Shown one piece after another: positions 1 through 64,000 of a DNA stretch of 64,000 nucleotides. The stretch covers positions 1-64,000 of the forward strand of contig NZ_CANKXK010000002.1 in NCBI RefSeq assembly GCF_947487605.1, given 5' to 3'. The position numbers and the translations under genes were made by a program. This DNA comes from an uncultured Algibacter sp. (GTDB lineage Bacteria; Bacteroidota; Bacteroidia; Flavobacteriales; Flavobacteriaceae). A model generated the notes under the pieces. The model saw only the letters and a list, made by a program, of their open reading frames with translations, had not been told where the DNA came from and searched no databases. Position 1 is the stretch's first letter, and each line of letters begins with the position of its first letter.

Positions 1-70
1 ACCAAGTATTAAATTTGAAACAGAAAATACAAATCAATTAGCTCTGTTTTTCTAAATCCTTACGTCGAAC

Positions 71-151
71 TCAGGTTAATAACTCACTAACAACCTCCAT
101 CGGTACATCATTATAAAGCAATACAGTACTTGCAAATGTCCTTCTAGCCAT
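71..151 (-). pseudogene. Remnant of a tyrosine recombinase C-terminus
   Basis: Read on the minus strand, positions 151 to 77 encode 25 residues starting MARRTFASTVLLYNDVPM. They match the region around the HxxR box of the complete recombinase at 1775-2974 with a single change (Val for Ile). After 77 the similarity stops and a TGA follows at 73-71. Just upstream of the Met codon the match also ends. This is a short fragment of a second recombinase gene. It lacks the catalytic His and Tyr of the C-terminus and cannot be functional. Confidence 0.85.
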
Positions 152-169
152 GTAATATGTCCTGTTAAA

Positions 170-1636
170 CTATTCTACAACAATCTTTTTAGTTGCCTTT
201 CCTTTATCTGTAATTACTTCTAATAAATAGCTGCCTGAACTTTGATTTGATACATCTAGTACAGATTTTGTGGTACTTTTTATAAACTGACCTAAGTAGT
301 TATATAAATTCATAACTTCTAAAGTATACCCAGATTTTAGGTTTAAATGAATTACTTCTGTTGTTGGGTTTGGATGTATACTTAAAGCTTCTAACACAAA
401 ACTATCACTGGATAGCAAAGCACTTAAATCATACACTCGGGCATGACCAGAGTCAATTGCACTCCCATCATTAAAAGGTGCACCAATTGCCAATTCTGAC
501 CCATCATTAGACAAACTAACACTCCATCCTGCATTGTCCGCTAGGTCTTCTCCATTAATATCACTACCAACGTGAATCCAATTAACATTATTATAATCAT
601 AAATTTGAACAATTCCAGGTTGAACAGCTCCAATTGCCACTCTTGACCCATCACTAGATAAACTAACACTATATCCAAAATTATTAAGTATTGCTGCGCC
701 ATCAATGTCATTACCTAATTGTACCCAACTAACTCCATTATACTGATAAACCCTTGCATGACCTGCTCTAAATGCAATCTCGCTATTATTATAAGCTCCT
801 ATTGCTACTCTTGACCCATCATCAGATAAGCTTACACTTGCACCAAATAAATCACCAGCTGCTTCTCCATCTAAATCACTGCCTAACTGTATCCAATTAA
901 CACCATTATATTCATAAATACGTGTATGTCCTGCTCCATCTCCATTTCCATCATTAAGTAAAGCCCCAACAGCCAATCTTGTACCATCACCAGATAAGCT
1001 AATACTAGCCCCAAACCAATCTCCTTCTGCTTCTCCATCAATATCACTTCCTAACTGTATCCAATTAACACCATTATATTCATAAATACGTGCATGACCT
1101 GCCCAATACCCATTTCCACTATTGTTATACGCTCCAATTGCTACTCTCATGCCATTACCAGATAAGCTTACTCTAAATCCCGAAATGTCATCTGCTGCTT
1201 CGCCTTCAATATCACTTCCTAATTGGACCCAATCTCCACCACTATATTCATAAACACGCACATGACCATAATCATCACCAATACCACTACTACCATCATT
1301 AGAATACGCTCCTATAGCCACAATTGAACCGTTATCAGATAAACTAACACTACCTGCATGGTCTTCTGCTGCTTCTCCATCTATATCAGTACCCAACTGA
1401 CTCCAATCTCCACTGACATATTCATATATACGTGCATGACCTGACCAGTACCCATTTCCACTATTAGAATAAGCTCCTACAGCCAAACGTAATCCATCCC
1501 CAGACAAACTAATACTCTCGCCAGAGTGATCATTCATTGCTTCTCCATCAATATCATTGCCTAATAATATTTGAGCATTTATTCCCAAACAAAAAGTCAA
1601 GTTAACTATAACTACAATAAAATAATTTTTCCACAT
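170..1636 (-). CDS. Secreted seven-repeat protein with T9SS type A sorting domain
   Basis: The 488-residue product starts with a signal peptide (about residues 1-22, ending near INA-Q). Seven repeats of about 50-56 residues follow, each opening with a form of QLGSDIDGEA, then SLSGDG and RVAIGAYNN, and ending GHARIYEYNGVNW. Seven such units suggest a seven-bladed beta-propeller of the FG-GAP/integrin-like kind. Residues from about 415 (SIHPNPTTE) to the end (KKIVVE) are a type A sorting domain for the type IX secretion system, so the protein should be exported and either anchored or released outside the cell. It lies between a recombinase remnant and a complete recombinase, so it may be mobile-element cargo. 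The ligand is unknown. Confidence 0.85.
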   Translation of the reverse strand: MWKNYFIVVIVNLTFCLGINAQILLGNDIDGEAMNDHSGESISLSGDGLRLAVGAYSNSGNGYWSGHARIYEYVSGDWSQLGTDIDGEAAEDHAGSVSLSDNGSIVAIGAYSNDGSSGIGDDYGHVRVYEYSGGDWVQLGSDIEGEAADDISGFRVSLSGNGMRVAIGAYNNSGNGYWAGHARIYEYNGVNWIQLGSDIDGEAEGDWFGASISLSGDGTRLAVGALLNDGNGDGAGHTRIYEYNGVNWIQLGSDLDGEAAGDLFGASVSLSDDGSRVAIGAYNNSEIAFRAGHARVYQYNGVSWVQLGNDIDGAAILNNFGYSVSLSSDGSRVAIGAVQPGIVQIYDYNNVNWIHVGSDINGEDLADNAGWSVSLSNDGSELAIGAPFNDGSAIDSGHARVYDLSALLSSDSFVLEALSIHPNPTTEVIHLNLKSGYTLEVMNLYNYLGQFIKSTTKSVLDVSNQSSGSYLLEVITDKGKATKKIVVE

Positions 1637-1774
1637 GATAAATTCAAATTAGAAGTTGATAAAAATAAATTAACAATTGCTATATCTTAGAAAGGGTGAA
1701 CTAAAAATACTACATTTTATATTTATAGGCTAATAATACCTTTAATATTTGCAGAAGGAATTACAAAATTAAAA

Positions 1775-2974
1775 CTAACCACTTCCCTTTAACTTTTCCA
1801 TCTCCAAACTAATCTTCTTCTGTACCACTTTTCCATAACTATCTTGAGTAACCTTCATATTAGAATGCCCTAGTAACTCAGATACAATCTCCATAGGCAC
1901 ATCATTATATAACAGCACCGTGCTTGCAAAGGTTCTTCTAGCCATATGTGTGGTTAATCTTTTATCAATACCAACTAATACTGCTATTTCTTTTAAATAT
2001 GAATTGTACCGTTGATTACTAATTCTTGGAAAAATATAAGTTTCATCGTTTTGGTACGCTGCTAAAATCTCCAATGCTTTAGGTAGTAATGGTACAGAAA
2101 GCTCCTTAGATGTTTTCTCTCGCTTCATCTTAACCCACAGATTGCCATCAAATCCTTTAATTATGTTAGCTCTTTTTAAATTCATTAGCTCCCGATATGG
2201 CAATCCTGTGTAACAAGAAAACACAAACAAATCTTTAATAAATTGTAATCTCGATTGTGTAAACTCATGTCGTTCTAATTTTGCTAATTCTTCAGGAGAT
2301 AAAAACACCACTTCTATTCTAACCGTTTTAGTTTTATAAAGTAGAAATGGGTCTTTACTTAGATAGTTTTTAGCCAATGCTGTTCTTATAACTCTTCTAA
2401 ACCTTTGTAAAGATTTATTAATAGTAATTTGCTTTTGTTTCTTTTCAACTTTTAAGTAATATTCAAAATCATGTAGAAATTGTAATTCTAACTTTTTTAA
2501 TGGGTAATCATTAGTTTTAAACTGCCATTTAATGAATGATTTTACATCTTTTTTTATATAGTTGAACTTATTCCATGTTACTTGCTTAATATCAATATTT
2601 ATAAGCGTTTTAAGCTTTTTTAAGTAGCGTTCAAAGAACTCAACTACATTGTATTCTCTTTGTGTTTTAACGCCTTTATATAGGCTGTAAATGTCTTCAA
2701 CAGAGAAACTCTCTTCCTTAACTTGAAGCATTAAAAAAGCCCTGTTAATTTTTGTTTTAACAAGGCTTAGTTGTGAGTTTATAAAGTCTGAATCTGGTTC
2801 TGGTGGATTTACTGTTTGTTGCTTAGAATTCCAGTTACTTGGGTTGATAAAAAGTCCTGTAGAGAATTCTCTTCTTTGTTTACAATAGGTGATTCTACAT
2901 TTCAATATGCAGTTACCCTTTTTGTTAGGTCTATTTTTAGCTATTAAAAACAGTGCTTTCATAATATTATTCAT
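1775..2974 (-). CDS. Tyrosine-type site-specific recombinase (integrase)
   Basis: This is a Bacteroidota-type integrase: an N-terminal arm-binding domain, a SAM-like core-binding domain (about residues 85-200) and a C-terminal catalytic domain. The catalytic set is visible: Arg in GLPYREL, Lys in REKTSKEL, HMAR (HxxR), LLGH and the nucleophile Tyr in DSYGKV. I chose the ATG at 2974 (MNNIMKALFL), because the upstream extension to a GTG at 3043 does not look like integrase sequence. The gene lies about 200 bp from tRNA-Asn and points away from it, a common arrangement for elements that integrate at tRNA genes. A degraded relative is at 71-151. Confidence 0.9.
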   Translation of the reverse strand: MNNIMKALFLIAKNRPNKKGNCILKCRITYCKQRREFSTGLFINPSNWNSKQQTVNPPEPDSDFINSQLSLVKTKINRAFLMLQVKEESFSVEDIYSLYKGVKTQREYNVVEFFERYLKKLKTLINIDIKQVTWNKFNYIKKDVKSFIKWQFKTNDYPLKKLELQFLHDFEYYLKVEKKQKQITINKSLQRFRRVIRTALAKNYLSKDPFLLYKTKTVRIEVVFLSPEELAKLERHEFTQSRLQFIKDLFVFSCYTGLPYRELMNLKRANIIKGFDGNLWVKMKREKTSKELSVPLLPKALEILAAYQNDETYIFPRISNQRYNSYLKEIAVLVGIDKRLTTHMARRTFASTVLLYNDVPMEIVSELLGHSNMKVTQDSYGKVVQKKISLEMEKLKGSG

Positions 2975-3144
2975 TTTTTTAGTTTTAGTGGGATTAATAA
3001 TATGGTGTAAAAAGATGCACACCTCAGAAAAATTGTTGCACACCTTATAGTATGCCTTTTTTTACCAAATAAGTTGGCAAGTTGTCATTTGAAGTAAAAT
3101 GCAATAAATGCATACAATGCAGTTATATAGGAAAGTTTATGGCA

Positions 3145-3173
3145 CAAAAAAACCCGATACTTTCGTATCAGGT
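3145..3173 (-). terminator. Rho-independent terminator of tRNA-Asn
   Basis: On the minus strand a nine-base stem (ACCTGATAC with GTATCGGGT, one wobble pair) closes a GAAA loop and is followed by a run of seven T. It lies just downstream of tRNA-Asn. Confidence 0.8.
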
Positions 3174-3181
3174 TTTTGTTG

Positions 3182-3255
3182 CTCCTTCTCTTGGGCTCGA
3201 ACCAAGGACCCTCTGATTAACAGTCAGATGCTCTAACCAACTGAGCTAAGAAGGA
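3182..3255 (-). tRNA. tRNA-Asn (GTT)
   Basis: The minus strand folds into a complete 74-nt cloverleaf: 7-bp acceptor TCCTTCT/AGAAGGA, D arm with AGTTGGTTA loop, anticodon stem TCTGA/TCAGA with loop CTGTTAA (anticodon GTT), five-base variable loop, T arm CTTGG/CCAAG with TTCGAGC loop, and discriminator G as expected for Asn. The CCA end is not encoded. It may be the attachment target of the neighbouring integrase, though no duplicated 3' end is visible in the window. Confidence 0.95.
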
Positions 3256-3327
3256 GTGTGCTTTTCGCTTTTGCGAGCGCAAATATATACATATTTTTAT
3301 TTACAACAAATTTAATAATTAAATTAT

Positions 3328-4674
3328 TTAATCAAAAATTGCTTTGTAGATATCATTTCCATTAGCAAATAAAACTAAAGCTATCAAAATAAAGAATCCT
3401 ACCATTTGTGCATACTCCATAAATTTATCTCCAGGTTTTCTACCAGACACCATTTCATACAGTAAAAACATTACATGTCCGCCATCTAAGGCTGGAATTG
3501 GTAATAAGTTTATAACACCTAGCATGATAGATAAAAACGCTGTAATACCCCAAAATGCCTGCCAGCTCCAAGTGTTTGGAAAAATATCGAAGATAGCTTT
3601 AAAACCACCCACACCTTTATAAGCACCTGTACTTGGTGTAAAGATGGCTCCTAATTGATCCCAATAGGATGCCATTTTATCTTTTGCCTTTTTTAAGCCT
3701 ACTGGAAAAGATTCAAAAAAGCCATATTTTTTTGTATCAAAATCATAATATCCTAAAGCCTCTAAGGTTTCAGGAGTTGATCCTCCAGCATAAACTAATC
3801 CTAGTTTTCCTTCACCAGAAATTGATAGAGGTAAACTAAATACATTACCATCTCTTTGAATCTTCGCAGTTACGTCTTGTCCTTTAAACTTTTCTAAGCC
3901 TAATTTAACTTCATCAATATATTTTGTTGAATAGTCGTTTAAGGCAAGAACAATATCTCCTTTTTTAATTCCACTATTAACATTAGAGGAAGTATCTGGT
4001 ACTTGAACAACAACAAAAGGCATTCTTAAATTGATAAACGCTTTTTCTTTGGCATCTATAATTTGAGACAGGAAATCTTCTGGCATTTTAACTGTTGATT
4101 GATTACCATTTCTTTCAATAGTAACTTCACTTCCGAAAAGTACTTTTTCTGGAATTTCAGAAAAATTTTCTATCTCGTCACCATCAACAGCTAATATTTT
4201 ATCCCCTGTTAAAAGACCTGCTTTATTTGCTACGGTACTCTCTATTAAAAGACCATCCTTTATATTTTCATTTGGTAAAAACCTATCTCCATAAAAATAA
4301 CTCATCCCAACATATATCAATATAGCTAAGAGAAAATTAACCGTTACACCACCTAACATAATAATTAAACGTTGCCATGCAGGTTTAGAACGAAACTCCC
4401 ATGGCTGAGGCTCTTGAGCCATTTGCTCGGTATCCATACTCTCATCTATCATACCAGCTATTTTAACATAGCCTCCTAATGGTAACCAACCTATTCCGTA
4501 TACTGTTTCTCCTATTTTTTTCTTAAATAGTGAGAACTTAACATCAAAAAACAAGTAAAACTTCTCTACTCTTGTTTTAAAAGCTTTCGCTGGGATAAAA
4601 TGCCCTAACTCATGCAATACAATTAGCAAAGAAAGACTCAATAAAAATTGAGATATTTTAATAACAAACTCCAT
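3328..4674 (-). CDS. rseP: RIP metalloprotease RseP (site-2 protease, M50)
   Basis: The 448-residue product is an inner-membrane zinc protease. The first transmembrane segment carries HELGH (residues 21-25) and the last carries LDG (396-398), the two halves of the active site. A PDZ region lies between them (about 130-300), with motifs such as GLLTGDKILAVDGDEI. The family cleaves anti-sigma factors and other membrane proteins within the bilayer. I chose the ATG at 4674, because eleven extra residues from a start at 4707 would overlap the TACTTTTG promoter element at 4705-4712. Confidence 0.93.
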   Translation of the reverse strand: MEFVIKISQFLLSLSLLIVLHELGHFIPAKAFKTRVEKFYLFFDVKFSLFKKKIGETVYGIGWLPLGGYVKIAGMIDESMDTEQMAQEPQPWEFRSKPAWQRLIIMLGGVTVNFLLAILIYVGMSYFYGDRFLPNENIKDGLLIESTVANKAGLLTGDKILAVDGDEIENFSEIPEKVLFGSEVTIERNGNQSTVKMPEDFLSQIIDAKEKAFINLRMPFVVVQVPDTSSNVNSGIKKGDIVLALNDYSTKYIDEVKLGLEKFKGQDVTAKIQRDGNVFSLPLSISGEGKLGLVYAGGSTPETLEALGYYDFDTKKYGFFESFPVGLKKAKDKMASYWDQLGAIFTPSTGAYKGVGGFKAIFDIFPNTWSWQAFWGITAFLSIMLGVINLLPIPALDGGHVMFLLYEMVSGRKPGDKFMEYAQMVGFFILIALVLFANGNDIYKAIFD

Positions 4675-4704
4675 ATATTCTTCAATCAAATTTTTATAAT
4701 CGCA

Positions 4705-4712
4705 CAAAAGTA
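4705..4712 (-). promoter_or_regulatory. -7 promoter element for rseP
   Basis: TACTTTTG on the minus strand matches the Bacteroidota TAnnTTTG element. It lies 30 bp upstream of the chosen rseP start. Confidence 0.6.
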
Positions 4713-4759
4713 AGCTTTTAAACCAACTTTAAAAAGACAATTAAAGAATGCCAATATTT

Positions 4760-4796
4760 TTAACATGAATTTAAGTTTCAATTGAATTCATGTTAA
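4760..4796. promoter_or_regulatory. Perfect 12-bp inverted repeat between rseP and the SCO gene
   Basis: TTAACATGAATT (4760-4771) and its exact reverse complement AATTCATGTTAA (4785-4796) are separated by 13 bp. The repeat lies between two divergent promoters, 13 bp upstream of the TACTTTTG element of the SCO gene. There is no T-tract, so a protein-binding site is more likely than a terminator. Confidence 0.5.
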
Positions 4797-4809
4797 TTAA
4801 TTTTCATCG

Positions 4810-4817
4810 TACTTTTG
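4810..4817 (+). promoter_or_regulatory. -7 promoter element for the SCO gene
   Basis: TACTTTTG matches TAnnTTTG and lies 17 bp upstream of the ATG at 4835. Confidence 0.6.
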
Positions 4818-4834
4818 TAAAAATTTAAGAGTCA

Positions 4835-5506
4835 ATGCTATCATTTTTTAAAGATTACAAGAAGTTTGCTATTGCTTTTGGGGTTGTTTCTTTAATCATA
4901 ATTATCCTAATTTATAATACCTTAAATGTCTATAAGCCACTTCCTATTTACCAACCTGTTATGGTTAGCACCGAACTTGTAGATAGCACGATTCAGCATC
5001 AAAAAAAATATCATAAAATAGCAGATTTTTCATTTACAAATCAAAACGGTCAAACCATTACCCAAAACAACTATAAAGATAAAATCTATGTTGCCGATTT
5101 CTTTTTTACAACCTGCCAAACCATCTGCCCAATCATGACTGACCACATGGTTGAAATACAAAAAGAAATATTGGACGATTCAGACATTATGCTGCTTTCT
5201 CATTCCGTAACTCCAGAAATTGATTCTGTTGAACAATTAAAACGATATGCGGTAAAAAAAGGTGTGAATGACAAAAAATGGAATTTAGTAACTGGGAACA
5301 AAAAAGATATCTACCAGCTAGCTAGAAAAAGTTATTTAGCTGTAAAAGACAATGCTTATACTGGTCCATTTGATATGGTTCATACAGAAAATTTTATGCT
5401 CATTGATAAAAAAAGACAAATACGAGGGTTTTATGATGGTACAGACTCTGAAGATATTAATCGCCTGCTAAGCGATATTGAAATTCTTAAAAAAGAATAT
5501 GAATAA
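4835..5506 (+). CDS. SCO1/SenC family copper protein
   Basis: The 223-residue product has an N-terminal membrane anchor (about residues 10-28) and a thioredoxin-like domain. The copper ligands of SCO proteins are visible: Cys94 and Cys98 in TTCQTICP and His183 in DMVHTENF. SCO proteins deliver copper to the CuA centre of cytochrome c oxidase or reduce its cysteines, outside the inner membrane. The gene is divergent from rseP and 75 bp upstream of feoA. The feoA promoter element in that gap suggests separate transcription. Confidence 0.9.
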   Translation: MLSFFKDYKKFAIAFGVVSLIIIILIYNTLNVYKPLPIYQPVMVSTELVDSTIQHQKKYHKIADFSFTNQNGQTITQNNYKDKIYVADFFFTTCQTICPIMTDHMVEIQKEILDDSDIMLLSHSVTPEIDSVEQLKRYAVKKGVNDKKWNLVTGNKKDIYQLARKSYLAVKDNAYTGPFDMVHTENFMLIDKKRQIRGFYDGTDSEDINRLLSDIEILKKEYE

Positions 5507-5547
5507 TACTTTTTTGACTACAATTTTTATAGGCTAGTTTTTTAGCT

Positions 5548-5555
5548 TACTTTTG
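5548..5555 (+). promoter_or_regulatory. -7 promoter element for feoAB
   Basis: TACTTTTG matches TAnnTTTG and lies 26 bp upstream of the feoA start. A loose inverted repeat (AGGCTA, TAGCTT) just upstream could be a regulator site, but this is weak. Confidence 0.55.
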
Positions 5556-5581
5556 CTTCTTTAAAATCAATCTAAATAAGC

Positions 5582-5818
5582 TTGCAATACACTTTAGCAC
5601 ATTTAAAACGAGGCGAACGAGCTATTATTACTGATGTTTCGTCTAATCACATTCCTCTAAAACTTCTAGAAATGGGCTGTTTACCAGGCAATATTGTAGA
5701 GCTCGTGCAGGTAGCGCCTTTCCAAGATCCAATGTATTTGAATATAAACGGATCGCACCTAGCTATTAGAAAAGAGACTGCTTCTCATATTTTAATTGAA
5801 AAAGAGAATTATGAGTAA
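5582..5818 (+). CDS. feoA: Ferrous iron transport protein A (FeoA)
   Basis: The 78-residue SH3-like protein has FeoA landmarks: TLAHLKRGERAII near the N-terminus, LLEMGCLPGNIVELV in the middle and HLAIRKETASHILIE at the end. FeoA is a small cytoplasmic partner of FeoB. The start is a TTG: no in-frame ATG exists at the place where FeoA proteins normally begin. Its last 8 bases overlap the start of feoB, so the two are translationally coupled. Confidence 0.92.
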   Translation: MQYTLAHLKRGERAIITDVSSNHIPLKLLEMGCLPGNIVELVQVAPFQDPMYLNINGSHLAIRKETASHILIEKENYE

Positions 5819-7910
5819 ACAAATTAATGTTGCTTTAATTGGCAATCCAAATACTGGGAAAACTTCTGTTTTTAATGCCTTAACAGGGCTTAACCAAAAA
5901 GTTGGCAACTATCCAGGTATTACTGTCGAAAAAAAAGAAGGTATTTGTAAACTCCCTAGGGGTGTAAAAGCACACATAATAGACCTACCTGGAACTTATA
6001 GTTTAAACGCTTCTTCGCTAGATGAAAATGTAGTTATCGAGTTACTTTTAAATAAAAATGATAAAGATTTTCCAGATATAGCAGTTGTCGTTAGTGATGT
6101 TGAAAACTTAAAACGCAACCTCTTACTTTTTACTCAAATTAAGGATTTAGAAATACCAACATTACTAGTCATTAATATGGCAGACCGAATGAATTACAAG
6201 GGTATTTCATTAGATATTGATTATTTAGAAGAACATCTTCAAACAAAAATTGCCTTAATAAGTACTCGAAAAAATACAGGTATCGACAATTTAAAGTCTT
6301 TAATTGCTAATTACAAAGACATCTCGATTACACCTTGTTTAAGTGCTTCTGAAATTGACAAAGAATACTTTGATAATTTACGCAAGGCATTCCCAAATCA
6401 ATTACTTTATAAACTATGGTTGGTTATTACTCAAGATGTAAACTTTGGAAAAACAGATAGAAACGAAATTGATGCCGTTGCCGATTTTAAAACCAAAAGT
6501 AAAAGCGATTTAAAACGTTTACAACAAAAAGAAACAATAAAACGCTATCAGTTTATAAATAATGTACTTAAAATTGGGCAAACTATTGATGCTTCTCAAG
6601 CCAAAGATTTGCGCTCTAAATTTGACAGGGTTTTAACCCATAAAGTTTGGGGTTATGTAATATTTGCTATAATACTACTAACCATTTTTCAAGCCATTTA
6701 CGATTGGGCGGAGCTACCAATGGACTTTATTGATAACATATTTGCTTCGTTAAGCGAATGGACAAAAAATGCACTTCCTAAAGGCGCATTTACAAGTTTA
6801 TTGGCTGAAGGTATTATTCCAGGACTTAGCGGTATTGTTATATTTATACCTCAAATTGCCTTTTTGTTTTTGTTTATTGCTATACTTGAAGAAAGCGGTT
6901 ATATGAGTCGTGTGGTCTTCCTTATGGATAGAATCATGCGTCGTTTTGGTCTTAGCGGAAAAAGTGTTGTTCCTCTTATTTCTGGAACCGCTTGTGCTAT
7001 TCCTGCTATTATGGCAACTCGAAATATTGAAAGTTGGAAAGAGCGTTTAATCACTATTTTAGTAACTCCTTTTACAACTTGTTCGGCAAGACTTCCTGTG
7101 TATTTAATTATTATTTCATTAGTAATTCCTCAAGGCAGGTTTATCGGTCTAAGCTACCAAGCTTTAACCCTAATGCTGTTATATTTAATTGGATTTGGTA
7201 CAGCGGTTTTTTCAGCTTATTTACTTAATAAAATATTAAAAATAAAAAGCAAATCATTTTTTGTAGTCGAAATGCCCAATTACAAATTACCGCTTTTTAA
7301 AAACGTCGCATTAACCGTAATAGAAAAAACTAAGTCATTTGTTTTTGGAGCTGGAAAAATCATTTTAGCAATTTCAATTATACTTTGGTTTTTGGCATCT
7401 TATGGTCCTGGGGAACAATTTAATAATGCCGAAGAAATAGTAAAAACAGAATATAGTTCGGATAACTTAACTGAAGAAGAATTACAACACAAAATTGCGT
7501 CTCATAAATTAGAACACTCATTCATTGGCATAACAGGTAGAGCCATTGAGCCTACCATAAGACCACTAGGATACGATTGGAAAATAGGCATTGCCATTGT
7601 AAGTAGTTTTGCTGCTCGCGAAGTATTTGTGGGCACATTGGCAACTATATACAGCGTAGGAAATGATGATGAAGACACGATTAAAAATCGAATGGCAGGT
7701 GAGGTAAATCCAATATTAGGAGGGCCTTTATTTACATTTGCATCAGGAATATCATTATTATTATTTTATGCCTTTGCTATGCAATGCATGAGTACTTTGG
7801 CGATAGTAAAAAAAGAAACAAACTCTTGGAAATGGCCTATATTACAGCTAGTAATAATGACGGCTTTTGCGTATATTGTAGCTTTAATAGCATTTCAATT
7901 TTTGAAATAA
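5811..7910 (+). CDS. feoB: Ferrous iron transporter FeoB
   Basis: The 699-residue product has an N-terminal G domain and a C-terminal permease. The G1 loop is GNPNTGKTS (residues 11-19), G3 is DLPGTYS, and G4 is seen in INMAD. The membrane part contains the FeoB gate motifs (GYMSR, SGTACAIPAIMATR, FTTCSARLPVY, SSFAAREVFVGT). It imports Fe2+ across the inner membrane, gated by GTP. The start at 5811 (MSKQINVALIGN) is preferred over an in-frame ATG at 5796 inside feoA, because it places the G1 loop at the usual distance. Confidence 0.96.
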   Translation: MSKQINVALIGNPNTGKTSVFNALTGLNQKVGNYPGITVEKKEGICKLPRGVKAHIIDLPGTYSLNASSLDENVVIELLLNKNDKDFPDIAVVVSDVENLKRNLLLFTQIKDLEIPTLLVINMADRMNYKGISLDIDYLEEHLQTKIALISTRKNTGIDNLKSLIANYKDISITPCLSASEIDKEYFDNLRKAFPNQLLYKLWLVITQDVNFGKTDRNEIDAVADFKTKSKSDLKRLQQKETIKRYQFINNVLKIGQTIDASQAKDLRSKFDRVLTHKVWGYVIFAIILLTIFQAIYDWAELPMDFIDNIFASLSEWTKNALPKGAFTSLLAEGIIPGLSGIVIFIPQIAFLFLFIAILEESGYMSRVVFLMDRIMRRFGLSGKSVVPLISGTACAIPAIMATRNIESWKERLITILVTPFTTCSARLPVYLIIISLVIPQGRFIGLSYQALTLMLLYLIGFGTAVFSAYLLNKILKIKSKSFFVVEMPNYKLPLFKNVALTVIEKTKSFVFGAGKIILAISIILWFLASYGPGEQFNNAEEIVKTEYSSDNLTEEELQHKIASHKLEHSFIGITGRAIEPTIRPLGYDWKIGIAIVSSFAAREVFVGTLATIYSVGNDDEDTIKNRMAGEVNPILGGPLFTFASGISLLLFYAFAMQCMSTLAIVKKETNSWKWPILQLVIMTAFAYIVALIAFQFLK

Positions 7911-7915
7911 AAACC

Positions 7916-8053
7916 ATGAACGTTCTCATTCAAAACATATTAGCAGCCTCTATTTTAATTTTAGCTTTATGGTATGTTATGAAGAAATTCTTAATTAAAC
8001 CAAGTAAGAAAAACTCAAAATCTTGCGGTACTGATGATTGCGGGTGTCATTAA
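7916..8053 (+). CDS. FeoB-associated Cys-rich membrane protein
   Basis: A 45-residue protein starting MNVLIQNILA, with one transmembrane helix (about residues 5-22), a basic stretch, and a tail SCGTDDCGCH with three Cys and a His. It starts 5 bp after feoB. Small Cys-rich proteins in this position are known from many Bacteroidota feo operons. The tail could bind Fe2+ or a metal cofactor near the channel, but the role is inferred. Confidence 0.85.
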   Translation: MNVLIQNILAASILILALWYVMKKFLIKPSKKNSKSCGTDDCGCH

Positions 8054-8469
8054 ATTTTAAAAGAAACAATCCTCTAAATAATATTTTCAATTTAAAAAGA
8101 AGCTCTTTTAAGCAATCAAATTTTCTAAGCAAGGAGAACCTTTGCAAAAACAAAATACTGCCTCAAACAATCTAAAACATATCTCATATTGGTTATGGAA
8201 GATTCGTTTCATCTTAGACTTTATTGACTGTTTAGAATATTAAACAAAAGCCACTTTTGTAAACCAAATATCTATAAACTACCCAAGTTCCTGATTATAA
8301 AGAATAAAAGCTTATTCATAAAAAAGTTTTAAAACAACAACCTAACTCCTAAAAACCAAGTATTTAATGATTATAGGTTAAACTCTTCATTTACAAATTT
8401 ACAATACACCCCATAAGTTAAAAAAATAAAATAAACCAATACTTATATGGTGTGTTTGATTATTTTAAA
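8054..8469. other. Intergenic region after feoB operon
   Basis: AT-rich, with no recognised gene. One plus-strand frame stays open for about 65 codons from the end of the previous gene to a TAA near 8245 and reads like protein in places (ISYWLWKIRFIL). It has only a GTG start inside the previous gene and no promoter. It may be a gene remnant. Confidence 0.4.
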
Positions 8470-8477
8470 TATATTTG
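8470..8477 (+). promoter_or_regulatory. -7 promoter element for the mntR-like gene
   Basis: TATATTTG matches TAnnTTTG. Transcription would start near 8484, directly at the palindrome at 8486-8501. Confidence 0.55.
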
Positions 8478-8485
8478 AAAATAAT

Positions 8486-8501
8486 TTTAAGTATACTTAA
8501 A
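8486..8501. promoter_or_regulatory. 16-bp palindrome, candidate MntR/DtxR operator
   Basis: TTTAAGTATACTTAAA is a perfect palindrome covering the expected transcription start of the regulator gene, 21 bp before its ATG. Metal-dependent repressors of this family bind palindromes of similar size over their promoters, so autoregulation is likely. No second exact copy was seen upstream of feoA or the ABC transporter genes. Confidence 0.55.
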
Positions 8502-8522
8502 TTTTATTTAAAGCAAACATAA

Positions 8523-9233
8523 ATGTCTGTAGCAGTAGAGAATTTCATTAAAGCCATATACAAAAATGGCGTTCAGGATAATAAAGATACTAAACCAGGG
8601 AATATTGCTAAAAAATTAGGAATTTCGAATGCAGCTGCAACAGACATGGCAAAAAAACTTGCAACACGCGACTTATTACATTACAAAAAATATCAAGCTC
8701 TTGAGCTTACAGAAAAAGGAACCAAACTCGCTATAAATTTAGTTAGAAAACATAGATTGTGGGAAGCATTGCTTTTTAAATTATTTGATATGTCCTTGCA
8801 CGATATTCACCGAGAAGCAGAATTATTAGAACACCAGACTTCCGATTTTCTTGCAAATAAAATTAGCGCCTATTTGCGTAACCCAAAGTTCGATCCTCAT
8901 GGCGACCCTATACCAAGTGAAAAAGGACATATTATAAGAGACAATAATACATTCCCTTTATCAAAATCTAAAGAAGGTAAAACATATATCATTTCAAGAC
9001 TCCTTAGTGATGAAAAAGAGTTTTTTGATTTTTGCGCTCTTCATGGATTAAAATGTGGCAATTCAATTACAGTTACTAATCAATTACAATTTAATAAAAT
9101 GACCCAAATCTACATTAACAACAACACACTTCTACTAAATGAAGATTTTACCAATATTATATTTGTTAAAGAAATAAATAGCGACTCTAATTCGTCTCCT
9201 GAACCAACTCAAAATAATTATAAATTATTCTAA
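8523..9233 (+). CDS. DtxR/MntR family metal-dependent transcriptional repressor
   Basis: The 236-residue product has an N-terminal winged helix (about 1-65; NIAKKLGISNAAATDMAKKL is the recognition part), a dimerisation/metal domain with HREAELLEH (about 100-110), and a C-terminal SH3-like FeoA domain (about 150-230). The family senses Mn2+ or Fe2+ and represses uptake genes. It stands 50 bp upstream of a Mn/Zn-type transporter cluster and after feoAB, so it probably controls one or both. A palindrome over its promoter suggests autoregulation. The metal (Mn or Fe) cannot be decided from sequence. Confidence 0.9.
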   Translation: MSVAVENFIKAIYKNGVQDNKDTKPGNIAKKLGISNAAATDMAKKLATRDLLHYKKYQALELTEKGTKLAINLVRKHRLWEALLFKLFDMSLHDIHREAELLEHQTSDFLANKISAYLRNPKFDPHGDPIPSEKGHIIRDNNTFPLSKSKEGKTYIISRLLSDEKEFFDFCALHGLKCGNSITVTNQLQFNKMTQIYINNNTLLLNEDFTNIIFVKEINSDSNSSPEPTQNNYKLF

Positions 9234-9282
9234 ACCAATAAACTATAATTAATTAAACCACTAGATGTAAATTTTAACTTTA

Positions 9283-10065
9283 ATGAAAACTATTAGATTA
9301 CTTTTAATACTAAACATTCCTTTATTTGTTTTTTCACAACAAAAGGAAGACTTACTCGGTGCATTAATAACAGATAGACCCGATGCAACCGAATCACCAA
9401 CTACCATCCCTGTAGGCTATATTCAAGTGGAAACTGGTGCTTTCTATGAAAGCTTTGAAGAGAACACAATTAAAAATGAAACCTTCACATTTAACACTAC
9501 TTTAGTAAGGTTAGGCCTCTTGAATAATTTAGAATTAAGACTAGGTTGGGATTTTGTTGAAACCAAAACAAATACAACCGAAAACATTTTAAGTGGTTTT
9601 AATCCACTACTACTAGGCGCTAAAATTGCCATTTCGGAAGAGAAAGGTGCATTCCCAGAAATAGGATTCTTGGGTCATTTATATTTACCTTTCACTGCTG
9701 CTACAGATTATAAACCTGAAACGACTGGGGTGGATTTTAGGTTTTCGTTTGCACATACTTTAAACGAAAATTCAAGTTTATCATATAACCTCGGTGCACA
9801 GTGGGGAGACGATTCTTCAGAAGCAGCATATGTATACACGCTAGCTTATGGTTTAGGCTTAACAGAAAAACTAGGCGTTTATGCAGAACTTTATGGCGAT
9901 TTACCAGAAAACAATAAGGCGAATCATTTGTGGGACGCAGGTATAACCTATTTAGTCTCAGATAGCGTGCAACTCGATGCAACAGTTGGCTCTAGTATTA
10001 CAGATGGTCAAGATATTTTATTAAGCGGAGGCGTAAGCTTTAGATTACCAACAAAAAAGAATTAA
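9283..10065 (+). CDS. Outer-membrane beta-barrel transporter-like protein
   Basis: The 260-residue product has a signal peptide (about 1-18, ending VFSQ). The mature start ITDRPDATESPTTIPVGYIQVE is typical of the Phenol_MetA_deg/transporter-like outer-membrane barrel family. Alternating amphipathic strands run to the C-terminus (LSGGVSFRLPTKKN). It precedes the substrate-binding protein by one base and so is co-transcribed with the metal ABC transporter. It may pass the metal across the outer membrane, which is an inference from context. Confidence 0.75.
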   Translation: MKTIRLLLILNIPLFVFSQQKEDLLGALITDRPDATESPTTIPVGYIQVETGAFYESFEENTIKNETFTFNTTLVRLGLLNNLELRLGWDFVETKTNTTENILSGFNPLLLGAKIAISEEKGAFPEIGFLGHLYLPFTAATDYKPETTGVDFRFSFAHTLNENSSLSYNLGAQWGDDSSEAAYVYTLAYGLGLTEKLGVYAELYGDLPENNKANHLWDAGITYLVSDSVQLDATVGSSITDGQDILLSGGVSFRLPTKKN

Positions 10066-10066
10066 A

Positions 10067-10972
10067 ATGAAAAACACCATATTATTTTTTATCATAGCTC
10101 TATTATTTATTAATTGTAAAAAAGAAAAAAAGGCAAACGAAAAACTAAACGTCGTAACTACCACTTCCATGATAACCGATTTAGTTAAAAACATTGGAGG
10201 CGAGCATATAAACCTACAAGGTTTAATGGGTAGTGGTGTTGACCCTCACTTATATAAAGCCAGTGAAGGCGATGTTAGTAAACTAGCAAATGCTGATATT
10301 ATTTTCTATAACGGATTACATTTAGAAGGGAAATTGGTTGAAGTTTTTGAAAAAATGAAAAACATAAAAACCATTGCAATTTCTGATGCTCTAGATAAAA
10401 ATACCTTAATAGGTTCAGAATATTTCGCTTCAAATTACGACCCGCATATTTGGTTTAATGTAACTTATTGGAAACAAGCAACAAAATTTATTACCGATAA
10501 ACTTTCTGAAGCAATTCCAGAAAAAAAAGCAATTTTTCAAACTAATAGTGCTAGCTATTTAAAACAATTAGATGCACTACAGCAAGAATTAGAAACCACT
10601 ATAAAATCCCTTCCAAAGGAGAAACGTATTTTAGTTACAGCACACGATGCTTTTAACTACTTTGGAAAAGCCTTTAATTTTAAAGTAGTAGGCTTACAAG
10701 GACTTTCTACAGCTACTGAAGCAGGTGTACAGGACGTTCAAAAATTATCTAGTTTTATTATTGAAAACGATGTTAAATCTATATTTATTGAAAGCTCGGT
10801 ACCAAAACGAACTATAGAAGCATTACAAGCTGCTGTTAATTCTAAAGGTCACAATGTAACTATTGGAGGCTCTCTGTATTCTGATGCTCTTGGAAATGCA
10901 GGAACTATTGAAGGTACTTATATTGGCATGTTTAAGTACAATGTGAATACCATCGTAAATGCATTAAAATAA
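10067..10972 (+). CDS. Manganese/zinc ABC transporter substrate-binding lipoprotein
   Basis: The 301-residue product is a cluster A-I (TroA/ZnuA) binding protein. It begins with a lipoprotein signal (ALLFINCKK, lipobox Cys near residue 17). Metal ligands are visible: His in GVDPHLYK, His in YDPHIWF, His in [10 protein letters not shown], and Asp in SLYSDALG. There is no long His-rich loop of the kind often found in ZnuA. With an MntR-like regulator upstream, manganese is the more likely substrate. The stop codon overlaps the ATG of the ATPase gene. Confidence 0.92.
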
Positions 10973-11706
10973 TGACAAAAATAGCGGTACAAATAGACGA
11001 TTTAACCGTAGCCTACAACTACAAACCGGTACTTTGGGATATCGATTTAGAAATCCCAGAAGGAGTGCTTATGGCTATTGTAGGGCCAAATGGAGCAGGA
11101 AAATCTACCCTTATAAAATCTATTTTGGGCATTTTAAAACCCATTGCAGGCAGCGTTAGCATCTATAACAAACCCTATGAAAAACAACGTCAACTGGTAG
11201 CATACGTACCACAAAAAGGAAGTGTAGATTGGGATTTCCCAACCACAGCCTTAGATGTTGTGATGATGGGTACTTACGGAAGTTTAGGCTGGATAAAACG
11301 TCCAGGGCAAAAACAGAAAAAGGCTGCCTTAGAAGCGCTAGAAAAAGTGGGCATGCTTCCCTTTAAAAACCGACAGATAAGTCAGCTTTCGGGCGGACAA
11401 CAACAACGTATATTTTTAGCACGTGCTTTGGTGCAAAACGCCTCTATCTATTTTATGGATGAACCTTTTCAAGGTGTAGATGCCACAACAGAAATTGCCA
11501 TAATCAATATCTTAAAAGAATTACGAAAAGCTGGAAAAACTGTTATAGTAGTTCATCACGATTTACAAACCGTTCCAGAATATTTCGATTGGGTAACGTT
11601 TCTAAATGTAAAAAAGATTGCCACAGGGCCAGTTAAAGATATTTTTAACGATGATAATTTAACGAAAACCTATGGCATTAATTATAAAGTAAGTATTCAA
11701 GAGTAA
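10972..11706 (+). CDS. Manganese/zinc ABC transporter ATP-binding protein
   Basis: The 244-residue ATPase has Walker [10 protein letters not shown] (about 38-46), signature LSGGQQQR (about 140), Walker B IYFMDEPF (about 160) and the switch His in VVHHD (about 195). It matches the TroB/ZnuC/MntB group that energises metal-ion import. The ATG overlaps the stop of the binding-protein gene by one base. The permease genes follow after an unusual 204-bp gap. Confidence 0.93.
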
Positions 11707-11910
11707 AAAAGTTTATAGTCGCAGTTGTAGTAAACAGTGCTTACTCAAATGAATAACAAAATAGAATAAGAACAAACAAATATTAGAAAGTCAAGCCCCT
11801 AATCAATTCCTCGGCTTGATCTTGATTTTTTGGTTCGTTTTGCATCAAGGCAAAATGAACATTAAAATAAAAAGTGAAAAAAGGGAGAGATTCCTGCTTT
11901 CTCAGGAATT
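11707..11910. repeat. Repeat-like insertion inside the metal transporter operon
   Basis: This gap holds two inverted repeats: TCAAGCC/GGCTTGA (near 11794-11821) and ATTCCTG/CAGGAAT (near 11889-11909), plus CTTGAT/ATCAAG pieces. Elsewhere in the operon gaps are 0-2 bp. It looks like an inserted intergenic repeat and holds no gene. Confidence 0.5.
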
Positions 11911-13038
11911 ATGGACTTAACAGAATACATAAAACTAGTTTTCACAGACTACACCCTAAGAACCATAACCTTAGGAACCGCCATTTTAGGAGCAGTTACA
12001 GGTATGCTTGGTAGTTTTGCTGTACTTAGAAAACAAAGTTTATTAGGCGATGCTATTTCCCACGCAGCATTACCAGGTATAGCCATTGCGTTTTTAATCA
12101 CAGGAGCAAAAGACAGCAATATTTTGTTATTAGGAGCTTTAATAAGCGGACTCATAGGTACGTTTTGGATTCGAGGCATCATCAGTAAAACCCATTTAAA
12201 ATCAGATACTGCTTTAGGACTAATTTTATCGCTTTTTTTTGGTTTTGGCATGTTATTACTCACATTCATTCAAAAACAACCCAACGCGAATCAAGCGGGG
12301 TTAGACAAATATTTATTCGGGCAAGCTGCCACTTTAGTTGAAAGTGATGTTTGGATGATGGCAATCGTTACTGGTCTTTGTTTATTTGTATTATTACTCT
12401 TTTGGAAAGAATTTAAAATTCTTTTGTTTGATGCAGATTATACCAAAACATTAGGTTTTAATACAAAGCTTATTGATATACTAATTACTTCATTTATTGT
12501 TTTAGCCATTGTTTTAGGTTTACAAACCGTAGGTGTTGTATTAATGAGTGCCATGTTATTAGCTCCAGCAGCGGCGGCTAGACAATGGACAAACAGCTTA
12601 AGTATAATGGTATTCTTATCCGCCATTTTTGGTGCATTTTCTGGGGTGTTCGGAACAGCAATTAGTGCAAGTCAAAACAACCTATCAACAGGTCCTGTTA
12701 TTGTTATTATTGCGGGTGTTTTTGTATTAGTCTCTTTTATATTTTCTCCAAGTCGAGGCTTATTATTTAAACAAATACGGTTTTTAAAGAATCGTCGAGA
12801 TTTGCAATTACACAAGACCTTAGCTTTTATGTTTAGAATTGCTGAGACTCATGAAAACATTTCGCATCCACATGCCATTAAAATTCTAAATAACTTTCAA
12901 GGATTTACTAAAAGGACACTCCAAAAATTAGTTAGTAAAAACTATGTGAAATTAGATGGAACTATGTGGAGTTTAACCGAAAAAGGCTTTAAAATAGCAT
13001 CAAATTTGTACAATCAACAAAACAACAATAATGAGTAG
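11911..13038 (+). CDS. Metal ABC transporter permease with C-terminal winged helix
   Basis: The 375-residue product has a multi-span permease of the TroC/ZnuB family (about 1-285), with SLLGDAISHAALPG and VVLMSAMLLAPAAAA as family signatures. A cytosolic tail (about 290-375) reads as a winged helix of the iron-dependent repressor type: AHENISHPHAIKIL-like helices, then RTLQKLVSKNYVKLDG and WSLTEKGFKIA. The stop overlaps the next permease by 8 bp. The tail may sense metal or regulate transport; that is inferred. Confidence 0.9.
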   Translation: MDLTEYIKLVFTDYTLRTITLGTAILGAVTGMLGSFAVLRKQSLLGDAISHAALPGIAIAFLITGAKDSNILLLGALISGLIGTFWIRGIISKTHLKSDTALGLILSLFFGFGMLLLTFIQKQPNANQAGLDKYLFGQAATLVESDVWMMAIVTGLCLFVLLLFWKEFKILLFDADYTKTLGFNTKLIDILITSFIVLAIVLGLQTVGVVLMSAMLLAPAAAARQWTNSLSIMVFLSAIFGAFSGVFGTAISASQNNLSTGPVIVIIAGVFVLVSFIFSPSRGLLFKQIRFLKNRRDLQLHKTLAFMFRIAETHENISHPHAIKILNNFQGFTKRTLQKLVSKNYVKLDGTMWSLTEKGFKIASNLYNQQNNNNE

Positions 13039-14191
13039 CGCGCAAATTGAAATACAAATAATTGCGAGTTTGGTAGCCATTGCCTGTGCTATTCCTGGTA
13101 CATTTCTAGTACTTCGAAAAATGGCGATGATTAGCGATGCTATCAGTCATTCCATTTTACCCGGTATTGTGGTTGGTTTTTTTATCACTCAAGATTTAAA
13201 CTCGCCTTTACTTATTCTACTAGCAGCACTTACAGGAATAATCACCGTGGTTTTGGTTGAATATATTCAAAAGACAGGTTTAGTAAAAGAGGATACTGCT
13301 ATTGGTTTAGTGTTTCCTATACTTTTTAGTATTGGAGTTATTATGATTGCCAAAAACGCCAACGATGTACATTTAGATGTTGATGCGGTATTATTAGGTG
13401 AATTAGCATTTGCGCCTTTTGATAGATTGATTGTTTCTGGAATTGACATGGGGCCAAAATCACTTTGGATTATAGGAAGCATTTTAATTATTACCATTGG
13501 TTTATTATTTGCCTTCTTTAAGGAATTAAAAATAAGCACCTTTGATGCTGGTTTAGCAGCTTCCTTAGGGTTTTCTCCTTCCGTTATTCATTATGGATTA
13601 ATGAGTGTTTCATCCATAACAACCGTTGGTGCTTTTGATGCTGTAGGAGCCATTTTAGTAGTAGCACTAATGATTGCTCCAGCTGCAACAGCTTATTTAC
13701 TAACTAATAATTTAAAACGCATGCTTATTTACTCTATAAGTTTTGGCGTATTTAGTGCTATTTCAGGCTATTGGTTAGCACATGGTTTAGATGCATCCAT
13801 TGCAGGGTCTATAACTACCATGTTAGGGGTATTATTTTTAGCTGTTTATTTGTTTGCACCAAGTAAAGGAGTTATAGCCGTTATGTATAGAGAAAAACAA
13901 CAACGTACAGAAGTGTCTTTATTAACCTTTTTGCTTCATTTAAAAAATCATACCGAAGAAAGTGAGCGTCATGTTAATCACTTAAACGAACACATTAATT
14001 GGCAAAAAGTACGTTCTAAAACCGTTTTAGATTTAGCCTTGAAAAACAACATGATTCAGCTTGATAAAAACATAGTATCATTAACTGAAAAAGGCGACCA
14101 TTTTACCTCTCAAGCTATTGATTATATTATCACAAATGAAGATGGTAAAATTGAACATATGAAGGATGATTTCTTTTTGTTTAGGGGGTAA
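13031..14191 (+). CDS. Second metal ABC transporter permease with C-terminal winged helix
   Basis: The 386-residue product is a paralog of the preceding permease: AMISDAISHSILPG and GAILVVALMIAPAATA mark the ABC-3 fold (about 1-285). Its tail also carries a winged-helix-like segment (NHLNEHINWQKVRSKTVLDLALKNNM-type helices, then MIQLDKNIVSLTEKGDHF). The two permeases probably form a heterodimer, so the transporter would display two such domains to the cytosol. It ends the metal operon. Confidence 0.9.
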   Translation: MSSAQIEIQIIASLVAIACAIPGTFLVLRKMAMISDAISHSILPGIVVGFFITQDLNSPLLILLAALTGIITVVLVEYIQKTGLVKEDTAIGLVFPILFSIGVIMIAKNANDVHLDVDAVLLGELAFAPFDRLIVSGIDMGPKSLWIIGSILIITIGLLFAFFKELKISTFDAGLAASLGFSPSVIHYGLMSVSSITTVGAFDAVGAILVVALMIAPAATAYLLTNNLKRMLIYSISFGVFSAISGYWLAHGLDASIAGSITTMLGVLFLAVYLFAPSKGVIAVMYREKQQRTEVSLLTFLLHLKNHTEESERHVNHLNEHINWQKVRSKTVLDLALKNNMIQLDKNIVSLTEKGDHFTSQAIDYIITNEDGKIEHMKDDFFLFRG

Positions 14192-14233
14192 TATCATTTA
14201 TTAAATTTAATTTTTTCATTTCGTTTAAAATAT

Positions 14234-14241
14234 TATATTTG
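14234..14241 (+). promoter_or_regulatory. -7 promoter element for the methyltransferase gene
   Basis: TATATTTG matches TAnnTTTG. A transcript start near 14248 leaves about 24 nt before the ATG at 14272. Confidence 0.55.
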
Positions 14242-14271
14242 TAACCATGTATAATGTTGTGTAATTTGGTT

Positions 14272-15543
14272 ATGAAAAAATACTACTCCATCTCAGAAGT
14301 ATCTGATATTCTTCAAAAAAGTACTGAAACCCTTCGTAGGTGGGATAATACTGGGAAATTACCAGCAACTAGAGAACCTATAAGTAACTATAGAATTTAC
14401 AAAAAGGAACAGCTGGAATTATTCCCCAAATTCAATGAATTTATAAATAAAGACGGCTTTATTGGTAATAAGGAAATTCCAAATAAAAAGTTTTCTGTAT
14501 TAGAATTATTTGCTGGAGCTGGTGGTTTAGGTTTAGGGTTGGAAAAAGCGGGATTATCATGTGTTGCATTAAACGAAATTGATAAATGGGCTTGTGAAAC
14601 ATTACGCCAAAACAGACCCAATTGGAATGTTTTAGAAGGAGACATTAAAAATTTCAATTTTTCAAAATATGAAAATGAAATAGATATTGTAACAGGAGAG
14701 TTTCCTTGTCAGGCTTTTAGTTATGCTGGTAAAAAGTTAGGATTAAACGATACAAGAGGTACTTTGTTTTATGAATTTGCAAGAGTTGTCAATGAAGTGA
14801 AGCCAAAGATTTGCCTAGGTGAAAATGTTAAAGGCCTTTTGAGCCACGAAAAAGGTAAAACACTTGAAGGTATGATTTCTGTTTTAGATGAAATTGGTTA
14901 TAATGTTGTTTCTCCCGTTCAAGTTTTAAAAGCTATTAATTATAATGTTCCACAAAAGAGGGAGCGTCTAATTTTAATTGGAGTTAGAAAAGATATTGAT
15001 TTAAAATATAATTATCCGCTACCCTATAATACTATTTACAATCTAAGTGATGCTCTCAAAAAAGGAAAACTTTTTGATTCTGATGTTCCAAAATCTGAAG
15101 GTTCAAAATACCCTAAGCACAAAAAAGATATACTAGATTTAGTACCTCAAAAAGGCTATTGGAGAGATTTACCGCTTGATATTCAAAAAGAATACATGCA
15201 AAAAAGTTTTTATTTAGGTGGAGGAAAAACAGGAATGGCAAGACGTATTGGTTGGGATGAACCTTGTTTAACACTAACATGTAGCCCTGCTCAAAAGCAA
15301 ACCGAACGCTGTCACCCAGAAGAAACAAGACCTTTTACTGTTAGAGAATATGCAAGAATTCAAACTTTTCCAGATGATTGGGTTTTTAGCGGTTCTATAT
15401 CTCAACAATATAAACAAATTGGTAATGCTGTACCTGTGAATTTAGCCAAAGAAATAGGCTATTCTTTAGTGAAATTTTTAAATAAATATTATGAGAATGA
15501 AAATAAAGAAGAACCTTCAACTTCTTTAGCTAATGCAGTATAA
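14272..15543 (+). CDS. DNA (cytosine-5) methyltransferase with N-terminal MerR-like HTH
   Basis: Residues 1-50 (YYSISEVSDILQKSTETLRRW ... NYRIYKKEQLELF) form a MerR-type helix-turn-helix. The rest is a C5 methyltransferase: motif I FAGAGGLGLGL (about 80-90), catalytic GEFPCQ (Cys146), ENV (184-186), QKRERLILIG, and motif X QIGNAVP. It methylates cytosine to protect DNA against the convergent Eco47II-like nuclease at 15489-16199. The 3' ends overlap by 55 bp. The HTH may autoregulate the pair. An alternative ATG at 14254 adds six residues. Confidence 0.92.
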   Translation: MKKYYSISEVSDILQKSTETLRRWDNTGKLPATREPISNYRIYKKEQLELFPKFNEFINKDGFIGNKEIPNKKFSVLELFAGAGGLGLGLEKAGLSCVALNEIDKWACETLRQNRPNWNVLEGDIKNFNFSKYENEIDIVTGEFPCQAFSYAGKKLGLNDTRGTLFYEFARVVNEVKPKICLGENVKGLLSHEKGKTLEGMISVLDEIGYNVVSPVQVLKAINYNVPQKRERLILIGVRKDIDLKYNYPLPYNTIYNLSDALKKGKLFDSDVPKSEGSKYPKHKKDILDLVPQKGYWRDLPLDIQKEYMQKSFYLGGGKTGMARRIGWDEPCLTLTCSPAQKQTERCHPEETRPFTVREYARIQTFPDDWVFSGSISQQYKQIGNAVPVNLAKEIGYSLVKFLNKYYENENKEEPSTSLANAV

Positions 15544-16199
15544 CCTATTTTAAAAAAGTCCTCAGTATCAATATTTATTATCATAGTATCTAACTCACCG
15601 ACTAGTTTTTCATAAAAATCAGGATATCCAGTTAATCTATGCCAAAACTCCTTACCAATAATTACTGAATGTTTTTCATCAATCTTCTTGTAATGTTGAC
15701 TTAATTGAGAAGTTTCTCCATAGAGTACTCCTAAAACTAAATCACTATTATTTAAATTAATCGCATTTGTTCTTGCTAGATTAGCAACTGTAGAAAACTT
15801 TCTTAAAAGGGGATTGACATCCTCAGAATTAATAGTATTTGGTCCAGATTTTAATTGACACCATTTTTTTCTGTTATCAATCTTATCAATAAATTCGATA
15901 TCCATCCCTTTTATTAATGACCCATTAGCTAGATTTAATTCAACAAACATATTCTGAATTCTAGTCCCGAATGGGGTATTTATAGAAGTTCCTAAAACCC
16001 TAGGGTAATAAAGTGCTTTTGCAATTCCTAGTGGCGTAAAATCATCTTCAAGTATTTTTGATAAATACTTAACAACAATGGGGTTTATTTTATATGATTT
16101 TAATTTTGAATGTGTAGCTAAAACATTCTTTTTATGATTTTCAAAAATATTTTCCTTAAAATAATCTTTGACAATAGTTAATAATTCAATTTCATTCAT
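15489..16199 (-). CDS. Eco47II family type II restriction endonuclease
   Basis: The 236-residue product resembles Eco47II/Sau96I-type nucleases: YYPRVLGTSINTPFGTRIQ (about 64-82) and a PD-(D/E)xK-like core with GMDIEF (Asp100, Glu102) and QLKSGPNT (Gln115-Lys117). Known family members cut GGNCC; whether this one does is an inference. It is convergent with, and overlaps, the cytosine methyltransferase gene. Together they are a compact restriction-modification unit between the metal transporter operon and yraN, and were probably acquired by transfer. Confidence 0.85.
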   Translation of the reverse strand: MNEIELLTIVKDYFKENIFENHKKNVLATHSKLKSYKINPIVVKYLSKILEDDFTPLGIAKALYYPRVLGTSINTPFGTRIQNMFVELNLANGSLIKGMDIEFIDKIDNRKKWCQLKSGPNTINSEDVNPLLRKFSTVANLARTNAINLNNSDLVLGVLYGETSQLSQHYKKIDEKHSVIIGKEFWHRLTGYPDFYEKLVGELDTMIINIDTEDFFKIGYTALAKEVEGSSLFSFS

Positions 16200-16287
16200 T
16201 TATCAAATATAACTTTTTCAAAACAAAAATAGATATTATTTCTTACATTGTAATTTTAACAAAAGCCCTTTATTCGCAGGTATCTTT

Positions 16288-16647
16288 ATGGCAAAACACA
16301 ACGAACTCGGTAAAAAAGGCGAACAACTCGCAGTAGATTTTCTTCTGAAAAACAACTATGAAATTGTTGAACGTAACTACCGTTTTGATAAAGCCGAAGT
16401 TGATATTATTGCTAAAAAAGATGATATTTTAGCCATTATTGAAGTTAAAACACGATCTACAGCAGATTTTGGAGATCCTCAAGATTTTGTAAAACCTAAA
16501 CAAATTCAGCGTTTGGTAAAAGCGGTTGACGAATATGTAACCGTAAACGATTTAGATGTTGAAGTTCGTTTTGATATTATTGCCATTGTAAAAGAAGGTA
16601 AAGGTTTTAACATCGAGCATCTAGAGAATGCTTTTTATCATTTTTGA
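16288..16647 (+). CDS. YraN family (UPF0102) endonuclease-like protein
   Basis: The 119-residue product carries the UPF0102 pattern: GKKGEQLAVDFL, ERNYRFDKAEVDIIAKKDD, IIEVKTRS and a final FNIEHLENAF. The fold is a Holliday junction resolvase-like PD-(D/E)xK core (Glu/Asp in AEVDII, EVK). The cellular role is not settled. It is chromosomal housekeeping next to the restriction-modification island. Confidence 0.92.
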   Translation: MAKHNELGKKGEQLAVDFLLKNNYEIVERNYRFDKAEVDIIAKKDDILAIIEVKTRSTADFGDPQDFVKPKQIQRLVKAVDEYVTVNDLDVEVRFDIIAIVKEGKGFNIEHLENAFYHF

Positions 16648-16676
16648 AAGACAGAAATAAGCTTGGTATAACAAAC

Positions 16677-18017
16677 TTAATTTTCAACATGCGCTTCTTG
16701 AAAAAATTTTATTAAGGCTTCAAAATCCACAGGTTTTGAAACTATTTTTTTGTCCTTGTCTAAAATAAAATACGTTGGCGTAGATGTAACACCATAAGCA
16801 TCTCCAATTTCGTTGTCCCATTTTCCTTCGCCATAAACATGAATAAATTCAGGGTAATCATAGGTTAAATTTTTCCAACCATATGGTTCATCTTCCAAAC
16901 CAATAGCAACGACTTTCATTTCATCTTTTTCACGTGATTTTATGAAATTTTGAAGTTGTGGAACCTCATCTAAACAATGTGAGCAAGTACTACTCCAAAA
17001 TACTATAATATAATTTTCAGCACCTTTTAAAGCCGTTAACTTTTTTGTAACTTCTTTGTCTTTTTCCTTTATTTTGAGATCAAAATCTGGAGCAATAGCA
17101 CCTTTGGAAAGATTTTGATATAGTATTAATGCTTGTAAAAGTTCTTGATCATTCAACGATACAGCAACATCCATTAAATAATTTTCAGCGATATAGTTAG
17201 AGACAGATTCATGTCCTAAATCAGACATCTGTTGCCATAAATCAAATAATAAAATACGTTGTACTTCTTTTGGAGCCGTTTTCATGTGTTCAAAAACCAC
17301 ATCAATATTTTTCTTATAAACTGATAATTCATCTTCTGAATTTGCAGACATTCCAAACACATAGTTAAGCATTTTTTCTTCTAAAAAACTAGAACATTGA
17401 AGTATGGGATTACTAAAATCTACATTATCAAAAAAGTGTTTTTCTAAGTTTTTGATATACGTTTTTACATCTTCAACTTTTTTTGGTATGTATGGTTTAT
17501 TAGCTTTTATAAAATCCAATGCCATACTGCCTTTTGCTGCTTTTTCAAAATTAGATTGTGTCTCGCGTTGCGTTTTAAAAATAGCTTTAAGCGCAAGAGT
17601 ATCTTTACTTTCTTTACTAAAATAGTTACCAATACTTTGTGTAACCATAGACATGCTATTGGTGTAAGACGCCAATAGTTTATTAGGATTAGATTTTTTA
17701 AAATCAACACCAGTTTCTGCCATAAATGTTAATTCAACATCTTCTTTTCCGTTGTACATGATGTCGAAATTATAATCTTCCTGTGGTACCGCATAAACCA
17801 ATCTATACATGCCCTTTGTTGCTGTAGAATCCAACTCAAACTCAAAACTTCCGTCTTCAGCAATTTCTGCATTTGTAACATAATCTGATATGGTTGGCCC
17901 TACCTTATACAACAACGCAAAATTATAATCCTTTGCTGGATAGAAAACACCTTTAATTTTATGTTGAGCAAGCATTAAAGTTGGTGCTAAAAGTGTTAAA
18001 AAAAGTAGTCGTTTCAT
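16677..18017 (-). CDS. TlpA-like thiol-disulfide reductase with long N-terminal domain
   Basis: The 446-residue product has a signal peptide (about 1-17, ending LAQ), an N-terminal beta-rich domain of the kind found in Bacteroidota TlpA-like proteins (residues 20-130), a helical middle, and a C-terminal thioredoxin domain. The active site is CSHC (Cys345, Cys348) and the cis-Pro is in TSTPTYF (about 414). It should act in the periplasm on disulfides, possibly in cytochrome maturation. It ends next to mfd, 32 bp away, on the same strand. Confidence 0.85.
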   Translation of the reverse strand: MKRLLFLTLLAPTLMLAQHKIKGVFYPAKDYNFALLYKVGPTISDYVTNAEIAEDGSFEFELDSTATKGMYRLVYAVPQEDYNFDIMYNGKEDVELTFMAETGVDFKKSNPNKLLASYTNSMSMVTQSIGNYFSKESKDTLALKAIFKTQRETQSNFEKAAKGSMALDFIKANKPYIPKKVEDVKTYIKNLEKHFFDNVDFSNPILQCSSFLEEKMLNYVFGMSANSEDELSVYKKNIDVVFEHMKTAPKEVQRILLFDLWQQMSDLGHESVSNYIAENYLMDVAVSLNDQELLQALILYQNLSKGAIAPDFDLKIKEKDKEVTKKLTALKGAENYIIVFWSSTCSHCLDEVPQLQNFIKSREKDEMKVVAIGLEDEPYGWKNLTYDYPEFIHVYGEGKWDNEIGDAYGVTSTPTYFILDKDKKIVSKPVDFEALIKFFQEAHVEN

Positions 18018-18049
18018 GTGTTGTGTATTCTGTATTTAAAAATCAATAA

Positions 18050-21000
18050 TCAAGCCACAATAGGTTTTAAAGCCTCTAAAGCTTGTTTTACTGTTTTTAT
18101 GTTTTCAAAAGTTAGCATTAAACGCAAACCTGTTCGGGTTTGCTTCTCTTTCATCTTACAAGCTTTTGGATGTGTTTGTACAAACTGCAAGACTTTGGTA
18201 AAACTAGCGCTTTGATAAAAACGACTTTGTTGGTCGTTTATAAAATAACCAATCAGTTTCCCTTGTTTCATGATTATTTTTTCAAATCCAATTTTAGTTG
18301 CTAACCACTTTATTTGGACACTATTTAATAAATCGGTCACTTGTTTTGGTAATTCTCCAAAACGATCGATTAATTCTGACTCAAAGGTAGTTAATTCTTC
18401 TTCGGTTTTTATGTTATTAAGTTGTGTATAAAGGCTTAATCGTTCAGCTATATTATTGACGTAATTGTCTGGAAATAAGAGCTCAAAATCAGAATCAATC
18501 GTGACATCTTTCACATAAACTTTATCTGCTTCATCCTCATTATACAAGTCCTTAAATTCGTTCTCTTTAAGTTCTTCAATCGCTTCATTTAGAATTTTCT
18601 GGTAGGTATCAAATCCTATTTCATTTATGAAACCACTTTGTTCTCCACCTAATAAATCACCTGCACCACGAATTTCTAAATCTTTCATGGCAATGTTAAA
18701 GCCGCTTCCTAATTCTGTAAACTGCTCCAAAGCTGTAATTCGTTTTCTGGCATCATCTGTCATTGCAGAATATTCAGGCGTAATAAAATAACAGAATGCT
18801 TTTTTATTGCTACGCCCTACACGACCTCGCATTTGGTGTAAATCGCTCAAACCAAAGTTATTGGCATTATTTATAAAAATGGTGTTAGCATTAGGGACAT
18901 CCAATCCGCTTTCTACAATCGTAGTACTTACTAAAACATCAAACGCACCATCCATAAAAGCGAGCATCAACTGTTCTAATTTTTTACCATCCATTTGTCC
19001 ATGTCCAATACCAATTTTAGCATCTGGAACCAAACGTTGAAGCATGCCTGCAACCTCTTTGATGTTTTCTATACGGTTATGAATAAAGAAAATTTGTCCG
19101 CCACGTTGAATTTCATAACTCACGGCATCTCTTATGGTTTCCTCACTAAAACGAATCACATGACTTTCAATGGGATATCGGTTTGGAGGGGGTGTGGTAA
19201 TAACTGACAAATCGCGAGCTGCCATTAAACTAAACTGCAAGGTTCTTGGGATTGGCGTTGCGGTTAAAGTCAATACATCCACATTATCTTTTAAAGTCTT
19301 TAGTTTTTCTTTTACAGCTACACCAAATTTTTGCTCTTCATCAACAATAAGTAACCCCAAATCTTTGAATTTCACATTTTTGTTAACGAGTTGGTGGGTA
19401 CCAATTATAATATCTACTTTCCCAGATTCTAGTCCTTCTAAAGTTTCTCGTTTTTCTTTGGCAGTTCTAAAACGGTTTACATAATCTACAGTAACAGGAA
19501 AATCTTTTAAACGCGCTTTGAATGTTCTAGAATGTTGATATGCTAAAATGGTAGTTGGTACCAAAACTGCCACTTGTTTGCCATTATCTACGGCTTTAAA
19601 AGCGGCACGAATAGCAACTTCTGTTTTACCAAAGCCTACATCACCACAAACGAGTCTGTCCATTGGGCGTTCACTTTCCATATCGGCTTTAATATCTGCG
19701 GTTGCAGTACTTTGGTCGGGAGTATCCTCGTAAATAAAAGAGGCTTCCAACTCGTGTTGCATATAACTATCTGGATTGTATTGAAAGCCTTTTTCGGTTT
19801 TACGTTTTGCGTAGAGTTTTATTAAGTTAAATGCGACGTGTTTTACACGGGCTTTTGTTTTTTGTTTTAGGGTTTTCCAAGCGTTACTCCCTAATTTGTA
19901 AATCTTAGGAGGTTTCCCATCTTTACCGTTAAACTTAGTAATTTTGTGTAGTGAGTGAATACTTAAATACAGCACATCCCGCTCGCCATAAATCAATTTT
20001 ATAGCTTCTTGCTTTTTACCTTCTACATCAATTTTTTGAAGCCCACCAAAACGCCCAATACCATGATCGATATGTGTAACATAATCGCCAATATCGAGAT
20101 TTGTAAGTTCTTTTAGAGTGATGGCTTGCTTTTTAGCGTAGCCATTTTTAAGATGAAATTTATGATACCGTTCAAAAATCTGATGATCGGTATAACAAAC
20201 TATTTTGTTATCATGATCTACAAACCCTTGATGAAGTGAAAGTATTACAGTTTGATAGTCTTTAACATCCAATTTGGCATCATCAAAAATATCGTGAAAA
20301 CGCTTTGCTTGTTGCTCGCTTACGCAGACGATGTAATTGGTGTAGCCTTTTTCTTGATTGCTATTTAAGTCTTCTATCAACAAATTGAATTGTTTGTTGA
20401 ATGCAGGTTGTGGGGTGGTGTTAAAAACTATTTCGTCATTACGAGGAGCTTGCGACGTGGTAATCTCATCCATTGAAATAGATTGCGACGTTTCACTCGC
20501 AATGACGTTTGTATTAAAAACAGAAGAACTCCCAAATTCAATAATTGAGAAATCTAATAATTGCTTTTTTAGTAATGCTGAATTACAAAATAATTCGTGA
20601 GGTTCGGCATGTTTAATATCTTCTGAAAGGGCTTTAAAAGCATCTTCGGCTTTGGTGTAAAAATCGTCGATTCTTGAAAAGAGTAAATCGGCATTTTTTA
20701 AACAGACAACTGTTTTTTGGGCAATATATTTTAGAAAACTTTGGCGTTTTTCTTCTACTAATTTATTGGCAACATTTGGGATGATGTTGATTTTTTTAAT
20801 CTGCTCGATGGATAATTGCGTTTCTACATCAAACGTTCTGATACTATCGACTTCATCACCAAAAAACTCAATTCTGTAAGGTTCATCATGTGAAAATGAA
20901 AACACATCTACAATACCGCCTCGTACTGAAAACTCGCCAGGTTCGGTAACAAAATCGACACGCTTGAATTTGTATTCGAATAACATTTCGTTTACAAAAT

Positions 21001-21460
21001 CAATAGACAGGCTATCATTTACACCAACTTTAAGTGTATGGCGCTCTAGCTCTTTTCTAGTTACTACTTGCTCAAAAAGTGCATCGGGGTAAGTAACAAT
21101 TAAGGCAGGTTTTTTTTGTGAATTTATCCGGTTTAAAACCTCTGCGCGTAATAACACATTAGCATTATCTGTTTCTTCTATATCGTAAGGCCTGCGGTAG
21201 CTTCCTGGGTAGAACAACACATCTTTTTCGCTCAATAATTGTTCTAAATCGTTTAGGTAATGTGCCGCTTCCTCTTTATCATTAAACACTAATAAAAATG
21301 GCTTTTCGGCGGTTTTAAAAAGACTTGAGATTACAAATGAAAACGAAGAACCTACAAGGCCTTTTACATGTGTTTTTGTTCCAGTTTGGGCAATAGTATT
21401 TTGCAGATTTTGCGTTTGCAAAGCCTGTAAATAGGTTTGAGAGATAGTAGATTTACTCAC
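18050..21460 (-). CDS. mfd: Transcription-repair coupling factor Mfd
   Basis: The 1136-residue product has the UvrB-like N-terminal module, the RNA polymerase-interacting domain (about 455-500, THIDHGIGRFGGL), and a RecG-like translocase with Walker A GDVGFGKTE (about 606) and DEEQ (about 707). The C-terminal D7 domain is present. It removes stalled RNA polymerase and recruits the excision repair system. The start is GTG at 21460. Residues about 318-343 (NVIASETSQ ... APRNDE) are encoded by a palindromic repeat inserted in frame. That site lies in a loop between conserved segments, so the protein is probably still active. Confidence 0.95.
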   Translation of the reverse strand: MSKSTISQTYLQALQTQNLQNTIAQTGTKTHVKGLVGSSFSFVISSLFKTAEKPFLLVFNDKEEAAHYLNDLEQLLSEKDVLFYPGSYRRPYDIEETDNANVLLRAEVLNRINSQKKPALIVTYPDALFEQVVTRKELERHTLKVGVNDSLSIDFVNEMLFEYKFKRVDFVTEPGEFSVRGGIVDVFSFSHDEPYRIEFFGDEVDSIRTFDVETQLSIEQIKKINIIPNVANKLVEEKRQSFLKYIAQKTVVCLKNADLLFSRIDDFYTKAEDAFKALSEDIKHAEPHELFCNSALLKKQLLDFSIIEFGSSSVFNTNVIASETSQSISMDEITTSQAPRNDEIVFNTTPQPAFNKQFNLLIEDLNSNQEKGYTNYIVCVSEQQAKRFHDIFDDAKLDVKDYQTVILSLHQGFVDHDNKIVCYTDHQIFERYHKFHLKNGYAKKQAITLKELTNLDIGDYVTHIDHGIGRFGGLQKIDVEGKKQEAIKLIYGERDVLYLSIHSLHKITKFNGKDGKPPKIYKLGSNAWKTLKQKTKARVKHVAFNLIKLYAKRKTEKGFQYNPDSYMQHELEASFIYEDTPDQSTATADIKADMESERPMDRLVCGDVGFGKTEVAIRAAFKAVDNGKQVAVLVPTTILAYQHSRTFKARLKDFPVTVDYVNRFRTAKEKRETLEGLESGKVDIIIGTHQLVNKNVKFKDLGLLIVDEEQKFGVAVKEKLKTLKDNVDVLTLTATPIPRTLQFSLMAARDLSVITTPPPNRYPIESHVIRFSEETIRDAVSYEIQRGGQIFFIHNRIENIKEVAGMLQRLVPDAKIGIGHGQMDGKKLEQLMLAFMDGAFDVLVSTTIVESGLDVPNANTIFINNANNFGLSDLHQMRGRVGRSNKKAFCYFITPEYSAMTDDARKRITALEQFTELGSGFNIAMKDLEIRGAGDLLGGEQSGFINEIGFDTYQKILNEAIEELKENEFKDLYNEDEADKVYVKDVTIDSDFELLFPDNYVNNIAERLSLYTQLNNIKTEEELTTFESELIDRFGELPKQVTDLLNSVQIKWLATKIGFEKIIMKQGKLIGYFINDQQSRFYQSASFTKVLQFVQTHPKACKMKEKQTRTGLRLMLTFENIKTVKQALEALKPIVA
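20434..20507. repeat. Palindromic interspersed repeat inside mfd
   Basis: The element begins CGTCATTACGAG and ends CTCGCAATGACG, which are reverse complements with one mismatch. Internal pieces GTGGTAATCTC and GATTGCGACG resemble the intergenic element at 35111-35196. It is translated in frame within mfd without a stop. Confidence 0.8.
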
Positions 21461-21858
21461 CTAATTTTGTCTTGAGGTGCAAATATAGGGTTTAGACTCC
21501 TTTTATTTTACGGCGAATACACAAATATTTGTAGCAATTTAGAAATTAGTTCTGTATTTGGTTAGTGATTGAAGCGGCATCCTTTTAAAAGAGAAATACT
21601 ATCAATTTGTTGATAAACTTGAAACAGACAGATTGTTACAAGCGTTCCTCGCTCATAATGCCATTTTAAAAATATATAGCCTTTCGACTTGGCTCAAGAT
21701 AAATTCCAAGCCCGACCTTTAGGGAACGCCCAACTTCTTGATACAATTCCGATAAAAAAATCAAATTCACTCAAAATAACATCTCTTTTATTTTATAATA
21801 TGAGTTTAAAATCTTAAAAAAAATATGTAGGTTTGCAGCACTAAAAAAAGTAAAATAT
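21461..21858. other. Intergenic region between mfd and the TerB gene
   Basis: No gene was seen. It holds the divergent promoters: CAAATATA (21480-21487, TATATTTG on the minus strand, for mfd) and TAGGTTTG (21828-21835, for the TerB gene). The stretch about 21680-21735 contains repeat-like pieces (CTTTCGACTTGGCTCAAG, CCAAGCCCGACC, GGGAACGCCC) similar to other flavobacterial intergenic repeats. Confidence 0.5.
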
Positions 21859-22290
21859 ATGTCGTTTTCAGATTTATTTGATAGTGGGTTTAAAAAGCGT
21901 AACGAGAGCCATTTTGCAGCAATTGTTCGAGTGGCAATGGCTGATGGTGTGATTACCGATGATGAAAAACTGTTTTTGGACAGATTAGCACAACGTTTAG
22001 AGATTGGTGAAAATGATTATAAGTCTATATTAAAGAATTATCTATCACACCCAATAAATCCGCCAGTATCTTACGATTTGCGTTTGGAGCGTTTATATGA
22101 TTTAGTACGTATGATCCATGTGGATACCATTACAGGGGAACCAGAAATGTTGCTTCTAAAAAAGATTGCTGTTGGACTTGGGTTTCATGCGGTAAATGTA
22201 AAATACATAATTGATAAAGCATTAACGCTGGTTAGTAATGGTGCTGATTTAGATGATTTTGTGGACCAAATAAAGAATATGAATAGATAA
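21859..22290 (+). CDS. TerB family protein
   Basis: The 143-residue all-helical protein matches the TerB-like fold: AAIVRVAMADGVITDDEKLFLDRLAQRL (acidic turn DGVITDDE) and a second repeat-like half ending in GADLDDFVDQI. TerB-like domains bind metal ions and often occur in stress or membrane-linked systems, but the role here is unknown. It is monocistronic, with its own promoter and a strong terminator. Confidence 0.75.
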   Translation: MSFSDLFDSGFKKRNESHFAAIVRVAMADGVITDDEKLFLDRLAQRLEIGENDYKSILKNYLSHPINPPVSYDLRLERLYDLVRMIHVDTITGEPEMLLLKKIAVGLGFHAVNVKYIIDKALTLVSNGADLDDFVDQIKNMNR

Positions 22291-22316
22291 ACTATTAAAA
22301 AATCTATACTATTTAA

Positions 22317-22345
22317 AAGCGTCCAAGGAATTGGACGCTTTTTTT
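22317..22345 (+). terminator. Terminator of the TerB gene
   Basis: AAGCGTCCAA and TTGGACGCTT form a perfect 10-bp stem with loop GGAA, followed by a T run. Confidence 0.85.
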
Positions 22346-22532
22346 ATTGAAAAAATTAAAAATATTTGAAACTAAATTTTAGAAACTAAAATACTAGGTA
22401 TTGAAGAGTAAGCAACTGAGAGACAAACTTTTGCACAATAACTCGAGTATCCGTTAAAAAAACGGACAGGAATTATATTATTTAAATTTCAATATAACTA
22501 TTTGATTATCAATAAATTAATATCATTTTTTG

Positions 22533-22563
22533 TTTGTTTTTTTAAAAATAGTTTTCATCTTTG
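22533..22563 (+). promoter_or_regulatory. Promoter for the structured leader or sRNA
   Basis: TTTG at 22533-22536 is followed after 19 bp by CATCTTTG (22556-22563), one base off TAnnTTTG. The spacing fits the Bacteroidota promoter. Confidence 0.6.
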
Positions 22564-22569
22564 CACCGC

Positions 22570-22772
22570 AGTTGTAATAAACTACTACTGAATAATAAAG
22601 GTTCTGAAACAAGTTCAGGATAAATAAAAAAAGAAGCCATGTTGAAACATCGTATAACATTTCAAGATTGGAGTGGTAACCCAGAGTTACTACTCAGGCT
22701 TCGGTATTTTTTGTAGATTACTTTCCACAGAAAAAAATCCGAAGCATATAAAACTGTTTCGGATTTTTTTAT
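22570..22772 (+). ncRNA. Structured RNA with attenuator-like alternative stems
   Basis: A transcript from the promoter at 22533-22563 would end at a terminator of 11 bp (AAATCCGAAGC 22735-22745 with GTTTCGGATTT 22756-22766, then T run). Upstream, GAGTGGTAAC (22671) pairs with GTTACTACTC (22686) in a 10-bp hairpin. That hairpin is enclosed by GAAGCC (22633) and GGCTTC (22697). GCTTCGG (22698-22704) can instead pair with CCGAAGC (22739-22745), which would break both the upper stem and the terminator. This is the four-segment logic of attenuators or riboswitches. A 25-codon frame lies inside. I do not recognise the family. Confidence 0.6.
22639..22716 (+). CDS. Candidate 25-residue leader peptide
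   Basis: ATG at 22639 opens a short frame beginning MLKHRITFQDW and ending ELLLRLRYFL before TAG. It starts directly after GAAGCC and spans the two upper hairpins of the structured RNA, including the antiterminator strand. Six of 25 residues are Leu, with LLLRLRYFL at the end, so ribosome stalling on Leu or Arg codons could act as the sensor. Translation is not proven; the downstream gene (TPR protein) is not an obvious amino-acid biosynthesis gene. Confidence 0.35.
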   Translation: MLKHRITFQDWSGNPELLLRLRYFL

Positions 22773-22862
22773 TTCAAAATATTAGTAAAATAGTCTGATT
22801 CGGTTTTAAGAGCCCATATAATATGTGCTTTTAAATCAAAAAATCATTTAATAAAAACGAAA

Positions 22863-23444
22863 ATGGAAAATAATTTACATAACATCTATTTGTTTCGTGC
22901 TATAGAAGCTTACCCATACGAATTGGCTAAGGCTATTGAGGCTTTAAACTACGCTCTATCTTATGAGCCAAATAATGTAAAAGCATTATGCTTAATGGCT
23001 AAAGTGCAAAGTGAACAACTTGGAAACTATAAAGCTGCTAAAGAGTATTATGAAAATGCTTTAGCCATAAATATGGATAATCCAGATATCTATCCAGAAT
23101 TTATTAGGTTTTTGGTTAATAGTCATGATTTTGACGAAGCACAAAAGTTAATAGACTTTGCAATAAACGTTAAAGGGATTGATAAAGCTGGAATTAAATT
23201 AGCGCAAGGTTATTTATATGAAGCTTTGAGTGAATTTGAAAAAGCTGAAGACGCTTTAAAAGAGGCCAAAATGTTTGGACTGAATAGCGAGTTTGATTAC
23301 TTCGTAGATGAAGTCATTGCGCGTGTAAGCAAAAAACGTAAGCTTCAAAACAATAAGAATCGAGTCAAAGAACCTGTTGAAAAAAAGGAGGTAGAAGCGA
23401 CAAGCAACAACTGGTTTAAAAACCGATTGAATAATTTATTGTAA
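22863..23444 (+). CDS. TPR repeat protein
   Basis: The 193-residue product is made of tetratricopeptide-like helix pairs: AIEALNYALSYEPNNVKALCLMAKV, YKAAKEYYENALAINMDNPDIY, and EFEKAEDALKEAKMFG. The tail (about 160-193) is basic and charged. There is no signal peptide, so it should be cytoplasmic. It is the first gene after the structured RNA and may be controlled by it through read-through. The function is unknown. Confidence 0.75.
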   Translation: MENNLHNIYLFRAIEAYPYELAKAIEALNYALSYEPNNVKALCLMAKVQSEQLGNYKAAKEYYENALAINMDNPDIYPEFIRFLVNSHDFDEAQKLIDFAINVKGIDKAGIKLAQGYLYEALSEFEKAEDALKEAKMFGLNSEFDYFVDEVIARVSKKRKLQNNKNRVKEPVEKKEVEATSNNWFKNRLNNLL

Positions 23445-23486
23445 GTAGAATTGAAGGCTATTAGTCTTTTTGTTTATATAGTCTTT

Positions 23487-23574
23487 GGGCGTAACCCCGC
23501 TTTTGGGCGGGGTCGCGCTTTCACTACTCGCTCTTTTCAAGGAGCTCAAACATACCGTTCAATCGCTTACGCGG
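23487..23574. repeat. GC-rich intergenic repeat (GGGCGTaACCCC type)
   Basis: Starts GGGCGTAACCCC, has CCCCGC/GCGGGG palindrome, then GGTCGCGCTTTC, CTCGCTCTTTTC, GAGCTCAAACA, and ends CAATCGCTTACGCGG. The element at 60178-60330 has the same order of blocks. It is far richer in GC than its surroundings. Confidence 0.65.
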
Positions 23575-23652
23575 GTGTACTTGCTAACAATGTAAATAAA
23601 ATCAAAGCTATATGGTTTCTAAAAATTCAAGCATTTAAAAAACACAATTTCC

Positions 23653-23660
23653 TACCTTTG
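23653..23660 (+). promoter_or_regulatory. -7 promoter element for the kinase gene
   Basis: TACCTTTG matches TAnnTTTG and lies 7 bp upstream of the ATG at 23668, so the mRNA would be nearly leaderless. Confidence 0.5.
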
Positions 23661-23667
23661 AAACCCT

Positions 23668-24615
23668 ATGAACGATTATTTTAAATCCATTATTTTACAA
23701 AAAACTGGCGCATCCTCTCTAGCTGAAAAAGAAGTCATTCAAGAATTATGGAGTGGTTATGGTAAAATTATACGTATTGATTTAGAAAATTCCCCTTTAG
23801 AAAGTGTTGTGGTTAAACATGTACAATTACCTAGAAGCCAAAATCATCCTAGAGGATGGCATACCGATATTGGGCATCAACGAAAATTAAAATCATACGA
23901 AGTTGAAACCACTTGGTATAAGCGTTATACTAAAACTAGTATGGCACGTTTACCAAGGTGTTTTGCTATTGAAAGTAAACATGATGAAACACTTATAGTG
24001 CTCGAAGATTTAGATAAAGCAGGTTTTCCATTACGAAAACAAAATGTAGCTTGGGAAGATATAGATACCTGTTTAAAATGGTTGGCACAATTTCATGCTA
24101 GCTATTTAGAAAAAGTTCCTGATGGACTTTGGAACGTTGGCACCTATTGGCATTTGGAAACTAGACCTCAAGAACTAGCCGTTTTACAAGATAAAGCATT
24201 GAAAAACGCAGCTGTTGCTATTGACAAAAAACTGAATAGCTGTAACTTTAAAACGTTTGTACATGGCGATGCAAAATTGGCAAACTTTTGTTTTTCTAAA
24301 AACGGACAAGTAGCAGGCGTAGATTTTCAATATGTTGGTGGTGGATGTGGTATGAAAGATGTCGCTTATTTTATTGGAAGTTGCCTTAATGAAAATGATT
24401 GTGAACGTTTGGAATCAAAACTATTAGACACTTATTTTACTTACTTACACGAAGCAATTGGTGAAAAAAATGAAACACTTGAAAACGAATGGCGTCCCTT
24501 ATATCGTGTGGCGTGGGCAGATTTTCATAGGTTTTTAAAAGGCTGGAGCCCCGGCCATTGGAAAATTAATAGTTATAGTGAACGCATCACTGCCGAAGTC
24601 ATTAAAAATCTATAA
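23668..24615 (+). CDS. Aminoglycoside/choline kinase-like phosphotransferase
   Basis: The 315-residue product has a protein kinase-like fold of the APH/EcKinase group. The catalytic loop is [13 protein letters not shown] (about 204-216, Asp and Asn), and [18 protein letters not shown] carries the metal-binding Asp. VVVKH (about 50) holds the ATP-binding Lys. The substrate is unknown; the family phosphorylates small hydroxylated compounds. It is followed after 2 bp by a cysQ-like gene, so both may act on a small metabolite. Confidence 0.8.
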
Positions 24616-24617
24616 TA

Positions 24618-25439
24618 ATGGACTTACAACATTTAACAACTATTGCCATTGAAGCGGCACTTTCTGCTGGAAACATTATTCAGAAACACATGAATGAAGA
24701 TGTGGTTGTAGAGAAAAAAGAAGGAGGCGTTAATTATGCATCTCAAGTAGTGACAAAAGTAGATCGTGAATGTGAACGTATTATTTTGTCTCATTTAATT
24801 CCTACATGCAAAGCTTTTGATATTGGTTTATTATCTGAAGAAACAAAAGATGATGGTAGCCGATTTAAAAAAGATTTCTTTTGGTGTATAGACCCTTTGG
24901 ATGGCACACTAGCATTTATTAATAAACAACCAGGATTTTCAGTAGCTATTGCATTAGTTTCTAAAGAAGGTACGCCTGTAATTGGCGTTGTTTTTGATCC
25001 TAGTACTAAAACCCTATATCACGCTATAAAAGGAAAAGGTGCTTATAAAAATAAAACCCTTTGGAACATAAATAATAGTAATAACTATCTTACTTATCTA
25101 ACTGATAAAAAATTAAACGACACACCTAATTCTGTCGAAATTCTACACATATTAAATAAACATAAAGCTGATTTAGGTTTAAACGGTATTAAAGAAATTT
25201 CTGGAGCAGGCGCAGTAATGAATGCTATTTTAGTTTTAGAAAAAGGACCAGCATGTTTTTTAAAACTCCCTAAAAAAGACCTTGGTGGTGGTAGTATTTG
25301 GGACTTTGCTGCTACAGCTTGTATTTATCAAGAACTAGGTTTACCTGCAACAAACTTTAAAGGACAAGTATTAGATTTGAATAAAAAGGATGGTACTTTT
25401 ATGAATCATCAAGGGGTTTATTATTCTAATTTAATTTGA
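24618..25439 (+). CDS. Inositol monophosphatase family, CysQ-like 3'(2'),5'-bisphosphate nucleotidase
   Basis: The 273-residue product has the Mg2+-binding set of the family: LLSEE (Glu), DPLDGTLAFIN (Asp-Pro-Leu-Asp-Gly-Thr, about 94-104) and GGSIWDFAATACIYQELG near the C-terminus (the WDxxA motif). CysQ removes the 3'-phosphate from PAP. Other family members act on inositol phosphates; the exact substrate is not certain here. It is in a two-gene operon with the upstream kinase. Confidence 0.8.
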   Translation: MDLQHLTTIAIEAALSAGNIIQKHMNEDVVVEKKEGGVNYASQVVTKVDRECERIILSHLIPTCKAFDIGLLSEETKDDGSRFKKDFFWCIDPLDGTLAFINKQPGFSVAIALVSKEGTPVIGVVFDPSTKTLYHAIKGKGAYKNKTLWNINNSNNYLTYLTDKKLNDTPNSVEILHILNKHKADLGLNGIKEISGAGAVMNAILVLEKGPACFLKLPKKDLGGGSIWDFAATACIYQELGLPATNFKGQVLDLNKKDGTFMNHQGVYYSNLI

Positions 25440-25495
25440 ATTCATCTTGACGTTTTCTATTTCCTAAAGGTAGGTTGTTCTTAGAATTGTTGTCA

Positions 25496-25511
25496 TTCCT
25501 GCGCAGGAATT
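25496..25511. repeat. Short palindrome ATTCCTGCGCAGGAAT
   Basis: A perfect 16-bp palindrome preceded by GTC, a common form of flavobacterial intergenic repeat. A looser relative (ATTCCTG..CAGGAAT) is at 11889-11909. Confidence 0.6.
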
Positions 25512-25522
25512 ACAGAACGTTT

Positions 25523-27660
25523 TTATTTATACAACTTTAACTGAATACGCTTTCGAGCAACATCAACCTCTAAAACCTTTACTATAATTTGCTGATGTAA
25601 ACTAACATGGGCATTCACATCTTTTACAAAACTATCCGATAGATTGGATACATGAATTAAGCCACTTTCTTTAATCCCTAAATCTACAAAACAGCCAAAA
25701 TTGGTAATATTATTGACGATACCTGGAAGTAATTGACCTTCTCGTAAATCGTTAATGGTTTTTATATTTTGATTGAATGTAAATACTTTGGCTTGCTCTC
25801 GAATATCTAAACCTGGTTTTTCTAATTCTTTTATAATGTCTTCAAGCGTCAATAAACCAACGGATTCAGTACAATACTTTTTTAAATCTATTTTTTGAAG
25901 CACGTCTTTATTCCCAATTAAGTTGTCCACAGACTTTCCTAAATCTTTTGCCATTTTAGTAACGATGGCATAACTTTCAGGGTGAACCGCAGAATCATCT
26001 AAAGGGTTTTTAGGGGCTTTAATTCTTAAAAAAGCGGCCCCTTGTTCAAAGGCTTTTCCACCTAAACGGGGTACGTTTTTAATGGCTGCCCTTGAAGTAA
26101 AAGCACCATTTTCATTTCTGTAATTGAAAATATTTTCGGCCAGTTTTGGGCCTATTCCAGACACGTAACTTAATAAACTTTTACTTGCAGTGTTTATATT
26201 TACGCCTACTGAGTTTACACAATTTTCAACAACAACATCCTATTGTTTTTGAAGTTTGGTTTGATCTACATCGTGTTGGTATTGCCCCACACCAATAGAT
26301 TTAGCATCAATTTTTACTAATTCTGCCAAAGGGTCTTGTAAACGTCTTCCAATAGATACCGCCCCACGTACTGTTACATCATAATTTGGAAATTCTTCTC
26401 GTGCTATTTTTGATGCTGAATAGATACTTGCTCCTGCTTCGCTTACCACAAAAACCTGTAAATTGTTTTTAAAATGTACTTTTCTAATTAAGGCTTCGGT
26501 TTCTCTTGATGCAGTTCCGTTTCCAATAGCAATGGCTTCAATTTTATAGGCATCGCAAAGTGAACTTATTTTTTTCATTGCACCCGTACTGTCACTTTTT
26601 GGTGGATGCGGATAAATGGTTTCGTTATATTTTAATTGCCCTTGCGCATCTAAACACACTATTTTGCAGCCAGTTCTAAATCCAGGGTCTATTGCTAAAA
26701 CTCGTTTTTCGCCTAATGGAGAACCTAACAACAATTGTTTCAAGTTTTTGGCAAATACGCTAATGGCAGACTCATCGGCTTTGTCTTTGGCTATTTGCAT
26801 GGCTTCATTACTTAATGATGGCAACAATAAACGTTTATAAGCGTCTTTTATAGCTATTTCAATATGTTCTGCACACGCATTATTAGATCGGATAATTCTG
26901 TTTTCAATTTTGTCTAAAGCGCGGTCATCATCAATATTAATTTTTACACGTATAAACCCTTCTTTTTCTGCTCTTAATATGGCTAAAAGTCTATGTGATG
27001 GAATGCGATTTAAAGCTTCTTCCCAATCAAAATAATCCCTGAATTTTTGAGCATTTTCGTTTGTATTGAGTGCAGTCGTAGAATCGCCTTTTGTTTTTAT
27101 TACTTTCGTGGAAATCATAGCAAAACGCTCTAATTGATAACGGATATTGTTCCGAATATCTGTACGCTCATTAATCCACTCTGCAATAATATGTCGCGCA
27201 CCTTCTAGGGCGTCTTCAACAGAAACAACATCATTTTTTATATACTTATAGGCTATAGATGCAACATCATTAGCATTTTGAGACATGATGATTTTTGCCA
27301 AAGGTTCTAGCCCGTTTTGTCTTGCCTTTTCAGCTTTGGTTTTTCGGCTTTTCTTAAAAGGTAAATATAAATCTTCAAGTGTTGTTAAATCTTTGGTCGA
27401 TTTATTTTTTGATTTAATTCTGATGTTAAAACCCCTTGCTCTTCTAAAGCTTTTAAAATGGCTTTTTTACGTTTTTCTAAAGCCTCAAATAGCTCTTTAA
27501 ATTTTACAATATTGCCTATTTGAACTTCATCAAGATTTCCTGTACGCTCTTTTCTATAACGCGAAATAAATGGAATAGTACAATCTTCATTAAGTAACTG
27601 AATGGTGTTTTTTACTGAATTCTCAGGAAGCTGTGTTTGTTTGATTATATATTTTATCAT
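25523..27660 (-). pseudogene. tex: tex, broken by one frameshift and one nonsense codon
   Basis: Three minus-strand frames together make one Tex protein (an S1-domain transcription accessory factor). The N-terminal part (27660-27385) starts MIKYIIKQTQLPENSVKNT. The middle part, open from about 27408 to 26240, contains the YqgF-like domain (RVLAIDPGFRTGCK) and the HhH lead-in. The C-terminal part (26164-25523) has SGIGPKLAENIFNYR and the S1 domain VNNITNFGCFVDLGIKESGLIHVS. The first break is a one-base loss near 27400-27410 in an A/T run. The second is an in-frame TAG at 26242-26240 between KLQKQ and DVVVEN. Total length is 2138, one base short of 3 x 713. Confidence 0.85.
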
Positions 27661-28242
27661 TCGAGTATGAAGCTCTAAATTTTAATCAAATCTAATTAAT
27701 TTAAGATTTATTTTAACTAAAAAGACCTGTCAGGTTTTTGAAACCTGACAGGTCTGAATTATATTTTCTTTAGATAAGACAGGAATTATAAGCATAGTCT
27801 TTAGTACGGTTCTATTTTATATTGAAATACAAAGGAAATAGAAACGAATTTAATCAAAAAGAATTCCTCGACGCTCTGTGTTGGGGTTTCCATTGAAATT
27901 GTCATTCCCGTGAAATCGAAGATTCATGAATCCAATGATTTAAATATGAATTAATGAATAAAACGGGAATCTAAATATAAAATTTTGATTTTTGACCATT
28001 AAAGGTCAAAATGAAACGCGCGAAATACCCCTATGGCTCTGCCTCGGGGATAGTATGTTTCAAGAAATTTTTTATTTGGAGTTGTTTAACCCTCCTAATT
28101 TCGATAAATCGAAATTGTCCTCCCTTTAAAACAAAGGGAGGAGCAAGTTCTAATTGTATTTTTTATTATTAACTAAAGTTTGGAATTAATAAGGAGCTAA
28201 AAGAAATCCGAAAAGTCTTTGGAGCAATTTAGCAAAGCATTT
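27661..28242. other. Repeat-rich intergenic region
   Basis: No gene was seen. It holds a 33-bp palindrome (27723-27755), a CATTCCCGT ... ACGGGAAT pair (about 27903-27973), a block reading CCCCTATGGCTCTGCC near 28027, and AATTTCGATAAATCGAAATT followed by CCTCCCTTT..AAAGGGAGG (28098-28142). These are several kinds of intergenic repeats stacked together next to the dead tex gene. Confidence 0.6.
27723..27755. repeat. 33-bp palindrome, REP copy 1
   Basis: AGACCTGTCAGGTTTT, central T, then GAAACCTGACAGGTCT: 16-base arms with one mismatch. Same family as the copies flanking the RAYT-hemF gene. Confidence 0.9.
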
Positions 28243-28407
28243 TTAAGCGACTTTCTTTATCAAATCAAAACAAGGGCATTTTTTGCACCGTTTGTTCTCA
28301 CCTTTTTTAAATTTTTTACAGCAACTGTCTTTTACTTTCTTAGGAAGTTCTACCCCTAACTTTTGTAATTTCCTAATTGCTTTTTTTTGTTTCTTTTTTT
28401 TGCCCAC
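28243..28407 (-). CDS. Small basic Cys-rich protein
   Basis: A 54-residue frame with GTG start at 28407 begins MGKKKKQKKAIRKLQKLG and contains SCCKKFKKGENKRCKKCPCF, five Cys with many Lys. A TAG lies in frame a few codons upstream, so no ATG start is available. A TATTTTTG promoter element (28437-28444, minus strand) lies 30 bp upstream. The Cys pattern (CC, CxxCxC) could bind zinc or iron. It lies 76 bp downstream of ferritin on the same strand. Proteins of this type look conserved in Flavobacteriaceae, from memory; the function is unknown. Confidence 0.7.
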   Translation of the reverse strand: MGKKKKQKKAIRKLQKLGVELPKKVKDSCCKKFKKGENKRCKKCPCFDLIKKVA

Positions 28408-28436
28408 AGTTGAAAATAACTAATCAAATCTGCGGA

Positions 28437-28444
28437 CAAAAATA
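28437..28444 (-). promoter_or_regulatory. -7 promoter element for the Cys-rich small gene
   Basis: TATTTTTG on the minus strand matches TAnnTTTG, 30 bp upstream of the GTG start. Confidence 0.5.
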
Positions 28445-28483
28445 AGTTATTTTTATTAAATCTAAATAAGCTTAGTGTTAAAA

Positions 28484-29002
28484 TTATTCTGGCGTATTGG
28501 TAGCTGCTGTTGTTACCGTAAGGTTTTCAATATCTCTATCAAATAAATACAGGCCACCTTTATCATCACCTATCATATTAATTTTATCAAGAATTGTTCG
28601 TGCTACGGCTTCTTCTTCTATTTGTTCAGCGACATACCATTGTAAAAAGTTATGTGTTGCATAATCTTTTTCTTGAAGCGAAATATGTACCAATTCATTG
28701 ATGCTTTGAGACACAAATACTTCGTGTTCAAACAACTTTTCAAACATTTCTTTAAATGATTTGAAAGTTACATTTGGTGCTTTTAATTCTGAAATTTGAG
28801 CATGACCACCTCGTTCGTTTACAAACTTTACCAGTTTCAACATGTGTTCGCGCTCTTCATCAGATTGTGCATACATAAAATTTGAGACACCTTCCAATCC
28901 TTTAACCTCAGCCCAACATGCCATGGCTAAATATATTTGAGACGATTCAGCTTCTATTCTTATTTGATTATTTAATGCGTTTTGTATGGTTTTAGATAAC
29001 AT
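28484..29002 (-). CDS. Non-heme ferritin
   Basis: The 172-residue four-helix protein has the ferroxidase ligands: Glu in RIEAESSQIYLAMA (about residue 17), SDEEREHMLKLV (Glu and His, about 48-53), and WYVAEQIEEEAVARTI (Glu and Gln, about 124-130). It stores iron as a 24-mer in the cytoplasm. A ferritin fits with the feo operon and the heme locus in the same window. It appears to be transcribed alone or with the small Cys-rich gene. Confidence 0.93.
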   Translation of the reverse strand: MLSKTIQNALNNQIRIEAESSQIYLAMACWAEVKGLEGVSNFMYAQSDEEREHMLKLVKFVNERGGHAQISELKAPNVTFKSFKEMFEKLFEHEVFVSQSINELVHISLQEKDYATHNFLQWYVAEQIEEEAVARTILDKINMIGDDKGGLYLFDRDIENLTVTTAATNTPE

Positions 29003-29060
29003 AGTATTCTGTTTTTTGTAAAGTTACAGATTTCTCTTGCTAATTTTAAAATCAAACAAT

Positions 29061-29090
29061 AAAAAAAGGTTATCCTAAAATAGAATAACC
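29061..29090 (-). terminator. Terminator of the cupredoxin-like gene
   Basis: On the minus strand GGTTATTCTA and TAGGATAACC pair around TTT (one wobble), followed by seven T. Confidence 0.8.
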
Positions 29091-29117
29091 CTTTTCTGCT
29101 ATTAATCAATCTAAATA

Positions 29118-29504
29118 CTACTGAACCGTAAGCGTATATTGTGGTGTTGGATTCAATGGGCAGAAATACACATATTCTCCTTTTTTCAACGTTGTTGCAT
29201 TTGTTTTTTGTGTTTCTCCGTCTTTCACAACTTGAGTTACATATGCTGTTTTAATATGATTTTCTGGTTTACTGGCATCCTGTCCTTTTTTAACTAAAAC
29301 TAAACCAACTTCTTTTGCTGCATGAATGTTTGCCACTTCAAACACATAAGTGCCTTCGCTAACAGTTAATGCTTTTTGAACAAATTCTCCTTTAGTTTGT
29401 TCTAAGGCAATTGTTTTTGCTGCCTTGTCCATCATTTTGTCTTGTGCATTTGAGTTGAATGTAAATGCCAATACGATTACTAAAATTGATACTACTTTTT
29501 TCAT
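29118..29504 (-). CDS. Secreted cupredoxin-like protein
   Basis: The 128-residue product has a signal peptide (about 1-20, ending SNAQD) and a beta-sandwich domain with EGTYVFEVANIHAAKEVGLVLVKKG and a final KKGEYVYFCPLNPTPQYTLTVQ. The shape and the Cys near the C-terminus resemble cupredoxins. However, the usual C-x(n)-H-x(n)-M copper loop is not complete (CPLNPTPQY has no His or Met), so copper binding is doubtful. A REP palindrome separates it from the AhpD-like gene. Confidence 0.65.
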   Translation of the reverse strand: MKKVVSILVIVLAFTFNSNAQDKMMDKAAKTIALEQTKGEFVQKALTVSEGTYVFEVANIHAAKEVGLVLVKKGQDASKPENHIKTAYVTQVVKDGETQKTNATTLKKGEYVYFCPLNPTPQYTLTVQ

Positions 29505-29566
29505 TTTAAATTTGATTTTTATTCCCGAGAAGTCGGAAATCTTGTTATTATTAAATTATGTTATTT

Positions 29567-29599
29567 AGACCTACAAGGTTTTAAAAACCTTGCAGGTCT
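29567..29599. repeat. 33-bp palindrome, REP copy 2
   Basis: AGACCTACAAGGTTTT, central A, AAAACCTTGCAGGTCT. One mismatch between the arms. It belongs to the CTACAAGG/CTTGCAGG subtype also seen at 59051-59130. Confidence 0.9.
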
Positions 29600-29609
29600 G
29601 GGAATACTC

Positions 29610-30158
29610 TTAAACAGTTACAGCTCCTAAAGTTTGCGCCACTGGAAAATCAACAGGAACTTGTGTTGCGCTGTGTATGTAATTTGAAATGGTTTTATCA
29701 CCTACTAAAGAAATTGTATCGATTAGGTTTCCTTTTGTATAACCAACATTAAAGAAGTTTTCTAATACGGCTTTATTTATCCTTCCTCTGTTTTCTGTAA
29801 TGTTCTTAGCTAATCTTGCTAAAGCATCTAATTTATTGTCAAAAGAAGCTTTTCCCACTCTTAATTCTAAAATTTGCTCATCAGAAAAACCATTCATTTT
29901 TCCAATGGCAGTATGTGCGGATAAACAGTAAATACAGTTATTTACTTGACTTACTGCTAAATTCACTACCTCTTTTTCTTTAGCCGATAACGATGTTTTT
30001 GCGTTAGCAAAATTTAAATAGTTCTCTAAAGCTGTATCGCTATGCGCATAAGTGGCATATAAGTTTGGTACAAAACCTAAAGCTTTATGTAGGTTGTCAA
30101 AAATTGCTTGATTGTTTTCACTTACTTGGTCTCTTGTTGGTACATTAAATGTGCTCAT
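29610..30158 (-). CDS. Carboxymuconolactone decarboxylase / AhpD-like protein
   Basis: The 182-residue product has the AhpD-type motif NNCIYCLSAHTAIGKMNG (CxxC followed by the His, about 83-94) within an all-helical CMD fold. Such proteins reduce peroxides or act as thiol-dependent partners in oxidative stress defence. A CACCTTTG element on the minus strand at 30230-30237 is a near match to the -7 consensus. Confidence 0.85.
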   Translation of the reverse strand: MSTFNVPTRDQVSENNQAIFDNLHKALGFVPNLYATYAHSDTALENYLNFANAKTSLSAKEKEVVNLAVSQVNNCIYCLSAHTAIGKMNGFSDEQILELRVGKASFDNKLDALARLAKNITENRGRINKAVLENFFNVGYTKGNLIDTISLVGDKTISNYIHSATQVPVDFPVAQTLGAVTV

Positions 30159-30189
30159 AATTTTAAATTGTTTTTTTATTAATTTTTAG

Positions 30190-30212
30190 TTCTCGACTGC
30201 TCTCGAACTGAC
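30190..30212. repeat. TCTCGACTGC-type interspersed repeat
   Basis: TTCTCGACTGCTCTCGAACT followed by GACA. A related piece, CTCTCGACTGCGCTCGAGGA, lies at about 30643-30662. Both flank the short gene at 30296-30472. Confidence 0.6.
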
Positions 30213-30295
30213 ATTGTTTTTTCTTGGTACAAAGGTGCGGCTGTTATAAAGGTTAAACCATGTAGTTTATGCCTTTTGACTTGTCAATTTTTCCT

Positions 30296-30472
30296 TTATT
30301 GATTTAAACCTATTGTGTTAGAAGTAATATGTGGTTTTTCTGCATCACAATAGAAATCTGAAATATGATTTTGTTCGCAATGTGTTTTTGGAGAAATAGT
30401 GTTTAATACGTTTTTTCTTTTTCCTTTGAATATTTCAATTAAATTGAAAATAGATATGTGTTTTAAATTCAT
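30296..30472 (-). CDS. Hypothetical small protein (58 residues)
   Basis: The minus-strand frame starts MNLKHISIFNLIEIFKGK and continues through KTHCEQNHISDFYCDAEKPH to GLNQ. It is preceded by CATCTTTG about 23 bp upstream, one base off the promoter -7 element. It has two Cys and several His, no signal peptide and no recognisable domain. The composition is protein-like, but I cannot name a family. It lies between the AhpD-like gene and an AraC regulator. Confidence 0.45.
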   Translation of the reverse strand: MNLKHISIFNLIEIFKGKRKNVLNTISPKTHCEQNHISDFYCDAEKPHITSNTIGLNQ

Positions 30473-30728
30473 GACTTTGTTGTTTTAATTGTTGGGTACA
30501 AAGATGAATTAAAAAGAAGGGTGATAAAATGATGAGATTGCCTTATGGCTTGTCGATTTTTCCCTAATAGGTGTTTTAAAGATTAATGTCTGGTTGAGTC
30601 TTTCGACTTTACTTAAGATAGACTAAAGTTGAGACTTAATAACCTCTCGACTGCGCTCGAGGAGACATAAGAGAGGCTACAAACACCCCTAAAGCCCCCT
30701 CAAGAGTACATCACTCAATCATAAAAAC
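30473..30728. other. Intergenic region upstream of the small gene
   Basis: No gene was seen. It holds the near-consensus promoter CATCTTTG (minus strand, about 30496-30503) and repeat pieces CTTTCGACTTTACTTAAG (about 30601) and CTCTCGACTGCGCTCGAG (about 30643). Confidence 0.45.
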
Positions 30729-31571
30729 CTAAGAAGCTTTTTTAAGTTGTTTTTTGAAGTCTGAAGGAGATAAGGACGTATGTTTTTTAAATAATCGGCT
30801 TAAATGCGAGGCATCTTCAAAGCCAACTTCATAAGCAATTTCTTTTGCTGTTTTTTCAGTATAGATTAATAAGCGTTTTGCTTCAAGAACAATACGCTCA
30901 TGAATAATTTGCAGCGGACTCGTATTTAGTTTAGCAAAATTATTAGATAAGGTTTTTGGAGATTTAAAGAGCTTATCGGCATAAAACGATACGCTATGTT
31001 CGGTTTTAAAATGCGATTCTACTAGCATATTAAATTCGCGGAGCAAATCTATTTTGGTGTTTTTAGTTGTTTCAACAAAACCTTCTTTCGCTTTTAATAA
31101 TCGTGTACCAATGATTATAAAACGCGCCATAAGCATGCGTAGCATTTCGGCTTGAATGGTGTCTTTAGTTTCAAATTCATCTAAAAAAACTTCGTGGAGT
31201 GTATTTAGTTTTCGGTTTTCTTTTTCATTTAATTCAATAATTGGGATATGCACGTTTCCGAAGAATAACAAACCAGCACAACTCACTTCTTGGTCGTGGT
31301 CTTTAATGCAATAAAACTCACGGTTAAATTGATACACTACTAAATCTTCACCTTCTAAAAATTGAAAATACTGAACCGTTGTTAATGTTAAAATACTATT
31401 AGGTTGGATGGTATAAGGTATGCTGTCAACAACAATTTCAGCTTTAGAATTAGTCGTTCTAATGAACGTGAATAAATCGGGTTGTTTTGAATCTTTATAG
31501 GGTTTTAGAAGTTCTTCATCTCCTATTTTAAGAATGGCATTGGTAGAGAATTCTGTGAATGTTTTTTGCAT
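30729..31571 (-). CDS. AraC family transcriptional regulator
   Basis: The 280-residue product has an N-terminal cupin-like sensing region (about 1-150) and a C-terminal double helix-turn-helix (about 175-278; TAKEIAYEVGFEDASHLSRLFKKHTSLSPSDFKK). It probably controls nearby genes such as the AhpD-like gene, but no operator is evident. The effector is unknown. Confidence 0.88.
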   Translation of the reverse strand: MQKTFTEFSTNAILKIGDEELLKPYKDSKQPDLFTFIRTTNSKAEIVVDSIPYTIQPNSILTLTTVQYFQFLEGEDLVVYQFNREFYCIKDHDQEVSCAGLLFFGNVHIPIIELNEKENRKLNTLHEVFLDEFETKDTIQAEMLRMLMARFIIIGTRLLKAKEGFVETTKNTKIDLLREFNMLVESHFKTEHSVSFYADKLFKSPKTLSNNFAKLNTSPLQIIHERIVLEAKRLLIYTEKTAKEIAYEVGFEDASHLSRLFKKHTSLSPSDFKKQLKKAS

Positions 31572-31635
31572 GTGGTTTCAGTCTTTTAATTAGACTAAAC
31601 ATTACATTTACTCTCAATTAAATCTTAATATAAAA

Positions 31636-31667
31636 CAAAAAATCCTGTTTAAAAATAAACAGGATTT
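31636..31667 (-). terminator. Terminator of the OmpA-family gene
   Basis: AAATCCTGTTTA and TAAACAGGATTT form a perfect 12-bp stem with a 4-base loop, followed on the minus strand by a T-rich run. Confidence 0.8.
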
Positions 31668-31688
31668 AAGAATTAGAATGTATTTTTT

Positions 31689-32393
31689 CTAATTGCCAGC
31701 TTTTTGTTTTGCATCCTCAATCATTTCTTCATTTGGCACTATAACAATATTTACACGTCTGTTTTTTGCGCGTCCTTCTGCTGTAGAATTATCATGCACA
31801 GGCTTCGTTTCTCCAAACCAATTAGTGGTTAAACGACCTGAGCTAATTCCATTCTGCTTTAAATAATTTGTAACAGAAGTGGCTCTATTTTTAGAAAGCG
31901 TCATATTGTAATCTGCTTCACCAGAACTATCTGTATGTCCAATTACTAATATATTTGTATCTGAGTTCTCCTTAAAAATAGCTGTTAATTTATTTAATGT
32001 TGATTGAGAAGCTGCATTAATATTATACTTATTAGTAGCAAAATATACACCACTTCCATCTTCAAAAGTTACCACAATACCTTGGTCAACACGTTCTACT
32101 TGAGCCCCTGGGATTTCATTCTCAATTTCTTGTGCTTGCTTATCCATTTTGCTTCCAATAAGTACACCAGCACCACCGCCAATAACACCACCAATAACGG
32201 CTCCTAATTCGCCATTACCACCTTTACCAACATTATTTCCAATTATAGCTCCTAAAATTGCACCACCTGTAGCTCCAATAACCGCACCTTTTTGTTTGTT
32301 ATTAGCATTTTGTACTGGTTTGCAATTAGTGAAACTAGTCGTTAAAACTAAAGCTAAAACGATTATCCCTATCTTATTTAAAATTGTTTTCAT
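31689..32393 (-). CDS. OmpA family lipoprotein with glycine zipper
   Basis: The 234-residue product has a lipoprotein signal (TTSFTNCK, Cys about 24), a glycine-zipper segment (KGAVIGATGGAILGAIIG and following, about 35-80) and an OmpA C-terminal peptidoglycan-binding domain (VIGHTDSSGEADYNMTLSKNRA and RAKNRRVNI). It resembles YiaD-type outer-membrane proteins that link the membrane to the cell wall. It is 7 bp downstream of the lipocalin-like gene in the same operon. Confidence 0.9.
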   Translation of the reverse strand: MKTILNKIGIIVLALVLTTSFTNCKPVQNANNKQKGAVIGATGGAILGAIIGNNVGKGGNGELGAVIGGVIGGGAGVLIGSKMDKQAQEIENEIPGAQVERVDQGIVVTFEDGSGVYFATNKYNINAASQSTLNKLTAIFKENSDTNILVIGHTDSSGEADYNMTLSKNRATSVTNYLKQNGISSGRLTTNWFGETKPVHDNSTAEGRAKNRRVNIVIVPNEEMIEDAKQKAGN

Positions 32394-32400
32394 TTTTTTA

Positions 32401-32868
32401 TTATTTATTAAAGTTCATTGAAATTGTAAAAGGTTTACCATCGACAGATACGGTTTGTTGCCATTGCATTGCACTATCTGATAAAGATGTTAAACTCAAT
32501 CTAAAACCTTGATTAGTTTCCGATTTATACTTCTCGTTTGTAGGCTTAAGCAGAAAATCGTATAGCCCTGTTTGAGGATCAATTTCTTGAATAGTAAATA
32601 CAAAATTACGGTCTCCAGTTTTACAACTTGCACCGTTAATGGTATAAATACCCGTATTATTATTTGGAACAAATTGCCAAGTGCTACCTTCAAAACATGC
32701 TTTAGAGGCATCATTTAAAAGTGTTACATTATACGTGCCTGTTTTATCATAAGTTATGGAACTTAATGTCCATTCACCTTTAATTACTTTCTTGGATGCT
32801 CTTACAGTTTTTGATGTTCCACAGGAAGCTAGACCAATGGTTAGCAGTAAAATAATTATTTTTTTCAT
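32401..32868 (-). CDS. Lipocalin-like lipoprotein
   Basis: From the ATG at 32868 the product starts MKKIIILLLTIGLASCG, a clear lipoprotein signal. The mature part has GEWTLSSITYD and a beta-strand pattern typical of Bacteroidota lipocalin-like proteins. An upstream in-frame start (32928) would place 20 hydrophilic residues before the signal and is unlikely. It shares an operon with the OmpA-family lipoprotein. Its ligand is unknown. Confidence 0.8.
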   Translation of the reverse strand: MKKIIILLLTIGLASCGTSKTVRASKKVIKGEWTLSSITYDKTGTYNVTLLNDASKACFEGSTWQFVPNNNTGIYTINGASCKTGDRNFVFTIQEIDPQTGLYDFLLKPTNEKYKSETNQGFRLSLTSLSDSAMQWQQTVSVDGKPFTISMNFNK

Positions 32869-33000
32869 AAGTATAGAATTTAATAACCTTGTGTTAGATT
32901 TATCATTTCTTGCAATTAAGACACACATCTGTATTGAAGAGTCACAATTAATTTCAAGTTTTTTTATTGAACTTGAATTAATACATTATCACTATTAAAA

Positions 33001-35091
33001 TTAACTTACCTGTAAGCCATTTCCAACTTTAGCATCGCCTGTACTGAGCGTGGTCGAAGTATCAGGATTCACAAACACCAATTTTCCATCAGGAGTTTCG
33101 GTCATTAAAATCATTCCTTGACTTTCAACACCTCGTAAAGCTCTTGGTGCTAGATTTACTAAAACGGTTACACGCTTACCAACAACTTCTTCGGCAGTAA
33201 AACTTTCGGCAATACCAGATACAATTGTTCTTGTGTCAATACCAGTGTCAACCTTTAACTTTAAAAGCTTTTTAGTTTTTGGCATTTTTTCGGCTTCTAA
33301 AATAGTACCAACTCGGATATCTAATTTGGTGAAGTCTTCAAAAGTAATTGTGTCCTTTTGAGGCTCTACGGTAGCATTGGCTATTTCGTTGGCTTTTTTG
33401 CTGGCTTCTAATTTATCCAATTGTTTTTGGATGGTTTCGTCTTCAATTTTAGAGAATAGTAATTCTGCTTTTCCTATTTGATGATTTGCAGGGAGTAATG
33501 CTTTTTTGGTTGAAACCTCATTCCATGACGTTTCTACTGTACTCGAAGACAGATTAAGAATGTTTTTCAACTTAGTAGAAGTAAATGGTAAAAAGGGCTC
33601 GCTTAAAGTGGCTAATGCCGATGCAATTTGAAGTGCTACATACATGATGGTTTTTGTACGTACTTCATCTTCTTTAATCACCTTCCAAGGTTCTGCATCT
33701 GCTAAATATTTATTACCTAATCGCGCTAAATTCATCAATTCTTGACCTGCTTCTCTAAAACGGTAACGCTCAATAGAACTAGCAATCACATCTGGGTAGG
33801 CTTTTACGGCTGCAAGTGTTTCTTCATCTACTGTATTAAAATTAGAAGGTTCTGGCACAATACCATCATAATATTTATTGGTTAAAACCACAACACGATT
33901 AATGAAATTCCCAAAAATGGCAACTAACTCATTATTATTTCTGGCTTGAAAATCTTTCCAAGTAAAGTCGTTATCCTTTGTTTCTGGTGCATTAGCATTT
34001 AAAGCATAGCGTAGTACATCTTGCTGACCAGGGAAATCTTCTAAATATTCTGGTAACCAAACCGCCCAATTTTTAGAGGTTGATAATTTGTTGCCTTCTA
34101 AATTTAAAAACTCATTTGCGGGCACATTTTCTGGTAGAATATAACTGCCTTCAGCTTTTAACATCGCTGGAAAGATGATGCAATGAAATACAATATTGTC
34201 TTTTCCAATAAAGTGTACTAGCTTGGTATCTTTATCTTTCCAGTATGGCTCCCAATTTTTTCCTTCTCGTTCAGCCCATTCTTTGGTTGAAGAAATATAG
34301 CCAATAGGGGCATCAAACCACACATAAAGTACTTTCCCTTCACCGCCTTCTGCTGGTACAGGGATTCCCCAATCTAAATCTCTGGTTACTGCTCTAGGAC
34401 GTAATCCGTCATCAATCCACGATTTTACTTGTCCATATACATTAGGTTTCCAATCTTTTTTATGGCCTTCTAAAATCCATTCTTTTAAAAAGGCTTCGTG
34501 TTTATCTAAAGGTAAAAACCAGTGTTTTGTTTGTTTTAAAGTGGGTACATTTCCTGTAATTGCCGACTTAGGATTAATCAAATCGGTTGCATTGTGGCTG
34601 GTTCCGCAGTTTTCACATTGGTCGCCATAACTTTCTTCATTACCACACTTTGGGCATGTTCCTACTACAAATCGATCTGCTAAAAATTGATTTGCCTCAG
34701 CATCATATAACTGTTCTGAAGTTTCTTCAATAAACGCCCCTTTTTCATTTAAAGTTTTAAAAAACTCTGATGCCGTTTTATGATGAATTGGTGCTGATGT
34801 ACGCGAATAATTATCATAAGTTATTCCAAAATCTTCAAATGATTTTTTAATAATGGCATGGTATTTATCAACAATATCTTGAGGAGAAACCCCTTCATTT
34901 TTAGCTTTAATGGTAATAGGGACACCATGCTCATCGCTTCCACCAATAAACGCCACATCATGTCCTGTTAAACGTAAATAGCGCGCATAAATATCGGCAG
35001 GAACGTAAACCCCCGCTAAGTGTCCAATATGAATTGGCCCGTTTGTATAAGGAAGTGCTGTAGTGATGGTGTAGCGTTTTGGTTTGTTCAT
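33001..35091 (-). CDS. metG: Methionyl-tRNA synthetase
   Basis: The 696-residue product has the class I signatures [16 protein letters not shown] (HIGH) and [15 protein letters not shown] (KMSKS position reads KLSTS). A zinc knuckle ([18 protein letters not shown]) lies between them. A C-terminal Trbp111-type tRNA-binding domain (about 585-696, [23 protein letters not shown]) is fused, as usual in Bacteroidota. Near the C-terminus, TSTTLST (about 678-684) is encoded by a repeat-like piece (33040-33060). Confidence 0.96.
33040..33060. repeat. Interspersed repeat piece translated inside metG
   Basis: On the plus strand the piece reads GTACTGAGCGTGGTCGAAGT, which resembles the CTGAGCNNNGTCGAAGT core of a widespread flavobacterial repeat. 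It encodes TSTTLST near the C-terminus of MetG. Confidence 0.5.
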
Positions 35092-35110
35092 TATGAAATT
35101 TTGAATTAAT

Positions 35111-35196
35111 CGTCATTGCGAAATTTTTGATAAAAAATTGTGGTAATCTATATAATTTAAAAAGATTACCACGTCGCTGCTCTCTTCGTAATGACG
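35111..35196. repeat. Palindromic interspersed repeat upstream of metG
   Basis: Starts CGTCATTGCGAA and ends TTCGTAATGACG. An inner perfect palindrome GTGGTAATCT/AGATTACCAC is at 35140-35172. It is the intergenic relative of the element inside mfd. Confidence 0.8.
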
Positions 35197-35290
35197 TTAC
35201 ATTTTAACAAGCCACAAAAATACACAATTTGAGAGCTATTTAGAAAAAAAATCTATCTATCTAAAAACTCTTTATTATTTGATTTGTAAG

Positions 35291-35351
35291 GTTGAGCCTG
35301 TCGAAACCGATATTGATTATCAGTAAGTTAAAAATATTTCGCCAAGCTCAA
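35291..35351. repeat. GTTGAGC(C/T)TGT(C/T)GAAACC repeat, copy 1
   Basis: About 60 bp, starting GTTGAGCCTGTCGAAACC, with GTAAGTTAAAAATATTTCG and ending CAAGCTCAA. Aligns end to end with 51561-51620. Confidence 0.7.
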
Positions 35352-35461
35352 TATGACATCGAACTTACTTTTCAGACAGCCTCTAGTTCAACTAACACTA
35401 CCTAATGCGCCCTTTGGGCTTCTAAGTGTTGAGTTTCACTAAAAAAATGTACATTTACATT

Positions 35462-36481
35462 ATGCAGAAAAACCTACTCGTATTAAGTCTGTTTTGTGTT
35501 GCCTTTTTCATTGGAATAAAAAGCATATCAGCGCAAAATACAACTATTAATAAATCGAATAAGACTTTGAAAAAACCACCATATTTAGAAGCAGGAGATA
35601 CGGTTGCTATTGTTGCACCATCAGGAATTTTAAAAAATAGAAATGATGAAGTGTTGCAGGCACAAAAACTTTTAAAACATTGGGGGTTGCATTCCGTAAT
35701 TGGGAAACACGTTTTTAGTAAATCAAATCATTTTGCGGGCACAGATGATGAACGTTGTGAAGATTTTCAAAACGCTTTAGACGATCCAAAAATTAGTGCT
35801 ATTTGGTGTGCCCGTGGGGGTTATGGCACCGTTAGGATTTTAGATAAATTAGATTATTCAAAATTTAAAAAATACCCTAAATGGGTTATAGGCTACTCTG
35901 ATATTACAGCACTTCATAACCAAATTCATAATGCTGGAGTAGAAAGTTTACATGCCATTATGTGTGTAAGTTTACCAAAAGATGAGTCTGAAATTAAAGC
36001 TAGTATTTCTACACTTAAAAACACTCTTTTTGGAAAGCCTTTAAGTTATACTTTGGAAGGCTCGACGTATAATAAAACGGGAACTGCTTCTGGACAACTT
36101 GTTGGTGGTAATTTAACCATGTTACACACCATGTTAGGCTCTAAAACTAGTATTGACACATCAGGGAAGATTTTATTTATTGAAGAAATTGGCGAATATA
36201 AATATCATATCGATCGCATGTTGCAAAGCTTAAAACGCGCTGGCTATTTTGATACTTGTAAAGGTGTTATTGTAGGCGATATGACTAAGCTTAGAAAGAA
36301 TACCACGCTTTGGGGCACATCGGTTGAACAACTTATTTTAGATGCTTTAGCTGATTATGATTTTCCTATTGCGTTTAACATGCCTGCTGGACATGAACCA
36401 GATAATCGAGCTTTAATTTTAGGGAGAACTATTCAACTAAATGTTGGTAATGAACAATCTACAATTACTTTCAATGATTAA
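35462..36481 (+). CDS. LD-carboxypeptidase (peptidase S66)
   Basis: The 339-residue product has an N-terminal signal segment (MQKNLLVLSLFCVAFFIG, to about ISAQ) and the S66 fold: VAIVAPSG, WCARGGYG (nucleophile elbow region), GYSDITALH, and the late FIEEIGE and MPAGHEP with catalytic Glu and His. It trims the terminal D-Ala from murein tetrapeptides during cell-wall recycling. I chose the ATG at 35462, since it gives a clean signal peptide. An in-frame TTG at 35426 adds 12 residues. Confidence 0.9.
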   Translation: MQKNLLVLSLFCVAFFIGIKSISAQNTTINKSNKTLKKPPYLEAGDTVAIVAPSGILKNRNDEVLQAQKLLKHWGLHSVIGKHVFSKSNHFAGTDDERCEDFQNALDDPKISAIWCARGGYGTVRILDKLDYSKFKKYPKWVIGYSDITALHNQIHNAGVESLHAIMCVSLPKDESEIKASISTLKNTLFGKPLSYTLEGSTYNKTGTASGQLVGGNLTMLHTMLGSKTSIDTSGKILFIEEIGEYKYHIDRMLQSLKRAGYFDTCKGVIVGDMTKLRKNTTLWGTSVEQLILDALADYDFPIAFNMPAGHEPDNRALILGRTIQLNVGNEQSTITFND

Positions 36482-36503
36482 TCCTTCATCTTAATTTTTT
36501 CAA

Positions 36504-37142
36504 TTAACATTGGTCTATAAATGGCCATTGCACTATAACTTCCAACTCTATAGTGTCAGAAATAATATCATCTTTTACTGCGCCTAATGTTCCTTTAGAC
36601 TCATAATTAATTCCCCAAAGCGTTCTATCGATTGTGAATTTTGATGTCATGACCTCTTTCTTATCAATGACATTAAATTTTGGATTAAATTGAATTTCCT
36701 TGGTAATACCTTTAATAGTTAAATTCGCAATGATGCTTACAGAATCGTTAGATTCGTAGATGACGTTATTTATCTGAAGCTTCGCATTGGGATATTTTTT
36801 TACATCAAAAAAGTCTTCGTTTTTTAAATGATTCACTAGCCTATCGTTAGGTTTTCCATCTGTGTTTACAATTGATTCCATCTCAATTATAAATTCTCCA
36901 CCCAGAATATTTCCATTCTTCTTTAATACGTGTCCGTTTTTAAATTTCACCGTTCCATTATGTTTATTTATTTTAAATAAATTAGACCCTTCCCATTTAA
37001 CGATACTGTTTTTTATATCTAATTCAACACGATTCACATCTCTATCTAAAACTGAGTTGTTTAATACAGATATTAAACTTTGACTATTTATACTTAATGT
37101 AAAACAGATAATAGCTGATAATGATAAAATGATTTTTTGCAT
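36504..37142 (-). CDS. YceI family secreted protein
   Basis: The 212-residue product has a signal peptide (about 1-20) and a lipocalin-like YceI fold: VKWEGSNLFKINKHNGTVKFKNG, GGEFIIEMESIVNTD, LVNHLKNEDFFDVKKYPNAKL, and FTIDRTLWGINY. YceI proteins bind isoprenoid-like lipids in the periplasm. It is divergent from the membrane-anchored regulator at 37272, 129 bp away, and may be its target. Confidence 0.9.
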   Translation of the reverse strand: MQKIILSLSAIICFTLSINSQSLISVLNNSVLDRDVNRVELDIKNSIVKWEGSNLFKINKHNGTVKFKNGHVLKKNGNILGGEFIIEMESIVNTDGKPNDRLVNHLKNEDFFDVKKYPNAKLQINNVIYESNDSVSIIANLTIKGITKEIQFNPKFNVIDKKEVMTSKFTIDRTLWGINYESKGTLGAVKDDIISDTIELEVIVQWPFIDQC

Positions 37143-37271
37143 GATTTTTTATTTTTTAGTAAAACTAATACTGATAAGGGTTTCCTTTTGTAAAAAAAAT
37201 GTAAAAGAATTGTAAAACGGATGCAAAAGTTGTAGATTTTAGCTTAATTCACTCCTTTTTAAATTCATTTT

Positions 37272-38138
37272 ATGAGAGTAAAACCATTATATTATTCCTT
37301 CTTAGCCTTAACAGCTATCTGCATCACTTTTGTAGCCTTTCAAAGCCCTAATAATAACGAAAATTTTTCTGAAAAAGTTAAAGTGGTTCTTAGAGATGCT
37401 GGCAACAAACTTTTGTTAGCTAACAGAGACTCTTCTTCATTAATCCTTCCCATTAGAAAAGTAAAAGAGAATAGATACGAAATCGCTTTTGAAGGGAATC
37501 TATCTATAACCCCAGACAGTTTGGTTGCGATAGTAAATTCTAGCCTCAAAACCGCAAAATTATCCAAACGTTATATAGTAGAAGTCATTAATTGCAATTC
37601 TCGAGAGGTTTCATATAGTTTTCAAATTACGGGAACAAAGGAACAAAACATTGTTCCTTGCCTAGGACGCGTTTTACCATTAGATTGTTATACCGTACAA
37701 GTTTTGTTTATTGAAAACAGTTCTTTCTTAAGTGCTAACAAAAACCTTATTTTAATTGGTCTCCTTATTTTAATTATAACATTCGTAGCAATTACCTATT
37801 TTAAACGAAAACCAAAAATCAAACTAATTAATAATCTTGACGACCATATAAAAATTGGCAAATATAAATTCTATGAAACCCAGAACAAATTAGTTAAAGA
37901 CGCTGTTGAAATAAAATTATCTTCCAAAGAATGTGAACTAATGAATATGTTTAGCTCACAACAAAACCAAGTGATAAAGCGTGATGTTTTAATTAAAAAA
38001 ATATGGGAAGACAATGGTGTTTTTGTTGGTAGAAGTCTTGATGCATTTATTTCTAAGCTTAGAAAAAAGTTTAAAGATGATGACTCAATAAACATTATAA
38101 ACGTACATGGTGTAGGCTACAAATTAGAAGTAAATTAA
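37272..38138 (+). CDS. Membrane-anchored OmpR/PhoB-type transcription regulator
   Basis: The 288-residue product has an N-terminal signal-like helix (about 8-24), a periplasmic domain (25-157; Cys at 108, 130 and 139), a transmembrane helix (158-177) and a cytoplasmic winged helix (about 190-288; IKLSSKECELMNMFSS, DVLIKKIWEDNGVFVGRSLDAFISKLRKKFKDD, INVHGVGYKLE). Thus the DNA-binding domain is at the C-terminus, opposite to ToxR/CadC. It may sense an envelope signal and regulate the divergent yceI-like gene. Confidence 0.85.
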   Translation: MRVKPLYYSFLALTAICITFVAFQSPNNNENFSEKVKVVLRDAGNKLLLANRDSSSLILPIRKVKENRYEIAFEGNLSITPDSLVAIVNSSLKTAKLSKRYIVEVINCNSREVSYSFQITGTKEQNIVPCLGRVLPLDCYTVQVLFIENSSFLSANKNLILIGLLILIITFVAITYFKRKPKIKLINNLDDHIKIGKYKFYETQNKLVKDAVEIKLSSKECELMNMFSSQQNQVIKRDVLIKKIWEDNGVFVGRSLDAFISKLRKKFKDDDSINIINVHGVGYKLEVN

Positions 38139-38294
38139 AAACAGAGTTCTCAATTTATATTACTAGAATTCAACTACTTCATTCAAAATTGTTCGTTTAA
38201 CGAGAAAAAACATACAATCGGCTAAAAATTTCACGAGATATTACAAAATGCTATACTCTTGCACGCTTATTTAATAATCTAAAAATACCTACAA

Positions 38295-38534
38295 ATGAAA
38301 AAATTACAATTACTTTTAATTGCTATGGTGCTTATGGTTTCTGTGCAAGTTAATGCAACTGATAACCCTATTAACACACAATTTAATTTAAATAATCCAG
38401 ATGTTCGTAAATGCTTAATTGAAGCTTCAAAAAGTGAAGGATGGAAATTAGAGGCATATTACATCAATTCTAACGAGAAATTAGTATTGGTATTTGGAAA
38501 AGACGGTGAAACAAAAGTTTACGCTGCTAAATAA
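38295..38534 (+). CDS. Hypothetical small secreted protein
   Basis: The 79-residue product has a signal peptide (MKKLQLLLIAMVLMVSVQVNA) and a short mature part (NNPDVRKCLIEASKSEGWKLEAYYINS ... LVFGKDGETKVYAAK) with one Cys. It has a terminator directly downstream (38561-38597) and seems to be monocistronic. No family is recognised. Confidence 0.7.
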   Translation: MKKLQLLLIAMVLMVSVQVNATDNPINTQFNLNNPDVRKCLIEASKSEGWKLEAYYINSNEKLVLVFGKDGETKVYAAK

Positions 38535-38560
38535 ATACTACTACACTTTTAACTTTTACT

Positions 38561-38597
38561 AAAGCCAACTTTACCTTATCGTTTAGTTGGCTTTTTT
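38561..38597 (+). terminator. Terminator of the small secreted gene
   Basis: AAAGCCAACT and AGTTGGCTTT pair over 10 bp around a 14-base loop, followed by T run. Confidence 0.8.
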
Positions 38598-38599
38598 AT

Positions 38600-39406
38600 T
38601 TGTACTTTTCAAATATTAAAAATGGGTTTTACGATTTATCAAAAGAAGAGCGCATTGTTTTGGTTGAAAAAATCAATCAAGAAATTGCTTGTGATTTATC
38701 TTCAAATAAAACCGAATACATCCTTCGTTATTTTTCTGATGAAGACACTTATATTCGAAAAACAGGCTATTTGGCTATAGGCAAACTCTTTTATTCTAAT
38801 CCGGCATTACAGAATACTATTCTATCTACATTAACCAATTTATTAAAACCTGACTCCTCAACTGCACCTGGTATAGATTCAGACAAAGTGCGTCAAACAG
38901 TTGTTAATGCTGCTGGAGAAATTGGTAAATTTCATTTTGAAAAAGTGCAATCTTTTTTTGACATTGGTTTGTTTGACAAGCATCACTCTGTAAGAAATGC
39001 TGTTATTGGTTCGGTTAAAAAAATGGGGGAAAAGAACCCTATACCTGTTTTAGCTTGGGCAAAAACGTATCTTAAACATCCAGATAAAGAGATTCGTAGA
39101 GAGATTTGCCATGGTATTGAACTACGCGGTCGCACACACCCTCAAGATATTTTGCCGATTTTAAAAGAATTAGAATTTAATAAAACCAAGCGTGTTTCTG
39201 ATACTTTAATTCATGTTCTAGGTCAAATAGCTTATAAAAATGGTTGTTTAAAAACCGTTATTGCTTATCTTAATACCTGGGAAAACAAACCGTTAGTTGA
39301 AAAAGCTTTAGACGAAATTGTTGATGTACATAATCGCTATAAAAAATTTGCTGTTTTAACGCAACAAGAGGCTATTGATTATATCGATAAGCATTATAAA
39401 ATTTAG
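38600..39406 (+). CDS. HEAT-like repeat protein
   Basis: The 268-residue product consists of helical hairpins of HEAT/ALK type: SDEDTYIRKTGYLAIGKLF, DSDKVRQTVVNAAGEIGKF, KHHSVRNAVIGSVKKMG, PDKEIRREICHGIELRG. It lacks a signal peptide. There is no ATG near the N-terminus; a TTG at 38600 overlaps the end of the upstream terminator. Related proteins are annotated as HEAT-repeat or DNA alkylation repair-like; I cannot choose a function. The end overlaps the convergent TonB-like gene by 4 bp. Confidence 0.75.
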   Translation: MYFSNIKNGFYDLSKEERIVLVEKINQEIACDLSSNKTEYILRYFSDEDTYIRKTGYLAIGKLFYSNPALQNTILSTLTNLLKPDSSTAPGIDSDKVRQTVVNAAGEIGKFHFEKVQSFFDIGLFDKHHSVRNAVIGSVKKMGEKNPIPVLAWAKTYLKHPDKEIRREICHGIELRGRTHPQDILPILKELEFNKTKRVSDTLIHVLGQIAYKNGCLKTVIAYLNTWENKPLVEKALDEIVDVHNRYKKFAVLTQQEAIDYIDKHYKI

Positions 39407-41142
39407 AATAGTTTATTCAACTTCTTTAGTTCGCTTTTTAAGTTTTCTAAATTTATTTCTTTAAAATTGAACTCAATATTTGGGTTTTCTACCGTTTTTG
39501 TGTCTATAACATCCAAGTATAGTTTTCCTTCATTTTGTTTTATTGCAATAAGCATAATGTCTTCATTTTTAGGAACCATTCTAAAATCGAATTCTTTACC
39601 AGATCTTCTACTTGACAAAACAGAACTCATAGACTTAAAAACCATCTTTACCCTTATTATGCCCTTAACATCTTCAATTTTTAACTTATACTTGATTCTA
39701 TTTCTACTATTAACAAACCTATCGCAATTTATCCAACCTAATTTTGAAGATCTTAAAATATAACTACTAACCTCGGATATCGACACTTTAGCGTTATCAT
39801 TTCCCGTTAATCTAGTTTCGAAACTTTTTCTATATACAGAATCGCGAATTCTTCTGTTTATAGTTGAACGACCAACACTTGCAACTCCATTAGCTTCAAA
39901 AATAATTGGTAACGAATAAGGAACAGAAACAGCTTTACCTCTTTGTTTTCCTGGTTTCATTTTTGGAAGTGATGTGATAACTCTAATAGCCTCCATTTCT
40001 AGTTCAGGTTCAGGAGCTCTGGATTGAATATCAACAATATTACCGTTTTTATCAATCTTAAAAATAACATTAATCCGTTGTCTTCCTACTAAACCTATAT
40101 CATCAGCCATTTGAGTATTAAAGTTTCTTAGAACAAATTTGCTAATGGCTTCACTAGTACAATTTTTTCTTTGAGTTCTACTTCCATTCTCACAACCTGG
40201 ATATATTGGAACTTCTTCAACTACCGCAAATGGAACATCAATATCTTCTTCAATAACTTCTATCTCCTCAATAGTTGGTTCAACCTCTTCATTAACATCT
40301 GCAAGACTCCAATTAATATTTCCTTTATTCAATTCTCCAGTAAACAATTTCATATTCTTCTTGTTGGTTGGAAACAAAATATCAATACTAGAATTTTGTT
40401 TTAACTTTAAAGGTCTATCATCACTAAATGCTTCAAGATTTAACATACCTCCTGTTTCCAAAAGTTTACCATCAGATTGTGTTGACAAATTAGTTAACAA
40501 TATATCTGAAAGTTGATAATACTCAGTAACTTTTAAATCAACATTTCCAATAGCAATCTTACTGTTATCAGTTATAAATGAATTTGCTTTAATAGTTAAT
40601 TTAGTTCCCTCTTTGCAAATTATTGTCGTGTCCTTTTTTTGATTAATTGTAAACGTTTGAAATGATTTTTTAGGAATTTCAACTTCTGTTATTTCTTTTT
40701 TTACAATTACTTCTTTTGTTTTAGTTTGTTTAGTTTTTATAGTCTCTTTAAAAACAATTTCTTCAATACTATCATTTGGAACAACTGAATCTAAAATCGA
40801 AACAGAATTATTTACTTCACTTTTTATTGGGTTAGGTATTTCAATAATAGATTCACCAGAATTTATATTACTAATTACGGATATAATTAAGATAATTAAT
40901 CCAGAAGTAAACCCTAAATATTTTAACCATTTACTTTTAATATATGACTGTTTTGCTTTTCCAATATCTACTTTTAATTGCTGGCGCTTTATCCCTTCTA
41001 AAAAGGTTACATGTTCATTAAAGAGTATATTAAAATCGAAATCTGCTTTTAAGCGATTTTCAAAATATTGAATTTCTTTTTCAGAAAGTCTTTTGTTTAA
41101 ATAAGCATTTATTAACTCTATGTTTTGTATGTTATTCTCCAT
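39403..41142 (-). CDS. Anti-sigma/TonB-like membrane protein
   Basis: The 579-residue product has a cytoplasmic N-terminus (about 1-70), one transmembrane helix (about 73-90), a long periplasmic region rich in charged residues, and a TonB C-terminal-like domain (about 310-400; GLVGRQRINVIFKIDKNGNI and AIRVITSLPKMKPGKQRGK). The upstream neighbour, 11 bp away, encodes an ECF sigma factor, so the cytoplasmic part probably binds sigma and the periplasmic part senses a signal. This architecture is seen in other Bacteroidota. The ligand is unknown. Confidence 0.7.
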   Translation of the reverse strand: MENNIQNIELINAYLNKRLSEKEIQYFENRLKADFDFNILFNEHVTFLEGIKRQQLKVDIGKAKQSYIKSKWLKYLGFTSGLIILIISVISNINSGESIIEIPNPIKSEVNNSVSILDSVVPNDSIEEIVFKETIKTKQTKTKEVIVKKEITEVEIPKKSFQTFTINQKKDTTIICKEGTKLTIKANSFITDNSKIAIGNVDLKVTEYYQLSDILLTNLSTQSDGKLLETGGMLNLEAFSDDRPLKLKQNSSIDILFPTNKKNMKLFTGELNKGNINWSLADVNEEVEPTIEEIEVIEEDIDVPFAVVEEVPIYPGCENGSRTQRKNCTSEAISKFVLRNFNTQMADDIGLVGRQRINVIFKIDKNGNIVDIQSRAPEPELEMEAIRVITSLPKMKPGKQRGKAVSVPYSLPIIFEANGVASVGRSTINRRIRDSVYRKSFETRLTGNDNAKVSISEVSSYILRSSKLGWINCDRFVNSRNRIKYKLKIEDVKGIIRVKMVFKSMSSVLSSRRSGKEFDFRMVPKNEDIMLIAIKQNEGKLYLDVIDTKTVENPNIEFNFKEINLENLKSELKKLNKLF

Positions 41143-41153
41143 GATGTCCTAAA

Positions 41154-41702
41154 TTAAGATTGAATAGAATTACTAGTTCGATAGATGTCTTTGGCTTTTG
41201 TTAAGCACTTATACTTCTGGTTTTTTGCAATCTTTTCAGATTTAAATTGCATCATATTAGCTATATCTTTAAAAGACATCGCTTTGTAATAAAACAGTTG
41301 TAATAGTTGCCGGCATCTTTCTCCTAATTCGAGGAATGCACGCTCTGCGAGTTGATATTTTTTCTCTTCTAAAACACTATGAAAGTGTTCAATTTCTATG
41401 TCATTAAAATTATGTAGCTCTTGTTTTGAAAATTTCTTCTGAGTATCCTTCCATATAAATCGAGATACTGAATATAAATAGGTGTAAAATGAGGATGTTA
41501 GTTTAAAATCTGATTTTTCCAGATTTCTATTTAATACAATAAGAGCCTCCTGAAAAACATCGGATGCATCTTGTTTGTTTCCACCTTTAGAGAGAATTAA
41601 AGCTTCTATTTTAGGATATAAACTATATAATTTGCTAAATGCTTTTTCACGGTGACCATCTTTAAAAAATTCTAAGATTTTTTTATCGTTCATAAAACCC
41701 AT
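41154..41702 (-). CDS. ECF RNA polymerase sigma factor
   Basis: The 182-residue product has region 2 (FSKLYSLYPKIEAL, DASDVFQEALIVLNRN) and region 4 (LAERAFLELGERCRQLLQLFYYKAMSFKDIANMM) of sigma-70 ECF factors. It is co-transcribed with the anti-sigma/TonB-like gene. It likely responds to envelope conditions. The exact start is either the first Met or the fourth residue. Confidence 0.9.
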   Translation of the reverse strand: MGFMNDKKILEFFKDGHREKAFSKLYSLYPKIEALILSKGGNKQDASDVFQEALIVLNRNLEKSDFKLTSSFYTYLYSVSRFIWKDTQKKFSKQELHNFNDIEIEHFHSVLEEKKYQLAERAFLELGERCRQLLQLFYYKAMSFKDIANMMQFKSEKIAKNQKYKCLTKAKDIYRTSNSIQS

Positions 41703-41755
41703 TTATTACTTTATGGTTAAAATACTAAAAGGTCTCCTTAATCTTTTAAATTAAT

Positions 41756-42082
41756 TTAACTCGCACAATTAACACACAGCAAACTTTGCGGACGAATTAA
41801 AATTCTACCAACAGGAATGGATTGCTTGCATTTTAAACAAATACCAAAATCTTCTGTTCCAAACCTATCAAGAACTCGTTTTAGATTTCCTAGCTTTATT
41901 TCAGCTTGACGTAAAGAAGCTTCGTTAACACTTTTATTGTTAATGGCATCCATACGGCTAATACGACCAATAGAAACATCTGGAGCTATAGGTTTTGTTA
42001 ACTCTCTATATTCTGAAATTGTTTTTTCGGTTTTCGAAATTTCTTCTACTATTTTTATTTTGATGTCTTTCTTATCCATCAA
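41756..42082 (-). CDS. TraR/DksA family zinc-finger protein
   Basis: The 108-residue product has a coiled-coil (about 1-70) and a C4 zinc finger ICLKCKQSIP..SLLCVNC at the end. The length and layout fit small DksA/TraR proteins that bind in the secondary channel of RNA polymerase. It follows the DnaJ-like gene by 5 bp on the same strand. Confidence 0.85.
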   Translation of the reverse strand: MMDKKDIKIKIVEEISKTEKTISEYRELTKPIAPDVSIGRISRMDAINNKSVNEASLRQAEIKLGNLKRVLDRFGTEDFGICLKCKQSIPVGRILIRPQSLLCVNCAS

Positions 42083-42087
42083 TAAAA

Positions 42088-42864
42088 CTAAAACCCACGC
42101 TCCTTCTGTAACTGCTCATAAGCAGCTTGTACTTGCCTAAACTTTTCTTCAGCCCCTTTTTGGTGTTCTTTCCCTAAGTGAATCACTTTATCTGGATGGT
42201 ATTTTTTAGCCATTTTGCGGTAGGCTTTTTTTACCTCATCGTCAGTAGCACTTTTAGTTATTTCTAAAACTTTATAAGCATTATCACTACTGTTATAAAA
42301 CATGGCTTTTATACTTTCGTAATCTCTAGAGCTAATGCCTAAATAACCCGCAATGGTATAGATTTGTTTCACTTCGTCCTCTGTTACAATGCCATCAGCC
42401 TTTGCAATTCCAAATAAAAAATGCATAAGTTGCAATCGTGAAGGATGATCCATCATTTGGCGAATTTGTAAGCATACTGGTCTTACAGAAACATCCTGTT
42501 TACTAATATTCTTAAAGAGCTTAAAAGCATGATTCGCTCGCTCTTTACCATACATATTAACAAACTGCTGTCTTACATAATCTAATTCGCGCTGGTCTTG
42601 AACACCATCTGCTTTAATAACTACAGAAGCTAATATTAGTAAGCTTACTTCAAAATCTCCCGATTGAGTTTGAGGGCGTTGTCTTGGTTGAGTTCTATAA
42701 GTCGGTCTCCCTTGTCGTGTAGATTGCCCTTCGCCTAAAAAAGGACTGTTCTTTCCATCCGCCATAGCATCAACAACACTTCCCAGTGCCAATCCAATAA
42801 TTGCGCCTATTGGACCTCCAAACGACCAGCCAATAGAGGCTCCTATCCATTTTGAAAAACTCAT
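42088..42864 (-). CDS. TerB-DnaJ domain protein (DjlA-like)
   Basis: The 258-residue product has an N-terminal glycine-zipper membrane segment ([19 protein letters not shown]), a TerB-like helical domain (about 75-185; [32 protein letters not shown]) and a C-terminal J domain ([35 protein letters not shown] present). DjlA-like proteins recruit DnaK to the membrane. It pairs with the DksA-like gene in an operon. Confidence 0.88.
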
Positions 42865-42940
42865 GTAAATAATAGATTTTAATTATGGCCAAATATAATA
42901 TTAGTTAGTTGATAATTATATCATATTGTTACACAATTGG

Positions 42941-42948
42941 TATCTTTG
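42941..42948 (+). promoter_or_regulatory. -7 promoter element for the bacilliredoxin gene
   Basis: TATCTTTG matches TAnnTTTG and lies 33 bp upstream of the ATG. Confidence 0.6.
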
Positions 42949-42981
42949 CAGTCTAAAATTGTTAATTATAAAATTTAAAAT

Positions 42982-43392
42982 ATGTATCCAGCAGAATTAG
43001 TAAAGCCCATGCGCGAGGATTTAACCAAAGTTGGTTTTGAAGAATTGCATACTGTCGAGGCGGTTAACACAGCTTTAGCAAAAGAAGGCACTACACTTGT
43101 AGTGGTAAATTCGGTATGTGGTTGTGCTGCAGCCAATGCAAGACCAGGAGCTAGAATGAGTTTACAAAACGCAAAAAAACCAGATCATATCGTAACGGTT
43201 TTTGCAGGTGTTGACAAAGAAGCGGTTGATGCTGCACGTGGTTATATGATTCCTTTTCCACCAAGTTCACCAAGTATGGCTCTGTTTAAAGATGGAGAAT
43301 TGGTTCATATGCTAGAACGTCATCACATAGAAGGAAGACCTGCAGAATTAATTGCAGAAAATCTTGTTGATGCTTATAATGAGCATTGTTAA
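42982..43392 (+). CDS. BrxA/BrxB family bacilliredoxin
   Basis: The 136-residue product has the bacilliredoxin signature SVCGCAAANARPG (CGC, about 52-54) and MIPFPPSSPSMALFK. These proteins remove bacillithiol or similar mixed disulfides from proteins. It has its own promoter and terminator. Confidence 0.93.
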   Translation: MYPAELVKPMREDLTKVGFEELHTVEAVNTALAKEGTTLVVVNSVCGCAAANARPGARMSLQNAKKPDHIVTVFAGVDKEAVDAARGYMIPFPPSSPSMALFKDGELVHMLERHHIEGRPAELIAENLVDAYNEHC

Positions 43393-43410
43393 TTCAATAA
43401 CGAATCAAAC

Positions 43411-43439
43411 AAAAAACCACGATAAAATCGTGGTTTTTT
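43411..43439 (+). terminator. Terminator of the bacilliredoxin gene
   Basis: AAAAAACCACGAT and ATCGTGGTTTTTT pair perfectly around AAA, giving a stem followed by T run. Its T run is shared with the -33 region of the next gene. Confidence 0.85.
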
Positions 43440-43465
43440 GTTTTTACGCAACCTTTTTAGTTTTG
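43438..43465 (+). promoter_or_regulatory. Promoter for the Cys-rich lipoprotein gene
   Basis: TTG at 43438-43440, a 17-bp spacer and TAGTTTTG at 43458-43465 match the Bacteroidota promoter. The ATG is at 43494. Confidence 0.7.
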
Positions 43466-43493
43466 TTACATCTAAAAAGTAAATTCTATTACA

Positions 43494-43895
43494 ATGAAAA
43501 AATCAGTATTCAATTATTTTTTAGTCCCATTCTTTTTTTTACTATTAGTTTCAACGCAGTGTGATGACGATATTGATTTACCTACACAGGAAGTAGAGCA
43601 TCAGGAATTAACCATGTTAAAAACTGAAATTGAAAATTTAGCAAGCAGTTCTGTATGTAATGAAACTTCGGAATGTAAATTTTCGGCCTTTGGAAGCAAA
43701 CCTTGTGGAGGTCCATGGAGTTACATAATTTATTCAACCTCAATTGATACCGATAAACTAGAAGCCTTAATTGAAAATTATAATAACAAAGAAGATGCTT
43801 TTAACACCAAATGGGGTATCGTATCAGATTGTTCTCTTGCTCAACTACCATCAAGCGTGGAATGCAAAAATAACACCTGCGTTCCTGTGTTCTAA
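43494..43895 (+). CDS. Hypothetical Cys-rich lipoprotein
   Basis: The 133-residue product has a lipoprotein signal (LLLVSTQCDDD, lipobox Cys 23). The mature part has seven further Cys-containing sites (SSVCNETSECKFS, KPCGGPW, SDCSLAQL, VECKNNTCVPVF), enough for several disulfide bonds. No family is recognised; it probably folds outside the inner membrane. It precedes plsC by 25 bp. Confidence 0.7.
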   Translation: MKKSVFNYFLVPFFFLLLVSTQCDDDIDLPTQEVEHQELTMLKTEIENLASSSVCNETSECKFSAFGSKPCGGPWSYIIYSTSIDTDKLEALIENYNNKEDAFNTKWGIVSDCSLAQLPSSVECKNNTCVPVF

Positions 43896-43920
43896 AGGTT
43901 AGTTTATTTATTTTTGGGGC

Positions 43921-44658
43921 ATGATAAAACTTATATCTTATCCCCTTACTATTATATATAACATCTTTTTTTTACTAACATTAGTAATATTTCACCCTAT
44001 CCAGTGGTTTTGCTTCAATGTTATTGGTTACCAAGCGCACAAAAAATCTGTGGACGCATTACAATTTTGTTTAATGCGATGTGCCAATATATTAGGCACA
44101 CGTTTTACATTTAATAACCCCCATAACATTCCTACAGACAAGCCGCTAATAATTGTTGCAAATCATCAAAGTATGTACGATATATCACCAATAATGTGGT
44201 ATATGCGAAAGCATCATACAAAGTTTATTAGCAAAAAAGAGCTTGGGAAAGGCATCCCTAGTGTTTCATATAACTTACGTCATGGTGGTTCTGTTTTAAT
44301 AGACCGTAAAAACCCAAGACAATCGCTTCCTGCTATCATGAAATTTGGTGAGTATATAGAAAAAACCAAACGTGCTGCTGTTATTTTTCCTGAGGGGACA
44401 AGAAGTAAAGACGGTACCCCTAAACCTTTTCAAACAAAGGGACTAGAGATTCTATTTAAAAAAGTACCTTCAGCATTAATAGTCCCTATTTCTATTAATA
44501 ATTCTTGGAAAATAGTGCGTTATGGTAAATTTCCTATGGGTTTAGGAACTCATATTACTTTTAAAGTTCATAAGCCTCTAAAATTAGCTACCTTTGCAGA
44601 TAAGCAAGTAGTTATAGATAATATTGAAAGCACTATAAAAGCCCATATTCACCCTTAA
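43921..44658 (+). CDS. plsC: 1-acyl-sn-glycerol-3-phosphate acyltransferase (PlsC-like)
   Basis: The 245-residue product has an N-terminal hydrophobic segment, the HxxxxD motif in NHQSMYD (about 80-86) and FPEGTRS (about 157-163). It adds the second acyl chain to lysophosphatidic acid at the inner membrane. It is followed after 9 bp by the acyl-ACP desaturase gene, so both are likely in a lipid operon. Confidence 0.92.
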   Translation: MIKLISYPLTIIYNIFFLLTLVIFHPIQWFCFNVIGYQAHKKSVDALQFCLMRCANILGTRFTFNNPHNIPTDKPLIIVANHQSMYDISPIMWYMRKHHTKFISKKELGKGIPSVSYNLRHGGSVLIDRKNPRQSLPAIMKFGEYIEKTKRAAVIFPEGTRSKDGTPKPFQTKGLEILFKKVPSALIVPISINNSWKIVRYGKFPMGLGTHITFKVHKPLKLATFADKQVVIDNIESTIKAHIHP

Positions 44659-44667
44659 AAATATATT

Positions 44668-45669
44668 ATGTCGTTGAAAAATGTAAGATTGGAAGTCATG
44701 AACTTTTTAGAAAAAGATGTTGATGCCTTAATGGAAAAGTATCTAATTCCGATAGATAGTATTTGGCAACCAACAGATTTTTTACCAAATTCTGAAACAA
44801 GTGATGGTGCTTTTTTCGAAGAATTAACAGAAATACGGGAATTAGCAAAGGAACTCCCATACGACTTTTGGGTAGTGTTAGTAGGTGATATGATTACTGA
44901 AGAAGCTTTACCAACCTATGAATCATGGCTCATGGATGTTGAAGGGGTCGATCAAGTAAATGGTGGCGGAAACGGTTGGTCTAAATGGGTAAAACAATGG
45001 ACTGCCGAAGAAAATAGACATGGCGATGTCTTGAATAAATACCTTTATTTATCTGGACGCGTTAACATGAAAGAAATTGAAAAGACCACCCACCACCTAA
45101 TTGCAGATGGCTTCGATATTGGCACAGATAGAGATCCTTACAAAAATTTTGTTTACACAAGCTTTCAAGAATTAGCAACTTATATTTCACATAATCGTGT
45201 AGCTAAACTTGCAAAAGAAAAAGGCAATAAACGCCTATCTAAAATGTGTAAAATTATATCTGGAGATGAAATGCGTCACCATAATGCATATTCTGAATTT
45301 GTGGAACGCATTTTTAAAGTAGATCCCAGCCAAATGATGATGGCTTTCCACTACATGATGAAACAAAAAATAACGATGCCTGCTCATTTTTTAAGAGAAT
45401 CTGGCGGTCAAATAAGTTCTGCTTTTGAAGAGTTTTCTAATACTGCTCAACGCATTGGCGTTTATACTTCTAGAGATTATGTAGATATTTTGCAAAAGCT
45501 TATAAATAGATGGGAGATTGATAAAATTACCAACCTAACCGATGAAGCTGAAAAAGCTAGAGATTACTTAATGAAACTACCAGCTAGAATGTATCGTTTG
45601 TCGGAGCGCATAAAGATTCCTGAAAACTCTTATCAGTTTAAATGGGTTGAACCAGCGATTGCGAAATAG
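44668..45669 (+). CDS. Acyl-ACP desaturase
   Basis: The 333-residue product is a soluble di-iron desaturase of the plant stearoyl-ACP type. The iron ligands are in EENRHGD (about 115-120) and GDEMRHH (about 205-210). It introduces a cis double bond into acyl-ACP. It is between plsC and an HD-domain gene in one operon. Confidence 0.93.
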   Translation: MSLKNVRLEVMNFLEKDVDALMEKYLIPIDSIWQPTDFLPNSETSDGAFFEELTEIRELAKELPYDFWVVLVGDMITEEALPTYESWLMDVEGVDQVNGGGNGWSKWVKQWTAEENRHGDVLNKYLYLSGRVNMKEIEKTTHHLIADGFDIGTDRDPYKNFVYTSFQELATYISHNRVAKLAKEKGNKRLSKMCKIISGDEMRHHNAYSEFVERIFKVDPSQMMMAFHYMMKQKITMPAHFLRESGGQISSAFEEFSNTAQRIGVYTSRDYVDILQKLINRWEIDKITNLTDEAEKARDYLMKLPARMYRLSERIKIPENSYQFKWVEPAIAK

Positions 45670-45674
45670 TAGCA

Positions 45675-46331
45675 ATGTCTTCTGAGGAAATAATTAAAAA
45701 AACGATAGAATTTGTAAAAGAAACCTTAGCCAATGCTGAAGGTGGACATGATTGGTTTCATATACAAAGGGTATTTAACAACGCTTTACTTATTGCTAAA
45801 AATGAAAATGTAGACCTGTTTGTGGTTCAATTAGGAGCCTTACTTCACGATATTGCAGATAGTAAATTTTATAATGGCGATGAAAGTATAGGTCCAAAAT
45901 TAGCGCGTGAATTCCTTTTCAAACATAATGTTGATTCATTAGTGATAGAGCATGTTGTTAATATTATTGAAAATATATCATTCAATAAATCTTTAGAAAA
46001 CACCAAGTTATTTATTTCTGAAGAATTAAAAGTCGTTCAAGATGCCGATCGGTTAGATGCTATTGGAGCTATTGGTATTGCAAGGTGTTTTAATTTTGGT
46101 GGCTTCAAGAATAGAGTCCTTTATGATCCCGATATTGCTCCTAACTTGAATATGAGTAAAGAAATATATAAAGCTTCAAATTCACCAACAATAAACCATT
46201 TCTACGAAAAGCTTCTTCTTCTTAAGGATAAAATGAATACCAAAACTGGGAAACAAATTGCGAAAAACAGACATGATTATATGTTAGATTTTTTAAATCA
46301 GTTTTACGGCGAATGGAATGGGGAATTGTAA
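45675..46331 (+). CDS. HD domain phosphohydrolase
   Basis: The 218-residue product has the HD motif set: HDWFHIQRV (about 24-32), LLHDIADSKF (about 55-64, HD), and EHVVNIIENISF. HD proteins cleave phosphoesters, often nucleotides. The substrate here is not predicted. It follows the desaturase by 5 bp. Confidence 0.88.
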   Translation: MSSEEIIKKTIEFVKETLANAEGGHDWFHIQRVFNNALLIAKNENVDLFVVQLGALLHDIADSKFYNGDESIGPKLAREFLFKHNVDSLVIEHVVNIIENISFNKSLENTKLFISEELKVVQDADRLDAIGAIGIARCFNFGGFKNRVLYDPDIAPNLNMSKEIYKASNSPTINHFYEKLLLLKDKMNTKTGKQIAKNRHDYMLDFLNQFYGEWNGEL

Positions 46332-46424
46332 TGGTTTAATTAACAGAATATTAACCTCTATTCAAAAGGTAAAATAGCATCACAATAGGTCAAAATGGAT
46401 GCTTAATACATCAATCTCTCAATA

Positions 46425-46432
46425 TATCTTTG
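46425..46432 (+). promoter_or_regulatory. -7 promoter element for the 40-residue membrane protein
   Basis: TATCTTTG matches TAnnTTTG, 27 bp upstream of the ATG at 46460. Confidence 0.6.
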
Positions 46433-46459
46433 TAGTGTTAAACTTTAAAAAGCTTAATC

Positions 46460-46582
46460 ATGAAAAATACAATAAAAGATAAAACAGTATTGGGACGAGA
46501 CAATATTATATTTATAGTATTTCTAATATTATCATTACCTATTATAACGGGATTATTACTTGTTTGGTTTGAAATTAAATAA
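46460..46582 (+). CDS. Small membrane protein (40 residues)
   Basis: The frame starts MKNTIKDKTVLGRDN, continues with a transmembrane helix IIFIVFLILSLPIITGLLLVW and ends FEIK. It has its own promoter and a terminator, so it is probably a real gene. The function is unknown. Confidence 0.6.
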   Translation: MKNTIKDKTVLGRDNIIFIVFLILSLPIITGLLLVWFEIK

Positions 46583-46587
46583 CGTAT

Positions 46588-46617
46588 AAAAAACCTTTAC
46601 TTAGGTAAAAGGTTTTT
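46588..46617 (+). terminator. Terminator after the small membrane protein gene
   Basis: AACCTTTAC and GTAAAAGGTT pair with one bulged A around a short loop, flanked by A and T runs. Confidence 0.7.
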
Positions 46618-46640
46618 CGCATTTATAACATACTAAATAC

Positions 46641-46811
46641 TTAATTCTCTTGTGCAACTTGAAGGGCAGTAATTTTATATTCTAAGATAGATAATTCTTC
46701 AGCATTTTCAATTATATCTTCCGCCTTTAAATCATTATTTTTATTGATATAGTCCAATATTCCTTTTCTTTTATAGAAGTAGTATTTTAATGCTTCATTT
46801 ATCTTGTCCAT
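46641..46811 (-). CDS. Hypothetical small helical protein (56 residues)
   Basis: Minus-strand frame starting MDKINEALKYYFYKRKG and ending ITALQVAQEN. It is mostly charged and helical with no signal peptide. It starts 13 bp after the AraC gene ends, so it is likely the second gene of that operon. No family recognised. Confidence 0.55.
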   Translation of the reverse strand: MDKINEALKYYFYKRKGILDYINKNNDLKAEDIIENAEELSILEYKITALQVAQEN

Positions 46812-46824
46812 AAGTTTTTAAAAT

Positions 46825-47700
46825 TTATTGAATTATAAGTTTTATTTCTTTTCTATAATGAGAAGCACTCTTACCAGTTATATCGCTAAAGGTTTTATTA
46901 AAGTGAGAGAAGTTATTAAATCCACATTCAAAACAAATATCTGTAATACTCATCTGGCTATCCTCTGATAATAACTTTGTAGCATGAACTACACGGTATT
47001 CATTAACTAATTGAGTAAAAGTTTTTCCAGTTGCCTTTTTAAAATACCTACAAAAAGCTGGTACCGTCATACTAACTTTATCGGCTATTTCATCTAGACT
47101 AATGTGGTTTTGGAAATTCGCATTAACATGTTTAAAAATAATAGCAATTTTAGCACTATCCTGTGCTTCGGCTTCAAATGCAAATCCATCTGCATTTAAA
47201 AGAGAATAATCATCTGTGAAAGCAAGAAAATTTAGTATTTCTAAAAACTTAATTACGCGCTCCAAGCCAGTATACTCGAGTAAATTATCAATTTTAGGCC
47301 CTATAATTTGTTTTGTTTCAACTTTAAAACGAATTCCTTTTTTTGCTCGGTCAAATAACGATTTAACATTAGCCATCTCTGGAATGTCAATAAAATCATT
47401 TCCTAAAAAATTAGATTTAAAATGTATGGTGGTTTCTGTGCCATTAGCTGTTAATCTATCTGTGAAGCCATTATGTGGCAAATTAGACCCTAATAATAAT
47501 AGCTGACTATTATTAAAATAAGATAAATGGTTACCAATATGTGTTTTACCTTGTCCCTTATTTATATATACTAATTCGAGTTCAGGATGAAAATGCCAAT
47601 AAGCATCATTCTTGTCTACATTCTTTATATGTTGATTAACCAAAAGTGAACTTCCAAAACTAGGGCTTAGTTTTTTTAGTGTTGGTTTTTTATTAATCAT
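46825..47700 (-). CDS. AraC family regulator with N-terminal cupin
   Basis: The 291-residue product has an N-terminal cupin (AYWHFHPELELVYINKGQGKTHIG, about 34-57) and a C-terminal AraC domain (about 190-288; SLDEIADKVSMTVPAFCRYFKKATG, SITDICFECGFNNFSHFNKTF). It resembles sugar-type AraC regulators. The target is unknown; no sugar genes are nearby. Confidence 0.9.
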   Translation of the reverse strand: MINKKPTLKKLSPSFGSSLLVNQHIKNVDKNDAYWHFHPELELVYINKGQGKTHIGNHLSYFNNSQLLLLGSNLPHNGFTDRLTANGTETTIHFKSNFLGNDFIDIPEMANVKSLFDRAKKGIRFKVETKQIIGPKIDNLLEYTGLERVIKFLEILNFLAFTDDYSLLNADGFAFEAEAQDSAKIAIIFKHVNANFQNHISLDEIADKVSMTVPAFCRYFKKATGKTFTQLVNEYRVVHATKLLSEDSQMSITDICFECGFNNFSHFNKTFSDITGKSASHYRKEIKLIIQ

Positions 47701-47867
47701 AATAGGTTAATTTTATTACAAAAATAAAAATTATTATGCATACATTATATATAAAATTACCTATATTATATGTTATTTTATCATAACACCGCCTTAACAT
47801 TGTCTTAACAGTTAAAATAACATACAAATTAGCCAAAATTGATGTTATCCACTTTGTAAACACCCCC

Positions 47868-47875
47868 TATCTTTG
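47868..47875 (+). promoter_or_regulatory. -7 promoter element, first secreted paralog
   Basis: TATCTTTG matches TAnnTTTG, 28 bp upstream of the ATG at 47904. Confidence 0.6.
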
Positions 47876-47903
47876 CCTTGTAAAACGTTACAAATACCAA
47901 ATC

Positions 47904-48506
47904 ATGAAAAACGTAACTATTAACCTAAAAAAAGGAATCTTAATGTTAGCAATGTCTGCTACAGTTATGGGTTTCTCTAATAACTTAAATAATCCTATAA
48001 TTAATAAAGAGGCTAAAAAATCAGCCATTACTTTTATTAATGTAAAAAAAGGCAATGTATTAACAATAAAAGATATCTACGGAACTAAGTTGTACAAAGA
48101 AATGATAGATCATTCTGGAATATATACTAAAGGATTCGATTTATCTGCGTTACCAAATGGAGACTATTTTTTTGAAATGAATAAAGATTTAGAGATAAAT
48201 ACTATTCCATTTACAGTGTTTTCAAATGATGTTATTTTTAAAGAGGAAAATGAAAGCAAAATTTTCAAGCCTGTAACTAGAGTTGAAAATGATCTAGTTT
48301 TCGTTTCTAAACTAGCTTTAGATAACGAATCTTTAAACATTAGAATATTTTATAAAACTGAAAATGAAGGTTTTGAGTTAGTACATTCAGAAGTTATTGA
48401 AGAAAACAAAACAATAAATCGCATATTTAAGTTATCGGAAAAAGGTAACTATAAAATAGTATACCATTCTCAAGGAAGAGAATTTACAGAAAACATTAAT
48501 AATTAG
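47904..48506 (+). CDS. Hypothetical secreted protein, tandem paralog 1
   Basis: The 200-residue product has a signal segment (KKGILMLAMSATVMGFS) and a beta-rich mature domain with KGFDLSALPNGDYFFEMNKD, which resembles the sandwich fold of T9SS-sorting-like domains, but without a C-terminal sorting motif. It is 35-40 percent like the protein at 48799 by eye. The upstream region of each shares the pattern AACGTTA..ACCAAATCATGAAAAACGTA around the start. The function is unknown. Confidence 0.75.
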   Translation: MKNVTINLKKGILMLAMSATVMGFSNNLNNPIINKEAKKSAITFINVKKGNVLTIKDIYGTKLYKEMIDHSGIYTKGFDLSALPNGDYFFEMNKDLEINTIPFTVFSNDVIFKEENESKIFKPVTRVENDLVFVSKLALDNESLNIRIFYKTENEGFELVHSEVIEENKTINRIFKLSEKGNYKIVYHSQGREFTENINN

Positions 48507-48538
48507 TTTAATGTCTTATTTAGTTTAGTTTAGTTGTT

Positions 48539-48565
48539 AAAGTGGGCTGTGGTGGCCCACTTTTT
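48539..48565 (+). terminator. Terminator after paralog 1
   Basis: AAAGTGGGC and GCCCACTTT pair perfectly around TGTGGTG, then T run. Confidence 0.85.
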
Positions 48566-48762
48566 ATTTGCCCAATTCTTTCCTTTTTCTTTTTCAGCAT
48601 TTTTTATCTCCTATCAAACAACCACTCTATCCTATTAGCTAAAAAAGTGAAAATATGCTGTATTAATCAAACAATATGCTATTTTAATTTAAGCTATAAA
48701 CAATAGATAAAATACCACATAAATTAATCAAAATCAGTGATTTAAGACTCGAAATAACCTTA

Positions 48763-48770
48763 TACATTTG
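48763..48770 (+). promoter_or_regulatory. -7 promoter element, second secreted paralog
   Basis: TACATTTG matches TAnnTTTG, 28 bp upstream of the ATG at 48799, the same spacing as for paralog 1. Confidence 0.6.
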
Positions 48771-48798
48771 TCATGTAGAACGTTAAAAAAACCAAATC

Positions 48799-49413
48799 AT
48801 GAAAAACGTAATTAACAACACAAAAAAAGGAATCTTAATGGTAGCTCTATTGGCTACGGTTATGGGTTTCGCAAAAGAAGCTTCGTTTACTATTAAAAAT
48901 GAATCTGACAGAACTTCACTTGCTTTACTTAATGTAAAGAAAGGAAACTTGCTATCAATTAAAGATGCTAATGGTCTAATATTATATAAAGAATCTATAA
49001 AAACATCAGGAACATACACAAAGGGGTTTGATCTAACATCATTACCCGATGGTTCTTACTTTTTCGAATTAGACAAAGATGTAGAAATTAGAACTATTCC
49101 TTTTAATGTAAAATCGAATACTGTAGTATTTGACAAAGAAAAGGCTATTGTATCATTTAAACCAATTATAAAAATTGATGGTGATATGGTTTACATTTCA
49201 AAGTTAGCCTTAGATTATGAACCGTTAAAAATCAAATTATACGTTGAAAACGATTCTTATCTGTCTAATAACTATAAATTGATTTATTCTGAAGAAATAA
49301 AAGACATTCAAACTATTGAGCGTGTATATAAATTAGACAAAACAGTACCTGGTAATTATAAAATAATTATTTTTTCTGAAGGAAGAGAATTTGCAGAACA
49401 CTTTAAAATTTAA
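48799..49413 (+). CDS. Hypothetical secreted protein, tandem paralog 2
   Basis: The 204-residue product parallels the preceding gene from the start (MKNVINNTKKGILMVALLAT) through KGFDLTSLPDGSYFFELDKD to the end (EGREFAEHF). The two genes are a tandem duplication, each with its own promoter at the same distance. This copy has a signal segment and no sorting domain. No family or role is recognised. Confidence 0.75.
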   Translation: MKNVINNTKKGILMVALLATVMGFAKEASFTIKNESDRTSLALLNVKKGNLLSIKDANGLILYKESIKTSGTYTKGFDLTSLPDGSYFFELDKDVEIRTIPFNVKSNTVVFDKEKAIVSFKPIIKIDGDMVYISKLALDYEPLKIKLYVENDSYLSNNYKLIYSEEIKDIQTIERVYKLDKTVPGNYKIIIFSEGREFAEHFKI

Positions 49414-49477
49414 ACAAATAGTTACTTTAATTTTTAAAAAGTGAGTTATTAAAATATAATAGCTCGCTTTTTATTTT

Positions 49478-50551
49478 TTAAAACAGTTTTAATTGCCCTA
49501 ATTTATGGGCTTCATGTAAGTCACAATTCAAGCTTAGTATCTTCTTATCCCTAAAATACTTTAGTCTAGCCAATTTCATCAAATTATTAATCTGTTCGGC
49601 TATTTTACCTTCTCCTCGCATTCTTGTTCCATATCTAGAATCGTTTAAATTTCCTCCATGACAACTTTCAATTTGGTGTAAAACCTTATCTGCTCTATCT
49701 GGCATGGTTTTTTTAATCCAGTCTGAGAAAATTTCGCCAATAGCTCCATTGAGTCTAACAATAGTATGCCCTATTGAAAGCGCACCATAATCTGAAGCAG
49801 CTTTGGCTAATGGCAATATTTCATGACTATTTATTGAGGGTATTATTGGAGCTATCATAACATTTACAGGAATTCCGTTTTCACTTAATATTCTAATGGT
49901 TTCTAAGCGTTTTTTAATGGTAGCTGTTCTGGGCTCTAAAATGCGTCTTGTCTCTTCAGATAAAGATGTGATAGATATATTTACTCCAATTAAATTGTAT
50001 TTTGCTAAATCCTTAAGCACATCTAAATCTTCTAAAATTCGAGCGTTTTTTGTAATAATACCCACTGGATGTTTATACTTTAAAAACACCTTCAAACACG
50101 CTCGAGTAATTTTAAATTGCTTTTCAGCAGGTTGGTAACAATCAGTATTCCCAGACATAATTATGGGATGTGCCTTCCAGCTTTTTTTCTTTAACAGGTC
50201 TTCCAAAAGTTTTGGAGCTTCTTTTTTTACCAAAATACGCCTTTCAAAATCTAAACCTGCACTATACCCCCAATATTCATGAGAGTTTCTAGCGTAACAG
50301 TAAACACATCCATGTTCGCATCCCTGATATGCATTCATAGAATATGCCATCCCTACATCTGGGCTTTTTACTTTATTAACTATGGTTTTAGGAAATACTT
50401 CTAAATAAAGTGTTTTGTTTTTATCGGCCTCTTCTCCATCTTTTTTGCAGAATTCTAAAAAATCGTCGCGCATTTCATGGCTTAATTCGAAGAAACGATT
50501 AGGAACATTTAGTTGTGCGCCACGTCCTTTTATGGCAGATTTTGGGTTCAT
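49478..50551 (-). CDS. PA0069 family radical SAM protein
   Basis: The 357-residue product has the radical SAM cluster motif CEHGCVYCYARNSHEYWG (CxxxCxxC, about 73-80) and later conserved GNTDCYQPAEKQFKITR and GVNISITSL. It is in the SPL/PA0069 group; the reaction is unknown. Its start is a plain ATG with no overlapping gene. Confidence 0.9.
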   Translation of the reverse strand: MNPKSAIKGRGAQLNVPNRFFELSHEMRDDFLEFCKKDGEEADKNKTLYLEVFPKTIVNKVKSPDVGMAYSMNAYQGCEHGCVYCYARNSHEYWGYSAGLDFERRILVKKEAPKLLEDLLKKKSWKAHPIIMSGNTDCYQPAEKQFKITRACLKVFLKYKHPVGIITKNARILEDLDVLKDLAKYNLIGVNISITSLSEETRRILEPRTATIKKRLETIRILSENGIPVNVMIAPIIPSINSHEILPLAKAASDYGALSIGHTIVRLNGAIGEIFSDWIKKTMPDRADKVLHQIESCHGGNLNDSRYGTRMRGEGKIAEQINNLMKLARLKYFRDKKILSLNCDLHEAHKLGQLKLF

Positions 50552-50707
50552 TATAGTAAATTTAAAGATTGAATGCTTTTATTGAAGCTCTTTAAAATTA
50601 CTTATTATTTGTATTGAAAACTGTTAAAGTAAAAATGGGTTATTAACAACTTTTCTTTGTTATAAAAAATAGCAAATCTTGTTTGAACGAAGTGAGTTAT
50701 ATATTTG

Positions 50708-51490
50708 CTAGTTTCCAGGGAACTCAGCCTTACGCTTTTCTAAAAACGCAGAGGTACCTTCTTTAAAATCTGCTGTACGAAAACAATTGCCAAACTCTTC
50801 AATTTCAACTTTAAAACCATTTACACCATCATTATAATTGGCATTTATAGCTTTTATAGCACCTTTTATAGCCACTGATGAGTTTCTATAAATTTTAGAG
50901 GCAATTTTTTCGCAAAGCGGTAATAATTCCTCTTGTGTTGTTACATGGTTTACTAAACCATAATTAAGAGCTTGGTTGGCATCAATCATACCTGCTGTCA
51001 TAATCATTTCCATTGCGCGACCTTTCCCAATTAATTGTGGTAAACGTTGTGTACCTCCATAACCAGGGATTACTCCTAACGATACTTCTGGCAAGCCCAC
51101 TTTTGCATTATCGCTAGCAATTCTAAAATGACAAGCCATAGCTAATTCTAGACCTCCACCAAGCGCAAAACCATTTACGGCAGCAATAACTGGAGTTTCT
51201 AAATTTTCAACAAAATTAAATAACAATTCTTGTCCTTTTGCCGCTAATTCAGCGCCTTCTTCAACATCAAAATTTGCAAATTCGCTAATATCTGCTCCAG
51301 CTACAAACGCTTTTTCGCCACTTCCTGTAAGAATGATAACTTTAGTGTCTTCATCGTTATTAGCCCCATCAAAAGCTTTGTGTAACTCTTCAATAGTTTC
51401 TTTGTTTAATGCGTTCAATTTCTTCGGACGATTTATAGTAATGATGCAAACACCATTTTTAACTGCGATGAGAAGGTTTTTGTAATTCAT
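50708..51490 (-). CDS. Enoyl-CoA hydratase/isomerase family protein
   Basis: The 260-residue crotonase has the oxyanion hole motifs AFVAGADISEF (about 62-72) and NGFALGGGLELAMACHFRIAS (about 105-125), and the catalytic Glu region PEVSLGVIPGYGGTQRLPQLIG. It hydrates enoyl-CoA in fatty acid or amino-acid breakdown. I chose the ATG at 51490 over a TTG three codons earlier. Confidence 0.92.
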   Translation of the reverse strand: MNYKNLLIAVKNGVCIITINRPKKLNALNKETIEELHKAFDGANNDEDTKVIILTGSGEKAFVAGADISEFANFDVEEGAELAAKGQELLFNFVENLETPVIAAVNGFALGGGLELAMACHFRIASDNAKVGLPEVSLGVIPGYGGTQRLPQLIGKGRAMEMIMTAGMIDANQALNYGLVNHVTTQEELLPLCEKIASKIYRNSSVAIKGAIKAINANYNDGVNGFKVEIEEFGNCFRTADFKEGTSAFLEKRKAEFPGN

Positions 51491-51560
51491 AATCTTCAAT
51501 CTTAGTGTGATATTATGCTTTTTTTTAGTCTTTAAGGTTAATTAACAATTCTATTGTCAA

Positions 51561-51620
51561 GTTGAGCTTGTTGAAACCGAGCTTGTCTTTTGGTAAGTTG
51601 AAATATTTCGACGCGTTCAA
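51561..51620. repeat. GTTGAGC(C/T)TGT(C/T)GAAACC repeat, copy 2
   Basis: Starts GTTGAGCTTGTTGAAACCGA and ends AAATATTTCGACGCGTTCAA; the ends are imperfect reverse complements. Aligns with 35291-35351. Confidence 0.7.
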
Positions 51621-51647
51621 TACATAACGTATGCTCCTTACTGCCAA

Positions 51648-53099
51648 TTAATCTTTAGGAAAAGACACTTTAAATACCGTGCCCCTATCTTTTTCAGATT
51701 TAAAAGTGATGCTTCCTTTATATGTTTCAACTATGTTTTTTACCATGGCTAAACCAAGACCCATTCCACTTGTTTTGGTAGTAAACTTTGGTTCAAAGAC
51801 TTTACTTTTGTTTTCTTCGGATACACCAGAACCATTATCGCTAACGGTTATAACTACCTTGGCTTTTTTCTCGCTAACGGTTACAACAATTTTTGGTGTT
51901 GTATCTTCTGGAATTGCCTGAATACCATTTTTAACTAGATTAGTAACCACACGTATAAGTTGTGTTCTATCAAATTTGGCAATTATTTCTTCAGCCTCTG
52001 CATTAAATACGATATAATTTTCATTAAAAATATCTAAAGCTAATTTTACGATTTTTACAACATTAAGGGTTTCATTTTGCTGCGCAGGCATTTTTGCAAA
52101 ATTAGAAAATGCAGATGCTATAGAGCTCATAGTATCTATTTGCTGTATAAGTGTTTTACTATATTCATCTACTTTTAAGTTAATTTTTGGGTCTTCAGGA
52201 TTAAATTTCCTTTGAAAATTTTGAACTGTAAGCCGCATTGGCGTGAGTGGGTTTTTTATCTCATGTGCCACTTGCTTAGCCATTTCTCTCCATGCTTGTT
52301 CTCGTTCGCTTTTTGCTAACTGAACGGCGCTATCTTCCAGCTCATCAATCATACTATTATAAGAATTTACAAGTGTAGAAATTTCTTCGCTAGTATCATC
52401 TATTTCAATTTTTTCGTTGCGTCTTTCTAATCGCGTCGCATTTATCTTGTCGCTTATAGTTTTTAATGATCTTGTGATATATTTCGATAACAAAAAAGCA
52501 ATAAAGATGGCCGTAAATAATACCAAAAGATACGCATAACCTAAGCGTTCTAAAAATTCATTGAGTTCTTTTGCTAAGAAATCGTCGTTCTCTAAATACG
52601 GTAAATTTAAAATGCCAAGTGCATTCGATTTATGATCCATGAAATAGGTGTAGGACGATTGATATGTTTTTCCATCTTTATCAATCTTTTCTATATATCT
52701 ATGATCGGCAGTATTTGCTAATTCATTTAAAATATTGGCGCTTAAACAATCTTGAATAGAGTCTGCAACAAATGATGCCCTTGAGGTTTTTAGAATACCT
52801 CCTTCTAAATCGTAAAGATTTATTTGTTGATTATGTATATCTGCAATTTTATGGATTTCACTTTTAAAAATAAACGGAATCTTTTGTGGAATAACTTCGA
52901 AAGATGTTTCACGAATAACAAAATCTATATTTCTTTTTATTGCTTTTTCCTTGCGTTCAAGTCGTTGTACATGGTAATCTTTAGTTTCTTCGTTATATTG
53001 ATAAATAGCTACCGCAGCAATAAGTATAGAAGCTAATAATACTAAAAGTATCATAGCTATGAATATACGTGTTCGTAGGGAAAGTTTTTTTAATTTCAT
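51648..53099 (-). CDS. NtrY-like sensor histidine kinase
   Basis: The 483-residue product has TM1 (about 10-33), a periplasmic domain, TM2 (about 188-205), a HAMP domain, HisKA with AHEIKNPLTP (His279), and an ATPase domain (N box NLVKNGIQAI, G boxes DNGSGV and GMGLGLAMV). No response regulator gene is adjacent. The ATG at 53099 (MKLKKLSLRTRIF) is preferred over 53135. Confidence 0.9.
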   Translation of the reverse strand: MKLKKLSLRTRIFIAMILLVLLASILIAAVAIYQYNEETKDYHVQRLERKEKAIKRNIDFVIRETSFEVIPQKIPFIFKSEIHKIADIHNQQINLYDLEGGILKTSRASFVADSIQDCLSANILNELANTADHRYIEKIDKDGKTYQSSYTYFMDHKSNALGILNLPYLENDDFLAKELNEFLERLGYAYLLVLFTAIFIAFLLSKYITRSLKTISDKINATRLERRNEKIEIDDTSEEISTLVNSYNSMIDELEDSAVQLAKSEREQAWREMAKQVAHEIKNPLTPMRLTVQNFQRKFNPEDPKINLKVDEYSKTLIQQIDTMSSIASAFSNFAKMPAQQNETLNVVKIVKLALDIFNENYIVFNAEAEEIIAKFDRTQLIRVVTNLVKNGIQAIPEDTTPKIVVTVSEKKAKVVITVSDNGSGVSEENKSKVFEPKFTTKTSGMGLGLAMVKNIVETYKGSITFKSEKDRGTVFKVSFPKD

Positions 53100-53232
53100 C
53101 CTAAATATTGATGCATTAAATATAGCAATAATCAAACCAAAAACCCTTCGGATAAAATTCGAAAAAACAAAACCCCAAATTCTAACAGAGTTCGCTTTGG
53201 AATTTAGGATTTAAATATTGGTTTTTTAATTT

Positions 53233-53781
53233 TTAAGCTTCAGGATTTTTATCTCTAATGTTCTTATAAAGTTTAAAACCTAGCATGATGAGAACACCTA
53301 ATACTATAATACCAATAACACCCCAAACCCAATTAATTGCACTTTTTAAAACCACTAAAAATATAACTGCGAACAAAATGAATGTCGCTCCTTCATTCCA
53401 AATACGCATAAAGCTAGAGGTTTTTTTAACCTCATCTTGCTGAAGTTGCCTAAAGTATTGATGTGTTTTTAAGTGATAGATTATAAGCAAAACAACAAAA
53501 CCTAATTTTACCTGCATCCATGATTGTTCCAACCAATACGGTTGTAAAACAAGCAACCAAATGGCGAATAATGTTGCTAAGATAGCCGATGGCCATGTAA
53601 TTATATACCACAATCGTTTGGTCATAAGCTTAAGTTGTTTTCCCAGGATTTCTTTATCTGGCGATGGTTTATAAAATGCTTCGATTTGGTATACAAAAAG
53701 CCTAGGAATATAAAACAACCCCGCAAACCAAGTTATTACAAAAATGAGATGGAATGATTTTATGTAAAGGTAGTATTCCAT
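53233..53781 (-). CDS. hemJ: Protoporphyrinogen IX oxidase HemJ
   Basis: The 182-residue membrane protein has the HemJ (UPF0093) pattern: KSFHLIFVITWFAGLFYIPRLFVY, KRLWYIITWPSAI, and WMQVKLGFVVLLIIYHLKTHQY, with several transmembrane helices. HemJ oxidises protoporphyrinogen IX to protoporphyrin IX, the step before ferrochelatase. It sits 1 bp downstream of hemH, which supports the call. Confidence 0.9.
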   Translation of the reverse strand: MEYYLYIKSFHLIFVITWFAGLFYIPRLFVYQIEAFYKPSPDKEILGKQLKLMTKRLWYIITWPSAILATLFAIWLLVLQPYWLEQSWMQVKLGFVVLLIIYHLKTHQYFRQLQQDEVKKTSSFMRIWNEGATFILFAVIFLVVLKSAINWVWGVIGIIVLGVLIMLGFKLYKNIRDKNPEA

Positions 53782-53782
53782 A

Positions 53783-54817
53783 TCAATTTATTTCTACTGG
53801 AGATTTTGTCCAATCGTTAATCCAATTAGAAAGTAACCCAACAAATTCATCATCGTCGTTTAAACATGGTACGGTTGTAAAATCTTTTCCTCCCATTTCA
53901 TGGAATATCTCTTGTCCTTCCATAGCAATTTCTTCAAGTGTTTCTAAACAATCACTAACAAAAGCTGGTGTTACAATTGCCATGTTTTTAATACCTTGTT
54001 TTCCTAATCGCTCTATCGTTCTATCTGTGTATGGCAGCAACCAAGGGTCAAAACCTAATCGAGACTGGAATGAGGTGGAATAAGTTCTTGCATCTAATTG
54101 AAGCTTTTCGGCAACCAATCTAGTAACTTCTAAACATTGATGTTTATAACAAAACTCATGCGCTTTTGAAGGTGTGACACAGCAACTCCCATCAATTTTA
54201 CAATGCGATTTTGTTACATCGCTTTTTCTAATATGCCTTTCTGGAACACCGTGATATGAAAACAACAGGTGTTCGTATTTTTTATCTTTTAAATGCTTTT
54301 TTATAGAATTTGAAAGCACCTCAATATAATCTGGTTTATTATAAAACGCTGGAATCGATTCTATTTTTAAATTTGGGAAATGTTGTTGACGTAATTCTTC
54401 GGCCAATACCGTAATAGTTTCGGTAGTTGCCATCGCGAATTGTGGGTATAATGGGAAAAGTAATACTTCTTGTACGCCTTTATTAACCAATTCTTGAAGT
54501 CCTTTTTTTATAGTCATGCTGCCGTAACGCATTGCTAAGGCTACAGGTATTTCAACTTGTTTTTGTACTTTATTTTGAAGTCTTTTAGATAAAACAATTA
54601 GTGGAGATCCTTCTTTCCACCATATTTTTTTATAGGCAGCAGCCGATTGCTTTGGGCGCGTATTCAAAATAATTCCTTTAACTAAGGCTGTTCTTGCCAC
54701 CAAAGGAATATCAATAACACGCTCATCCATTAAGAACTCACCTAAATACTTTTTTACATCTTTTGGTTCTGGACTATCAGGTGAACCAAGATTAACTAGT
54801 AAAACTCCTTTTTTCAT
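53783..54817 (-). CDS. hemH: Ferrochelatase
   Basis: The 344-residue product has ferrochelatase marks: LVNLGSPDSPEPKDVKKYL, the catalytic His in FSYHGVPERHIRKSD (about 195), and PAFVSDCLETLEEI. CKIDGSCC and HEFCYKHQC in the middle contain Cys that could bind a cluster. It inserts Fe2+ into protoporphyrin IX to make heme. Together with hemJ it forms the last two steps of the pathway, transcribed away from hemA. Confidence 0.95.
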   Translation of the reverse strand: MKKGVLLVNLGSPDSPEPKDVKKYLGEFLMDERVIDIPLVARTALVKGIILNTRPKQSAAAYKKIWWKEGSPLIVLSKRLQNKVQKQVEIPVALAMRYGSMTIKKGLQELVNKGVQEVLLFPLYPQFAMATTETITVLAEELRQQHFPNLKIESIPAFYNKPDYIEVLSNSIKKHLKDKKYEHLLFSYHGVPERHIRKSDVTKSHCKIDGSCCVTPSKAHEFCYKHQCLEVTRLVAEKLQLDARTYSTSFQSRLGFDPWLLPYTDRTIERLGKQGIKNMAIVTPAFVSDCLETLEEIAMEGQEIFHEMGGKDFTTVPCLNDDDEFVGLLSNWINDWTKSPVEIN

Positions 54818-54826
54818 ATAGCTTTA

Positions 54827-55042
54827 TTATTTTCCAAAAATACGACACAATAAGCAATTAAATAATTTTAGCTTACCTAACTCCAAACTATTTAATACTA
54901 TTTTCTCTTGATGAAATAAACTAGGTCTCTCTTCTGAAGGATTACAATCTTGAAAAATACCACAAGACACATTAGTGCGTGCTAATGATTTACCTTGAAT
55001 ATTTTTGGATAATGCTTCTATTTCTGGGGTTAAATACTTCAT
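54827..55042 (-). CDS. Hypothetical small Cys-containing protein
   Basis: The 71-residue frame starts MKYLTPEIEALSKNIQGK and contains VSCGIFQDCN and LFNCLLCRIFGK, four Cys in pairs. It stops 9 bp before hemH, so it may be the first gene of the hemH-hemJ operon. The C-terminal part looks less protein-like, and a remnant is possible. No family recognised. Confidence 0.4.
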   Translation of the reverse strand: MKYLTPEIEALSKNIQGKSLARTNVSCGIFQDCNPSEERPSLFHQEKIVLNSLELGKLKLFNCLLCRIFGK

Positions 55043-55063
55043 GTTATTAAATTTATATTCCGC

Positions 55064-55096
55064 AGAACTATCAAGTTTTAAAAACCTGATAGCTCT
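55064..55096. repeat. 33-bp palindrome, diverged REP copy 3
   Basis: AGAACTATCAAGTTTT, central A, AAAACCTGATAGCTCT. Two mismatches between arms; it lies between the AraC gene and the hemH operon. Confidence 0.75.
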
Positions 55097-55099
55097 AAT

Positions 55100-55996
55100 C
55101 TAATTTAAAGACATCACATACTTCTTAGGTGTTGTTCCATACTTCTTTTTAAACGCTGCAATAAAATGACTAGAAGTGCTATAGCCTACTTTATGCCCTA
55201 CTTCATTCACGTTATCATCTCCTGCTTCAAGAAGTTTTCTCGCAACTTCCATTTTATAATCAAATAAAAAGCTAAACACAGAGTCGCCATAAATCTGTTT
55301 AAAACCTTCTTTAAGCTTTTTAATATTAAGCCCTATTTCGTCTGCTAATTCTTGCAAACTGGGTGGTTCTGCCATACGCGCAACCACAATATCTTTAGCT
55401 TTTCTAATTTTTATCACGTTCGCTTCATCAACTAAAAAAGGGCATTGTTCTATATTAGCATCTTCACTTCTATTAAAATACAAGCTTAATAACTCATACC
55501 CTTTCCCTTTAAAGTATAATTGCTTTATAGATAAATTCAAACTATAACTAATTAATTGATTCAAAACAATTGCCATTGATGGAGAAATAACACCATCCTT
55601 GTAATACTTTTTATCTTTATTATCTTCATTCAAAAATGAAATATAATCTGCCTCTTGAGAAAATAAGCCATGAAATTGTTTTATCGAAATTAAAACAGAA
55701 ACAATCCATGAATTTGGCTCAACTTGAAGGTTAATAGGTAATTCTCTCTGAGGATTATATAAAAGCAACGAATTCTCTTCTTGAATCTCAATAGTATAGC
55801 GCCCTTGATTAAAAACAAACTTGGTTGCCCCCTTAACACAAAAATGAAATTGAATAAATTTGCTATCTATTTCTTTAGCAACACTTTGAGCGACATTTTT
55901 GTCGTTCTTATAAGTTAAAATGAAAAAACCATCATCTATTTTTGTTTCTTCAAAAGAACTTATAGCGACACTTTTTATATTGTCTTCCATATCCAA
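55100..55996 (-). CDS. AraC family regulator next to the heme genes
   Basis: The 298-residue product has an N-terminal sensing region (about 1-190) and a C-terminal AraC domain (about 200-298; SLQELADEIGLNIKKLKEGFKQIYG, VNEVGHKVGYSTSSHFIAAFKKKYGTTPKKYV). It is divergent from hemA, with 191 bp between the starts, and could regulate heme synthesis in response to iron. That is an inference from position. The start could also be the second Met, two codons later. Confidence 0.88.
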   Translation of the reverse strand: MDMEDNIKSVAISSFEETKIDDGFFILTYKNDKNVAQSVAKEIDSKFIQFHFCVKGATKFVFNQGRYTIEIQEENSLLLYNPQRELPINLQVEPNSWIVSVLISIKQFHGLFSQEADYISFLNEDNKDKKYYKDGVISPSMAIVLNQLISYSLNLSIKQLYFKGKGYELLSLYFNRSEDANIEQCPFLVDEANVIKIRKAKDIVVARMAEPPSLQELADEIGLNIKKLKEGFKQIYGDSVFSFLFDYKMEVARKLLEAGDDNVNEVGHKVGYSTSSHFIAAFKKKYGTTPKKYVMSLN

Positions 55997-56133
55997 TTTT
56001 AGATATTATTTAGATTTATTCTAAATTAAATAAGCAAAAACTGCCAATCACACTACAAAAATATGACATTTATCATGTTTTAAGAAAAAACATCGTTAAA
56101 AAACCACAAACGATATTAAAAGTTCTTTTAGCG

Positions 56134-56165
56134 TTGTTTTTTATTGGACTATCCTTATACTTTTG
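56134..56165 (+). promoter_or_regulatory. Promoter for hemA
   Basis: TTG at 56134-56136, a 21-bp spacer and TACTTTTG at 56158-56165 fit the Bacteroidota consensus. The start at 56188 is 22 bp downstream, so a longer reading from 56134 is unlikely. Confidence 0.65.
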
Positions 56166-56187
56166 TTTCGCAATTTCAGGTATAGCA

Positions 56188-57453
56188 ATGCAGAAGTACA
56201 ACATTTCACGTAGTCATTATTTTTATGCTATTGGTTTAAGTTATAAAAAAGCCGATGCAGAAATTAGAGGTCATTTTAGTTTAGATGACGACTCTAAGCA
56301 TGCCTTGTTAATCCAAGCCAAAGAAAATGGTATAGAAAGTTTAGTAGTAACTTCTACCTGTAACCGAACTGAAATTTACGGTTTTGCACAACACCCTTTT
56401 CAACTTATTCAACTGCTTTGTGATAATACAAGGGGTACAGTTGAAGAATTTCAAGATGTTGCTTATATCTACAAAAACAAAGATGCTATTGCGCACATGT
56501 TTCGTGTAGGCTCTGGTTTAGACAGCCAGATTCTTGGAGATTTCGAGATAATAAGTCAGTTAAAAACAAGCACAAAACTTTCTAGAAAGTACGGTTTATT
56601 AAACCATTTTACGGAGCGTTTAGTAAATGCCGTTATACAAGCAAGCAAGCGTATTAAAACCGAAACCGATATTTCTTCGGGTGCAACGTCTGTTTCTTTT
56701 GCTTCTGTTCAATATATCTTTAAAAATATTGAAGATGTTACCAATAAAAATATTTTGCTCTTTGGAACAGGGAAAATAGGAAGAAACACTTGCGAAAATC
56801 TAGTAAAGCATACTAAAAACGAGCACATTACTTTAATAAACAGAACCAAAGATAAAGCTGAACAAGTTGCTGGAAAATTCAATCTAGTAGTTAAAGATTA
56901 TGCTAATTTACAAGAAGAAGTAAGCACATCTGATATTTTAATTGTAGCTACAGGCGCGCAACGTCCAACTATTGACAAACACATCATTCAAACCAAAAAG
57001 CCACTTTTAATTTTAGATTTATCTATTCCTAAAAATGTGAATGAAAACGTTCAAGAATTGGATAATGTCACTTTGGTACATCTAGATCATCTGTCTCAAA
57101 TTACTGATGAAACTTTAGAAGCTCGTAAAGCGCATATCCCTTCCGCAGAAGCGATTATAGAAGAAATAAAAGGGGATTTTAACAGTTGGTTAGAAACCAG
57201 AAAGTTTGCGCCCACTATTAAAGCGCTAAAACATAAATTGACCGATTTTGCTACTGCAGAATTAGATACACAACGTAAAAAACTATCTGATTTTAACGAA
57301 GAACAAGCAGAATTAATTAGTAATAAAATCATTCAAAAAATTACAAATCATTTTGCGCATCATTTAAAAGATGATGATGTATCTACGGATGATAGTCTGG
57401 AACTTATTAAAAAAGTATTTCAGTTAGAAGAACCACAAAAAACAAATGTCTAA
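56188..57453 (+). CDS. hemA: Glutamyl-tRNA reductase
   Basis: The 421-residue product has the catalytic Cys58 in STCNRTEIYG, RVGSGLDSQILGD, and the NADPH-binding domain (ILLFGTGKIGRNTCENL, about 187-203). It makes glutamate-1-semialdehyde, the first step of heme synthesis by the C5 route. I chose the ATG at 56188 because the promoter lies inside the longer reading. The gene ends with an 8-bp overlap with hemCD. Confidence 0.95.
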   Translation: MQKYNISRSHYFYAIGLSYKKADAEIRGHFSLDDDSKHALLIQAKENGIESLVVTSTCNRTEIYGFAQHPFQLIQLLCDNTRGTVEEFQDVAYIYKNKDAIAHMFRVGSGLDSQILGDFEIISQLKTSTKLSRKYGLLNHFTERLVNAVIQASKRIKTETDISSGATSVSFASVQYIFKNIEDVTNKNILLFGTGKIGRNTCENLVKHTKNEHITLINRTKDKAEQVAGKFNLVVKDYANLQEEVSTSDILIVATGAQRPTIDKHIIQTKKPLLILDLSIPKNVNENVQELDNVTLVHLDHLSQITDETLEARKAHIPSAEAIIEEIKGDFNSWLETRKFAPTIKALKHKLTDFATAELDTQRKKLSDFNEEQAELISNKIIQKITNHFAHHLKDDDVSTDDSLELIKKVFQLEEPQKTNV

Positions 57454-59020
57454 AACCATAAGAATTGGTACGCGCGATAGTGAATTAGCACTATGGCAAG
57501 CCAAAATAGTACAAAGTTTACTCGAAAATGCTGGTCATAAAACAGAACTCGTTCCCGTTAAATCTACGGGCGATTTAGTGTTAGACAAACCACTTTACGA
57601 ACTTGGTATTACTGGTATTTTTACCCGAACTTTAGATATTGCCATGTTAAATCATGATATCGATATTGCAGTACATTCGCTTAAAGATGTGCCAACAGTT
57701 TTACCAAAAGGCATAGTGCAAGCGGCTGTTTTAAAACGTGGTAACGTAAATGACACCCTTGTTTTTAAAGACAATGAAGAGTTTTTAGGCGCTAAAGATG
57801 CTGTAATTGCCACAGGTAGTTTACGCCGAAGAGCACAATGGTTAAACCGTTTTCCAACACATACCATTACTGATTTGCGCGGTAATGTAAATTCGCGTTT
57901 ACAAAAGCTACAAGATAATGATTGGAACGGTGCTATTTTCGCCGCTGCAGGTATTGGTAGAATAGGCATTAGGCCAGAAGAAGCTATTAATCTAGATTGG
58001 ATGATTCCTGCACCTGCTCAAGGTGCTATTATGATTACTGCTCTTGAGGAAGACGATTTTGTAAAAGAAGCCTGCGCAGCACTAAACCACGAAGAAACTG
58101 AAATTTGCACCACTATTGAGCGTGAATTTTTAAATAAACTAGAAGGTGGTTGCACTGCTCCTATTGGTGCTTTAGCATACATTAAAGATGAAGAGATCAA
58201 CTTTAAAGGTGTTTTATTAAGTCCCGATGGAACCAAAAGAATTGATGTTACTCGAGTTAAAAAACTAGGCGAACATCATGATATGGCACAATTCTGTGCC
58301 GATTTTATTATTGAACGCGGCGGGAAACGTTTAATGGATAAGATTAAAAATTCCAGCAAAAAAAGGAATGTATTTTCTACAAAAAGTTTTACGGAAGACC
58401 AACGTTTATTATTTCATGAAAAGGTAGTTGCAGAAAGTTCAGATTTTATCAAAATAAGTTTGAATAGAATACATCCACGATTCTTAAAAAATGAAATTCA
58501 AAATGTAGTGATTACCAGTAAAAATGCTGTAGAATCATTAACTACAAACTATTCAGCAATAGAATTACAGTTTAAAAACATTTACTGCGTAGGTAGAAGA
58601 ACTAAACGTTTAGTAGAAAATAAAATAGGCAAAGTAAAACACACCGAAAAGAATGCTAAAAAACTAGCAGAGTATTTGGTAGAATATATTGAAGGGACGG
58701 AAGTTACATATTTTTGTAGCGATATTAGATTAGATGCATTACCAACTATTTTAACCGAAAACAATATAAAAGTTAACGAAGTTGAAGCTTACCAAACTAA
58801 ATATGATGGCTATAAAGTTGATAATTCTGTTGAAAGCGTCATGTTTTACAGTCCATCAACAGTTGAAAGTTTTGTACGTAGCAACAAAAACGAAGTGATT
58901 GCTTTTTGTATTGGAGAAACCACTGCAAAAGAAGCCAAAAAGCATTTTAAGGATGTTCGAGTTGCGAAAGTACCAACTGTAGAAAGTGTGATTGAGTTGG
59001 TGAATGAGCATTATGTGTAA
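57446..59020 (+). CDS. hemC-hemD: Fused hydroxymethylbilane synthase and uroporphyrinogen-III synthase
   Basis: The 524-residue product carries HemC in residues 1 to about 300: RIGTRDSELALWQA, ATGSLRRRAQWL, DLRGNVNSRL, and the cofactor Cys236 in LEGGCTAPIG. HemD follows from about 320: NVVITSKNAVESL, GRRTKRLVENKIGKVKHTEKN, YFCSDIRLDALPT, and MFYSPSTVESFV. Thus two successive steps lie in one chain, common in Flavobacteriaceae. It overlaps hemA by 8 bp. Confidence 0.95.
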   Translation: MSKTIRIGTRDSELALWQAKIVQSLLENAGHKTELVPVKSTGDLVLDKPLYELGITGIFTRTLDIAMLNHDIDIAVHSLKDVPTVLPKGIVQAAVLKRGNVNDTLVFKDNEEFLGAKDAVIATGSLRRRAQWLNRFPTHTITDLRGNVNSRLQKLQDNDWNGAIFAAAGIGRIGIRPEEAINLDWMIPAPAQGAIMITALEEDDFVKEACAALNHEETEICTTIEREFLNKLEGGCTAPIGALAYIKDEEINFKGVLLSPDGTKRIDVTRVKKLGEHHDMAQFCADFIIERGGKRLMDKIKNSSKKRNVFSTKSFTEDQRLLFHEKVVAESSDFIKISLNRIHPRFLKNEIQNVVITSKNAVESLTTNYSAIELQFKNIYCVGRRTKRLVENKIGKVKHTEKNAKKLAEYLVEYIEGTEVTYFCSDIRLDALPTILTENNIKVNEVEAYQTKYDGYKVDNSVESVMFYSPSTVESFVRSNKNEVIAFCIGETTAKEAKKHFKDVRVAKVPTVESVIELVNEHYV

Positions 59021-59050
59021 TACTTAACTATGAACTTTCAATTTGTACTT

Positions 59051-59077
59051 CCTGCGAGGTTTTTAAAACCTTGTAGG
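59051..59077. repeat. 33-bp palindrome, REP copy 4 (partial arms)
   Basis: CCTGCGAGGTTTT, central T, AAAACCTTGTAGG. It is the reverse complement of the next copy, 22 bp away. Confidence 0.8.
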
Positions 59078-59099
59078 TATTAAATATTAAATAAAAAAA

Positions 59100-59130
59100 G
59101 ACCTACAAGGTTTTAAAAACCTCGCAGGTC
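59100..59130. repeat. 33-bp palindrome, REP copy 5
   Basis: GACCTACAAGGTTTT, central A, AAAACCTCGCAGGTC. Two mismatches between arms. Forms an inverted pair with 59051-59077 between hemCD and hemE, 11 bp before hemE. Confidence 0.85.
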
Positions 59131-59141
59131 AAAACAAAGAT

Positions 59142-60170
59142 ATGAGCATTAAAAACGATTTATTTTTAAGAGCATTAAAAGGAGAAACCGTTAATCGTCC
59201 ACCAGTATGGATGATGCGTCAAGCAGGACGTTACTTGCCAGAATTCATGGAAATTAAGGCAAAGTATGATTTCTTTACACGTTGCCAAACGCCAGAATTA
59301 GCAAGTGAAATTACAGTGCAACCTATCCGAAGATATGGTATGGATGCCGCTATTTTATTTAGTGATATTTTGGTTATTCCACAGGCCATGAATATTGAGG
59401 TACAAATGAAACCTAATTTTGGACCCTATTTACCAAACCCTGTGCGCGCTCAAAAAGATGTTGATAATGTTATTGTTCCTGATGTTACTCAAGCATTAGA
59501 CTACGTTTATCAAGCCATAAAAGCAACCAAAGAAAAGCTAAACGACGAAATTCCGCTAATAGGATTCGCAGGGTCACCATGGACTATTTTATGCTATTGT
59601 GTACAAGGACAAGGCAGTAAAAACTTCGATAAAGCCAAAGAGTTTTGCTTTACAAATCCCGTTGCGGCACACCAATTATTACAAAAAATTACAGACACCA
59701 CTATTGCTTATTTAAAAGAAAAAGTAAAAGCAGGTTGTAACGCAGTTCAGGTTTTCGATTCTTGGGGAGGCATGCTTTCGCCTGTAGATTATCAAGAATT
59801 CTCATGGCAATATATCCAACAAATTATTGATGCTTTAAAGGACGATGCGCCCGTTATCGCTTTCGGAAAAGGCTGCTGGTTTGCACTTGGCGAGATGGCA
59901 AAATCTGGAGCTTCAGCTTTAGGTGTAGATTGGACCTGTTCTGCTAGAAATGCCCGTTATTTAACAGGCGGCAACATCACGTTACAAGGAAATTTCGATC
60001 CCACACGCTTATTTTCTCCACCTGCCGAAATCAAGAAAATGGTACACCAAATGATTAACGAATTTGGTAAAGACAAATACATCGTAAACCTCGGCCACGG
60101 TATTTTACCAAACATTGGTTTGGATAATGCCAAGGCGTTTATCGATGCCGTTAAAGAATACGGAAATTAA
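59142..60170 (+). CDS. hemE: Uroporphyrinogen decarboxylase
   Basis: The 342-residue product has [16 protein letters not shown] (Arg and Asp-contact region), [25 protein letters not shown], and [12 protein letters not shown] near the C-terminus. It removes four carboxyl groups from uroporphyrinogen III to give coproporphyrinogen III, the substrate of HemF. It follows hemCD, with two palindromes in the gap. Confidence 0.95.
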
Positions 60171-60177
60171 AATATAT

Positions 60178-60330
60178 GGGCGTTACCCACTTTTTTATGT
60201 AACATTAGGTTTTAAAAAACTACTTATCGTTATAAAAAAGTAGGTCGGGCTTTCGGCAGTCGCTTTTTTGTGTTGCATAGGTGCAACAACACAAAAAGAG
60301 CTTCAACAAATGCCTCAATCCCTAACGCAA
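60178..60330. repeat. GGGCGTTACCC-type intergenic repeat
   Basis: Starts GGGCGTTACCC, contains TAGGTCGGGCTTTCGGC and GTTGCATAGGTGCAAC, then GAGCTTCAACAAATGCC and ends CAATCCCTAACGC. The order of blocks matches 23487-23574. It fills the gap between hemE and the EI24 gene. Confidence 0.7.
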
Positions 60331-60340
60331 AACTAGCGTC

Positions 60341-61099
60341 ATGATTAAAAACATCATTTCAGGAATTAAAGCATACTTCGGTACTTTCAGTTTAATTTCA
60401 AAATTAAAACTCTGGAAGTATTTTGCTATTCCAATGCTAATAAGCCTCATAACAGCCATTGTCGTTTTTGGTTCAGCCTACGGGTTATCAGATAATATAG
60501 GTGGCTTTATTTCAAAAATATGGATTTGGGATTGGGGCAAAGACACCTTTTCATCCATAAGCAACTTCATTGGAGGCCTTATTGTTATAATCATCGGACT
60601 CATCCTTTTCAAACACATCATAATGGCACTTTCTGCACCTTTTATGAGCCCCGTTTCAGAAAAAATAGAAGCCCATTTTACAGGAAATCCGCCACATTCG
60701 CATAGAGACACCACCTTTATGCAACAACTCGTTCGTGGTATAAGAATTAATGGTAGAAATTTAATCATGGAATTGCTGCTTACTATTCCCATTCTACTTT
60801 TAAAATTTATTCCCGTAGTCAATATATTTTCAACCATACTACTCTTTATGGTACAAGCCTATTATGCAGGTTTTGGTAATATGGATTACACCTTAGAGCG
60901 TCATTATCAATACAAAGAAAGCCTACAATTTGTTCGTAAACATCGTGGATTAGCCATTGGTAACGGTATTGTATTTATTCTGTTTTTATTAATCCCTGTA
61001 ATTGGTGTAATTTTAGTGCTTCCGTTATCGGTTACAGCAGCTTCAACAAGAACAGTAAAAGCGCTTCAACTTAAAAACAACCCTATTAATGCAGCTTAA
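60341..61099 (+). CDS. EI24 (CysZ-like) membrane protein
   Basis: The 252-residue product has four or more hydrophobic helices (about 30-50, 75-95, 140-175, 200-230) and the EI24-family segment IMALSAPFMSPVSEKIEAHFTG. CysZ in this family transports sulfate; the role in Bacteroidota is not settled. It overlaps the GNAT gene by 11 bp and sits in the heme operon. Confidence 0.82.
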   Translation: MIKNIISGIKAYFGTFSLISKLKLWKYFAIPMLISLITAIVVFGSAYGLSDNIGGFISKIWIWDWGKDTFSSISNFIGGLIVIIIGLILFKHIIMALSAPFMSPVSEKIEAHFTGNPPHSHRDTTFMQQLVRGIRINGRNLIMELLLTIPILLLKFIPVVNIFSTILLFMVQAYYAGFGNMDYTLERHYQYKESLQFVRKHRGLAIGNGIVFILFLLIPVIGVILVLPLSVTAASTRTVKALQLKNNPINAA

Positions 61100-61631
61100 T
61101 TTTGGTTCATATCATATAACACCTATTCAACCAAAAGACGGATGGAATATCTGTAACTTTGCAGTCGCTAATGAAGACCGATTAAAACGTTATTTCCCAA
61201 AAACATTAGAGCAAAATTTAACACCAGATTTATCAAATCATTTTGTATCAAAAAAGGTTAAACAATTTGAAGCTAAAGAGGAGTTTTTATTCACCTTAAG
61301 AGAAAACGAATCCCGTAAATTAGTTGGTTTGGTGTATATCAAAGAAATTAATTGGATTAAAAAACAAGGGGAATTCGCCTATGCTATAGATTATAATGTG
61401 GAAGGCAAAGGATTAGCAACAGATGCTATAAAACATCTATCAGATTATGCTTTTGAAACATTAGGTTTAGAAACTTTGCAAATTATCGTTCATAAAAGTA
61501 ATCTAGGAAGTTTAAAAGTAGCCGAAAAGAATAATTTCACTTGGATAAAAACACTTAAAAATGAGTTTACACCTCCAGGAGAAGCACCACTAAACATGGA
61601 ATTATATGAATTGTATAAAGAGATTGAATAA
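61089..61631 (+). CDS. GNAT family N-acetyltransferase
   Basis: The 180-residue product has a RimJ-type GNAT fold: KLVGLVYIKEINW, KQGEFAYAIDYNVEGKGLATDAIKHL (acetyl-CoA loop) and LQIIVHKSNLGSLKVAEKNNFTWI. The acceptor is unknown. It overlaps the EI24 gene by 11 bp and is followed by a REP palindrome and the RAYT-HemF gene. Confidence 0.88.
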   Translation: MQLNFGSYHITPIQPKDGWNICNFAVANEDRLKRYFPKTLEQNLTPDLSNHFVSKKVKQFEAKEEFLFTLRENESRKLVGLVYIKEINWIKKQGEFAYAIDYNVEGKGLATDAIKHLSDYAFETLGLETLQIIVHKSNLGSLKVAEKNNFTWIKTLKNEFTPPGEAPLNMELYELYKEIE

Positions 61632-61651
61632 AATTTAATGATGAGGCAACA

Positions 61652-61684
61652 AGACCTGTTAGGTTTTTAAAACCTGACAGGTCT
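61652..61684. repeat. 33-bp palindrome, REP copy 6 (left of RAYT)
   Basis: AGACCTGTTAGGTTTT, central T, AAAACCTGACAGGTCT. One mismatch (G-U type) between arms. It lies 27 bp upstream of the RAYT start. Confidence 0.92.
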
Positions 61685-61711
61685 TTGAAAAAATCTAAAA
61701 AAATAACTTAA

Positions 61712-63187
61712 ATGGAAAAAATAGAAAAAGACCATTATTATCATATTTTTAATCGAGGAATTAATAGCGATATTATTTTTCAGAACGACGATAATATGTT
61801 CTATTTCTTGAATTTGGTTGAAAAACATTTAAAGAATAAAGTTGATATTATTGCGTATTGTTTGATGAATAATCACTTTCATTTAGTTGTTAAAATCATT
61901 TCGGAAGATACAGAAGCAACCCAATCATTTTCAAACCTTTTTAATGCTTACGCTAAAGCGTATAATAAGCAACAAAATAGAACGGGAACGCTTTTTGAAA
62001 GACCATATAAAAGAATAAAAATTACTGATGAAGCTTATTTAAAAAACTTAATTCTTTATATCCATAAAAATCCTGAAAACCACAATATTGTTGGTGATTT
62101 TGAAGATTATAAGTTTTCATCTTATCATTCCTATTTGGTTGAAGGGAAAAAGTATCTTTCAGTTGAAAAAAATTATATTTTAAATTTGTTTGAAGACATC
62201 AATAATTTTAAATATGCGCATAAATCAGACCTGTCAGGTTTTGAAAACCTGACAGGTCTTACAAACCAAGAAAAGCAAAAAACCATCAAAGACAAATTCT
62301 ACCAATACATACAAAACCTTCAAGACCGCATTACCTCAAAACTGGAAGCCATTGATGGAAAAGCGAAATTTCAAGAAGATATTTGGAAACGACCAGAAGG
62401 TGGTGGCGGACGCACCCGAGTGATTAAAAACGGCAATGTTTTTGAAAAAGGAGGCGTCAATATTTCTGGCGTTCATGGCAAATTGCCAAAATCGATGCAG
62501 GCATATTTTAAAGTAGGTGATGTTGATTTTTTTGCCTGCGGATTAAGTTTAGTTTTACATCCTAAAAACCCGATGGCGCCAACCGTTCATGCTAATTGGC
62601 GTTATTTTGAAATGTATGACAAAGCAGGAGAAATAATTGATAGTTGGTTTGGTGGCGGACAAGATTTAACACCTTATTACCTGTTTGAAGACGATGCAAA
62701 ACATTTCCATCAAACCTGTAAAACAGCTTGTGATAAACACAACTCAGAATTCTATCCAACCTATAAAAAACGTTGTGATGAATACTTTTATAACACACAT
62801 AGAAACGAAGGCAGAGGTATAGGTGGTTTATTCTTCGATTATTGTAAGGCATCAGAAACCATGACTATGGAAAATTGGTATAACTTTGTAACCGAAGTTG
62901 GAGATAGTTTTCTTGACGCCTATGTACCCATAGTTGAAAAACGAAAGGATTTACCATTCACTAAAGAACAAAGAAACTGGCAAGAAATTCGAAGAGGACG
63001 CTATGTAGAATTCAATTTAGTACATGATAAAGGCACGCTTTTCGGACTAAAAACCAACGGACGTATAGAAAGTATTTTAATGAGTTTACCGCCGCATGTG
63101 CAATGGGTGTACGACCATCATCCAGAAGCTAGAAGTGATGAAGAAAAATTAATAAACATATTGAAAAACCCTGTGGATTGGGTTTAA
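61712..63187 (+). CDS. hemF: RAYT transposase fused in frame to coproporphyrinogen III oxidase (HemF)
   Basis: The 491-residue product has two parts. Residues 1-171 are a REP-associated tyrosine transposase (Y1/HUH family): HYYHIFNRG, the metal motif NNHFHLVV (His55, His57), SNLFNAYAKAYNK, RTGTLFERPYKR, and the catalytic Tyr116 in LYIHKNPENH. Residues 172-182 are encoded by a perfect 33-bp palindrome (62227-62259). From 192 (KDKFYQYIQNLQ) to 491 is a complete HemF: GGGGRTRVI, NISGVHGKLP, WFGGGQDLTPYYLFEDD and RGIGGLFFDYCK. HemF oxidatively decarboxylates coproporphyrinogen III. The position of the usual HemF Met reads ATC, so translation seems to begin in the transposase; an in-frame TTG at residue 159 is another option. 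Confidence 0.9.
   Translation: MEKIEKDHYYHIFNRGINSDIIFQNDDNMFYFLNLVEKHLKNKVDIIAYCLMNNHFHLVVKIISEDTEATQSFSNLFNAYAKAYNKQQNRTGTLFERPYKRIKITDEAYLKNLILYIHKNPENHNIVGDFEDYKFSSYHSYLVEGKKYLSVEKNYILNLFEDINNFKYAHKSDLSGFENLTGLTNQEKQKTIKDKFYQYIQNLQDRITSKLEAIDGKAKFQEDIWKRPEGGGGRTRVIKNGNVFEKGGVNISGVHGKLPKSMQAYFKVGDVDFFACGLSLVLHPKNPMAPTVHANWRYFEMYDKAGEIIDSWFGGGQDLTPYYLFEDDAKHFHQTCKTACDKHNSEFYPTYKKRCDEYFYNTHRNEGRGIGGLFFDYCKASETMTMENWYNFVTEVGDSFLDAYVPIVEKRKDLPFTKEQRNWQEIRRGRYVEFNLVHDKGTLFGLKTNGRIESILMSLPPHVQWVYDHHPEARSDEEKLINILKNPVDWV
62227..62259. repeat. 33-bp palindrome, REP copy 7 (inside the RAYT-hemF frame)
   Basis: AGACCTGTCAGGTTTT, central G, AAAACCTGACAGGTCT: perfect 16-base arms. 33 bases is 11 codons, with no stop in the frame used, so it links the two domains as a peptide reading DLSGFENLTGL. 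Confidence 0.95.
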
Positions 63188-63195
63188 AATAACCA

Positions 63196-63228
63196 AGACC
63201 TGTCAGGTTTTAAAAACCTGACAGGTCT
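63196..63228. repeat. 33-bp palindrome, REP copy 8 (between hemF and hemB)
   Basis: AGACCTGTCAGGTTTT, central A, AAAACCTGACAGGTCT: perfect arms. It lies 8 bp after hemF and 15 bp before hemB. Confidence 0.95.
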
Positions 63229-63243
63229 GAATAACATAAAGCT

Positions 63244-64000
63244 ATGTTCCCATTAAGAAGAAACCGAAGATTAAGAACCAACGAAGCCATTCGCTCCCTA
63301 GTTCGCGAAACCATAATCACACCAAACGACTTTTTAGTACCACTTTTTGTAGTAGAAGGTAAAGGCATAAAAGATGAAATTCCATCGATGCCAAACTATT
63401 TTCGTTACAGTTTAGATTTACTAGAAAACGAGGTTAAGGAACTTTGGAAACTAGATTTAAAATCAGTATTACTTTTTGTAAAAGTACCAGATAATCTAAA
63501 AGACAATAAGGGTACTGAAGCCTTAAATCCAAATGGGCTCATGCAACGCGCTATTAAAACCGTTAAAAATGCATGTCCAGATATGTTAGTGATGACCGAT
63601 GTGGCATTAGACCCCTATTCGGCATACGGACACGATGGTATTATTGAAAACGGACAAATAATAAACGATGAAACAGCCGAAGTTTTAGCAGAAATGAGTA
63701 TATCTCATGCCGAAGCTGGTGCAGATTTTGTCGCACCTAGCGATATGATGGACGGACGCATTTTAACCATTCGTGAAGCTTTAGAAGATGAAGGGTTTAT
63801 CAATACAGGTATTATGAGTTATTCCGCAAAATATGCCTCAGCATTTTATGGCCCTTTTCGAGATGCTTTAGATTCTGCTCCTGTGGACATACAAGACATA
63901 CCAAAAGACAAAAAAACATACCAAATGGATTATGGCAACCGTTTTGAGGCTATTCGTGAAACCGAAATGGATATTGATGAAGGCGCCGATATCGTTATGG
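63244..64000 (+). CDS. hemB: Delta-aminolevulinic acid dehydratase (porphobilinogen synthase), partial
   Basis: The frame starts MFPLRRNRRLRTNEAIRSLV and runs open to the window end (252 codons of an expected ~325). The family pattern is clear: VPLFVVEGKG, DVALDPYSAYGHDG, SHAEAGADFVAPSDMMDGR and the Schiff-base Lys region MSYSAKYASAFYGPFRDA. It condenses two aminolevulinate molecules into porphobilinogen. The 3' end lies beyond the window. A palindrome stands between it and hemF. Confidence 0.95.
   Translation, partial: MFPLRRNRRLRTNEAIRSLVRETIITPNDFLVPLFVVEGKGIKDEIPSMPNYFRYSLDLLENEVKELWKLDLKSVLLFVKVPDNLKDNKGTEALNPNGLMQRAIKTVKNACPDMLVMTDVALDPYSAYGHDGIIENGQIINDETAEVLAEMSISHAEAGADFVAPSDMMDGRILTIREALEDEGFINTGIMSYSAKYASAFYGPFRDALDSAPVDIQDIPKDKKTYQMDYGNRFEAIRETEMDIDEGADIVM

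Follow-up and report, generated by a model that had tools for sequence, protein, structure and literature searches.

REP-associated tyrosine transposases (RAYTs) are the textbook case of transposase domestication in bacteria, which raises the question of what makes hosts retain them. A 64,000-nucleotide stretch of DNA from an uncultured Algibacter sp. (contig NZ_CANKXK010000002.1, positions 1 to 64,000; hereafter the window) contained a RAYT joined in frame to HemF, the oxygen-dependent coproporphyrinogen oxidase. The question raised by this locus was what such a joined gene represents and how it is maintained.

The RAYT-HemF locus

The frame and its translation were checked, and positions 61712-63187 formed a single ATG...TAA frame of 491 codons without interruption. 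The RAYT, a perfect 33-bp REP palindrome and a complete HemF followed each other within it, as the initial annotation had described. The features of the locus were as follows.

57446-59020, plus strand: hemC-hemD of the local heme cluster (Pfam Porphobil_deam and HEM4)
59142-60170, plus strand: hemE (Pfam URO-D)
60341-61099, plus strand: EI24/CysZ-like membrane protein gene (Pfam EI24)
61089-61631, plus strand: GNAT acetyltransferase gene adjoining the 5' side of the RAYT (Pfam); its stop directly precedes the hemF ATG in several RAYT-less relatives
61651-61685, plus strand: upstream REP, located after the GNAT stop and ahead of the RAYT start (palindrome, repeat searches and shuffles)
61712-62221, plus strand: RAYT (HUH/Y1 transposase) half, residues 1-170 (Pfam Y1_Tnp, catalytic residues, Foldseek)
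62227-62259, plus strand: REP palindrome as in-frame linker (16/16 pairs, RNA hairpin, paired changes, low linker pLDDT)
62285-63187, plus strand: HemF half, ending at the TAA (Pfam/NCBIfam, codon survey)
63196-63228, plus strand: downstream REP, between hemF and hemB (palindrome, repeat searches and shuffles)
63244-64000, plus strand: hemB, continuing past the window end (Pfam ALAD)

The heme cluster was thus ordered hemC-hemD, hemE, the EI24-like gene, the GNAT gene, RAYT-HemF and hemB. The hemC and hemD genes likewise shared one frame (57446-59020, Pfam). Since REPs were found on both sides of the fused gene (61651-61685 and 63196-63228), it was regarded as a complete REPtron.

The linker had been described as 11 residues long. 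This held for the REP itself, which encodes about 11-12 residues, but the full linker is longer: 21 codons separate His170, the last residue conserved among RAYTs, from HemF codon 1 (ATC, 62285-62287), and the HemF half runs from codon 192 of the fused chain. In an AlphaFold model of the fused chain (mean pLDDT 74.9) the RAYT domain was mostly confident, the HemF domain was of mixed confidence, and linker residues 175-189 were predicted to be disordered (pLDDT <50).

Identity of the two halves

The RAYT half matched Pfam Y1_Tnp at residues 7-120 with 24.7 bits (cut-off 23). Its NCBIfam REP_Tyr_transpos score of 53.1 bits was below the equivalog cut-off of 80, hence this half was assigned to a divergent branch. 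When the fused chain was searched by Foldseek, HemF structures came first; the first non-HemF match was the E. coli TnpA-REP 4er8, which outranked the IS200-type transposases. His55 and His57 of the HUH motif and Tyr116, which had been named as the catalytic residues, were invariant columns in the alignment of 36 fused sequences, and together with the Pfam match this confirmed the RAYT assignment.

The RAYT half had one match in its own genome, a low copy number. A multi-copy, self-mobile IS200/IS605 insertion sequence was therefore rejected. Carriage by a plasmid or phage was rejected as well: the 13 plasmid records that matched the RAYT half were all below 60% identity, and none of the 16 viral-contig stretches that fitted a pattern encoded a relative by the test applied. 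A partial RAYT match was recorded within a 1029-codon open frame of another genome (G247:C16:6620-6973); apart from the fusions, the listed RAYT matches included no further long frame.

The HemF half matched Pfam Coprogen_oxidas at residues 196-490 (448 bits). It scored 420 bits against the NCBIfam HemF equivalog (cut-off 297), covering positions 2-294 of 294, which bore out its description as complete, and it was 41-51% identical to solved HemF structures (Foldseek).

Distribution of the fusion

The initial annotation had proposed searching the full protein against the genomes of relatives, and this search showed that the fusion recurs. Full-length fused matches with zero stops were obtained in at least 15 of 397 family genomes, and a further fused genome (G157) was found with the RAYT alone as a query. 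Hence, the fusion was present in at least 16 of the 397 sampled family genomes, in 16 genera; these counts are lower bounds, as at most three candidates were scored per genome and the first count covers the best matches only. In a named collection, 27 of 79 RAYT loci were fused, and a looser recheck of all loci returned the same 27, with one locus cut by a contig end (L096) standing outside them. The fused genera include Algibacter, Hyunsoonleella, Flavivirga, Flaviramulus, Aestuariivivens, Gelidibacter, Winogradskyella, Lacinutrix, Polaribacter and Arcticiflavibacter. A one-off insertion in a single strain was rejected by this recurrence.

After the removal of duplicates (L002, L003, L014, L073, L081, L085, L099 and L128) 38 distinct fused sequences remained; L128 is the same sequence as L048 and was used only for its longer flanks. 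The 35 aligned fused relatives were 64-89% identical to the window protein. Among 395 class genomes, whole-length matches at E 1e-150 or better were limited to G000 and G148, and no fused form outside the family was found among the 15 matches at that threshold, which a strongly divergent fusion could escape. The only other genome sampled from the genus of the window (G001) had a separate hemF and zero RAYT matches, which led us to reject fixation by descent in this genus. All of the 25 best-scoring family RAYTs lay beside heme genes and 16 of them were fused, whereas none of the five lower-scoring RAYTs inspected adjoined hemE or hemF.

The REP palindrome as a translated linker

The linker REP, AGACCTGTCAGGTTTTGAAAACCTGACAGGTCT (62227-62259), paired at 16/16 positions around a central G, so that its description as a perfect palindrome between the two halves was accurate. 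It was translated in frame as SDLSGFENLTGL, and its RNA hairpin was predicted at -24.5 kcal/mol (z -8.1). The REP occurred at 27 places of its own genome with at most 3 mismatches, and 4 times in the window, where 100 shuffles averaged 0. The three REPs at the locus and the dispersed genome copies gave this gene the REP flanks of a RAYT. In 15 own-genome REP contexts the 31-bp core was preceded by A and followed by T, and a GT[AG]G guide was not found directly 5' of the core.

A second REP class, GACCTACAAGGTTTTAAAAACCTCGCAGGTC, was located at 59100-59130 of the window, between hemC-hemD and hemE. It is possibly a trace of an earlier RAYT position, as two genomes (G008 and G415) carry a RAYT just 5' of hemE. 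REPs of classes A and B were also seen outside the heme cluster, at 27724-27754 and 29568-29598, about 1.8 kb apart.

Judged by eye, 33 of 37 fusions contained a REP-like sequence in the linker, and some contained two. The best linker palindrome exceeded all 200 shuffles of its own region in 27 of the 37. The REP was read as a DLxGFxNLxG-type peptide in 29 fusions and as an RPARFEKPARS-type peptide in 4, by which a single reading frame for the translated REP was rejected.

Covariation was examined in 31 of the 37 REPs (27 distinct). L053 and L089 were omitted because their best palindrome was a second REP in another register, and L054, L055, L090 and L093 because a full REP was not found. Seven of the 16 pairs had changed on both sides. 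The number of both-side change cells was 31 versus 12.4 +/- 2.8 in shuffles, none of 500 being as high, and the signal vanished when the partner position was slid. A second measure, the count of further pair types, was less clear: it gave 13 versus 11.1 and was reached by 47 of 500 shuffles. On this sequence evidence, the coding REP is seen to stay palindromic through paired changes. All 33 REP bases were common to the window, L017, L072 and L082, while the window and L017 had a synonymous divergence of 0.86 in the RAYT half. The identity of all 33 bases despite such divergence shows that the REP DNA, and not the peptide alone, was kept or renewed.

The linker REPs were further divided by their GTC, GCA or GCT core, a naming introduced here that covered 35 of 38 linkers (all but L054, L058 and L059). 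The class changed 3 times on the RAYT tree versus 10 times on the HemF tree, from which it was concluded that the linker travels with the RAYT. Most of the 36 fused loci examined also carried a REP, or a remnant of one, immediately 5' of the RAYT.

REP classes were searched in 15 fused genomes, with G157 excluded, and in 9 genomes chosen for an unfused hemF. Class A (at most 2 mismatches) was present in 12/15 and 3/9 of these, respectively, at 0 to 24 copies in the fused genomes. Class B was present in 7/15 and 4/9, and class C in 2 of the 24 genomes of both sets. Some fused genomes held few REPs of the searched classes (G155 2, G407 2, G368 1, G176 3), and both class A/B sites of G155 sat at the fused locus.

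Several further observations concerned the sequences around the linker and the upstream REP. Runs of CAA/AAC and AAT triplets at about 2048-2080 of L017 and in the linker of L055 encode poly-Asn, and in-frame slippage at such runs may vary the linker length. In L090, L094, L055, L093, L098, L084 and L092 the upstream REP was read as a GNAT-like C-terminal end, e.g. ...RKDLAGF or ...RPSRF. A palindrome of another family (GACCCACAGGGTC type) was present in more than one copy 5' of the RAYT of L059 (G097), beside a fused RAYT-HemF.

Fused, overlapping, split and empty forms

In the Flavobacterium loci examined, an unfused RAYT lay 3' of hemE and 5' of a small gene, often GNAT-like, that was followed by hemF; hemE and GNAT were named there through their resemblance to the genes of the window. 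Intermediate arrangements were also found. L076 had a fused-type sequence with one extra ATCA unit, by which the frames diverged. This unit (near 6600, the same site in L128 and L075) lies in a short tetranucleotide run before the hemF ATG, and the difference could possibly act as a phase-variable switch between fused and separate HemF. The RAYT and HemF frames overlapped by ATGA in L080 and were separated by a few bases in L079. A near-fusion was seen on the minus strand of L168 (G235, 340-2079), where RAYT and HemF shared a frame but were set apart by two stops and several REP-like peptides.

In RAYT-less relatives hemF often started directly after a GNAT or CHMI-like gene. The most informative pair was L063 and L074. 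The GNAT stop abutted the hemF ATG in L063, and 691 nt lay between the same two codons in L074, with the flanks identical at 292/300 and 585/600 positions (about 97%). The difference was exactly one 691-nt REP-RAYT-REP cassette. An insertion-type history is directly supported by this empty/filled pair, which may represent either a gain or a loss.

In a second pair, L128 (Hyunsoonleella jejuensis) and L075 (Algibacter), every 60-nt window of the cassette, counted from the upstream REP as far as the linker, was 93-100% identical, whereas most 60-nt windows outside the cassette were 67-93% identical, and the identity dropped about 20-25 bases inside GNAT and HemF. The synonymous divergence (dS) between L048 (same contig as L128) and L075 was 0.08 in the RAYT half and 1.34 in HemF. 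Judging from these two relative pairs, the RAYT cassette behaves as removable or exchangeable.

Phylogenies of the two halves

The RAYT tree was calculated without 9 distant RAYT rows, and the HemF tree with 77 rows, 7 long-branch rows and most Flavobacterium rows having been removed. The two halves rejected each other's trees (p-AU 2.4e-47 and 6.8e-8). In a control with 21 loci, GNAT and HemF also rejected each other's trees, with smaller likelihood gaps (112 and 79) than the comparisons with RAYT (147-256). Therefore, the conflict between the RAYT and HemF trees was downgraded from a proof of swapping to support.

One RAYT clade of 42 rows (37 fused plus L076, L079, L080, L088 and L096) was not rejected (p-AU 0.651); in this test L088, which is fused, was not among the 37 counted as fused, and L096 is cut by a contig end. 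Many independent origins are therefore not forced by the RAYT tree alone. A single HemF clade of fused rows was rejected (p-AU 1.8e-6), a pattern that repeated loss would give as well. Both one fusion with spread and repeated loss, and several fusions of a heme-resident RAYT, fit these trees. An ordinary fusion of neighbours at the origin is also possible, since the RAYT is found unfused in the heme clusters of other genera.

The HemF start codon

The codon survey covered 37 fusions (L088, with ATA at HemF codon 1, was not counted here or in the REP counts). HemF codon 1 was ATG in 16 of them; where hemF is a separate gene, it was ATG in 62 of 67 (Fisher p 5.8e-8). The other five separate genes had GTG (1), TTG (1) or no start codon at this position and an ATG just upstream (3). 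A start codon was absent at HemF codon 1 in 21 fusions, including that of the window, where the codon is ATC and not ATG. In 12 of the 37, the window again included, zero in-frame ATG, GTG or TTG codons were present from the RAYT end to the HemF EGGGG motif. These data fit a dependence of HemF on the upstream RAYT start, although HemF may instead begin at a rare start such as ATC.

The alternative is that HemF is made separately and the fusion is merely formal, with free RAYT and free HemF arising through internal initiation, mRNA cleavage at the hairpin or proteolysis of the linker. Internal initiation would use the ATG where it is kept; elsewhere it would need a rare codon, for example ATC, or CTG within the REP. 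The 16 fusions with a retained ATG agree with this proposal, as do the split relatives (L076, L080, L079 and G235), the predicted disorder of the linker and the strong hairpin that its RNA would fold. However, the loss of the start codon in 21/37 fusions and of any usual start nearby in 12/37 would be unexpected if a separate HemF were always needed, and the open frame has persisted at 64-89% identity to the window protein. A separately made HemF was consequently considered rather unlikely.

All but one of the 16 fused genomes (15 of 16) had a HemN, the oxygen-independent alternative enzyme, that scored over its cut-off. This weakens any argument built on HemF being essential, and an 'addiction' to HemF would not be strict.

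Selection on the RAYT half

The omega of the fused RAYT half had a median of 0.169 (range 0.085-0.371; 37 fused pairs, dS 0.1-1.2), and a median of 0.091 was obtained for the unfused Flavobacterium RAYTs (74 pairs). These ratios indicate that the RAYT half is under purifying selection, yet is less constrained than the unfused form. The HUH histidines and the tyrosine were intact in 37 of 38 distinct fused sequences, L088 included.

The HUH motif of L164 (G157, 1498-3093) was NQFH, the first His being changed to Gln, with the whole frame and two REPs kept. By its sequence, L164 is a natural catalytic-loss variant. The retention of the fusion in G157 suggests that the nuclease activity is not always the thing that is kept.

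Purifying selection would be expected if the fusion benefited the host, with the RAYT half serving as a DNA/RNA-binding domain that ties HemF to the control of its own mRNA or of genes with REPs; in a variant of this proposal the dimerisation of HemF tunes the nuclease. The repeated occurrence in 16 genera and the location of this RAYT clade within heme clusters (25/25 best matches) also speak for a benefit. The presence of the fusion varies within genera, though (G001 without it; L063/L074), and one lineage has lost a HUH histidine, so that a host benefit appears quite improbable.

The same degree of doubt applies to a neutral accident, in which the RAYT half would be a dispensable, slowly decaying tag, kept since frameshifts hurt HemF. 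The intact frame of G157 despite its lost histidine, an omega somewhat above that of unfused RAYTs, and the occurrence of separated and empty states are consistent with such decay. Against it stand the catalytic residues intact in 37/38 sequences, the REP palindromes maintained by paired changes and an omega far below 1. The probability of a sequencing or assembly artefact is practically nil, as the same junction type was found in 38 distinct sequences from independent assemblies, including the single-contig genomes G148, G180, G191, G271 and G368.

Proposed origin and maintenance of the fusion

The reading preferred here, with a probability of about 0.6, is that a heme-cluster REPtron rides on hemF by translational fusion, with its nuclease residues kept, and can be gained, lost or swapped as an N-terminal module. 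In this model the REPtron (REP-RAYT-REP) would sit on the 5' end of hemF, with the RAYT ending in an in-frame REP in place of its own tail and stop. A comparison with the unfused Flavobacterium RAYTs suggests that the REP replaced the native C-terminal tail. The ribosome would pass through the REP into HemF and produce a predicted 491-residue RAYT-linker-HemF chain.

The tethered RAYT half would presumably still cleave REP single strands. The fusion may secure expression of the RAYT from the heme operon and make its loss difficult, since any stop or frameshift in the RAYT would silence HemF too. Hosts would tolerate it if HemF accepts an N-terminal extension, as we propose. HemF is a homodimer in known structures, and such a dimer would pair two RAYT domains. 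The cassette could move when homologous flanks recombine, or the RAYT could move it by acting on the REPs at its borders.

We propose that in the main a domesticated transposase rides 'piggy-back' on a housekeeping gene here, as a stable commensal. A further proposal is made tentatively, the odds being somewhat against it: the REPtron may have become a mobile N-terminal module that either homes to the hemF start codon or is exchanged there time and again, and that persists by turning into the front part of the enzyme, with the REP acting as both DNA substrate and peptide linker.

The initial annotation had explained the locus by a RAYT copy that inserted, together with its flanking palindromes, at the very start of hemF and was kept as it did not break the frame. 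The position agrees with the in-frame fusion and with the L063/L074 pair. An isolated accident retained for its unbroken frame does not agree with the occurrence in 16 genera, the purifying selection and the frequent loss of the HemF start.

The recurrence and the anatomy of the fusion are established at the level of sequence; the full-length chain, the activity of its halves, the benefit and the movement are predictions. A RAYT is welded to a heme enzyme across many genera, while among relatives overlapping, split and empty forms occur beside the fused one, and this natural set makes direct tests of tethering, host help and cassette movement possible. The REP, moreover, serves as a protein linker while it is coding and still palindromic.

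Comparison with known systems

No paper on a transposase-coproporphyrinogen oxidase fusion protein in Flavobacteriaceae was found in the literature searched, most subscription journals being outside its scope; within that scope the earlier remark that no RAYT-HemF fusion has been described holds.

The closest known system is the RAYT/TnpA-REP family and its REPtrons (E. coli TnpA-REP, 4er8). The HUH and Tyr core, the fold (by Foldseek), the low copy number, the bordering of the gene by its own REPs and a linker REP class that follows the RAYT phylogeny are shared with it. RAYTs are presented in parts of PMC8049555 as single-copy, vertically inherited and not self-copying. Compared with that description, the RAYT reported here is fused to a metabolic enzyme, and its cassette, removable or exchangeable in two relative pairs, conflicts with the picture of vertical inheritance given there. 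Another difference from known RAYTs is that the 15 REPs examined had no GT[AG]G guide adjoining the stem.

According to portions of Quentin et al. 2018 (PMC6006769), TnpA-REP subclass 2.4 has REPs inside the RAYT gene with the frame kept, and the Bacteroidetes RAYTs of subclass 2.6 are flanked by atypical hairpins. An in-frame REP within a RAYT gene is shared with the former, and a Bacteroidetes RAYT with flanking hairpins with the latter. The REP of subclass 2.4 is, in those portions, generally placed between the HUH and Tyr motifs, whereas here it forms the C-terminal junction to HemF. Unusually long proteins were discarded as fusions or annotation errors, as stated in the same portions of that study. 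For E. coli TnpA-REP, an excerpt of PMC8266576 reports that removal of the last 13 residues raised the activity. As the C-terminal region of the fused RAYT continues into the REP peptide and HemF, an effect of the fusion on RAYT activity is plausible in the light of that excerpt.

The Rickettsia palindromic elements, as treated in part of PMC10969869, are palindromes translated in frame inside metabolic genes, a feature shared by the locus described here. No joined transposase figures in that part of the account, and the palindrome here is the REP of the adjoining RAYT. SETMAR/Metnase and CSB-PGBD3, as outlined in extracts of PMC4198141 and PMC3459987, are transposases that were joined to a host protein and kept. 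By those extracts they belong to animal genomes, CSB-PGBD3 being formed via splicing, whereas in the present fusion the partner is a metabolic enzyme, and simple translational read-through within a bacterial operon would join the two. Compared with an ordinary HemF, the same full-length domain is present, here extended at the N-terminus by about 190 residues and in many cases lacking a start codon of its own.
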